Shown here: positions 1-37,075 of the stretch, one piece after another
How positions within the stretch are numbered: position 1 is the first letter of the stretch
Layout: the number at the start of each line of letters is the position of its first letter
IMG/VR virus record: IMGVR_UViG_3300008108_000158
Span: 1 to 37,075 of that record
From: a virus
Reading direction: 5' to 3' (one strand)
Length of the DNA: 37,075 bases
Made by a program: the position numbers and the translations under genes
The notes under the pieces: model-generated
Databases searched by the model: none
Told to the model about the DNA's origin: nothing
The model's input: only the letters and a program-made list of their open reading frames with translations

Positions 1-114
1 TAAAAGAAAAATTCGATGTTTCAGGTGAAACATATGAAGAACTTTTGGAATCTTTAAATGAAAAAATCCATTTGCAAACATCAAATGTTGGTGATCAATT
101 CAAAAAGGAAAAGG
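1..114. repeat. Terminal direct repeat marking circular closure (copy 1)
   Basis: Bases 1-114 are identical to 36962-37075. The repeat lies inside one continuous coding frame (the scaffold-like gene), which stays open when the ends are joined. This is best read as the overlap left by assembling a circular or circularly permuted molecule, giving a 36,961-bp unit. A physical terminal repeat is possible but less likely because it falls within a gene. Confidence 0.9.
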
Positions 115-572
115 AAATTTTAAAATCAAAAGTTTCTTTTCTGGAATCTGAATTGGAAAAGGTAAAATCAGAATTTGAAAGATCAACTTCTGAAAAAGTT
201 ATCATTGATAAAATTTCACCGTATTTACAAAGATTTGAATTTGTAACTGAAAAAGTGAAACAGATGGCAATTCAAGATTATTTGAATTCCAGAAAATTCA
301 TTAATTCGGATGGTGAAATATTTTTGGAAATTGATGATAAACCTGTTGCAGCAATTGAACATGATTTTGAAAAACATGCACTGCAATATGCAGTTTTAAA
401 AAATCAAAATTCACCAACTAAAAAACCAACATCTGTTGAAATTTCAGGCACTGATGCATCATTTGGTGATTCAATTTCTGAATTGTTGAAGGCATTGAAA
501 ACTGCACCAGTGGATGAAAGGGAAGCAATTAAATCCAAAATAAAACTTTTGGAAAGTAAAATGAAAAATTAA
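1..572 (+). CDS. Scaffolding-like protein, C-terminal part (continues from 36742 across the junction)
   Basis: Joined with 36742-36961 this makes a 263-aa protein. It is highly charged, rich in Lys and Glu, with a long predicted coiled coil in the middle (roughly residues 60-150 of the joined protein) and a short helical, basic C-terminus ending KLLESKMKN. Size, charge pattern and position 29 bp before the major capsid gene fit a phage capsid scaffolding protein (GP20-like), which directs procapsid assembly and then leaves. No protease motif is visible. The ATG at 45 is internal, because the frame is open to base 1 and reaches a better start at 36742. The role is inferred from position and composition, not from a recognised domain. 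Confidence 0.7.
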   Translation, partial: KEKFDVSGETYEELLESLNEKIHLQTSNVGDQFKKEKEILKSKVSFLESELEKVKSEFERSTSEKVIIDKISPYLQRFEFVTEKVKQMAIQDYLNSRKFINSDGEIFLEIDDKPVAAIEHDFEKHALQYAVLKNQNSPTKKPTSVEISGTDASFGDSISELLKALKTAPVDEREAIKSKIKLLESKMKN

Positions 573-601
573 TTTAATAATCAAAAAAAAATAATTAAAA
601 T

Positions 602-1672
602 ATGGCTTTTACGGCAGGAGTTTTTACACCATCAGCAATTGCGGATGTTGTAATTGCAGAACAGGATCTTTTGGCAACTTCCAGAATGTCTGAACTTTCA
701 CAGGAAATTGTTGCAGGTCAGGCATTATTAAATCATCAGGATCCCAATGTTGTAACCATTGGTGAAGGATCTTCATGTATTGGTGCAAAGATATATACAA
801 TGCGTTCTGCTTCATTGGAAGCAGCAAATACAACACTGGCATGTGCTATTCCGGCAGGAAATAAGGCAGGTACTGAAGCATTGACATTACAAAAAACATT
901 ATTGACAAAACCACAAAGGTTTTCAATTGATGATACACAGTGCAGAAATGCAGTTGATTTCATGAAACAGATGGCATATCTTGGAATGAAAGCAAAGGTT
1001 GGTTTGGAAGTTGCACTTTCAAAAGCATTGGTTACATTGGCAGGAACAGGTGCAGATACACCAGATGCAGATTGGTTTGAAACTACTGGTACAGTAAGTG
1101 GTACAGATTATGAAATTTCAGCAGCAAATTTTGATTCTGATGTTTTGGCAGATCTTCAATGGGCAGGAAAGGCATCAGATATGAACATGCCAATTGTATT
1201 GAATGGAAGAAATTTTTTCAACAAAGCAATTTTGGAACAATATGCATCACAGGGATGTTGCACAAATGATGCAATCCTGAACAGAAATCAGGTGTTTGAC
1301 ATATATTGGGATGCAAAGAATGTTGATTCAACACTGGGTACTGGTTCAACACTTGTTATTGACAAAAATTCAGTATTGTTCTGGTCATCTCATGTGTATG
1401 ACAATATGGGAATGGAAACAATGATTGAACAGGGCAAAGAATCATCTGATAGGTACCATTTTGTTGATATACTTCCACGATTAAAGTATTTTGCAAATGG
1501 TGCATTACAGGATATTTATGTTGATGTAAGGGTTGAAAAAGGTTGTGTTTTGGATTCATTGAATGTTTCCAGAAATGCATGGAAATTTGAATACCTGTTG
1601 TTTGGTGCAATGGCATTAAATCTTCCAAATCAGGATGGTTACAATGGTATTATATCTGTAAAAAAGGTCTAA
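602..1672 (+). CDS. Major capsid protein (probable)
   Basis: A 356-aa protein, close to the usual size of a phage major capsid protein. It begins MAFTAGVFTPSAIADVV and is acidic to neutral, mixed alpha/beta, with no signal peptide, membrane segment or coiled coil. It directly follows the scaffold-like gene and is followed by a strong terminator, the usual place for the most abundant virion protein. The N-terminal 60 residues (helical, with SELSQEIVAGQALLN) and the middle region around residues 110-150 (FMKQMAYLGMKAKVGLEVAL) resemble capsid proteins of other Bacteroidota phages by general pattern only. The start follows an A-rich leader. The 320-aa neighbour is the main alternative for this role, but its composition is less typical. 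Confidence 0.75.
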   Translation: MAFTAGVFTPSAIADVVIAEQDLLATSRMSELSQEIVAGQALLNHQDPNVVTIGEGSSCIGAKIYTMRSASLEAANTTLACAIPAGNKAGTEALTLQKTLLTKPQRFSIDDTQCRNAVDFMKQMAYLGMKAKVGLEVALSKALVTLAGTGADTPDADWFETTGTVSGTDYEISAANFDSDVLADLQWAGKASDMNMPIVLNGRNFFNKAILEQYASQGCCTNDAILNRNQVFDIYWDAKNVDSTLGTGSTLVIDKNSVLFWSSHVYDNMGMETMIEQGKESSDRYHFVDILPRLKYFANGALQDIYVDVRVEKGCVLDSLNVSRNAWKFEYLLFGAMALNLPNQDGYNGIISVKKV

Positions 1673-1695
1673 TTAAATCGTTCATACACATATAT

Positions 1696-1723
1696 AAAGG
1701 GGTGCAAATGCATCCCTTTTTTT
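1696..1723 (+). terminator. Rho-independent terminator after the capsid gene
   Basis: A 10-bp stem, AAAGGGGTGC (1696-1705) paired with GCATCCCTTT (1710-1719), has a 4-base AAAT loop, one G-T wobble and a T run to 1723. Nearly the same hairpin recurs at 6504-6528. It separates the capsid transcript from the tape-measure transcript. Confidence 0.85.
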
Positions 1724-1726
1724 ATT

Positions 1727-1734
1727 TATATTTG
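1727..1734 (+). promoter_or_regulatory. Bacteroidota-type promoter, -7 element TATATTTG
   Basis: TATATTTG matches the Bacteroidota -7 consensus TAnnTTTG and lies directly after a terminator and 13 bases before the ATG at 1748. No clear -33 TTTG is seen at the expected distance because the terminator stem occupies that place. The implied 5' leader is only about 10 A-rich bases. Confidence 0.6.
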
Positions 1735-1747
1735 TAAAAAAAAAATT

Positions 1748-2710
1748 ATGAATTGTTTAAATAACATTGTCGGCATTACTGAAAATCCAAATGTTTGTCT
1801 TCCAATTTATACACAATCTTTATCTGGTTTTTTTCTGGAAGATACAACTGCCGGAAGGATTCCAATTCAACCTGCTTTTTATCAAAACACAAATCTGATT
1901 GAAAGTATAATTCCAAATGCAATCAATGAAGCATTGAAGGAAATTAGATTAGCAACAGAAAAACGATTATTAAGGGTTTACAACAATCACATTACAACCA
2001 TTGGATTCAGGAATGATTATACTGGTTTAATGGGATCAACAAATGATTGGTATTATTTGTGCCTGAAACCAAAAAATATCAGGGGTGCAATAATGACAAT
2101 AAATAGTATCAATATATTTACCGGCAATGGAAAGTTTACCGGAAATATAAAGATATTGAAAGGCATGTATGGTGAAGAAATATTATATGATGGTTTAATA
2201 ACTGAATTTGAAAAAATGACAATTGATATATCACATGATGATGTATTTGTTGCATACCAATCAAATTCAGCACCACGAAATTTCATTCACAAATCATGTT
2301 GTGGTAAACAGGCAGGATATAAAAATTATTTATGGGTTGGATCCGGAACAGTTTCAGATTTGGAAAACATACAATATTCAGATTCAGATTATTGCAATGG
2401 TGTTGAATTATCAGTTGTTTTTGATTGTGATGGATTTCAGTTTATTGAAAAATTAGATTTCCAAAGATCACCATTTGGAATTGTTTTTGCCAAATTAGTA
2501 CAACAGATTGCAAGAAAAAATATTGGATATTGGTTGTTGACCAGTGAAAATATTAATGCATATTCAATTGCAAAGGAAGATGAATTAAGAATGATTTTGG
2601 AATATTTATCAAATGATATTCAAACAATGATCAATTATCTGCCAGAAAATTATGATCATTCAGATTGTTACAGATGCACAGGAGTTTTTAAAGATGAAAT
2701 ATTAATATAA
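1748..2710 (+). CDS. Virion-associated protein of unknown function, 320 aa
   Basis: I do not recognise a named family. The protein is soluble, mixed alpha/beta, with no signal peptide or membrane segment. It has several cysteines, including SCCG near residue 180 and DCYRC near the C-terminus. The N-terminus refers to itself as one compact region followed by aromatic, beta-rich sequence in the middle. It sits between the capsid gene and the tape measure gene, has its own promoter, and its TAA is followed directly by the tape measure ATG, so the two should be co-transcribed and translationally coupled. By position it could be a tail or neck protein made with the tape measure, but nothing in the sequence fixes that role. 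Confidence 0.6.
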   Translation: MNCLNNIVGITENPNVCLPIYTQSLSGFFLEDTTAGRIPIQPAFYQNTNLIESIIPNAINEALKEIRLATEKRLLRVYNNHITTIGFRNDYTGLMGSTNDWYYLCLKPKNIRGAIMTINSINIFTGNGKFTGNIKILKGMYGEEILYDGLITEFEKMTIDISHDDVFVAYQSNSAPRNFIHKSCCGKQAGYKNYLWVGSGTVSDLENIQYSDSDYCNGVELSVVFDCDGFQFIEKLDFQRSPFGIVFAKLVQQIARKNIGYWLLTSENINAYSIAKEDELRMILEYLSNDIQTMINYLPENYDHSDCYRCTGVFKDEILI

Positions 2711-5700
2711 ATGGACATTGTAGAAAAATTGATATTGGATGATTCACAGTTTCAAAGTGCTGCACAAAAGGCAATTGATACTTTAAAAATCATGGGGAAG
2801 GCATCAAATGAAACCAATGCAGCCATTCCAAAATTAAGTGATACATTCAAAAAAACAACTGAAGATATTGCAAAGAATACACAGGTTGTTACAACCAGTG
2901 TTCAAAGCACATTATCAAATATGTTGAAATCCAGAACCACATTAAATGAATGGGGATCATCATATAAAGATAAAATGAAAATGGTTCTTCAGTGGGAAAA
3001 AGACATAAAAAAGGCATTTGATGAAGAAAGGTCATCACTGGAAAAAAATGGTGCAACTGCTGAAGAAGTTGCAAATATGGTTCAGGCGCAATCAAAGGTT
3101 TGGGATGATTGGCGTGAAGCATATGATGAAGCAACCAAATCAGCAGGAAAGGCATTATTGGCAAATGTAGGTGGTGCAGTACAAAAAACAACCGATGCAG
3201 TAAAATCAGGTGCCGGTACAATTGGAAAATCATTTAAAGATGCAATATCATCTGTTTCACCTGTTACAGATACATTGATTGATAAATTAAATGAAATTGA
3301 AATTGCAGGTATTAAAGTTGGTGATATTACTGGTGCATTGGGAAAAATAACAAATGGTATAATATCATCATTTACCGGATTATTTGCATCACAAACTGCT
3401 GCAACTGCTGCAACAACTGCAAACACTGCTGCAACTGCTGCAAACACATCTGCAAATGCAGCAAATGGTGCAGTTATTGCCAGAACAAACATTGCAACCA
3501 GAGCATTGGCAGTTGGAAAGGCACTTTTGGCAGGTGCCATGAAACTGGTTACAGGTGGATTTAATATTGCATCAGGTGCTGCAAAGTTATTTTCAAGGGC
3601 ATTAATTTCAACCGGAATTGGTGCATTAGTTATTGCTCTTGGATCTTTGTATGCATATTTTACAAAATCACAGGAAGGTGCTGATAAAATGTCAACTGCC
3701 GGAGCATATTTGAAAGGCATTTTCATGGCATTAACAGAAGCAATTAAACCAATTGGCAAATTTCTTTCTGAAGCATTTGAAAATCCAAAACAAGCAATAT
3801 CCGATTTATGGGAATTTTTAAAAACAAACCTATTGAACAGGGTAATGGCAATCCCTTTATTTTTTGAAGCAATTGGAAAAGCAATTTCAGCAGGTTTTGA
3901 TCTTGATACTGAAGGGGTAAAAAAGGCTATGGGTGATGTCGCTACTGCTGCGATTCAGTTTGGTACCGGTCTTGACGAATTGCAACAAAATAAAGTTGGT
4001 GAATTTCTTTCTGAAACTGCAAAAAAAGCAAAGGAAACTGCTGATGCAATGTCAGCATTGGAAAAAAGAAAAATTGAAAATGAAAAGGCAACAACTGCAT
4101 TATTGGTTGCAGAAGCAAATTTGAAGGTATCATTGGCAAAAAATAAAAAGGATGCTGAAGATATTACAAAATCCTATACACAAAGAATTATTGCAGCAAA
4201 GGCAGCATTAGGTGCAGAATTACAAATACTTACAGGCAGAAAAGCAATTGCATCTGAAAATTTGGCAATTGCAAAAGCAGAAGCAGCATTACAGGAAAAC
4301 ACAAGGGAACAACAACAAAAAATTGGTGAATTACAAGCAGAATTGGCAAATATTTCATCTGAATCATTAGAAAAACAAATTGAACTACAAAACAAATTAA
4401 ATGGACTGTATAAAGAAGCAGAAGATAAATTCAAAGAAATATCTGGATCACTAATTACTGAATTGAAGGAAATTGGAAAACTTTCAAGAGAACAGGAATT
4501 TGATTTAGTGAAGGAAGAAAAATTGAAGATGTTGTTAAATTACCGGAAAAATCTGGAAGATATTATTGCATTAAATCAAATGCAGGTTAAAGAAGCAAAA
4601 TCAGATGCAGAAAGGGTTGAAATAAACAAACGAATTGAAAAAATGAATCAATATGTTCAAGCCAATGAAAAACTAATTGAAACATGGCAGAACAAAAAAT
4701 TCATCAGGGACTGGTTGGAAGACATGGAAACACTGAATGAAAGATTGGAAAAAAGATTCAAAGATCAAATTGATGGTGTTGAAAGACAAATATTAACACT
4801 TCAACAAAAGGAACTATATTTTGGCGTTTCATACAATGCAGACATTGAAAAACTGGAAAAGGAAAAAAAGAAAATTGAAAAAAATTTAAAATCATCAAGA
4901 ATTGAAATTGGTATATTGACTGGACAAATAAAATTTGAAGATGTCCAAAAGGATTCTTTAAGAAAAATACTTATTCCTGATGATGAAGTAATTGAAAAAA
5001 GCAGATCAATCATCCAAAAACAAACAAATTTTATTCTTAAAAACATTGATGATGAACTAAATGCAACTGAAACAAAACATGATAGAATAAAGGAATTAGA
5101 AAAGCAAAGATTAGAAACCGTATTAAATGGTTTGATTGCTGAAAGGGCAGCATTCAAGTTAAAGCAAAATGAAGAAACTGCCGAATTAGACAGGCAAATT
5201 GAAAATGTCAAAAAACAGATGGCAAATCTGGATGATGATTTCACATTGCCTTTCCAGAATGCTGAAGAAATGTGGAAATATCTACTGGAAGAAATGTTTG
5301 GCGAAGGAGCAATGAAAAAAATTGTCAAATTTACTGCCGGTGCTGCAATTGCTTTTAATGAATTCAATTCTTTGATTGCAGAATCACAACAACTGCAAAT
5401 TGAAAACATTGATAAACAACTGGAAAAATTAAGTGAAAAAAGGGAAGATTTAGAAAGTGCATTGGATTATGAATTGGAATTACGAGAACAGGGGTTAGCA
5501 AACAATGTTGGTGATAAACAAAAGGAAGTTGATGCAATTTTGGCTGAAGAAGAAAGATTACAAAAAGAAAAAGAAGCATTGCAGGAAGAAGCACAAAGAA
5601 GGCAGTTTTTATTGGATACTGCAAATCAGGCACAATCATTAATTACTTCTTCAATTAAAATATTTGAAGGATTTCAGGCACTTCCTTTTGGATTGGGTAT

Positions 5701-6217
5701 TCCATTGGGTATTGCAGCAGTTGCATCATTATTTACTTTATTTGCGAAAGTAAAAATTGATGCGTATAAAGCAACTAAATTATACACCGGTGCGGATTCA
5801 ATTCAAGATCATTTTGGATTTGGGCAAAGATATGGTGAAACAGATTTGGAAGGAAGGGGTTCAGGTTATAGGTTGGTTGATGAAAGATCCGGAAAACCAA
5901 CAAATGTAATTATATCCGGAAAAGAAATGTTGGTGCCAGAAAAGTATTCATTGGAACATGAATTGTTTTTTCAAAAAATGAAAGTAGGTGCATTCAATGG
6001 TTTGGATTTAAATTCTGCAATTGGGTTTTATATGAATTTTAAAGATGCAAATAGACATCCAGTAAAGAATGTGATTAATGTGCATGAAAGGAAGTTGGTT
6101 GAAAAACCATTAAGGCAATGGGTTCCATTTGTTACAAAGGATGGAAAATCAGGTGCCATATTGAAGACAATTGCAGAAAATGAAAAGGATAATTCAATTA
6201 TTCACTTTAATATTTAA
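2711..6217 (+). CDS. Tail tape measure protein
   Basis: At 1168 aa this is the second longest protein here. It has the layout of a tape measure protein: a helical N-terminus with LILDDSQFQSAAQKAI, an Ala/Thr/Asn-rich low-complexity stretch near residues 225-255, a hydrophobic Gly/Ala segment at about 265-320 (probable membrane-active region), long charged coiled coils from about 430 to 1000, a second hydrophobic helix around 985-1015 and a globular C-terminus. In this family the protein sets tail length and can help DNA cross the membrane. At about 1.5 angstrom per residue the tail would be roughly 175 nm, which is an inference. The ATG abuts the preceding TAA. The usual chaperone gene pair is not directly upstream; a candidate lies near 17.3 kb. 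Confidence 0.9.
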   Translation: MDIVEKLILDDSQFQSAAQKAIDTLKIMGKASNETNAAIPKLSDTFKKTTEDIAKNTQVVTTSVQSTLSNMLKSRTTLNEWGSSYKDKMKMVLQWEKDIKKAFDEERSSLEKNGATAEEVANMVQAQSKVWDDWREAYDEATKSAGKALLANVGGAVQKTTDAVKSGAGTIGKSFKDAISSVSPVTDTLIDKLNEIEIAGIKVGDITGALGKITNGIISSFTGLFASQTAATAATTANTAATAANTSANAANGAVIARTNIATRALAVGKALLAGAMKLVTGGFNIASGAAKLFSRALISTGIGALVIALGSLYAYFTKSQEGADKMSTAGAYLKGIFMALTEAIKPIGKFLSEAFENPKQAISDLWEFLKTNLLNRVMAIPLFFEAIGKAISAGFDLDTEGVKKAMGDVATAAIQFGTGLDELQQNKVGEFLSETAKKAKETADAMSALEKRKIENEKATTALLVAEANLKVSLAKNKKDAEDITKSYTQRIIAAKAALGAELQILTGRKAIASENLAIAKAEAALQENTREQQQKIGELQAELANISSESLEKQIELQNKLNGLYKEAEDKFKEISGSLITELKEIGKLSREQEFDLVKEEKLKMLLNYRKNLEDIIALNQMQVKEAKSDAERVEINKRIEKMNQYVQANEKLIETWQNKKFIRDWLEDMETLNERLEKRFKDQIDGVERQILTLQQKELYFGVSYNADIEKLEKEKKKIEKNLKSSRIEIGILTGQIKFEDVQKDSLRKILIPDDEVIEKSRSIIQKQTNFILKNIDDELNATETKHDRIKELEKQRLETVLNGLIAERAAFKLKQNEETAELDRQIENVKKQMANLDDDFTLPFQNAEEMWKYLLEEMFGEGAMKKIVKFTAGAAIAFNEFNSLIAESQQLQIENIDKQLEKLSEKREDLESALDYELELREQGLANNVGDKQKEVDAILAEEERLQKEKEALQEEAQRRQFLLDTANQAQSLITSSIKIFEGFQALPFGLGIPLGIAAVASLFTLFAKVKIDAYKATKLYTGADSIQDHFGFGQRYGETDLEGRGSGYRLVDERSGKPTNVIISGKEMLVPEKYSLEHELFFQKMKVGAFNGLDLNSAIGFYMNFKDANRHPVKNVINVHERKLVEKPLRQWVPFVTKDGKSGAILKTIAENEKDNSIIHFNI
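3395..3443. repeat. Imperfect tandem repeat in the tape measure gene
   Basis: The unit ACTGCTGCAACTGCTGCAA occurs at 3395-3413 and again at 3425-3443, 30 bp apart, with related ACTGC/AATGC copies to about 3470. It encodes an Ala-Thr-Asn-rich hinge before the hydrophobic segment. Open frames on the opposite strand here are by-products of this composition. Confidence 0.7.
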
Positions 6218-6220
6218 CAT

Positions 6221-6481
6221 ATGCAGAAATTTATTAATGAATTATTAATCAGGTTTTTTACAGAAAAACCACAATTTTTCAAAATTATTCAGATTATTGG
6301 AATTATTGCAGCAATGATTACTGGTTTGCCTGAATTGATTGATCAATACTGTTTTGAAATTCCTGAAGGTTTTGAATTAATGACATCAAAAACAATTGCA
6401 GTTGCTTCACTGGTTGCAACATTTGTTGCACAGTTAACAACAACAACAAAGGAAAAGAAGAAAGAAGGATTGGAAGATTAG
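6221..6481 (+). CDS. Small membrane protein, holin candidate
   Basis: An 86-aa protein with two hydrophobic helices (about residues 19-40 and 57-74), separated by a short acidic loop and followed by a strongly charged tail (KEKKKEGLED). Two helices with a charged C-terminus is the layout of a class II holin, which times lysis by opening the inner membrane for the endolysin. The gene lies 3 bases after the tape measure stop and is the last before a terminator. The amidase gene is 6 kb away in the early region, so the link to lysis is by topology only. It could instead be a tail-associated membrane protein. Confidence 0.5.
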   Translation: MQKFINELLIRFFTEKPQFFKIIQIIGIIAAMITGLPELIDQYCFEIPEGFELMTSKTIAVASLVATFVAQLTTTTKEKKKEGLED

Positions 6482-6503
6482 TGTTTAAATTGAATGTGTT
6501 TTT

Positions 6504-6528
6504 AAGGGGTGCAATGCATCCCTTTTTT
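6504..6528 (+). terminator. Rho-independent terminator after the tape measure operon
   Basis: A 9-bp stem, AAGGGGTGC (6504-6512) with GCATCCCTT (6516-6524), has an AAT loop and six T residues (6523-6528). It is almost the same hairpin as at 1696. It closes the late unit just before the early promoter. Confidence 0.85.
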
Positions 6529-6565
6529 ATTTAAAAAAATATTTTTATTATTTTTTTATAAAATG

Positions 6566-6596
6566 TTGTTATTTATTTAATAATACCATATATTTG
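6566..6596 (+). promoter_or_regulatory. Early promoter, Bacteroidota type (TTG-N20-TATATTTG)
   Basis: The -7 element TATATTTG is at 6589-6596 and a TTG -33-like element at 6566-6568, with a 20-base spacer. This is the best match to the two-part Bacteroidota promoter in the window. It follows a terminator and precedes the first early gene at 6629, leaving an A-rich leader of about 30 bases. It probably drives the early and replication genes. Confidence 0.75.
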
Positions 6597-6628
6597 CATC
6601 ATCAATTAACACTTAAAACACTTAAAAA

Positions 6629-6793
6629 ATGAACACACAACAAATGACTGGCGCAGAAGCAGTAATTTACAAAGCAACAATTAAGTTTTGGATTTCACAA
6701 GGCATGTTACAAGATCAAGCGGAATTAGCAGGATGGGAAAAAGTTGAATCTGTCCGGCAATTGAAAAAACAAAAAGGTATAATTAGATTTTAA
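6629..6793 (+). CDS. Small early protein, possible helix-turn-helix, 54 aa
   Basis: First gene after the early promoter. The 54-aa product starts MNTQQMTGAEAVIYKATIKF and contains a helix, a short turn and a second helix (LQDQAELAGWEKVESVRQLKK) that looks like a minimal helix-turn-helix, ending in a basic tail. Being first and small it could be an early regulator or a host-takeover protein. No family is recognised. Coding is supported by the A-rich leader, A/T-ending codons like its neighbours and lack of a competing frame. Confidence 0.6.
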   Translation: MNTQQMTGAEAVIYKATIKFWISQGMLQDQAELAGWEKVESVRQLKKQKGIIRF

Positions 6794-6862
6794 CCAATTT
6801 GAGAATGATGGGGTGCAGCATCCTACACTGCAATTTATTTAAATAACTAAAATAAACACACA

Positions 6863-7147
6863 ATGAAAACTTTAATTCAAAATTTAGAAATAGATCTATA
6901 TGAATCACCAGTTTATGAAAAAAACATAGACAAATATGGGCAAACAGATTTTCAATGTGTCTGTTGTGCCAGACCATTGAAGGCAGGGGATAAATATAAA
7001 ATGGTACACATGTCCACAAACTGGAAGGCATTGCACACAAGTATTATTGATGCAAAAGATGCGGAAATAAACGGACTACAAAGTCAAGGTTATTTCGAAA
7101 TAGGCAATGAATGTGCCAAAAAAATGCCAAAAGATTATATTCACTAA
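6863..7147 (+). CDS. Small cysteine-containing protein, probable zinc binder, 94 aa
   Basis: The product has a cysteine cluster at residues 32-35 (CVCC) and a further Cys at 84 in GNECAKK, with His residues at 49 and 58 that could complete a metal site. This pattern occurs in small phage zinc-ribbon proteins. It has no membrane segment and no signal peptide. A terminator-like hairpin follows directly. The function is unknown, and the early-region position suggests a replication, regulatory or host-takeover role. Confidence 0.6.
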   Translation: MKTLIQNLEIDLYESPVYEKNIDKYGQTDFQCVCCARPLKAGDKYKMVHMSTNWKALHTSIIDAKDAEINGLQSQGYFEIGNECAKKMPKDYIH

Positions 7148-7151
7148 AAAA

Positions 7152-7182
7152 ACAGGGGTGCGCCTGTAACGCACAATTTTTT
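7152..7182 (+). terminator. Probable terminator within the early region
   Basis: Two alternative GC-rich stems are possible: ACAGG with CCTGT (7152-7156 and 7163-7167), or GTGCG with CGCAC (7158-7162 and 7170-7174), the latter followed by AATTTTTT to 7182. It may reduce rather than stop transcription into the genes downstream, since no new promoter is obvious before 7203. Confidence 0.45.
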
Positions 7183-7202
7183 CACACATAAAACATTTAA
7201 AC

Positions 7203-7430
7203 ATGAAAAACAGAATTAAGTATTTAAGAAATGCAGATGCACAAATGAAAGAATTTGGATACATAATTGCCACATATTACAAAATCAAATATTATGATGG
7301 TGGTGGTATCTTGATGAAGTTTTCATCAATTGATGATTTAATTAACTATATCAATTTGATGTTAATTGATATTGATGAAATTGTAATTGACCATCCAAAT
7401 TCTTTTCTTTCTTCACATTCAAAATTTTAA
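7203..7430 (+). CDS. Small early protein of unknown function, 75 aa
   Basis: A 75-aa soluble protein with a basic N-terminus (MKNRIKYLRNADAQMKEF) and an Ile/Asp-rich C-terminal half that should fold as alternating helix and strand (FSSIDDLINYINLMLIDIDE). No known domain. It starts after an A-rich leader and ends 4 bases before the next ATG, so it is likely part of the same early transcript. Early small unknowns like this are often host-takeover or anti-defence proteins, but nothing here shows which. Confidence 0.6.
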   Translation: MKNRIKYLRNADAQMKEFGYIIATYYKIKYYDGGGILMKFSSIDDLINYINLMLIDIDEIVIDHPNSFLSSHSKF

Positions 7431-7434
7431 AAAA

Positions 7435-7653
7435 ATGGAAAACAGAACATTTAACATTGTTTTCAATGATTCAGAAAATTCAAATGATCTTGGTTTAAAG
7501 CAAACATTTGAATACTGTTTTAACTGGATAAAAATCCACAATGGAACACATCATTCATATTTTAAAGATTATCCAAATGGTGTTGTTGAAATTTATTGCA
7601 ATGAAACAGATGAATTAATTTATTCTGAATTTATATACTTTGATTTGTTATGA
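7435..7653 (+). CDS. Small early protein of unknown function, 72 aa
   Basis: The ATG at 7435, preceded by a run of A, is chosen as start. An upstream in-frame ATG at 7387 would overlap the preceding gene by 44 bases. The protein starts MENRTFNIVFNDSENSNDLG and is acidic, aromatic and predicted to be beta-rich (GVVEIYCNETDELIYSEFIY). It overlaps the next gene by 4 bases (ATGA), showing coupling. No family recognised. Confidence 0.65.
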   Translation: MENRTFNIVFNDSENSNDLGLKQTFEYCFNWIKIHNGTHHSYFKDYPNGVVEIYCNETDELIYSEFIYFDLL

Positions 7654-7955
7654 TTACAGAAATTGAAATTGCAGAATTAAAAAATGAAGAATACATCATT
7701 GCTTCATTTACATGGGATGAAAATTACCGGTATGTGTGCAGTGTTGAAGATTTCAAATTATGGATTGATTCAACCTATGAATTGGAAGAATATAAAGAAC
7801 AATATGAATTTGATTATGGTGAAGGTGAATATGGATGGGAAAGGATGGTTAATTGGGATTATTGTTTTGAACATTATTTTCTTCCAAAATATGTTGATCA
7901 ATATATTAAAAAAAATAAAATCATACCAAATAATTTACAATATGTTTATGGATAG
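7650..7955 (+). CDS. Very acidic early protein, 101 aa
   Basis: A 101-aa protein starting MITEIEIAELKNEEYIIASF, with about 22 Asp/Glu residues and many Tyr and Trp, for a strongly negative net charge. There is no cysteine cluster or membrane helix. Acidic aromatic proteins of this size in early phage regions are sometimes DNA mimics that block host DNA-binding enzymes, but that is only a possibility suggested by charge. It is translationally coupled to the gene before it (4-base overlap) and overlaps the next by up to 14 bases. Confidence 0.65.
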   Translation: MITEIEIAELKNEEYIIASFTWDENYRYVCSVEDFKLWIDSTYELEEYKEQYEFDYGEGEYGWERMVNWDYCFEHYFLPKYVDQYIKKNKIIPNNLQYVYG

Positions 7956-8145
7956 ACAAAAAGACATGGATGATGCTGAACATTTGATACATGAAATATT
8001 TTTGTTTTTTGCTGATGAATATTTCAATTTCAATGATTCGCAAAGAAAAGAAGTATTGCAACTTCACAAAAGATATATCAATTATTTCCAACAAAAAAAT
8101 AAAAGAATAAATGAAGCAATTAAAGGAATCAGTAATGTACATTGA
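7942..8145 (+). CDS. Small helical early protein, 67 aa
   Basis: Starts MFMDRQKDMDDAEHLIHEIF. A second ATG at 7948 would give 65 aa with a shorter overlap to the preceding gene, and the choice is uncertain. The frame is open well upstream (ATG at 7684), but that part shadows the acidic gene. The product is helical, with an amphipathic N-terminal half and a Lys-rich second half (KRYINYFQQKNKRINEAIKG). Function unknown. Confidence 0.55.
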   Translation: MFMDRQKDMDDAEHLIHEIFLFFADEYFNFNDSQRKEVLQLHKRYINYFQQKNKRINEAIKGISNVH

Positions 8146-8269
8146 AAATATTGAAGATGTATTTTATGTCAAATCATTAGAAACACCGTACAATTTGGAT
8201 TACACAATTTTTTATTGTGATAATAAGAACAGGGAAAAGGAATGGACATTCACAATTAATATCAATTAA
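8135..8269 (+). CDS. Very small early protein, 44 aa
   Basis: An ATG at 8135 overlapping the previous gene by 11 bases opens a 44-aa frame, MYIENIEDVFYVKSLETPYN onwards, ending TFTININ and stopping 2 bases before the next ATG. It looks like a small beta hairpin-rich protein. Exact fit between neighbours and matching codon use support it being real. Function unknown. Confidence 0.5.
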   Translation: MYIENIEDVFYVKSLETPYNLDYTIFYCDNKNREKEWTFTININ

Positions 8270-8271
8270 TC

Positions 8272-8478
8272 ATGGAAAACAAAATAACAATTTTGGCAAA
8301 AATCAGTATAAAAGATAATTCAATTATAACTGATTTTCAAAAAACATACCGGAAACGGTACAACAAAAAAATGAGTAAATCAGAAGTGATTGAATCAATC
8401 ATTGGTTTTGGAATTGAAAAAATTAAAACCCAAAATCAGGAAATGAAAAATGAAATTATTAATTACGAAAAACAATAA
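8272..8478 (+). CDS. Small basic helical protein, possible ribbon-helix-helix, 68 aa
   Basis: The 68-aa product has a short N-terminal strand (MENKITILAKISIKDNSIIT), then helix, turn and helix with KKMSKSEVIESIIGFGIEKI. That resembles the helix part of small ribbon-helix-helix or CopG-like DNA-binding proteins, where MSKSEVI begins the first helix. It lies just upstream of the recombination genes. The DNA-binding role is a tentative reading and no regulator family is matched firmly. Confidence 0.55.
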   Translation: MENKITILAKISIKDNSIITDFQKTYRKRYNKKMSKSEVIESIIGFGIEKIKTQNQEMKNEIINYEKQ

Positions 8479-8489
8479 AAAAAGTGTAT

Positions 8490-9017
8490 ATGAACAATTT
8501 AATTAAAATCCAAAATGAAATCAAAGTATTGAAATCAAACTTCAACAAATTTGGCAATTACAAATATCGTACTGCTGAAGATATTGAAAGTCAATTAAAA
8601 CCATTGTTGGAAAAATACAACTGTATCTTTTATTTATCTGATGAAGTAAAACAGGCAGGTAATTATGTTTTTATTGAATCAACTGCAAAATTCATTGATG
8701 GTGATTTTATTGTTGAAGTTAAATCACAGGCAGGTATTGACAATGAAAAAGGGATTATGTCATTGGCTCAATCATTTGGATCTTCATCCAGTTACGCCAG
8801 AAAATATGCCATGAGTGCATTATTTTTATTGGATGATGTTGCAGATGATGATGTAACAAACAGGCACCAGAAGGAAGATAAAGAGCAAATAAAGGAATTA
8901 ATTCAAAAGGCATCATCAATCAAGGAATTGACAAAGTTATACAATGAAAATCCTATTATTTCAAAATCAAAGGATTTAATGATGTTGATGGGAACCAGAA
9001 AAGTTGAATTATTATGA
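8490..9017 (+). CDS. ERF-family single-strand annealing protein
   Basis: A 175-aa protein of the ERF superfamily of phage recombinases, which pair complementary single strands and support recombination-dependent replication. Family features visible are the N-terminal helix with FGNYKYRTAEDIESQLKPLL (about residues 20-40), a beta-sheet region, and the hallmark SSSYARKYAMSALFLLDDV followed by ADDDV near residues 98-123. It is slightly short at the C-terminus compared with typical ERF proteins. ATG 8490 is preferred over the in-frame GTG at 8484. Its stop overlaps the exonuclease start (ATGA), which links the two as a recombination module. Confidence 0.88.
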   Translation: MNNLIKIQNEIKVLKSNFNKFGNYKYRTAEDIESQLKPLLEKYNCIFYLSDEVKQAGNYVFIESTAKFIDGDFIVEVKSQAGIDNEKGIMSLAQSFGSSSSYARKYAMSALFLLDDVADDDVTNRHQKEDKEQIKELIQKASSIKELTKLYNENPIISKSKDLMMLMGTRKVELL

Positions 9018-9778
9018 TTGGATTATTTGATTTTGATTCACTTTTATACCAATGTATTTACCGGATTGTTTCAATTGCGCAGATAAAATTTATGATGCAA
9101 ACAGGATCAACAAAAGAGGAAATAAGAAAATACATCATTGATGAAGCATATACAAAGGTATTGCATCGTTCATTTCAGATTCTTAATTCAATTGAAGATA
9201 CAGGTATTTATTTTACTGATGTAAAGTATTATGTAACAAATTGTCCATTATCCAGAAGGAAATATATAAATCCTGATTATAAAAAAAACAGGAAATCAAA
9301 CAAATGGGTTAAAATGTTGCGTGAAAGATTCATTGAAAATGAAATTGTAATACATGATGTTGAATTGGAAGCAGATGATTTAATTGCAATTGAAGCAGAA
9401 AAATTAAAAGATGAATATGTTATAATATCCATTGATAAAGATCTTCAGACAATTAAAGGAATTCATTTTGATTATTATCCATTGAAAGAAAATGGTGAAT
9501 TCATTGGATTCAGGGGTTTGAATTACATTACAGATTTTGAAGCAAAAAAGAATTTTGCAATTCAAATGTTGGTTGGTGATTCAACTGATTCAATTAAAGG
9601 ATGTCCTAAAATTGGAAAGGTAAAATCAGGCAAAATTTTGGAAAACTGTAAAACAGAAAAACAATTATTAATTGCAGTTTACAGGCAATATTACAGGGTT
9701 GCACTGGATGATTCAAATTATGAATACATAAATGAAATGCTAATGAATTATGTCATGTTAAAACTTGGTAAATGTTGA
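9014..9778 (+). CDS. 5'-3' exonuclease of the FEN/PIN-like superfamily
   Basis: A 254-aa protein beginning MIGLFDFDSLLYQCIYRIV, with the metal-binding Asp residues of the family at the N-terminus. LEADDLIAIEA (about 117-127) and ISIDKDLQ (about 138-145) form the acidic centre, and GDSTDSIKGCPKIGKVKSGK (about 188-207) is the helix-3-turn-helix DNA-binding part. This matches flap endonuclease/T5-type exonucleases acting on 5' ends in replication and recombination. Placement after an ERF gene suggests it makes the single-stranded ends that ERF anneals, as in Red-like pairs, although the pairing with a FEN-type rather than lambda-type exonuclease is notable. Confidence 0.88.
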   Translation: MIGLFDFDSLLYQCIYRIVSIAQIKFMMQTGSTKEEIRKYIIDEAYTKVLHRSFQILNSIEDTGIYFTDVKYYVTNCPLSRRKYINPDYKKNRKSNKWVKMLRERFIENEIVIHDVELEADDLIAIEAEKLKDEYVIISIDKDLQTIKGIHFDYYPLKENGEFIGFRGLNYITDFEAKKNFAIQMLVGDSTDSIKGCPKIGKVKSGKILENCKTEKQLLIAVYRQYYRVALDDSNYEYINEMLMNYVMLKLGKC

Positions 9779-9787
9779 TATTATGTT

Positions 9788-9820
9788 TTTGTATAATTAT
9801 TTTATTGGTTGCTCTATTTG
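9788..9820 (+). promoter_or_regulatory. Possible promoter (TTTG-N21-TCTATTTG)
   Basis: A TTTG at 9788-9791 is followed after 21 bases by TCTATTTG at 9813-9820, which differs from the TAnnTTTG consensus at one position. It lies in the 64-base gap before the helix-turn-helix gene at 9843. Spacing is good and the -7 element imperfect, so it is a moderate candidate. Confidence 0.4.
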
Positions 9821-9842
9821 AAAATAATAAAAACACAAAAAA

Positions 9843-10046
9843 ATGGAAACACAGATAAATCATGTAAAATTATATTTATTGTCAGGAAATAAAATCACGC
9901 CAATGATGGCATTTGAAATGTGGGAATGTATACGATTGGCAGCAATTATTTACACATTAAGAAAAAGGGGAATGAATATAAAAATGAAGTTTATGAAAAA
10001 CAAACATAATAATGGTCAACATTCAATTTATTGGTTTGAAAAATAA
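9843..10046 (+). CDS. Helix-turn-helix DNA-binding protein (HTH_39-like)
   Basis: A 67-aa protein whose core, LSGNKITPMMAFEMWECIRL followed by AAIIYTLRKRGMNIK, matches the small phage helix-turn-helix family seen in many Bacteroidota and other phages: ITP-x-A-x-E-M, RLAAIIYTLR-x-x-G. These are thought to be regulators or replication accessory DNA-binding proteins. It is a single-gene unit with a possible promoter before it and a strong terminator after it, which sets it apart from the surrounding operons and fits a regulator. Confidence 0.75.
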   Translation: METQINHVKLYLLSGNKITPMMAFEMWECIRLAAIIYTLRKRGMNIKMKFMKNKHNNGQHSIYWFEK

Positions 10047-10069
10047 GTGTTGTGTTTATTGATTGATTT

Positions 10070-10097
10070 GGAATCACCGGAAACGGTGGTTCCTTTT
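10070..10097 (+). terminator. Rho-independent terminator before the replication genes
   Basis: A 10-bp stem, GGAATCACCG (10070-10079) and CGGTGGTTCC (10084-10093), has one T-G wobble, a GAAA tetraloop and a TTTT tail. It is a clear hairpin terminator and ends the HTH transcript only 14 bases before the next gene. Confidence 0.8.
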
Positions 10098-10111
10098 AAA
10101 AAAAACAAATT

Positions 10112-10828
10112 ATGTTCAAAGAATATTTTTCACACGATTATAACACCAGATCTGATTGGAAGATTCAAAGATTAATTGCAAATCATGGAATGAAAGGATA
10201 TGGTGTATTTTGGGCAGTTGTGGAAGATTTATATATAAATCAAAATAAACTTCCTTATGATTTGAAAACACTTGGTTTTTATTACAGAATTGAAGATGAT
10301 ATACTGGATGATATTTTGAAAAATTTTGGATTATTCATTATTCAAGATGGAATTATTTCATGCAATTCAATTGACAAAAGATTGTTCACAAGAACTGAAA
10401 AATCGGAAAAGGCAAGAATTTCAGCACAAAAAAGATGGAACAAAAGCCAAAGCAATGCAAACGAAATGCAAACGCATACCAATGGCATTGCTATAAAAGA
10501 AAATAATATAAAAGAAAAAAATATAAAAGAAAAAGAAAACACATATAAAACATGGAATATTGATGATTTCAAAATTGAAATCAAAAAAATATATTCAAAG
10601 AACCAATATCCAATGAACAATGAAGATTATGTTGAATTTCTTAATTACTGGTCTGAAACAACACCAAATGGAAAATTTAGATTCCAATTGGAAAAAACAT
10701 GGGATACGGAAAAAAGAATTGCCAGATGGTCAAAAAATATTAAAAACCAACCAATACCAACACAAAAAAATACAGTTTTGAATGCATTAAATAAAACGTA
10801 CCAAAATATAATTGAAAATGAATATTGA
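10112..10828 (+). CDS. Replication initiator / replisome organizer (DUF4373, Lin1244/Lin1753-like N-terminus)
   Basis: A 238-aa protein. The N-terminal 105 residues fit the DUF4373 winged-helix domain: YFSHDYNTRSDWKIQRLIAN, then MKGYGVFWAVVEDLYINQ and a basic helix ending AQKRW. This domain occurs in phage replisome organizers related to DnaD-like initiators. A low-complexity hinge at residues 128-142 is a pentapeptide repeat (IKENN/IKEKN/IKEKE), encoded by perfect DNA repeats, and is followed by a C-terminal helical domain of about 90 residues. It overlaps the next replication gene by 11 bases. As in lambda O, the origin may lie inside the gene at the hinge. Confidence 0.8.
   Translation: MFKEYFSHDYNTRSDWKIQRLIANHGMKGYGVFWAVVEDLYINQNKLPYDLKTLGFYYRIEDDILDDILKNFGLFIIQDGIISCNSIDKRLFTRTEKSEKARISAQKRWNKSQSNANEMQTHTNGIAIKENNIKEKNIKEKENTYKTWNIDDFKIEIKKIYSKNQYPMNNEDYVEFLNYWSETTPNGKFRFQLEKTWDTEKRIARWSKNIKNQPIPTQKNTVLNALNKTYQNIIENEY
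10452..10550. repeat. Iteron-like repeat cluster in the initiator gene, candidate replication origin
   Basis: Three perfect copies of TATAAAAGAAAA start at 10492, 10507 and 10522, exactly 15 bp apart, with a partial TATAAAA at 10544. Just upstream, AATGCAAACG occurs twice (10454 and 10465, 11 bp apart), and GCAATGC (10452-10458) and GCATTGC (10485-10491) form an inverted repeat. Repeats next to a very AT-rich segment inside an initiator gene are a known origin layout. The direct repeats also encode the IKEKN hinge, so selection on protein is an alternative. Confidence 0.55.
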
Positions 10829-11567
10829 TAATTACAATCCAGAAACAGAATTGATTAATTTTGAATCAAAGATGAATTACCAGATTGGTAAATGTCCAAA
10901 AATTGATGAAATGGTACCAACCAAAAGCATTTCAGACATATTAATTAATAAAGAAAATACAAAACCATTAAAAGGTTTGTTATTGGGAATATTTGCCAGA
11001 TATTTATCAGTTAATATAAAGGGAAGAAATATATCAAATGAATTTGGTTATAAATTGATGATTGATTTCATTTTAAATGATTGCAAAAATTTGGAATTGC
11101 AGGAAGTTGAATACATCTTTAAAAATGGCGTTATGGGCAGATTTGGGCAGTTATACAATGATATTTCTGTTGATACCATATGTGGAATCAATGGATGGAT
11201 TGAAATGTATTACAAAGAACACAGGAAGAACAGAATGGAAGGTATTAAACCAGTTGAATCTTTTAATTTTACAGGTAATGAAATGACATTAAAGGAATTT
11301 CATGAATCACATCCTGATTATTTGGAAAGATCAAATTTATTGGAATTGTTTGAAAAAGCAAAAAAATCTAAATGTGGTGTTCAGGATTTAAAATTGTTTT
11401 ACAAAATTAAAGGATATACTGTTGGTGAAATGCAGGATGATTTATCAATAATTGCAGGTAAATATTATTCTTTGCAGGAAAAAAACGCAATTACAGAAAA
11501 ACAATGGGTTGATAATTGGATTAATAACTTTATAAAACAAAATTATAATAAAAAAAAATACCTTTAA
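10818..11567 (+). CDS. Replication-associated protein (DUF6633-like), 249 aa
   Basis: ATG 10818 is chosen over a TTG at 10812; it overlaps the initiator gene by 11 bases. The central region, GLLLGIFARYLSVNIKGRNI followed after about 40 residues by LQEVEYIFKNGVMGRFGQLY and DTICGINGWIEMYYKEHRK, resembles a Bacteroidota phage and plasmid family of unknown function found beside replication genes. It has no Walker A motif, so it is not a usual AAA+ helicase loader, though it sits where one would be expected. A helicase-loader or primosome accessory role is an inference from position. Confidence 0.6.
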   Translation: MNIDNYNPETELINFESKMNYQIGKCPKIDEMVPTKSISDILINKENTKPLKGLLLGIFARYLSVNIKGRNISNEFGYKLMIDFILNDCKNLELQEVEYIFKNGVMGRFGQLYNDISVDTICGINGWIEMYYKEHRKNRMEGIKPVESFNFTGNEMTLKEFHESHPDYLERSNLLELFEKAKKSKCGVQDLKLFYKIKGYTVGEMQDDLSIIAGKYYSLQEKNAITEKQWVDNWINNFIKQNYNKKKYL

Positions 11568-11570
11568 GAT

Positions 11571-11687
11571 ATGGAACATCAAATCATGCAATGTTTAAAA
11601 TGCAATAATTTATCAGTGAATTCAATGTTTTGTTTACATTGTTATTCCGGACAAATTGAACCAATATCAAATGATTTACCTTTTTAA
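11571..11687 (+). CDS. Mini zinc-ribbon protein, 38 aa
   Basis: A 38-aa frame starting 3 bases after the preceding stop, MEHQIMQCLKCNNLSVNSMF then CLHC. The two CxxC pairs (residues 8-11 and 21-24) are spaced as in a zinc ribbon. The region after the second pair is short and polar. Too small for a domain assignment, but the paired CxxC motif and tight gene spacing support a real gene. Confidence 0.6.
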   Translation: MEHQIMQCLKCNNLSVNSMFCLHCYSGQIEPISNDLPF

Positions 11688-11696
11688 TGTTTATAA

Positions 11697-11906
11697 ATGA
11701 AAAATAACAAAAAACAATTAAATTTCAATCCACAAACACCAGATTATCATCAAGTTGCAAAATTTTATTTAACACCAATTGGAAATTTTTTACCGTGGAA
11801 ATATGTTGAAAAGAAAAGATTAGATGAAATTCTGGAAGAATGTTATAAACATGGTCAACCACAAACAAAACGATTAATCAATAATTTTTATGATTTTAAA
11901 GATTAA
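11697..11906 (+). CDS. Small protein of unknown function, 69 aa
   Basis: A 69-aa protein, starting MKNNKKQLNFNPQTPDYHQV, with central FYLTPIGNFLPWKYVEKKRL and an acidic-to-basic helix near the end. No known domain. It overlaps the NinG-like gene by 17 bases, so it probably shares its transcript and may be an accessory to recombination. Confidence 0.6.
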   Translation: MKNNKKQLNFNPQTPDYHQVAKFYLTPIGNFLPWKYVEKKRLDEILEECYKHGQPQTKRLINNFYDFKD

Positions 11907-12549
11907 AAATTACAGATGTAAATACTGTGGACAACCTTACATGATGCAAACAAATGTATATGCATCAAGATCATTAACAGGATTAAAACAGTGTTGCAAC
12001 AATGTTGCATGTATGACAGAAGCAGCAATGTTTGCACTTTCAAAAAAAAAGCAAAATGAAACAAAAATTGAAAAACAAAAATGGAAATTAAAAAAACTGG
12101 AATGGAAGTTTGAAAAAACAAAACAATCACAGGAACCATTGCAGAAGGCAATTAATAAAATTGTAAGATTAATTGATGAAGATGAAACATGTATTGCCAG
12201 ACCTTTTGAAGAAACATCTGCATATGATGCCGGACATGTTTACAGTGTTGGTTCACATCCATCATTAAGGTATCACTTATGGAATATTCATAAACAATCT
12301 GTAAAATCAAACAAACATTTAGGTGGTGAACAACTTTTGATGTTGGAAGGAATTGAAAACAGGTATGGAATAGAAATCAGAAATTATGTTGAATCTTTGC
12401 CAAAACTTTATCCAATATTAAAACTTTCAATTGATGAAAAATATTCAGCATTAAAAAAGGCAAATAAATTGATAAAAGAAATTGAAAGTGGTAAAAAATA
12501 TACCAGAAATGAAGCAAATGAATATCTTCAGATTTATATTAATTATTGA
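11890..12549 (+). CDS. ninG: NinG/Rap-like recombination endonuclease
   Basis: A 219-aa protein of the phage NinG (Rap) family, which in lambda processes branched recombination intermediates. The N-terminus holds a cysteine cluster (C10, C13, C35, C36, C41) that should bind zinc. Residues 44-80 form a Lys-rich helix. The C-terminal half carries the family signature: ARPFEETSAYDAGHVYSVGS, then LRYHLWNIHKQSVKSN and LGG, an HNH-like arrangement with His and Asn residues in the expected places. It acts with the ERF and exonuclease products in recombination. The start overlaps the preceding gene by 17 bases. Confidence 0.85.
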   Translation: MILKIKNYRCKYCGQPYMMQTNVYASRSLTGLKQCCNNVACMTEAAMFALSKKKQNETKIEKQKWKLKKLEWKFEKTKQSQEPLQKAINKIVRLIDEDETCIARPFEETSAYDAGHVYSVGSHPSLRYHLWNIHKQSVKSNKHLGGEQLLMLEGIENRYGIEIRNYVESLPKLYPILKLSIDEKYSALKKANKLIKEIESGKKYTRNEANEYLQIYINY

Positions 12550-12577
12550 AAAATAATATATTACAATAAATAAATAA

Positions 12578-12585
12578 TATATTTG
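12578..12585 (+). promoter_or_regulatory. Promoter -7 element (TATATTTG) at the endolysin start
   Basis: TATATTTG at 12578-12585 lies only 3 bases before the ATG at 12589. With the usual position of TAnnTTTG relative to the transcription start, the mRNA would begin at or within a base or two of the start codon. No TTTG -33 element is seen, but the region is extremely AT-rich. Confidence 0.55.
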
Positions 12586-12588
12586 TAG

Positions 12589-12984
12589 ATGCGAAACATA
12601 AAATACATTGTTATTCATTGCACTGCAACACCACAAAATACAAACATTAATTCAATAAAAAATTATTGGAAGAATGTTTTGAAGTGGAAAAATGTTGGAT
12701 ACCATTACATTATTAAACCAGATGGTAGGGTAATTCAATTGGAAAGTATAGAAAATCAAACAAATGGTGTAAAGGGTTATAATTCGGAATCAATTCATTT
12801 ATCATACATTGGTGGTGAAAAAAAAGACAACAGAACATTGCAACAAAAGGAATCAATTTTGATTCTTTTGCAAAGTTTGAAAGGTCTTTATCCAAATGCA
12901 ACAATTTTAGGACATCGTGATTTCCCAAATGTGAATAAAGCATGTCCACAGTTTGATGCAATAAACGAATACAAAAACATTTAA
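12589..12984 (+). CDS. N-acetylmuramoyl-L-alanine amidase endolysin (Amidase_2 type)
   Basis: A 131-aa single-domain amidase that cuts the bond between MurNAc and the peptide stem of peptidoglycan. It has the zinc site of T7-lysozyme-like amidases: His10 in YIVIHCTAT, His109 in ILGHRDFP and Cys119 in KACPQFDA. Lys117 before the Cys and Tyr38 or Tyr40 in GYHYII correspond to the catalytic Tyr/Lys. GVKGYNSESIHLSYIGG lies at 60-76. There is no signal peptide, so a holin or similar is needed to release it, and no cell-wall-binding domain, as usual for Gram-negative hosts. Its promoter is almost on the start codon, giving a probable leaderless mRNA. Confidence 0.93.
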   Translation: MRNIKYIVIHCTATPQNTNINSIKNYWKNVLKWKNVGYHYIIKPDGRVIQLESIENQTNGVKGYNSESIHLSYIGGEKKDNRTLQQKESILILLQSLKGLYPNATILGHRDFPNVNKACPQFDAINEYKNI

Positions 12985-12995
12985 ATAAATATAAT

Positions 12996-13238
12996 ATGAA
13001 ACAGGAAATTTATAGACTGGAAGTTGAACAGGCATTATCAGATCAAACATCTGAAAATGGACATCAATTGGTTGAATTGTTTGCACAAATTGAAGACCTT
13101 ATTTTCATGGGCAAAAAGGATCCACAACCATTAAAATGGCATCAGGTAAAGAGAATGTACAAACTGGCAGAATCATGTGTGAAGATTGTACTGTTATTAA
13201 TCCCATATTTAAGGGTAATTATAAAGTGGGTAAAGTAA
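12996..13238 (+). CDS. Small protein of unknown function, 80 aa
   Basis: An 80-aa helical protein, MKQEIYRLEVEQALSDQTSE onward, ending in a very hydrophobic, basic stretch (KIVLLLIPYLRVIIKWVK). That tail could be a membrane-associated helix, but it coincides with the region where the next gene overlaps in another frame, so its composition may partly reflect dual coding. It follows the endolysin by 11 bases and could belong to the same lysis-related transcript. Confidence 0.5.
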   Translation: MKQEIYRLEVEQALSDQTSENGHQLVELFAQIEDLIFMGKKDPQPLKWHQVKRMYKLAESCVKIVLLLIPYLRVIIKWVK

Positions 13239-13387
13239 AAAAACCACAACAATTAATATGTGCAGGATGCAACAAACAGATTTATGATGTCTTCATCAAA
13301 ACCATTGCATCACAAAAATATTATTGCAACAGAGATTGTTTGATAAAATATCATTTTAATGGTTTAGATCCACAGATTCCACGATAA
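13175..13387 (+). CDS. Small zinc-ribbon protein, 70 aa
   Basis: The ATG at 13175 gives a 70-aa protein with three cysteine pairs: CEDC (2-5), CAGC (29-32) and CNRDC (51-55). This suggests one or two zinc sites. An upstream in-frame ATG at 13136 would lengthen it by 13 less typical residues and increase the overlap with the 80-aa gene from 64 to 103 bases, so 13175 is preferred. Similar small zinc proteins cluster in this early region. Function unknown. Confidence 0.6.
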   Translation: MCEDCTVINPIFKGNYKVGKVKKPQQLICAGCNKQIYDVFIKTIASQKYYCNRDCLIKYHFNGLDPQIPR

Positions 13388-13411
13388 TAAATTTTATAAA
13401 AAATAATATAT

Positions 13412-13726
13412 ATGGAAAATTTAATATTTTTTGTTTTTGGTGTATGTACATCATTTTTTATTATAGGGTTAATATTTATAGTAAAAACATATAATAAAAT
13501 TAAATTATGTTTATCAGAAATTGACCAAATATATGATATTCAAGAAGAATCAGAAAGGAATATTATTTTAATGGAAGAAAGAATAAAACAGGACATTGAA
13601 AGTATATATAAACAAACAGATACTGAAATATTGAACATCCATAATACAATGGATAAAAGATTTGTTGAAACAATCAATAAATTGACAAATCAACACAATT
13701 ACAAAAATTATTCAACAATTTGCTGA
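13412..13726 (+). CDS. Membrane-anchored coiled-coil protein, 104 aa
   Basis: One N-terminal hydrophobic helix at residues 4-26 (FFVFGVCTSFFIIGLIFIV) is followed by a long charged coiled coil. This layout resembles inner-membrane spanins or small membrane-linked phage proteins. No partner lipoprotein with a lipobox is found next to it, so a spanin role is only possible. It overlaps the next gene by one base (TGATG). Confidence 0.55.
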   Translation: MENLIFFVFGVCTSFFIIGLIFIVKTYNKIKLCLSEIDQIYDIQEESERNIILMEERIKQDIESIYKQTDTEILNIHNTMDKRFVETINKLTNQHNYKNYSTIC

Positions 13727-13899
13727 TGAAATTCAAAATAGGGGATAAAGCATTCAAACCAAATGGATATAAATTTCCATGCACAATTGTTTCAGTGTTT
13801 AAAAATACATCCGGACAAATCAGGATTGTTGCAGAAATGGAAGAAAATGGTATGTTGCATATATTCAATGAAAACCAATTGGAACATTCACCAGAATGA
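13726..13899 (+). CDS. Small beta-barrel-like protein, 57 aa
   Basis: A 57-aa frame starting MKFKIGDKAFKPNGYKFPCT, with GDKAFKPNGYKFPCTIVSVF, RIVAEM and LHIFNENQLE. This pattern, a GD-x-A/V start, V-x-V-F, a central strand and HIF-N-E-x-Q-L near the end, is common in very small phage proteins thought to form an SH3-like barrel. No precise function is established. The start is fixed by one-base overlap with the preceding stop. Confidence 0.65.
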   Translation: MKFKIGDKAFKPNGYKFPCTIVSVFKNTSGQIRIVAEMEENGMLHIFNENQLEHSPE

Positions 13900-13911
13900 T
13901 TACAAATTAAA

Positions 13912-13968
13912 ATGTGTTCTAATAACACCCAAAATTGATTAGAGATTATTAGAAAAACTTTTAGAACA
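13912..13968. other. Structured non-coding segment between early and packaging genes
   Basis: In a 119-base gap with no gene (13900-14018), TTCTAATAA (13917-13925) is the reverse complement of TTATTAGAA (13946-13954), and TGTTCTAA (13915-13922) is the reverse complement of TTAGAACA (13961-13968), so two mutually exclusive stems can form. TTAGA also repeats at 13939, 13949 and 13961. It could be an operator, an RNA switch or a packaging recognition site for the terminase genes that follow. No TAnnTTTG promoter is visible in the gap. Confidence 0.4.
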
Positions 13969-14018
13969 TGGGCAAGAATAATTAATTAATCATGATCAAA
14001 CAGGCAAAAAATTAAACA

Positions 14019-14222
14019 ATGGATAAACATATAAATTCTGTTGTAAATAAAATACTTCAAAGATCATTGAAGGGGGAAGAAAAATATGGAACCAATTTGG
14101 AAAGAAAAGATTTATCAACATTAGATTGGTTGATTCATGCGCAAGAAGAAGCAATGGATATTGCAAATTATCTTGAAGTGTTAATTCAAAAGGAAAAAGA
14201 AAACAGTGTAAAAACAGTGTGA
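14019..14222 (+). CDS. MazG-like nucleotide pyrophosphohydrolase-type protein, 67 aa
   Basis: A 67-aa all-helical protein with LKGEEKYGTNLERKDLSTLD and HAQEEAMDIANYLEVLIQK. The KYG-T-L segment and the EE-x-x-D-x-x-N-Y motif match small phage members of the MazG/dUTPase-like all-alpha NTP pyrophosphatase superfamily, whose Glu/Asp residues bind magnesium. It is short, so it may be a minimal or inactive version. It stands directly before the small terminase gene (1-base gap). In phages such proteins may clean the nucleotide pool or disturb host alarmone signalling. Confidence 0.6.
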   Translation: MDKHINSVVNKILQRSLKGEEKYGTNLERKDLSTLDWLIHAQEEAMDIANYLEVLIQKEKENSVKTV

Positions 14223-14223
14223 T

Positions 14224-14568
14224 ATGGCAAAAAATACATCTGGATTAAAACCATTTGAAAAAGGAATATCAGGGAATCCAAATGGAAGACCTGAAGGAAC
14301 AAAAAACAGATCAACAATTGTAAAGAAATGGTTGGAAGTTATTGAAGAAACAACCAATTCAATTACAAAGGAAAAGGAAGATCTTTCACAACAGGATCAA
14401 ATTGTATTAGCATTAATAAAGAAGGCAAAAAAAGGTGATGTTGCTGCATTCAAGGAATTAATGGATTCAGCACATGGTAAAATAGTGGATCAAAAGGATA
14501 TTACATCAAATGGAAATACATTTAGTATTCCAGTGATTAAATGGATTGGCGAATCAGAACATGAATGA
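14224..14568 (+). CDS. terS: Terminase small subunit-like protein (DUF5681 N-terminus)
   Basis: A 114-aa protein with the N-terminal FEKGISGNPNGRPEGTKN motif (residues 12-29) typical of DUF5681, often found at the start of phage terminase small subunits. A helical oligomerisation-type region follows (LSQQDQIVLALIKKAKKGDV, AAFKELMD). It should recognise phage DNA and load the large subunit. The position next to the large terminase, with an 8-base overlap, supports this. Confidence 0.8.
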   Translation: MAKNTSGLKPFEKGISGNPNGRPEGTKNRSTIVKKWLEVIEETTNSITKEKEDLSQQDQIVLALIKKAKKGDVAAFKELMDSAHGKIVDQKDITSNGNTFSIPVIKWIGESEHE

Positions 14569-15826
14569 AGTAGTTATACATAATACATTCAAACCATTGT
14601 ACACAACAAACAAAAGATACATTTTGATTACCGGTGGAAGGGGTTCATTGAAATCAACAACAGTACATGATTTTGCAGTACGATTAACATATGAATCAGG
14701 TCATGGAATACTATTTACAAGGTACACAATGGCATCTGCTGAAAAATCAATTATACCTGAATTCAAAATCACATTGGAAAAATTAAATTGTTTAAATGAT
14801 TTCAATTTGACCAGAACAGGAGCAATAAATAAAAAGACAGGATCATTTATTCATTTTTCGGGAATCAAAACTTCATCTGGTGATCAAACTGCAAACCTGA
14901 AATCAATATCAGGAATTACATGTTGGATAAATGAAGAAGGTGAAGATTTCAGATCTGAAAAAATATTTGATGATATTGATAATTCAATCAGAACATCAGG
15001 GTTGCAAAACAGGGTAATATGGATTCAAAATCCAACCACAAAAGAACATTTCATTTATCAAAAATTCATAAAGGATTACAACAGAAAAATAAAGGTTCAA
15101 AATTATGATGTGACTGTATCAACACATCCAGATGTTGAACATATTCACACAACGTATAAATTGGCAGAAAATTTTGGATACCTTTCTTCATCATGGTTGA
15201 AAAAGGCAGAGCATTTCAGGCAAGTTGCAGAATCATCAGACAACAAATACAGATCAAATTATTATTACACATATATAGGTGGTTGGTATGAAAAGGCAGA
15301 TGGTGTTGTATTTCCAAATTGGGAAGAAGGTGAATTCAATGATAAAATTCCATTCTGTTATACATTAGATTGGGGTTATTCACCGGATCCTTTAGCACTT
15401 GGAAAAATTGCAGTAGATCAAAGGAACAAAATCATTTATGTAAAAGAATTGATATATGAAACTGAATTAAATGATGTATCAATTGCGCTTATTGAAGCAG
15501 GAGTTAAAAAAAATGAATTGATTGTCTGTGATACCAATGAACCACGAACCAGAAGTATATTGATACAAAAAGGTTTTAACATACAACAGGCAAATAAAAA
15601 CAGAATTGTGGATGATGTCAGGAATATAAATCAATACCAAATAATTGTTGATCCGGCATCAAACAATTTTAAAACAGAATTAAACAATTACATCTGGAAT
15701 GATAAAAAGGCATCAATTCCAATTGGTGAATATAATCATTTACTGGATGGTATGCGTTATGGATTCAACCGTTTGAATGCAAAACCAGTTTTTAGTAGAC
15801 AAATATTTGAAGATTTCACAATTTAA
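14561..15826 (+). CDS. terL: Terminase large subunit
   Basis: A 421-aa packaging motor. The ATPase part has a Walker A-like motif GGRGSLKST at residues 25-33, in which Leu replaces the usual Gly before Lys, and a Walker B CWINEEGED near 121-129. The nuclease part keeps the acidic residues expected of RNase H-fold terminases: Asp270 in LDWGYSPDP, Asp324 in VCDTNEPR and Asp396 in LLDGMRYGF. It packages DNA into the procapsid through the portal and cuts concatemers. The ATG at 14561 overlaps the small subunit stop and is preferred to an upstream TTG at 14546. Length is normal for the family. Confidence 0.95.
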   Translation: MNEVVIHNTFKPLYTTNKRYILITGGRGSLKSTTVHDFAVRLTYESGHGILFTRYTMASAEKSIIPEFKITLEKLNCLNDFNLTRTGAINKKTGSFIHFSGIKTSSGDQTANLKSISGITCWINEEGEDFRSEKIFDDIDNSIRTSGLQNRVIWIQNPTTKEHFIYQKFIKDYNRKIKVQNYDVTVSTHPDVEHIHTTYKLAENFGYLSSSWLKKAEHFRQVAESSDNKYRSNYYYTYIGGWYEKADGVVFPNWEEGEFNDKIPFCYTLDWGYSPDPLALGKIAVDQRNKIIYVKELIYETELNDVSIALIEAGVKKNELIVCDTNEPRTRSILIQKGFNIQQANKNRIVDDVRNINQYQIIVDPASNNFKTELNNYIWNDKKASIPIGEYNHLLDGMRYGFNRLNAKPVFSRQIFEDFTI

Positions 15827-15836
15827 AAACAAAACA

Positions 15837-16079
15837 ATGGCAAATCAATTTTTTCAAACACAGGTAAATTTTTCCAAATTAGCAAAGTATGTTGAAGAAA
15901 ACAAAGATAAACTTTACACAAATAAAGATGGTGAATCCTTTGTTTCTTTAAATGTATGGATCAATGAACAACCAGATCAATTTGGCAATCTTGGAAGTGT
16001 GCAGATAAACACACCAAAGGATCAAAAAAAGATTTACATTGGAAATTTTAAAGACAAAAAAGATAAAATACCATTCTAA
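15837..16079 (+). CDS. Small beta-rich protein of unknown function, 80 aa
   Basis: The ATG at 15837, after an A-rich leader and 10 bases past the terminase stop, is chosen over an upstream ATG at 15777 that would overlap terL by 50 bases. The 80-aa protein starts MANQFFQTQVNFSKLAKYVE and has KDGESFVSLNVWINEQPDQF, then VQINTPKDQKKIYIGNFKDK, suggesting a small beta fold. Proteins of this pattern recur in Bacteroidota phages, but the function is not known to me. Its stop overlaps the next start by one base. Confidence 0.6.
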   Translation: MANQFFQTQVNFSKLAKYVEENKDKLYTNKDGESFVSLNVWINEQPDQFGNLGSVQINTPKDQKKIYIGNFKDKKDKIPF

Positions 16080-16627
16080 TGGCAATACAGGATTTGGTTA
16101 ATAAATACACTGCAATTTTAAATGATCTTCCAAAAGAAAGGGAAAAGATTGCATTAACCATTGCAAATGAAGGTAAAGCACTTGCAGCATCCAGAATACA
16201 AAATGAAGGTATTAATTCTGATGGTCAGAAAATGCCATTGTACAGTAAAAAGGCATTGCCATTGAATTACTTTTCAAAATCAAACAATGCAGGTGCAGTT
16301 GAAAGATTTAAAAAGGATGTAAGCAAAGGCAAAACAATTTCTTCATATGAAAACTTCAGGAAATATCATGGAATGCCTGTGGACAAAAGAACCACAACAT
16401 TCACCGGTGATATGTGGAAGGATGTTATTGTTGAAATAACAAAACAAACAAGTGATACAACTGAAGTAACTATCAATGCCAGAAGTGCAGCAAACCAAAA
16501 GAAAATCAATGTAAATTCAAAGATTGCAAAAACAAATATATTGGCATTGTCTGATGAAGAAATTGAATTCATCAATGAATCACATAAAGAAATGATTGAA
16601 GCATTTTTAAAAAAATATGATAAATGA
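16079..16627 (+). CDS. Head-tail connector / virion morphogenesis-like protein, 182 aa
   Basis: The N-terminal 60 residues (helix IALTIANEGKALAASRIQNE followed by GINSDGQKMP) and a C-terminal strand-rich part with TFTGDMWKDVIVE resemble the phage virion morphogenesis/HK97 gp10-like families, which join head and tail. The order terminase, small protein, this gene, 154-aa gene fits a neck or tail completion module. The assignment is by motif style and position and is not certain. Confidence 0.55.
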   Translation: MAIQDLVNKYTAILNDLPKEREKIALTIANEGKALAASRIQNEGINSDGQKMPLYSKKALPLNYFSKSNNAGAVERFKKDVSKGKTISSYENFRKYHGMPVDKRTTTFTGDMWKDVIVEITKQTSDTTEVTINARSAANQKKINVNSKIAKTNILALSDEEIEFINESHKEMIEAFLKKYDK

Positions 16628-17088
16628 AAGATAAAATTAACCAGTTGAATGAATTCATTGAAGAAACTGGAATATTTTCCAGATGGGGAAATTTGTGTGT
16701 AAACAAAACTGATAAAGGGATGCCTTATGGTATCGGCACCATTTCAGATTGTGCAGGGAACATTTATGGATATGATGAAAATCAACAGTGTTCCGGATAC
16801 ATGTATATCAATAATATAACTTCAAAACAACCAACAATAAAATCAATTGAACTGGATGTTGAAATGCATATCAATATTTATACACCACATAAACAGATTG
16901 GTGAAACAAACAATTACTTTATCAAACCATTGGAATTGATGGGTAAATTGTCACGGAAAAAATATGTTTGCAAGTTTGTAAACCAGACATCAAACAAATA
17001 TTCATTTCAGGAAATTGCAACCATTGCAGTAAATTTAAGGGTATTTGTTCCATGTGATGACGTAATTTATAATGATCCGATATGTTGA
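16624..17088 (+). CDS. Probable tail completion or neck protein, 154 aa
   Basis: A 154-aa soluble protein starting MKDKINQLNEFIEETGIFSR. The N-terminal helix is followed by beta-rich sequence, with central SIELDVEMHINIYTP and a C-terminal strand region ending in NLRVFVPCDDVIYNDPIC. Size, fold style and position after the morphogenesis-like gene suit a tail terminator or completion protein, but no signature fixes it. It overlaps the preceding gene by 4 bases and the next by 7. Confidence 0.5.
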   Translation: MKDKINQLNEFIEETGIFSRWGNLCVNKTDKGMPYGIGTISDCAGNIYGYDENQQCSGYMYINNITSKQPTIKSIELDVEMHINIYTPHKQIGETNNYFIKPLELMGKLSRKKYVCKFVNQTSNKYSFQEIATIAVNLRVFVPCDDVIYNDPIC

Positions 17089-17354
17089 CAATAATATTTT
17101 ATTCTTCAGTTTTATCAATTTGTTATTCAATTTTGATCAGGAATGGTGAATTATTACAGGTATTTGCAAGGTATGTGAACATGTCAAATTACAATCCATT
17201 GATCAAAAAACTGTTACTTTGTCCACATTGTGTTGCAGGGCAAATTGCATTGTGGCAATGTGTATATGAAAATGATAATTACATTGCCATCCCTGTTACA
17301 ATCATATTTGTTTTTTACTTTATAACCATAATGCACAATGAAAAAAGGAATTGA
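17082..17354 (+). CDS. Two-helix membrane protein with CPHC motif, 90 aa
   Basis: Hydrophobic helices at residues 3-19 and 69-85 flank a loop with LLLCPHCVAGQIALW (45-58). The C-x-x-C with G-Q-x-x-x-W is a recurring motif in small membrane proteins of Bacteroidota phages and resembles DUF1360-type sequences, where the two Cys could form a disulfide or bind metal. The role is unknown. It is an odd place for a membrane protein, inside a head-tail gene block. It overlaps the next gene by 17 bases. Confidence 0.6.
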   Translation: MLTIIFYSSVLSICYSILIRNGELLQVFARYVNMSNYNPLIKKLLLCPHCVAGQIALWQCVYENDNYIAIPVTIIFVFYFITIMHNEKRN

Positions 17355-17847
17355 TTTTGATAAAAGGGTAATTCATGGCAAATCAGGAAAGATTTACAAA
17401 ATAATGCCTGAAGATATTAGTGTTGGAAGATGGGCAGAATTTGAAATCAGGGGTTGGACGTTGGCATACAATACAGATTTTGAAACACTTTATAAAATGT
17501 TTGAATCTGTTGAAGATCATATAATGAATGGTAAACACAATGCACAGGGTAATGCACACAATGCATTGAAAGAAATTCAGGAATTTAAAAATGGAATGGT
17601 AAATTATCAGTTAAATAAAAGATCAAAGATTGTTGAATTTGTTTCATTGTTCACCACAGAAAAGGATGAAGATGTTTCAATTCACACTGAAGAACAAATC
17701 AGGAAAAAATATGATGATTGGGGACATATTCCAGTTGCTGATTTTTTTTTGTTATGCGCAAATGTAATACCATCATTCAAAGACATATTAATAAATACAC
17801 TGCAAAACCAAAAAGAAAAGTTGCAGAGCGAAACGAACATGATATAA
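17338..17847 (+). CDS. Tail assembly chaperone-like protein (G-type, upstream of frameshift), 169 aa
   Basis: A 169-aa helical protein starting MKKGIDFDKRVIHGKSGKIY. Its final 30 residues (from ADFFLLCANVIPSFKD) are encoded over a second open frame. At 17742-17750 a run of nine T is placed exactly where the -1 frame opens (the -1 frame stop TGA is at 17739-17741). A -1 slip would swap this C-terminus for an 81-aa extension, making a protein of about 218 aa. This G/GT arrangement is known for tail assembly chaperones in long-tailed phages. Family identity is inferred from the frameshift layout, because the sequence itself is not recognised. The tape measure gene lies far away. Confidence 0.6.
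   Translation: MKKGIDFDKRVIHGKSGKIYKIMPEDISVGRWAEFEIRGWTLAYNTDFETLYKMFESVEDHIMNGKHNAQGNAHNALKEIQEFKNGMVNYQLNKRSKIVEFVSLFTTEKDEDVSIHTEEQIRKKYDDWGHIPVADFFLLCANVIPSFKDILINTLQNQKEKLQSETNMI
17742..17750 (+). promoter_or_regulatory. Probable -1 programmed frameshift site (T9 run)
   Basis: Nine T residues, read in the upstream frame as GAT TTT TTT TTG, allow tRNA-Phe to slip back by one base into the frame of 17754-17993. That frame is closed by TGA at 17739-17741, immediately before the run, and open for 84 codons after it. No strong downstream stem is obvious. A homopolymer sequencing error is the alternative. Confidence 0.6.
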
Positions 17848-17993
17848 AGGATACATATGAACAAATGTGTATCAGTGCAGTGAAATATTCCGGTTACAAT
17901 ATTGAATACATAAAAAGAATGCCTTTTTTTAAATTTTTAGATTTATTTGAAACCATTAAAAACATGGCAGAAAAACAACACAATAAAACATGA
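17754..17993 (+). CDS. -1 frame extension of the chaperone-like gene (T-type part), 79 aa if read alone
   Basis: This frame is open from the T9 run at 17742 and has an ATG at 17754, but a separate start here would overlap the 169-aa gene by 94 bases, unusual in this compact genome. It is more likely translated as a C-terminal extension by -1 frameshifting. The basic first part (NKYTAKPKRKVAERNEHD) is followed by a helical part with YNIEYIKRMPFFKFLDLFET that looks like genuine protein after the upstream frame has ended. In chaperone systems the long form binds the tape measure protein. Its stop overlaps the next ATG (ATGA). Confidence 0.6.
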   Translation: MRKCNTIIQRHINKYTAKPKRKVAERNEHDIKDTYEQMCISAVKYSGYNIEYIKRMPFFKFLDLFETIKNMAEKQHNKT

Positions 17994-18220
17994 AAAGGAA
18001 TATTTTCCAACGAATGAACCAATGCCAGATTTACCAACATATTTTTTTTGGATATGTGCAGGGAAGGATGGAAGCAGGTGATACAATTTCTGTTACATTG
18101 ATGGCATCTGAATTTTTAAAAAAATATCAGGTTGATGATATTGAAGAAAAAATATTACTGATAGGGTATTATAATTATTTTGATCGTTTTAAAGAATTCA
18201 TAAAAGAAGGAAGGAAATAA
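17990..18220 (+). CDS. Small protein of unknown function, 76 aa
   Basis: A 76-aa helical protein starting MKRNIFQRMNQCQIYQHIFF, with MEAGDTISVTLMASEFLKKY and an amphipathic C-terminal helix. It is coupled to the frameshift extension by a 4-base overlap and is the last gene before the portal promoter. It probably belongs to the tail or neck module by position. No domain recognised. Confidence 0.6.
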   Translation: MKRNIFQRMNQCQIYQHIFFGYVQGRMEAGDTISVTLMASEFLKKYQVDDIEEKILLIGYYNYFDRFKEFIKEGRK

Positions 18221-18256
18221 TCAAATGCAAAAAGCATTAAAAGCATCCATTAATTT

Positions 18257-18264
18257 TATATTTG
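18257..18264 (+). promoter_or_regulatory. Promoter -7 element (TATATTTG) before the portal gene
   Basis: TATATTTG matches the Bacteroidota -7 consensus and lies in the 60-base gap before the portal gene, 16 bases upstream of the ATG at 18281. The leader would be about 12 A-rich bases. No TTTG -33 element was found at the expected spacing. Confidence 0.5.
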
Positions 18265-18280
18265 TAAAAAAAAATATGCA

Positions 18281-20068
18281 ATGTCTGATAATTTACATAA
18301 ATTTTTGCAACAATCAATCAAAAGAAATAAACAAAATGATCTGTTGGAAAAGACAGTCAAAGATGCACAATACCAAAAAGCAATTTATACCGGTGAAGGG
18401 CAAAGATCAATTTTATTAAAATATCGTGAAAGGGAAACAGAAAATCAAAAAAATGATCGTGAAAGAATAACAATTTCCAGAACAAAACATATTGCACATC
18501 AGATTGAAAATGTTTTAAACCAATTGGATATAATGGATAAACCGGCAATATCGGTTATCCATGAAAATGATGAAGTGAAGGATGTTTTGGCAAAACATAT
18601 TTATGATAATAATTTAAATAATCTTGCATTCAAATTTGTAAAGTATTACAATATTGTTGATGCAAATACATTTTTAGTTTGTGGTTATAATCGTTTTGGT
18701 GATATTGAATTCACACCATTAACCAGTGATTCAGTTTATGATTTTTATATTGTAAATGACCGGATCAAATGGGTAATTTTTCAGGTTGAAAGAAAAGAAG
18801 GTCAAAAAACTGTTTATGATTATAAATTATATCATGAAAATGGAATTATTTCATACAACAATAAATTGGGAAGTGAACCAACTGAAGAAACATACGGTGA
18901 TTATTATGTGACCAATATAGAAACTCAAAGAATGTTTGCCTTTCGTTTGGGTTATCTTCATGATTCAGTTACAAATTTCAAAACTTGTGTTTCAATTTTG
19001 GATTGTGCCAGTGTTCTTTTCAAATCATTAATATGGCAGGGTTCAGATTTAGATATTGACATTGCAAAGCATGGAATCATAAAACAGTTTGCATATGCGC
19101 AAAGATGTAATTATGAATCCATTGATGATAAAAATGGAAGAATGTATTGTGAAAATGGCATGTTGTATGTCAATGGCATGTCAAACATTGAAAATGCAAA
19201 TTGTCCAAAATGCCATGGAACCGGTTTGATGATGCACACTTCCAATCAGGATGTGATAAAATTTCCAATGCCACATGAAGGTGAAACTGGGTTAAAATTA
19301 AATGAATTGACACACACAGTTTTTTTGCCGGATTCAATATTGGATGCAAAAAAACAATATATTGCTGAAATAAAAGATGAAATCATTAAAACAATATTCA
19401 ATGCATCCATTGTAACAAAAGATGAAATTGCTGCAACTGCAACAGAAAAGGTAATTGATCTTCAGGGTATATATGCAACATTAAACATTTTAGGCAAACA
19501 GGTATCTGAATGCTTCATCTGGATGGTTGAATGTATATCTGAATTGATGGAATATGAAAATGTTGAAGTGGTTCATGGTTACACATTGAATTTGAAATTG
19601 GAATCTGTTGAAACTTTGATGGAAAAAAGATCAAAGGCAATACAGGCAAATGCACCAATGGAAGTGATTAAATCAATTGATTTGGCAATTCTTCAGAAGC
19701 AACATATTGATACACCAAAATTCATCAACAGATATTCAATATGGGAAAAGTACAGACCATTTGCAGATAAATCAGATACTGTTGCACTTCAGATTTTATC
19801 TGGGTTATCACAGACAAATAAATACAAAATACTTTACAACTTTTTCGGGCAAATAAAACAGAACATAATTTCAAAATATGGTGATTCATTTTTTGATTAT
19901 ACAGATGATCAAAGGGATGCAATCATAAATGATGAAGTGGAAAAAATAAGGGTTGAAATTCAATCATCAGAACCATCCAGAATATCATTCAATGATACTT
20001 TTGATCAAAATATTGATGATCAAAATGATGATGAAGATGAAGATAATAATGATGATGTAAATGAATGA
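18281..20068 (+). CDS. Portal protein (SPP1 gp6-like) with a zinc-type cysteine insert
   Basis: A 595-aa protein with portal features: an N-terminal helical region with RERITISRTKHIAHQIENVL, a clip/wing region with HIYDNNLNNLAFKFVKYYN and AFRLGYLHDSVTN, and a long C-terminal helical region with an acidic tail rich in Asp and Asn. Portals form the dodecameric channel at one capsid vertex. It has an unusual cysteine set at C276, C290, C308 and C311, with CPKCHGTG like one DnaJ-type zinc knuckle, probably a zinc site. The gene has its own promoter and overlaps the minor head gene by 8 bases. Confidence 0.85.
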   Translation: MSDNLHKFLQQSIKRNKQNDLLEKTVKDAQYQKAIYTGEGQRSILLKYRERETENQKNDRERITISRTKHIAHQIENVLNQLDIMDKPAISVIHENDEVKDVLAKHIYDNNLNNLAFKFVKYYNIVDANTFLVCGYNRFGDIEFTPLTSDSVYDFYIVNDRIKWVIFQVERKEGQKTVYDYKLYHENGIISYNNKLGSEPTEETYGDYYVTNIETQRMFAFRLGYLHDSVTNFKTCVSILDCASVLFKSLIWQGSDLDIDIAKHGIIKQFAYAQRCNYESIDDKNGRMYCENGMLYVNGMSNIENANCPKCHGTGLMMHTSNQDVIKFPMPHEGETGLKLNELTHTVFLPDSILDAKKQYIAEIKDEIIKTIFNASIVTKDEIAATATEKVIDLQGIYATLNILGKQVSECFIWMVECISELMEYENVEVVHGYTLNLKLESVETLMEKRSKAIQANAPMEVIKSIDLAILQKQHIDTPKFINRYSIWEKYRPFADKSDTVALQILSGLSQTNKYKILYNFFGQIKQNIISKYGDSFFDYTDDQRDAIINDEVEKIRVEIQSSEPSRISFNDTFDQNIDDQNDDEDEDNNDDVNE

Positions 20069-20873
20069 TATTGATGAAATTCTGGAAAGGTTTTATAAAT
20101 TAACTGATAACAGATTGTCAGGAATTGAAAGTTATTTTTATAAAATCATATATAATTACTTTGTTGATAATTTAGAAACAAAGCAAAATGTTATAAAATT
20201 AACTAACAAAAACATTGATACTGTAACTAAATTGAACAGTATTGATGAAAAAATGAAGGAACCATTATCTGGTTTTGGTGAATTTATTTTGAAAAGTATA
20301 ATTTCATTGATCAATTTTACTGGATTATCAATGGAAAAATATGATGCAAGGGCAATCAGTGCATCACAATCTGTTCAAAAAAAGGTGGTTGATCATCTTG
20401 AAAAGAACATACAATTCAACAATAATCTGGAAGCAGTTTATGGTGAAATAAAACAGGATGCAATTTCTTTAATGTCAAAATATGAAGGTATATCATTATC
20501 TGAATTGCGTGAATATTTAAGGGATAAAATCACTGATAAAAGGATTGTGACAAAATATTACAACAGATGGACAGGTGATATTTATTCGCAATACCAAAGG
20601 GCAGCAGCCAATGAAATCAGAAAAGATTTGGGAATGAAATATGCCATGTATCAGGGTGGATTGATTGAAACTTCCAGACAGTTTTGTAAAGAAAGAAACA
20701 ATAAACTGTTTTCTGAAGAAGAAATATTATCATGGCAATTTCTGAATTGGGATGGGAAACCATCAACTGGATACAATCCATTGTATGATTGTGGTGGGTA
20801 TAATTGTCGGCACCGGTTGGATTGGGTATCTGAAGCATTTGCAAAATCATGGTTGAAACGAAATGGTGGATAA
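20061..20873 (+). CDS. Minor head protein (SPP1 gp7 / Mu F-like)
   Basis: A 270-aa protein with a helical N-terminus and the C-terminal Mu F-like motif region: RQFCKERNNKLFSEEEILSW, then NPLYDCGGYNCRHRLDWVS (near 240-258). These Cys and His residues (C-x4-C, R-H-R) are characteristic of the phage minor head domain found in proteins that bind the portal and help DNA ejection or packaging. Position directly after the portal gene, with an 8-base overlap, is typical of the family. Confidence 0.85.
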   Translation: MNDIDEILERFYKLTDNRLSGIESYFYKIIYNYFVDNLETKQNVIKLTNKNIDTVTKLNSIDEKMKEPLSGFGEFILKSIISLINFTGLSMEKYDARAISASQSVQKKVVDHLEKNIQFNNNLEAVYGEIKQDAISLMSKYEGISLSELREYLRDKITDKRIVTKYYNRWTGDIYSQYQRAAANEIRKDLGMKYAMYQGGLIETSRQFCKERNNKLFSEEEILSWQFLNWDGKPSTGYNPLYDCGGYNCRHRLDWVSEAFAKSWLKRNGG

Positions 20874-21052
20874 TGTATAAATTCTTTACAAAAACAGATG
20901 GTTTACAAATTGCCATAGATATGGCAATGGTTATGATGGTTGAAGATATGGATGATTGCAGAATTTTAATCACACCATATTTTGAAGTTGAAGTGATTGA
21001 AACATTTGATCAAATTTTTGATATTTCTGGTTTTAAAATTAACTTAAATTGA
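20873..21052 (+). CDS. Small protein of unknown function, 59 aa
   Basis: The ATG at 20873 overlaps the TAA of the minor head gene. The 59-aa protein starts MYKFFTKTDGLQIAIDMAMV and has an acidic second half with a possible strand-helix layout (ILITPYFEVEVIETFDQIFD). It is coupled on both sides by short overlaps, so it is made with the head or tail proteins. No family recognised. Confidence 0.55.
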   Translation: MYKFFTKTDGLQIAIDMAMVMMVEDMDDCRILITPYFEVEVIETFDQIFDISGFKINLN

Positions 21053-22773
21053 AGATTGAATTTTCAAATTTAAATACACAATATGCCACAGAATACAAAC
21101 TGAAAAAAGTGGTAAAAGAAGTTTTTATTTCTGAAGAAATTGAAACTGAAGTTGTGTATGAAAAGGATGATTTTAAATATTTAATTGAAGCATCATCAAT
21201 TGGTGATGATAAAGAAGTTGGAATGATTGGGATCCAATGCGGAAACAATACATTTATGAGGATGGCAGTGATGAAACACAATGAAGGATCATTTGATTTA
21301 AAAAAATGCATTGCCAAAAAGAAAATCAACTTCAATGGCAAATTAGATTGTTTAATTAATAACCAGATCAACATCTTTAATTATGAAGCAGATACAACAC
21401 AAACTGTTCAGGGTACAATTCAGCGACAAACATATACAAAAAGTGAATTGATTTATGTTGGTGAATATCAACAAGAAATTGAAGATATATATGATTTAAA
21501 CAAAATGTTGTCTTTCATTGGAACATATCCTGATTATTCCAGTGATGGTTATTCAATTGAAACCATTCAATTAACTGTTCTGCCTGAATTTAACTATGAA
21601 ACAGGTTTGGTAAACAATCAGATTCAGGAATATGGTGTTTATATTGGGCATAAGGTTGAAATCTTTGTTCAATATTCACGTTTATTTTCAAATATATCAC
21701 TTGGATCTTCATGGGTTCCAATTCAATCAGGTGGGTTTTATTACAAATTTGAAGTAAACACTGATTGGAAGGCACCGGAAATTTATATAATTGATCAATT
21801 GAATCAATTTGGTGAAAAACCAAAATATGGATCTGTTGCGTTTTTAAAAGGAAGATACAGTGTATTTTCCAACACCACCATTTCAAACACTGTTCTTTTA
21901 AATGATATTTTGATTGATATATTTTCCTGCACTGGATTCAATTTTATCAGTAATTTTTTTGGAATCAATCCGGATGGATCCAATTCAAACACACCAGAAT
22001 ATATCTTTGCTGAAGATTTTTCCCATAAAATTAAAATTGTACAATCATATGATATAATCAGGGAATCAGCATTGGAAGATTCATTTGGTATATCAGGTGA
22101 TATTGACACCAAAGAATTGTTATATGATTTGTGTACACTTTTCAATCTTGTAATTGTAACGTATTATGATACTTCAACCATCAGGATGGAACATATATCA
22201 TATTTTTCTTCAAAAGGTATCAATCTTTTGACAAAGGATTATGAAATTGGTGAAATTGAATTAAACAGGGAACAGGTTGATGCTGAAAATTTCACAATGG
22301 CAGCAATAACACCAACAGAAGGATTTTATAAAGTGGAAGTAAAATATACTAATATTGATCTTTATAAAGAACCAAATGAAAAAAATTACAGTACAAAACT
22401 GATAATCACAGATTTAACCGGCACCATAAATAATAAAGATTATGAAAAGGATGAATATAAACCATTGTTTTACTTACTTTCAACTGATGGATCAAATGTA
22501 ATTGGATTGAACACACCATTTTCAATGAAAAATTTATTTTCAACACTGCACCAATCAGGTAGATCAATGAAAAATGGTTTGGTAAATGGTGTTCAAACAA
22601 CCTTTGATTCTTTTTCAATTGGCATGAAAACATCAATTAAATTCAATTCTTCAGTGAAATCATGGGAATTGATTGATCCATACATGTCTATTTTGACCGA
22701 ATATGGAACATTTAGAATTGAAGATGTTGAAATTGATGATAAAAATATTATAACCTTAAATGTCAGCAAATGA
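21049..22773 (+). CDS. Tail-tip / baseplate-like protein, 574 aa, probable TTG start
   Basis: The frame starts best at TTG 21049, which overlaps the preceding TGA (TTGA), a variant of the ATGA coupling seen elsewhere; the first in-frame ATG is far inside. The protein is mostly beta, with WVPIQSGGFYYKFEVNTDW in the middle and a long region (about 330-470) with LYDLCTLFNLVIVTYYDTST and EIGEIELNREQVDAENF. The style resembles tail hub or distal tail proteins of Bacteroidota siphophages. No lysozyme or peptidase motif seen. The role is inferred from size, composition and position at the head of the tail-tip block. Confidence 0.55.
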   Translation: MKIEFSNLNTQYATEYKLKKVVKEVFISEEIETEVVYEKDDFKYLIEASSIGDDKEVGMIGIQCGNNTFMRMAVMKHNEGSFDLKKCIAKKKINFNGKLDCLINNQINIFNYEADTTQTVQGTIQRQTYTKSELIYVGEYQQEIEDIYDLNKMLSFIGTYPDYSSDGYSIETIQLTVLPEFNYETGLVNNQIQEYGVYIGHKVEIFVQYSRLFSNISLGSSWVPIQSGGFYYKFEVNTDWKAPEIYIIDQLNQFGEKPKYGSVAFLKGRYSVFSNTTISNTVLLNDILIDIFSCTGFNFISNFFGINPDGSNSNTPEYIFAEDFSHKIKIVQSYDIIRESALEDSFGISGDIDTKELLYDLCTLFNLVIVTYYDTSTIRMEHISYFSSKGINLLTKDYEIGEIELNREQVDAENFTMAAITPTEGFYKVEVKYTNIDLYKEPNEKNYSTKLIITDLTGTINNKDYEKDEYKPLFYLLSTDGSNVIGLNTPFSMKNLFSTLHQSGRSMKNGLVNGVQTTFDSFSIGMKTSIKFNSSVKSWELIDPYMSILTEYGTFRIEDVEIDDKNIITLNVSK

Positions 22774-24404
22774 TAAATCTTGGGACATATCATTATTTCA
22801 GGTGGTATAAATCACCAGATGAAATTGAAACTGATTTAATAACCAATCTTTTTCAATTTGACATCATATTGACAGGATATGTTTCTGTTGAAATATATAA
22901 TGCAAAATCAGGTGCATCATTTACTGGTTTTCAAACATCACATTTATGGTCATATAATGGACAAAACATAAAATCCACCAGAATCACATTCAATATGCAG
23001 AATGGGGTTCCGTATTATATGGTTGTTGATGATGAATTTTATTCAAACATTTTCATGAAAACTTCATGTGGTGAAATTCTTTCCACATCAAATTCATGTG
23101 CCAATATATACCATGATTGGATTGGGCAGGATCCATTGCCTGTATCATTGTATGAAACCATACAACTGGAACCATCATATTCTGAAGAAACTGTTTCTGT
23201 TGTTGGATTGTACGGTGAAATCAAAAAAACTGTAACACAAAAAATCAGGCACCGGATGAAATTCATTTCTGGAATGGGAATGATAAATATGTTGAATGGT
23301 GTTAAAAATAATGATACAAATACAATTAATGGTGTTTCAATTAAAAATATTGAATATGAAATTGAAGAAACATCAAATGAAGATTATGCAACATTTACTT
23401 TATCATATGAACTGGTTGAACAGTTTGAAAATGCAAATGATTGTTGTGAAATAATAAACATTGATGATATATTATCACCGGAAAACACTGGTGGTTCATG
23501 CACTGGATTCAGTGCGACAATCACAGAATCAAATGGAACATTATCAGTTAACATATTGAATCCACCAACAGGAACACCAACATATAAATGGTATTTAAAT
23601 GGTGGATATTTTTCAGGTGCAAATTCTGTTTCAATAACTGATGCAGGTGATTACAGGGTTGATATTAAGGTTGCAGATTGTAAAACATCTGCATTTTATT
23701 ACATTTCAGATCCATGTTCATCATTTTCAATTGATTTGTATACAACAGGAAATGAAATAAATGGTGATTTAAATAATCTTCCAGATGGTGAAACACCAGT
23801 TTATAATGTTGTTTTTGAAGGTGCAACTGTTGGAAGTGCATTGCCTTTTGCAGCAACAGAAACTGGAACATATTATGTTTATATCACAACAGAATCATGT
23901 AATGCTTCAAAAGGTATTTATGTAAAAATAGAAACTGAAGATTGTTCATTCACAGTTGATATTAATGAAGATGGTAATGAACTTGGTGCAATTACAGATG
24001 CATTATCACCAACATATTTTTGGGAAAAAGAAACAAAAGATGGAAGAATTCAGATTGGAACAACACCAATAATTACAATGAATGGAAAAGGAATATATTG
24101 GTTGACTGTAACAAATGGAACATGTACAAAAGAAACATATCTTTACAAAGAACCATCAACTGAAAATGTGGTTTGTGTTCTGGCAAAATCAACAGGATAT
24201 CAATTTGATGTTTTTGAAATTGATTTATCTTCAATAACACAACCGGCATTTGAACTGGAAGTTTTTGTGAATGGAGTAAAACAAACATATGTATCTTCAC
24301 CACCATCCGGAACAAATCAATATTCAATTTCAGCAACAAACAAACTGATTTTTAATCAATCATTACCTTTGAATAATGCAACAATTTTAATCAAACAAAA
24401 ATGA
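22770..24404 (+). CDS. Tail protein with three tandem Ig-like domains, 544 aa
   Basis: Residues 1-240 form a beta-rich N-terminal domain, probably for attachment to the tail (WIGQDPLPVSLYETIQL). Then come three similar modules of about 70 aa at roughly 246-312, 318-390 and 392-455. Each has a start like S-F-S-I/V, a central Y-x-W or Y-x-V strand, a G-x-Y-x-V/W strand and a closing Cys, which is the pattern of Ig-like/PKD folds that bind carbohydrate in phage virions. A C-terminal domain of about 90 aa follows. Overlap by 4 bases with neighbours on both sides shows one operon. Confidence 0.7.
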   Translation: MINLGTYHYFRWYKSPDEIETDLITNLFQFDIILTGYVSVEIYNAKSGASFTGFQTSHLWSYNGQNIKSTRITFNMQNGVPYYMVVDDEFYSNIFMKTSCGEILSTSNSCANIYHDWIGQDPLPVSLYETIQLEPSYSEETVSVVGLYGEIKKTVTQKIRHRMKFISGMGMINMLNGVKNNDTNTINGVSIKNIEYEIEETSNEDYATFTLSYELVEQFENANDCCEIINIDDILSPENTGGSCTGFSATITESNGTLSVNILNPPTGTPTYKWYLNGGYFSGANSVSITDAGDYRVDIKVADCKTSAFYYISDPCSSFSIDLYTTGNEINGDLNNLPDGETPVYNVVFEGATVGSALPFAATETGTYYVYITTESCNASKGIYVKIETEDCSFTVDINEDGNELGAITDALSPTYFWEKETKDGRIQIGTTPIITMNGKGIYWLTVTNGTCTKETYLYKEPSTENVVCVLAKSTGYQFDVFEIDLSSITQPAFELEVFVNGVKQTYVSSPPSGTNQYSISATNKLIFNQSLPLNNATILIKQK

Positions 24405-25873
24405 GAATATTATTTTTATTAACCTTTTTAGTTAATGTTTTTTCAGGATTTTCACAGGGAATTGAACCATATCAAATCCAATACAGTAAGTATAAAGGTG
24501 GATTTTTACAGGCAAAAATTCCAATATATGATGATTCTGAACAGGATACTGTATATTATTATGCACATGTAGATTCAATTGTTTCAGGGATGGTGATTGA
24601 TTCGGTGAAATATTTTTCAGATTCATTAAGAATTTACACAAATGATACAACATTTGTCACAGAAATTTTATCCAATCCAATTGATTCAATTAATTATCTG
24701 AATGATTCTTTGTATATATATACAACAGATCAAACATTTTCAACAGAAATAATTTCAGGTCAGGAATATGATTTGATTCCATATTCAATTGCCGGTGATA
24801 CGGTTGGTTTTATCCTTTATAATTCAATGGATACTGTTATGATTATGGCAGGTGATTCATTGATTAGTGGAAACATTTCAATTTTGGATGGTTATGGTAT
24901 TAATTCGATTTTGTCAGGTGATACACTTTATACAATTTCTGTTGATACTTCCAAAATTGCAACACAATATGATCTTTCAAATGTACAATCAACATTAACA
25001 TTTAATGATGGGAACACTGTTGATTTCACCACAACAGGGAATACAATTACTGCTGAAGTAAAATCATCATCAATCGGATCCAATGAAATACAATCAACAT
25101 CAGTGGTTGCAGGTAGTTATACAAATTCAAATATTACAGTTGATGCAGATGGAAGAATAACCAATGCATCAAATGGATCTGGTGGAACCATAACAGTAAC
25201 AGATGGGAATACAATTGATTTCACTTTAACAGGCACTAATTTAACCGGTGAAGTGAAATTAAATTCAATTGATTCAACACACTTAAAACCAAATTCTGTA
25301 AAATCTTCAGAATTAGAAAACACAGGAGTTATTGCCGGAACATATGATCACGCAACATTAATTATTGATGCAGATGGAAGAATTACAGATGCAGCAGAAC
25401 CATCATATACAATATTTGGTGCAAAAAGATTATTATCAGATGTTTCAACATCGTCAAGTGGATTTACAACATTAAATGATTTGAGTTTTCAAATAACACA
25501 GGCAGGTACATATGAAATCAGGGGTTTGTTGGCGTTCAGAACTGTTGCAACAACAACCGGTGTTATATTTGGACTATCTGCAACATCTGCAATGTCATTT
25601 GCAAATGGTTACATAATGGCATCGATTCAAAATAACAACACTGCTGAAAACAATACATTGGTTCGTTCAATCAATGCAATTGGAACAACACCAACACAAA
25701 CGATTACAACAAGTGGTGTAAATCCAACAAATTCAGATCATTTTTTAACATTCCATATAATTTTTACATCATCTGGATCAAACACTTTAAATTTTAATAT
25801 TGCTTCAGAAGTAAATGGATCACAAATAACAGTTGAAACAAATTCATATTATTTTACAACCAAAATCTGGTAA
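24401..25873 (+). CDS. Tail fibre-like protein with N-terminal signal peptide, 490 aa
   Basis: The N-terminus MRILFLLTFLVNVFSGFSQG is a typical Sec signal peptide, with cleavage likely near residue 18-20. That is unusual for a phage tail protein. The body is repetitive beta structure: VVAGSYTNSNITVDADGRIT at about 235 and a similar copy (IAGTYDHATLIIDADGRIT) at about 309, a repeat found in many phage fibres. The last 140 residues form a separate beta domain (QITQAGTYEIRGLLAFRT) that looks like a C1q/TNF-type or fibre-tip jelly roll. It starts within the preceding stop (ATGA). Either it is exported or the peptide is not processed. Confidence 0.7.
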   Translation: MRILFLLTFLVNVFSGFSQGIEPYQIQYSKYKGGFLQAKIPIYDDSEQDTVYYYAHVDSIVSGMVIDSVKYFSDSLRIYTNDTTFVTEILSNPIDSINYLNDSLYIYTTDQTFSTEIISGQEYDLIPYSIAGDTVGFILYNSMDTVMIMAGDSLISGNISILDGYGINSILSGDTLYTISVDTSKIATQYDLSNVQSTLTFNDGNTVDFTTTGNTITAEVKSSSIGSNEIQSTSVVAGSYTNSNITVDADGRITNASNGSGGTITVTDGNTIDFTLTGTNLTGEVKLNSIDSTHLKPNSVKSSELENTGVIAGTYDHATLIIDADGRITDAAEPSYTIFGAKRLLSDVSTSSSGFTTLNDLSFQITQAGTYEIRGLLAFRTVATTTGVIFGLSATSAMSFANGYIMASIQNNNTAENNTLVRSINAIGTTPTQTITTSGVNPTNSDHFLTFHIIFTSSGSNTLNFNIASEVNGSQITVETNSYYFTTKIW

Positions 25874-25874
25874 A

Positions 25875-28800
25875 ATGATCAAATATATTATTGCAATAAT
25901 TTTATTGGTTCCTTTTTTTGCAAATGCGCAAAACAAAATCATTATAAAGGTTCCATATCTTCCTGTATATCTTGGGGGTAATCCTGCACCGGCAATTGAT
26001 AGCACACAATTGATTGCAGGGTATGGTGTATTAATTAATGAATCACCTGCAAATACATGGACAATAAAAAGTGATACAAACAAAGTTGCAACACTTTATG
26101 ATTTGTCTTTGGTTGATCAATCATCAACAAATGAAATTCAGGTAATTGATACATTTCAAATCTTTAACATCAATCAATTAAGGTTATCAATATCACAGGA
26201 TAATCAACCGGCAAAAGTTGTTACATTGCCATCAGGTGGATCAACAGAAACAGTTTCAGAAGGATATGGTATTAATGTTTCACAGGTTGGAAACAATTAT
26301 ACTGTTGCAGTGGATACATTGCAAATTGCCACAACATATGATTTAACACTGGTTGATCAATCATCAATAAATGAATTACAAACACTTTCAAATTCTGGAA
26401 ATGTAAATACGCACACAATTACACTTTCAAATGGTGGTGGTAAATCAGTTTTAAAAGAAGGTGATAATATCACATTGACAACAAACATTGATACTGTAAC
26501 CATTTCAGCAAATTTACCGGCAGGTTCAATTGATGGTACAGGTTTGGCAACCAGACCGGCATTTTGGCAAGATGCAAATACACTTACATATGATAATGAA
26601 TTTGATTGGGACAATACCAATAAAAAATTGATTTTGGGAACAGGTTCTTCAAGACAATATAACAGATTTATTGCAACCGGAACACCGGCAAACAGTAATC
26701 CAATTGCAGTTTTTGAAAATAAATATACTGGTGTTGGAGCAACCAATGTTTCATTGTTTTTTGCAAATTCAACAAATTTGCAAACTGCTTTGAATGTTAA
26801 TGGAAGCACATCTTCAACTTTGTTAAATTATACATTAAATTCAGGAACAGGAAATGTGATTGAACAAAGTTATGTTACAGGTATCAATTCAGATGCATAT
26901 CATCAAGTTGGAAAATCTGGATCCGGTTTAATATGGAGTTATGGAATGAAACAATCATCTTCATATGCAGGAAGATTTACAATTAGTGAAGGTTCAGGTT
27001 TATCAAATACAACTGAAAGATTGTCAATTGGAATTGGTGGAATTGTTAGATTGAAATCATTAGATACTGATGCAACTGCACCTGTTACATCCGGAACCAC
27101 AAAGATGGTAATCAGTGATGCAAATGGTGATCTTTCATTCACAAATATTCCAACAGGTGGTGGTAGTGGAATTGATTCAACAAACATAATTGGTGGATGG
27201 GGAATTGATGCAGTTGAATCACCTGCAAACACATTTAATATCATTGCAGATACAACACAAGTTGCAACACTTTATGATTTAACTTTATTGGATCAATCAT
27301 CAACCAATGAATTACAAACACTTTCACATACAAATAATTCAACTTCACACACTGTTACACTTTCAAATTCTGGTGGATCATTAATATTAACAGAAGGAAC
27401 AAATGTGAATTTGTCTTCAGTTGGAAACAATGTTACAATTTCATCAACTGGAACAACCGAAACATTGAATGAAGGGTATGGAATAAATATAAATCAAACC
27501 GGAAATAATTACAATGTTTCAGTTGACACTTTACAAGTTTCAACACCATATGATTTATCATTGGTTGATCAATCTGCAACCAATGAATTGCAGACATTGA
27601 CAAATTCAAGTAATTCAACTTCACACACAGTTACATTATCAAATTCAGGTGGTAATGTAACATTTACAGAAGGTGCAAATATCACATTAACAACTGCCGG
27701 TAATAATGTCACAATTGCAGCAACATCAACAATTGGTTCTGCATCTGTATCAGAAGGATATGGAATTAATGTTGTCCAAAATGGAAGTGATTACAATGTT
27801 GCAGTTGATACAACACAGGTTGCAACACCATTTGATTTAACACAATTCATTACAGGTTCCGGAACATCAACCAGACCTGCATTTTGGACTGCATCAAAAA
27901 ATCTTTCTTCAGATGCTGAATTTGATTGGGATAATACCAATAAAATTCTGAAACTTGGAACTGGTGCAACCAATACTGCACAAAAACTTTTAATATCATC
28001 TGTTCCTGTTGGTACTGCAAATTTGGCATCATTTGAACATCGTGGAAATGGGACAAATGCCAATTTGTTAGATCTTCGGCATGTTGGAACATCTTCAGAA
28101 ATATCTTTAATTAGATCACAAGGATTTGGAACAAATGCAACTGTTTCTTTGCTTCAAAATAATGATACACAATTTGGATCATCCATATACAGGAATTTAA
28201 TAAATTCTTCATTTGGTGATGCATATTATGTTGCAGGAAGAAGTGGTGTTGCTAACTGGTCATTTGGTTTTAAACAATCAGATTCATATGGTGGAAAATT
28301 TACATTGTCATATTCCAATAATCTTTCTTCAACCAATGAAATGTTTTCAATGTCAACAGGTGGAATTGCCAGAATCAAATCATTACAAACTGGATTAACT
28401 GCACCATCAACATCCGGAACCACAAAAATGGTAATTACTGATGCAAACGGTGATCTTTCTTTTGCCAATTTGCCATCTTCACAATTGACAGGTACAGGAA
28501 GTGCAAATTATATGACATACTGGCAATCAACAACAAATCTTTCTTCAACTGCAATTTCATATGGAACAAATTTTGTTGGATTGGGGTTTGGTGTGGTACC
28601 ATCTTCAGTAACACATGCCATTCACATCAACAATGATGCATTGCGTTTGCAAGGTACTTCAACAATAATTGATAAATTCAATTCAGGTGGTGCATTAAAT
28701 TATGTATTATCTGGAACCGGTGGGAATGGTGTTGAATGGAAATCATTATCTTCACTTGGTGTCGATATGTCAACATCAAATGAAATTCAGAATTTTTCAT

Positions 28801-29783
28801 TTCAACCAAAAGTTGGATCATCAGTTGGTATTGCGGATGATCTTGGAAGTTCAACATATAAATTTACTGAAGGATCAAACATTTCATTAACCAGATCACC
28901 GGGAGGTCAGGAATTAATTATTGCTTCAACCGGTGGAACCACAGATTTAACATTCACCGGAACAACATCACCATACACATTGAATTCATCCAGTGGTTCA
29001 GATGTTACAATTACACAAGGCACAAATGTTTCATTAACAAGGGTTGCAAATGATTTACAGATTAATGCAGCAAATACAAATTTATCAGTAGGTGGTTCAA
29101 ATTCAACATACACTTTTAATTCTTCAACAGGTAATGATGTTACAATCACCGGATTTAATGGTGTTTTACTTGGTAGTTTAACTCCACAAAATTTAGATAT
29201 TGGATTAACTGGTAATGCATTGGCATTACATAATTTGCCAACAAATAACATTGGATTTGTAGTTAAAAATGCAACCGGTTCAAATTTTACAACCAGATTA
29301 ATTGATAGTGGGGAAGGTATCATTGTACAAAACGCAAATGGATCAACAACAAATCCAACAATTCATCAAAGAAATGCCAAATTATTAACATTATATAGTG
29401 ATGTTGCATCAACATATTCAAGTGCATCAACATTATCACAAAATTCAACAGGAAATATCAGAAATGGACAGGTGAATACTTTTACATATACCAGTTCACC
29501 TTTGGCAATAACAGTAAATGAAACAGGGACATATATTGTTAATTTTTCTGGAAATGTTAAAGCACAGTCAAGTGGTGGAAGTAATTATATTGCAATCCGG
29601 AAAAATGGGGTTATTGTTGCAGGTTCAAAAAGGTATGTTGAAAACACATTTTATCAAACTATTTCATATTCCAATTTTGCAATATCATGTTCTGCGAATG
29701 ATGTCATTGATGTATATGTTGATCCAGTTAGTTACAATACAATTGTTGCTGATTATCAATTGACATTTCAAAAGGATATATGA
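25875..29783 (+). CDS. Large repetitive fibre/adhesin-like protein with signal peptide, 1302 aa
   Basis: The longest gene. The ATG at 25875 gives MIKYIIAIILLVPFFANAQN, a clear signal peptide with ANA|Q cleavage as in Bacteroidota secreted proteins; an upstream ATG at 25833 only adds an implausible extension. The body is Ser/Thr/Asn/Gly-rich beta repeats: DQSSTNE or similar near residues 80, 160, 472 and 564, and a large block duplicated at a spacing of 440 aa (about 226-433 and 666-870), including RPAFW and TSGTTKMVI-DANGDLSF. The last ~105 residues (NETGTYIVNFSGNVKAQ) resemble a C1q/TNF-like tip. It could be a virion fibre or a secreted host-surface protein. Confidence 0.75.
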   Translation: MIKYIIAIILLVPFFANAQNKIIIKVPYLPVYLGGNPAPAIDSTQLIAGYGVLINESPANTWTIKSDTNKVATLYDLSLVDQSSTNEIQVIDTFQIFNINQLRLSISQDNQPAKVVTLPSGGSTETVSEGYGINVSQVGNNYTVAVDTLQIATTYDLTLVDQSSINELQTLSNSGNVNTHTITLSNGGGKSVLKEGDNITLTTNIDTVTISANLPAGSIDGTGLATRPAFWQDANTLTYDNEFDWDNTNKKLILGTGSSRQYNRFIATGTPANSNPIAVFENKYTGVGATNVSLFFANSTNLQTALNVNGSTSSTLLNYTLNSGTGNVIEQSYVTGINSDAYHQVGKSGSGLIWSYGMKQSSSYAGRFTISEGSGLSNTTERLSIGIGGIVRLKSLDTDATAPVTSGTTKMVISDANGDLSFTNIPTGGGSGIDSTNIIGGWGIDAVESPANTFNIIADTTQVATLYDLTLLDQSSTNELQTLSHTNNSTSHTVTLSNSGGSLILTEGTNVNLSSVGNNVTISSTGTTETLNEGYGININQTGNNYNVSVDTLQVSTPYDLSLVDQSATNELQTLTNSSNSTSHTVTLSNSGGNVTFTEGANITLTTAGNNVTIAATSTIGSASVSEGYGINVVQNGSDYNVAVDTTQVATPFDLTQFITGSGTSTRPAFWTASKNLSSDAEFDWDNTNKILKLGTGATNTAQKLLISSVPVGTANLASFEHRGNGTNANLLDLRHVGTSSEISLIRSQGFGTNATVSLLQNNDTQFGSSIYRNLINSSFGDAYYVAGRSGVANWSFGFKQSDSYGGKFTLSYSNNLSSTNEMFSMSTGGIARIKSLQTGLTAPSTSGTTKMVITDANGDLSFANLPSSQLTGTGSANYMTYWQSTTNLSSTAISYGTNFVGLGFGVVPSSVTHAIHINNDALRLQGTSTIIDKFNSGGALNYVLSGTGGNGVEWKSLSSLGVDMSTSNEIQNFSFQPKVGSSVGIADDLGSSTYKFTEGSNISLTRSPGGQELIIASTGGTTDLTFTGTTSPYTLNSSSGSDVTITQGTNVSLTRVANDLQINAANTNLSVGGSNSTYTFNSSTGNDVTITGFNGVLLGSLTPQNLDIGLTGNALALHNLPTNNIGFVVKNATGSNFTTRLIDSGEGIIVQNANGSTTNPTIHQRNAKLLTLYSDVASTYSSASTLSQNSTGNIRNGQVNTFTYTSSPLAITVNETGTYIVNFSGNVKAQSSGGSNYIAIRKNGVIVAGSKRYVENTFYQTISYSNFAISCSANDVIDVYVDPVSYNTIVADYQLTFQKDI
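26551..28463. repeat. Internal block duplication in the 1302-aa gene
   Basis: Sequence from about 26551 to 27140 is repeated, diverged, from about 27871 to 28463, with a constant offset of about 1320 bp (440 codons). Landmarks are the RPAFW and FDWDNTNK region at each start and the TCCGGAACCACAAA region at each end. It looks like an old in-frame duplication of a fibre module. Confidence 0.7.
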
Positions 29784-29823
29784 TTAATATACTGCAATTT
29801 ATTTATATGTAATCAATAGGATT

Positions 29824-29831
29824 TAAATTTG
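29824..29831 (+). promoter_or_regulatory. Promoter -7 element (TAAATTTG) at the appendage operon
   Basis: TAAATTTG matches TAnnTTTG in the 52-base gap between the long fibre gene and the gene at 29836. It ends only 4 bases before the ATG, so the mRNA should be leaderless or nearly so. A TTTA sits near the -33 position (29798-29801). Confidence 0.5.
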
Positions 29832-29835
29832 TCAC

Positions 29836-30189
29836 ATGATACAAATATTATCACTTCCAACATCCAATCAACATCCAATAATTCGTGGTGATTCATGGGG
29901 TGGATTGAATGCAACAATCAGCATTAATTTAATACCTGTTGATTTAACAGGTGCATCAATTCGGATTCATTTATATCATAATTGTGGATCAAAAATTGAA
30001 TTGTCAACAGGTGGAAATGGAATTACAATTACAGATGCAGTAAATGGTGTTTTTCAAATCAATTCAATATCCAGATTAGATTGGAAAGTTGGAAAACATG
30101 TTGGTGATGTTGAAGTTACATATCAAAACAATAACAGGATTACATATATGCAGTTACATATAAACGTAACTGATGATATTACAAAATGA
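29836..30189 (+). CDS. Baseplate upper protein-like domain protein (BppU N-terminus-like), 117 aa
   Basis: A 117-aa beta-rich protein with IIRGDSWGGLNATISINLIP, VDLTGASIRIHLYH, IELSTGGNGITITDAVNGVF and a closing strand ending in VTDDITK. The sequence LTGA-x-I, GITITDA-x-x-G-V-F and W-x-x-G fits the immunoglobulin-like N-terminal domain of BppU-type baseplate proteins, which link receptor-binding proteins to the tail. It is the first gene of the appendage operon and overlaps the next by 4 bases. Confidence 0.65.
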   Translation: MIQILSLPTSNQHPIIRGDSWGGLNATISINLIPVDLTGASIRIHLYHNCGSKIELSTGGNGITITDAVNGVFQINSISRLDWKVGKHVGDVEVTYQNNNRITYMQLHINVTDDITK

Positions 30190-31754
30190 CAGATATAAAT
30201 ATACAGGTTGAAGAACCAATAATTCAATTAAATGTAACACCAGAAGGTGATCATGTTGATATTGTTATTCAGGAACAAATCAATGATATATTAATTGAAT
30301 ATTCAGAATCAACATCTGGATTGTCTGCATACCAAATTGCATTGGAAAATGGATTTGTTGGGACAGAACAGGAATGGTTGGATTCTTTAAAAGGTGATGC
30401 AGGGGAAGATGCATTATGGAATTTTACAGGTGCATATAATATTGGCGAATCATATTCAGTTGGTGATGTTGCAACATATGCCGGATCAACATGGTATCGA
30501 ATTCATGCAAATGGTGGTAATGTAGGTGATACACCATCTGAAAATGCATTTTGGACATTGTTATCACAAAAGGGTGAACAGGGAATTCAAGGAATTCAGG
30601 GAATTCAAGGAATTCAAGGTGAAAAGGGTGATACAGGTGAAGGAATTGCAACCGGTGGATTAACAGGGCAGATATTAGCGAAACAAAGCAATACAGATTT
30701 TGATACAGTTTGGATTGATAATTATGCACCAAATATTGAACAATATGTAAAAAATGCAACAGGTTTACCTTTGTACAAAGGACAGGTTGTATATATTTCT
30801 GGCGCAACAGGTGATAATGCCACAGTTTCATTATCAATTGCAACGAATGAAGAACAATCATCAAAAACAATTGGATTACTAAAAACTGATATTGCAGTTG
30901 GTGAACATGGATATGTCATCACTGAAGGAATCATTGAAGGGATCAATACAAATGCAGGGAATGCAGGTGATTCAGTTTGGTTATCTGCAACTGTTGCAGG
31001 TGGAATTGTTTTTGGATTATCAAACAAACCAATTCAACCAAATCATTCTGTTTATCTTGGGGTTGTCATCAGGAAACAACAAAATAATGGCAAAATATAT
31101 GTGAAAGTTCAAAACGGTTTTGAATTGAATGAACTTCACAATTGTTTAATTACAAATCCAATAAATGGCAATGTTCTTAAATACAATGGATCATTATGGA
31201 TAAATTCATCATTAAATAAAAGTGATGTTGGTTTGTCCAATGTTGATAATGTTCAACAGATCCCATTATCACAAAAAGGTGCAATAAATGGTGTTGCAGA
31301 ATTGGATGCAAGTGGTAAAATTCCATCTTCACAATTACCATCATATGTTGATGATGTAATTGAATATCCAACATTTGCCAATTTTCCAGTAATTGGATCA
31401 TCTGGAATAATATACATTGCGATTGATACTGAATTAACATACAGATGGACTGGATCAATTTATGTTGAAATCAGTAAATCACTGGCAATTGGTGAAACTT
31501 CAAATACTGCATATCGTGGTGATCGTGGAAAAATTGCATATGATCATTCACAAACCACAGGTAATCCACATGGAACAATTATATCTGATATATCAGGATT
31601 GCAAAATATTCTGGACACAATACCAACTGAAACATCAGATTTAACAGAAAGCGCAAATCATAATTATGTAACTGATTCAGAAAAAACAACACTTCAGAAT
31701 TTAAATTCAATTATATTTGATGAATCAATCATAACTGCATTAATATTTGGATAA
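30186..31754 (+). CDS. Tail fibre with collagen-like and carbohydrate-binding-like segments, 522 aa
   Basis: Domains in order: an N-terminal strand-rich part; SAYQIALENGFVGTEQEWLD then LKGDAG (about 46-73), common in phage fibres; a carbohydrate-binding-like module (about 77-125, with GAYNIGESYSVGDVATYAG and STWYR); a collagen-like run of four G-I-Q triplets then GEKGDTGEG (133-153); a middle domain; DVGLSNVDNVQQIPLSQKGA and ELDASGKIPSSQLPSYVDDV (about 345-400); and AYRGDRGKIAYDHSQTTGNP near 440. These are standard building blocks of receptor-binding tail fibres. The collagen-like part would form a trimeric stalk. Probably the main host-recognition fibre. Confidence 0.8.
   Translation: MTDINIQVEEPIIQLNVTPEGDHVDIVIQEQINDILIEYSESTSGLSAYQIALENGFVGTEQEWLDSLKGDAGEDALWNFTGAYNIGESYSVGDVATYAGSTWYRIHANGGNVGDTPSENAFWTLLSQKGEQGIQGIQGIQGIQGEKGDTGEGIATGGLTGQILAKQSNTDFDTVWIDNYAPNIEQYVKNATGLPLYKGQVVYISGATGDNATVSLSIATNEEQSSKTIGLLKTDIAVGEHGYVITEGIIEGINTNAGNAGDSVWLSATVAGGIVFGLSNKPIQPNHSVYLGVVIRKQQNNGKIYVKVQNGFELNELHNCLITNPINGNVLKYNGSLWINSSLNKSDVGLSNVDNVQQIPLSQKGAINGVAELDASGKIPSSQLPSYVDDVIEYPTFANFPVIGSSGIIYIAIDTELTYRWTGSIYVEISKSLAIGETSNTAYRGDRGKIAYDHSQTTGNPHGTIISDISGLQNILDTIPTETSDLTESANHNYVTDSEKTTLQNLNSIIFDESIITALIFG
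30582..30617. repeat. Four 9-bp tandem repeats encoding G-I-Q
   Basis: GGAATTCAA, GGAATTCAG, GGAATTCAA and GGAATTCAA follow each other in frame and give the collagen-like triplets. Such repeats can change number by slippage and so change stalk length. Confidence 0.85.
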
Positions 31755-32297
31755 ATGAAAGATTTTTTAATTACAAATTATAAATTTAATAAAGGGGTTG
31801 TTGGATCCGGATACATTCAAATATTTGAAGATGATTTCAGAATTGACCGGTTGATTTCTGTAATTAACCAAACAAAAGGTATTGTTCTTTATGCAACCGG
31901 TTCACCGACATTGAAATTTGATTCAATTATTGATAACAAAGTTTTTTTTGGAATTGATACTTCATCAATGGATAACACTGATGTGTTGCAGGTGGTTTAT
32001 AATTCATCAAATGCTTTGGCAGTAATTGCAGAAAATACAGATGAAAACATTGCACAATTAAGGCAATTAAATAGAATTTTATATAATAATGCAAATGCAC
32101 ATTATGCTGAAACAAACGCACAAAGGGTTTATATTACAGGTACAGGTGCAGCAGTTTCAGTTGTAGTTCAGGGTTCAACTGCATTACCAACACCAGTTTC
32201 TTCATTTTTGGGATTAACATATGAAGGATACATATGGAATCATTTTGGTTATTTATCAAACATTTCATATCGTTTATTGCGAAACAATATAATTTAA
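31755..32297 (+). CDS. Tail appendage protein of unknown function, 180 aa
   Basis: Starts MKDFLITNYKFNKGVVGSGY directly after the fibre stop. The N-terminal half is beta-rich and the second half has a helix (DENIAQLRQLNRILYNNANA) followed by strands. It looks like a small virion appendage or a fibre chaperone/adaptor. It is part of the same operon, but no family is recognised. Confidence 0.6.
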   Translation: MKDFLITNYKFNKGVVGSGYIQIFEDDFRIDRLISVINQTKGIVLYATGSPTLKFDSIIDNKVFFGIDTSSMDNTDVLQVVYNSSNALAVIAENTDENIAQLRQLNRILYNNANAHYAETNAQRVYITGTGAAVSVVVQGSTALPTPVSSFLGLTYEGYIWNHFGYLSNISYRLLRNNII

Positions 32298-32299
32298 AT

Positions 32300-35008
32300 A
32301 TGGGGGCAAATTTTATAAAAGGTATTGATACACCAATTGCTGAATGGTTAGCACCATTGAATGCTGCACACAATTCATCAAATACAAAAATTACAGTTTG
32401 TGCAAATAAATATTTGCTACACGATCCAGAACAAAGCCGATACCATTACCATTTTTGGAATTCAAATACTTCACCAATTTTGAAGTATGACATTGAAACA
32501 GGTTCATACACCAATCCAAATATCAATTTTGTCAACAGTGGTGCAAATTCAGCAGTATATTGCCAGTCCAAAGGATACAAATCACATGTAATTTCAGCGA
32601 CAAACAACACAATTACTGCTGCATTAATTACAGATAAAAAATTCATTGGAAAAAAAATTAAAATTATTGCAGGTAAAGGTAAAGGTCAACAAAGAATTAT
32701 AAAATCATGCACAACAACAGTACATGATTCAGGAAGAACAACATCAGGAGCAAGTTTTGTTGGGTGTTCAAATAAATCGTGGCAAATTAATCAATGGAAA
32801 AATTATCAAGTGGAATTGGTTGGTGTTCCAAATTCAGGTGGAAAAATATCAGTAAATAAAATATTAATCAATGATTCCACAACTTTAAGTATAAATAATG
32901 CGAATTCTGTAACTTCATTGATTGAATTACAGGGTTTGTTTCAGGGTTCAGTTACTGTTTTGAGTAATACAAAATTTTTAATTACTTCACAAACTGCAAT
33001 ATTAAATGAAGATTGGGATATTGTTCCAGATTCTTCATCAATTTTTGAATTTGATTCAGGAGTTATTTATTTATTTAATTGTCAAACTTCATCTTCAACA
33101 ATATCTTTTGGTAAATATGATATTGCTTCAGATGTATGGTATCAACTTCCAACAAATGGTGTTTTTGGCACACAAACGCCACATATGGGTAATTTGGCAA
33201 TTGCAGATGAAATTTATAATTTACATTTAAGATCAAACGCAAATGTATTACCATCAATTCAATTGGATGAAATTAAAGATGGTAATTATACTTTTGAAAT
33301 TGATCAATTTAAAGATAAATATGTATTTATTTACACTGGAAAAAATAAAGGTATAATTTCAAAAATTACTGGAAACACAATTGATACTTTAAAACTGGAA
33401 ACAACATTACCAGATTCATGCGATGAAACTTCACAATATGAAATTATTGATCATGTATATAAATACAGTTCAATTTCATCAGTGGACACATTAAACATGA
33501 TCGATATAACTTTTTCTTCAGCAAATTTTCTAAATAATGAATTAAAAAATATGGTTGTTGAAGTAATATATGGAACCGGTGCAGGTCAAAAATCCAAAAT
33601 ATTATCAAACACAAACAATACTGTAAAAATTCAAAATTTTAAAATTCCGATTGATGGTACTTCAATTTTATCAATTCATAATAATACAGATGAAATATAT
33701 TTCAAATCATTTGCAAATATAAATGATGCAATTACAAAGGTAATCAATTGTGAAAACTTCATGATTACAGATGGAAGACCATATGAAAATGGTGTGTGGA
33801 ATTCAATAAATGTAACAATACATCCAGATCAATATGGATTTAATATTTCATCAAATTCATTTTCATCAAATTTATTAACATGCACAACATCTGTAAATCA
33901 TAATTTTAAAGTTGGTGATAAAGTTTATATTTCAGGTGATACAGGTTCTGCATCTGCAATTAATAATTCAGTAAATGGACATATTATTACGGCAGTTACA
34001 GGAACAACATTTACAATTAATACTGGTGCATCAGGTGCTGCAATGACAAGCACAGTAAATAATACAACTACATTTAAAATTCCAAATGCAAATTGGATAC
34101 CAAATCAATGGACTGATAAATTATTCACATATTGTTCAAATGTTAATGCATATGCACAGGGGATTAATGGATACAACAGGATTTTATCAAATACAACCGA
34201 TACAATTACACTTTCAGCACCATTATCTGCAACACAAAATTATTCACGTTATTCAATCCAACCTGCACCAAATGATGCATTTTTATCATTGGGATTGCCA
34301 ATGGATACAGGTGGATATACACAGACATCTGGATCAGTTACAACAATCACAGATACTTCAAAAAACTGGATTGTAAATGAACATGTTGGTAAAATTTACA
34401 GATTATATCATCATTCATTAATTAATTCATCAGGACAAAGTGCAACAATTACATCAAATACATCAAATTCATTTACTTTTTCAACTGCATTAACTTCTGT
34501 TGCAAACACTGGATATATAATTGTTGACCAATATGGAGCAATAAACCAACAGGGAAGGGAAGTTGAAAGGTTAATTTATATTCATCCAAAAAAGAAACAA
34601 TTTACAAAAGGAATATTTATATCAAATAATACTGCTGATTTCACAAGAATTTTAAATATTTCAAATGATAAAATTGAATATGTAAGAGAGGATTTTGGTT
34701 TAAATTCATTATGGGTAAATACATCACAAACATTGAATTTTTCATTTGCATATGATGGTGATGATTATATTTATTTATCGAATTGTCCATCATCTGTTGT
34801 TGTAAATATTTGGCGTTATAAAATTTCAACATCAAATTGGGAACAATTCGGAAGAACACCATTACCATCAACTGTTTCAACCAGTGTTGGTTGGCAAAAT
34901 ATTATCTGCATAGTTAAATATAATGGATATAAATGGTTGATTATTTCAAGATTATCAACTTCATCAACTGAAAGGGAATTGTGGCGTTTTTTATTACCTG
35001 ATAATTAA
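32300..35008 (+). CDS. Large tail appendage protein with repeated G-x-G-x-G-Q modules and kelch-like strands, 902 aa
   Basis: The ATG at 32300, 2 bases after the previous stop, is chosen over a frame open from 32234. The 902-aa protein is strand-rich, with four similar modules containing a glycine loop then a T-x-x-T-I strand: GKGKGQQRII (about 125), GKNKGIISKI (346), GTGAGQKSKIL (424) and QGINGYNRIL (618). Kelch/propeller-like strands KYDIETGSY (62), KYDIASDVWYQLP (272) and RYKISTSNWEQF (839) suggest a beta-propeller or beta-helix architecture for surface binding. Similar glycine-loop repeats are found in other phage structural proteins. Likely virion surface protein; role inferred. Confidence 0.65.
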   Translation: MGANFIKGIDTPIAEWLAPLNAAHNSSNTKITVCANKYLLHDPEQSRYHYHFWNSNTSPILKYDIETGSYTNPNINFVNSGANSAVYCQSKGYKSHVISATNNTITAALITDKKFIGKKIKIIAGKGKGQQRIIKSCTTTVHDSGRTTSGASFVGCSNKSWQINQWKNYQVELVGVPNSGGKISVNKILINDSTTLSINNANSVTSLIELQGLFQGSVTVLSNTKFLITSQTAILNEDWDIVPDSSSIFEFDSGVIYLFNCQTSSSTISFGKYDIASDVWYQLPTNGVFGTQTPHMGNLAIADEIYNLHLRSNANVLPSIQLDEIKDGNYTFEIDQFKDKYVFIYTGKNKGIISKITGNTIDTLKLETTLPDSCDETSQYEIIDHVYKYSSISSVDTLNMIDITFSSANFLNNELKNMVVEVIYGTGAGQKSKILSNTNNTVKIQNFKIPIDGTSILSIHNNTDEIYFKSFANINDAITKVINCENFMITDGRPYENGVWNSINVTIHPDQYGFNISSNSFSSNLLTCTTSVNHNFKVGDKVYISGDTGSASAINNSVNGHIITAVTGTTFTINTGASGAAMTSTVNNTTTFKIPNANWIPNQWTDKLFTYCSNVNAYAQGINGYNRILSNTTDTITLSAPLSATQNYSRYSIQPAPNDAFLSLGLPMDTGGYTQTSGSVTTITDTSKNWIVNEHVGKIYRLYHHSLINSSGQSATITSNTSNSFTFSTALTSVANTGYIIVDQYGAINQQGREVERLIYIHPKKKQFTKGIFISNNTADFTRILNISNDKIEYVREDFGLNSLWVNTSQTLNFSFAYDGDDYIYLSNCPSSVVVNIWRYKISTSNWEQFGRTPLPSTVSTSVGWQNIICIVKYNGYKWLIISRLSTSSTERELWRFLLPDN

Positions 35009-35013
35009 ATAAA

Positions 35014-35184
35014 ATGACAATTGAATATTTAAAAATCGTATTAAATAACAGGTTTAAAACATTAACAGATTTAAAACATCAATCTGAAATGGTTGGTGAT
35101 TTAGATATGATTTTAAAACTGGATTTGGAAATCAATGAATTGATTATAACTTTGAACAAATTAAACCAACCTGAACAATCATAA
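35014..35184 (+). CDS. Small helical protein, 56 aa
   Basis: An ATG at 35014 begins 5 bases after the appendage stop. The 56-aa product, MTIEYLKIVLNNRFKTLTDL onwards, is two amphipathic helices (second: LDMILKLDLEINELIITLNK). It is the last gene before a strong terminator. Its spacing and composition match its neighbours. Function unknown; possibly a tail assembly helper. Confidence 0.55.
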   Translation: MTIEYLKIVLNNRFKTLTDLKHQSEMVGDLDMILKLDLEINELIITLNKLNQPEQS

Positions 35185-35218
35185 TATTATTTAACCATGA
35201 TTTGTTTTGGTTAATTTT

Positions 35219-35246
35219 GGGATCCATTTATTGGATCCCTTTTTTT
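35219..35246 (+). terminator. Rho-independent terminator after the appendage operon
   Basis: A perfect 7-bp stem, GGGATCC (35219-35225) with GGATCCC (35233-35239), has an ATTTATT loop and seven T residues. It ends the unit that starts at the 29824 promoter. Confidence 0.85.
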
Positions 35247-35260
35247 AAAAAAAGTAAAAC

Positions 35261-35539
35261 ATGAATGAAATAAATCCAACCGATTTCATAAACATTTCAC
35301 CATATAATGCCGGTGCATTTGGTGCATTGATTGTTATCTTAATTGCCATAGCACTGTATTTCAAAAAATTGGCAGAGGAAAAGCAACAACATATAAAAGA
35401 AATAATTGATAAAACGCATGAAATACAGGAAACGGTAAATTTAAAATTATCTGAAATTTCACTTCATTCACAGAATAAAGATGAAAGGATTATTGATCTT
35501 TTAAAGGACATTAAAACAAAATTGGATACAATCAGATGA
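35261..35539 (+). CDS. Membrane-anchored coiled-coil protein, 92 aa
   Basis: A 92-aa protein with one membrane helix at about residues 17-34 (AGAFGALIVILIAIALYF) followed by a long charged coiled coil. This is the shape of an inner-membrane spanin or a one-helix holin-type protein. Its stop overlaps the start of the next small gene (ATGA), as often in spanin pairs, but the partner has no lipobox. A lysis role is possible, not shown. Confidence 0.6.
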   Translation: MNEINPTDFINISPYNAGAFGALIVILIAIALYFKKLAEEKQQHIKEIIDKTHEIQETVNLKLSEISLHSQNKDERIIDLLKDIKTKLDTIR

Positions 35540-35715
35540 AAAATTGTTTTTTAAATAGATTAAAAAGCATATTCAAATTTATATTCACCGGTAAAATTCA
35601 ATCTGATTGCAATGAATTTTTAAAGGTTGAAATGAACAAAATTTCACAAAAAACAGAAGTGATTAAATCAATCAATTTATATAATCAAATGCAATTGCAT
35701 GAAACAAAAAAATAA
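35536..35715 (+). CDS. Small basic protein overlapping the membrane protein gene, 59 aa
   Basis: Starts MKNCFLNRLKSIFKFIFTGK, an amphipathic basic N-terminus with a weakly hydrophobic stretch, then a polar helical second half. It could attach to the membrane peripherally. Two Cys occur, but neither is in a lipobox. Coupled by a 4-base overlap to the 92-aa membrane protein, so the two may act together. Confidence 0.5.
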   Translation: MKNCFLNRLKSIFKFIFTGKIQSDCNEFLKVEMNKISQKTEVIKSINLYNQMQLHETKK

Positions 35716-35721
35716 ATATTA

Positions 35722-35729
35722 TATATTTG
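35722..35729 (+). promoter_or_regulatory. Promoter -7 element (TATATTTG) for the major tail and capsid unit
   Basis: TATATTTG fits the Bacteroidota consensus and lies in the 46-base gap before the major tail gene at 35762, leaving an AT-rich leader of about 30 bases, like that of the early promoter. The -33 element is weak. The unit it drives appears to run across the junction to the terminator at 1696. Confidence 0.55.
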
Positions 35730-35761
35730 CTTTATATTTTTAAACTTAAAAATTTACAAAA

Positions 35762-36376
35762 ATGCCAGTAATCGGAAATGATGAATACACACCAACCGGT
35801 GCAGCCAATTGTGAAGATCAACTTTTGGCTACTGTTGGTAATACAGATTGTGCTAATGAAGGCACATTGGAATTAGCAGAAATTAACATTCTACATATGG
35901 ATGAAAAATCTGCAACATTCGGAACACCAAAAAACCCAATCACACCATATACACTTGGAAGTGATAATGAAGCAGCAATTTTAACATGGCGTACTGCACA
36001 CAGTAATACAGTTGCTTCAAAAGTTAGAACATATTATGGAACCGGTGAAAAGCCAGAACCAACAGAAACAACCATCACTTTGAGAAAAAATAAAGTGATT
36101 TCCTTGGGGACAAAGCACATGTTGAATTACACCATTCAGGTAATTGACAATGATACATATGATGCTTTAAGAGCATTACAGGCAAATAAAGGACAATTTC
36201 ATACATGGTTTTGTACGGATTCATATTTGTATGGTGGTGATAATGGAATTATTTGTGATGTTGAAAAAGTTGTTTTCACAAAATCGGGTGGAAGGGGTGA
36301 TGTTGCAAAATGTGTTATAACACTTTCATGGTCAGCAAAAGCAGATCCAGTAAGGGATGAACTTCCATATCAATAA
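35762..36376 (+). CDS. Major tail protein (probable)
   Basis: A 204-aa protein, typical size for a tail tube subunit, starting MPVIGNDEYTPTGAANCEDQ. It is beta-rich with TETTITLRKNKVISLGTKHM, NYTIQVIDNDTYDALRALQA and a C-terminal strand ending VTLSWS-like (CVITLSWSAKADPV). These match the general layout of siphovirus tail tube proteins. It has its own promoter and is followed by two small genes and the scaffold and capsid genes, an unusual neighbourhood. A head decoration protein is the main alternative. Confidence 0.6.
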   Translation: MPVIGNDEYTPTGAANCEDQLLATVGNTDCANEGTLELAEINILHMDEKSATFGTPKNPITPYTLGSDNEAAILTWRTAHSNTVASKVRTYYGTGEKPEPTETTITLRKNKVISLGTKHMLNYTIQVIDNDTYDALRALQANKGQFHTWFCTDSYLYGGDNGIICDVEKVVFTKSGGRGDVAKCVITLSWSAKADPVRDELPYQ

Positions 36377-36393
36377 TCAAAATTTAATAAATC

Positions 36394-36546
36394 ATGGCAA
36401 AATATTTTAATACAAAAACAGGAAGGATTGTCAATATAAAATCAATTGAAACACTTCCTGAAGACAATCAAAAAGATTTAAAACCAATCACTGAAGAAGT
36501 GAAAACACCGGAAGTAATTAAAATGAAAAAGAATGCCAAAGATTAA
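36394..36546 (+). CDS. Small charged protein, 50 aa
   Basis: MAKYFNTKTGRIVNIKSIET onward, ending in a Lys-rich tail. The N-terminus (Y-F-N-T-K-T-G-R-I-V) resembles that of the next gene (N-K-Y-T-G-K-I-L), suggesting the two are relatives. It overlaps that gene by 14 bases. Possibly a small head or tail component made with the capsid proteins. Function unknown. Confidence 0.5.
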   Translation: MAKYFNTKTGRIVNIKSIETLPEDNQKDLKPITEEVKTPEVIKMKKNAKD

Positions 36547-36727
36547 AAACAAATACACCGGCAAAATTTTGGAAGTTTCACATGAACAACTGGAAATTTT
36601 GAAATCAACAAATTTTCCAATGGAAATAATTGAAAATTCAAAACCAAAAAAACCAGAAGTTTTGATTGATACAGAAAAAAAAATTAAAGAAATTTTAAAT
36701 ACTGAATTTAAAAATTCTGAAGAATAA
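36533..36727 (+). CDS. Small charged protein, 64 aa
   Basis: MPKIKNKYTGKILEVSHEQL onward, with a short beta-helix start and a highly charged C-terminal helix (DTEKKIKEILNTEFKNSEE). Similar N-terminus to the 50-aa gene before it. It is 14 bases before the scaffold gene. Possibly a capsid accessory or decoration protein; no family recognised. Confidence 0.55.
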   Translation: MPKIKNKYTGKILEVSHEQLEILKSTNFPMEIIENSKPKKPEVLIDTEKKIKEILNTEFKNSEE

Positions 36728-36741
36728 CCAAAATATTTTTT

Positions 36742-37075
36742 ATGAAATTGGAGTTTGTCGCTTCTTTACTCAAAAAAGAAGCATTGGAGTTACAAGATGC
36801 TTTGAATCTTGAATCTGGAACAGAAGTGATTCCGGAAGAAATTGCAAGGGATTTAATTGAAAATCATATTAAAGAATTATCTGTAAGCAAATTGTCTGAA
36901 GGTAAAAAACAGGCAGAAGGAATGATCAAACGTAAAGTTTTATCAGAAGCAGAAAAAAAGATAAAAGAAAAATTCGATGTTTCAGGTGAAACATATGAAG
37001 AACTTTTGGAATCTTTAAATGAAAAAATCCATTTGCAAACATCAAATGTTGGTGATCAATTCAAAAAGGAAAAGG
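36742..37075 (+). CDS. Scaffolding-like protein, N-terminal part (continues at base 1)
   Basis: ATG 36742 after an AT-rich leader opens a frame that continues without a stop through the end of the window and, when the ends are joined, to the stop at 570-572. The N-terminus MKLEFVASLLKKEALELQDA is followed by helical, charged sequence (ENHIKELSVSKLSEGKKQAE). The joined product is 263 aa. It is placed as the gene just before the capsid gene. See the C-terminal part for the role. Confidence 0.7.
   Translation, partial: MKLEFVASLLKKEALELQDALNLESGTEVIPEEIARDLIENHIKELSVSKLSEGKKQAEGMIKRKVLSEAEKKIKEKFDVSGETYEELLESLNEKIHLQTSNVGDQFKKEK
36962..37075. repeat. Terminal direct repeat marking circular closure (copy 2)
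   Basis: Exact copy of bases 1-114. The pairing shows that the contig is circular or circularly permuted with a 36,961-bp unit. Confidence 0.9.

Follow-up and report, generated by a model that had tools for sequence, protein, structure and literature searches.

A conserved -1 frameshift signature in a putative tail assembly chaperone gene of uncultivated phages

A homopolymer between two reading frames

Does a run of nine T residues inside a 169-aa open reading frame mark a site where some ribosomes pass into the -1 frame, and is the gene a tail assembly chaperone of the kind found in long-tailed phages? A first-pass annotation of the window, by which we mean the whole analysed stretch of 37,075 nucleotides, had suggested both. 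Neither the short nor the long form of G/GT-type chaperones stays in the virion. In phage lambda, gpG binds the tape measure protein while the T part recruits the tail-tube protein (PMC5009743), and G/GT frameshifting is widely conserved in long-tailed phages despite low sequence similarity (PMC5009743).

We started from the sequence of the window, where most of what had been read at first sight proved accurate. Nine T residues lie in the 169-aa frame exactly where they had been placed, and the -1 frame, shut by a TGA immediately 5' of them, is open from the run onwards (17742-17990) (Table 1). The length of the extension needs correcting, as it had been given as 84 codons past the upstream stop. 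It has 83 codons in total, of which about 48 lie beyond the zero-frame stop (TAA, 17845-17847). Two in-phase heptamers fit inside the run, T_TTT_TTT (17742-17748) and T_TTT_TTG (17745-17751), and a shift at the first would give a predicted long form of 218 aa (137 + 81 residues). The AlphaFold2 model of the extension is all helical (pLDDT 81).

The downstream part had also been judged to look like genuine protein, and codon usage agrees. A scan trained on the large ORFs of the window scored frame 1 as coding until the run, was ambiguous to about 17790 and favoured frame 0 thereafter. From the run to 17790 the higher score was that of frame 1, and the bias of frame 0 was poor directly after the run; a better score for frame 1 is expected in this interval if both frames are used.

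Table 1. Coordinates of the features discussed, in positions of the window.
Feature	Position	Strand	Basis
g1748; abuts the tape measure gene here, precedes g16079 in relatives with this layout	1748..2710	+	ORF, homologues
Tape measure protein, 1168 aa	2711..6217	+	phrog_20660, E 2.8e-19
g16079, kept upstream of the chaperone gene in relatives	16079..16627	+	31 homologues
g17082, CPxC motif; directly precedes the chaperone gene in relatives where found	17082..17354	+	Homologues
Short form ('G-like') of 169 aa in the zero frame, putative tail assembly chaperone	17338..17847	+	ORF; syntenic homologues before tape measure genes; AlphaFold2 pLDDT 84
TGA closing the -1 frame immediately 5' of T9	17739..17741	+	Sequence
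Slippery run T9	17742..17750	+	Sequence; heptamer at the aligned site in 25/25 loci
-1 extension ('T-like'), 83 codons plus TGA (17991-17993)	17742..17993	+	ORF, extension alignments, AlphaFold2
C-terminal part of the extension, a conserved domain with helices and a '[DE]F[FYL]'-like motif ('MPFFKFLDLFETIKNMAEK' in the window)	17832..17990	+	Extension alignments; AlphaFold2
Portal protein; 3' of the chaperone gene here, 5' in relatives where both were found	18281..20068	+	Precedes MuF-like gene; homologues
MuF-like head protein, seed for finding relatives	20061..20873	+	C-terminal motif

A second apparent frame change was seen further downstream, in 17944-18220. There, frame 1 scores as coding to about 18040-18080, followed by frame 2 from about 18050, and the change adjoins a T8 run (18042-18049) some 290 nt downstream of T9. 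The first 17 codons of the ORF listed at 17990-18220 are unlikely, and no relatives of it were found. Two small overlapping genes might account for this pattern, as might a second recoding site or an error in the assembly.

Relatives in viral contigs

Used directly as queries, neither the short form nor the extension, the portal or the capsid gave a match in phages, viral contigs or genomes; for the viral contigs these searches used peptide patterns. The gene following the portal gene is MuF-like, and its C-terminal motif recurs in Pelagibacter phage proteins whose genes likewise come after a portal gene. Alignment seeded on this motif yielded 80 loci in viral contigs, many of which have homologues of the portal, the capsid, g1748, g16079, g17082 and the short form. 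These relatives are uncultivated phages with a head-tail module in common with the window. A short-form profile identified 23 records, one of which ends before the slippery site, so that 22 divergent homologues (13-25% identical) cover it. Two further loci, L210 and L214, were fetched later, bringing the set to 25 loci including the window.

Other routes to relatives were less productive. Terminase relatives were plentiful, but no other detectable structural gene was in common at those loci. The 26-kb record with the closest MuF relative (L101) contained no chaperone match, and the gene order of the window was absent from it. Queried against 395 Bacteroidota genomes, the chaperone profile gave a single weak match, in a 379-aa frame. 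As the terminase and tape measure proteins match those of phages of Bacteroidota, the host probably belongs to this phylum.

Conservation of the slippery site and the -1 frame

We next compared the site across the relatives. In the window and all 22 homologues, and again in L210 and L214, the opening of the -1 frame coincides with one aligned site or slightly precedes it, so the T-run site and both frames are retained as the frameshift reading predicts. An in-phase X_XXY_YYZ heptamer occupies the aligned site in 25/25 loci. Among the window and the 22 homologues, it is T_TTT_TTN in 20 (run lengths T6 to T10), C_CCT_TTC in two (L194 and L196) and A_AAA_AAA in one (L190). The later loci carry T_TTT_TTT (L210) and T_TTT_TTG (L214), which brings T_TTT_TTN to the window and 21 relatives. 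At other Phe-Phe pairs of the same loci, the T_TTT_TTY context was found in 16 of 125 cases (12.8%). Compared with this control, 20 of 22 corresponds to a binomial P of about 2e-16 with loci treated as independent, a value that overstates the strength of the result because the set contains closely related pairs (L197/L198, L201/L202) and is thus less than fully independent.

The -1 frame reaches 68-251 nt beyond the zero-frame stop in the window and the 22 homologues. Defining an overhang as at least 50 nt of overlap with the gene end and at least 60 nt beyond it, we found one in 23/23 family members versus 7.9% of 227 control genes. The extensions align with one another across the relatives and have a helical C-terminal domain in common.

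Several explanations other than ribosomal frameshifting can be weighed against these data. T9 is error-prone and a second frame change lies by a T8 about 290 nt downstream, so a homopolymer error in sequencing or assembly might have split one ordinary gene. Yet the same split recurs at the same site in independent contigs that differ in run length and are unrelated in base sequence, which leaves this explanation almost no credence. Alternatively, the -1 frame might hold a separate overlapping gene, translated from the correctly framed ATG at 17754 or from a later start and needing no frameshift. Relatives with such a separate start were not seen: in 17 of 23 loci no -1-frame ATG precedes the C-terminal domain, and in four neither ATG nor GTG nor TTG does. 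A separate gene would moreover leave the fixed slippery heptamer unexplained, and we consider it very improbable.

Transcriptional slippage deserves somewhat more attention. RNA polymerase could add one base, or remove two, within T9, after which normal translation would join the frames. With T9 in the window and T8-T10 or A10 in many relatives, the run lengths fall in the range where slipping by bacterial RNA polymerases is known. Against this, every run starts at codon position 3, a phase needed by ribosomal but not by polymerase slipping. In addition, several relatives make do with T7, or with T6 ahead of a C or G, and no long homopolymer is present in the two whose site is C_CCT_TTC. The family thus has the long homopolymer at the frame change in common with transcriptional-slippage genes in the window, but differs from them in its strict codon phase, its short runs and its non-homopolymer sites in relatives. 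The hallmark of that class, a long homopolymer free of phase constraint, does not hold across the loci, although the T9 of the window taken alone is long enough. The invariant phase, codon position 3 at every locus, together with the short runs and C_CCT_TTC sites, favours ribosomal slippage, and slippage by the polymerase appears unlikely.

Gene order and distance from the tape measure gene

The next long ORF begins within 80 nt of the -1 stop in 19 of 22 relatives, the exceptions being L197 (219 nt), L184 (268 nt) and L188 (198 nt), where the ORF picked in L188 is unlike a tape measure protein. Eight of ten downstream proteins tested matched tape-measure PHROGs. The usual order is portal, MuF, capsid (or g21049), g1748, g16079, g17082, chaperone and tape measure, and its upstream part, portal-MuF-g16079-(g17082)-chaperone, is kept in relatives. 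Relatives differ in where the g21049 homologue lies or on which strand (L119, L108, L111, L113, L120 and L121), and a capsid homologue was undetected in some.

The window departs from this layout. At 2710/2711 its g1748 and tape measure genes meet, and the block from g16079 to the chaperone gene sits between the terminase and the portal. A four-gene block including the chaperone gene thus lies away from the tape measure gene, an arrangement seen only in the window among the loci compared. A 114-bp direct terminal repeat (1-114 and 36962-37075) points to a probably circular genome of 36,961 bp and is consistent with a complete assembly. An ORF spans the contig joint and is a probable scaffold protein. 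Measured round the circle from the chaperone gene, the distance to the tape measure gene is 21.7 kb going downstream and 11.1 kb going upstream. The displacement that had been noted at the outset is real. Adjoining the tape measure gene is a usual, but not defining, trait of G/GT-type pairs that is absent from the window and present in most relatives. Since the pair directly precedes the tape measure gene in most relatives, the window looks like a rearranged descendant, as its gene order stands in the assembly. Within this phage group, reshuffling of the structural module seems to have happened on more than one occasion.

RNA context and family identity

We found no strong RNA structure downstream of the site in the window. 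Over the family, the mean z-score of the 100 nt downstream was -0.96 versus -0.08 at random positions; on average the family is mildly more structured than the controls there, which is suggestive only. A GGAGG-like purine stretch occurs about 14-20 nt 5' of the heptamer in several loci of the L182-L204 range, but it is unreadable as a signal because it encodes a conserved EG motif.

The protein had been called unrelated in sequence to known chaperones. Neither Pfam nor PHROGs gave a consistent match to known chaperone families, or any match above the profile threshold. Weak matches to Spectrin_5, phrog_5925 and phrog_824 were unconfirmed by the relatives and were rejected. Five family members tested against about 50,000 phage records had no match, and no published description of the family was found in the open-access literature. 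A fold search with the structure model gave no significant match; the best viral one was named tail assembly chaperone, with a non-significant E-value of 0.06.

A weak similarity links the tape measure protein of the window to that of Elizabethkingia phage TCUEAP2. Just before its tape measure gene, this phage has an annotated 'tail assembly chaperone' (phrog_8914) with a C-terminal stretch that is alike by eye. The TCUEAP2 protein differs in being encoded by a single 235-aa reading frame that needs no frameshift, and a profile comparison between it and the window family was not significant.

A probable G/GT-type chaperone pair and its implications

The in-phase heptamer, the -1 overhang, the aligned C-terminal domain, the switch in codon bias, the conserved upstream order and the adjoining tape measure genes of relatives support the reading first proposed for this locus. 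We conclude with considerable confidence, from sequence comparison, that it encodes, for a long-tailed phage, a pair of tail assembly chaperones of the G/GT type, made by -1 ribosomal frameshifting. Counting against this are the missing family similarity and fold match, the unstructured RNA of the window, the separation of the gene from the tape measure gene, the weakness of U_UUU_UUU as a shift site in E. coli (PMC5009743) and the poor frame 0 codon bias just 3' of the run.

Like lambda gpG/gpGT, the locus has overlapping frames, a -1 shift site near the end of the first frame, an extra C-terminal domain and, in most relatives, a position directly 5' of the tape measure gene. Unlike lambda, its site is mostly T_TTT_TTN, weak in E. 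coli, where U_UUU_UUU is much less shift-prone than A_AAA_AAG (PMC5009743). The pair in the window also lies far from the tape measure gene and belongs to a family outside the Pfam and PHROGs chaperone families.

While both frames and the phased site can be read directly in the window and its relatives, as can the synteny with tape measure genes, we infer that slipping occurs, that it is the ribosome that slips and that the products act as chaperones. Most ribosomes would terminate to give the 169-aa short form. A minority, on ...GAT TTT TTT TTG..., would slip back one base with both tRNAs at U_UUU_UUU (or U_UUU_UUG) and produce the 218-aa long form with its additional helical C-terminal domain. 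If lambda is a guide, coating of the tape measure protein would fall to the short part and recruitment of tail-tube subunits to the additional domain, with the short:long ratio set by the slip rate.

A broader reading, possible but on balance doubtful, is that a lineage of uncultivated phages, probably of Bacteroidota, uses as its standing -1 signal a poly-U heptamer of low efficiency in E. coli, often without strong structure downstream, and that the chaperone of the window works unlinked. If so, host ribosomes or tRNAs would slip readily at the poly-U heptamer, and tight linkage of the chaperone and tape measure genes would not be required. The findings give a likely function to a gene family without a Pfam or PHROGs entry, with the conserved frameshift as its signature. 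They also supply naturally occurring poly-U shift sites on which frameshifting could be tested in bacteria with little Shine-Dalgarno use, and the window offers one genome in which the chaperone and tape measure genes stand apart.
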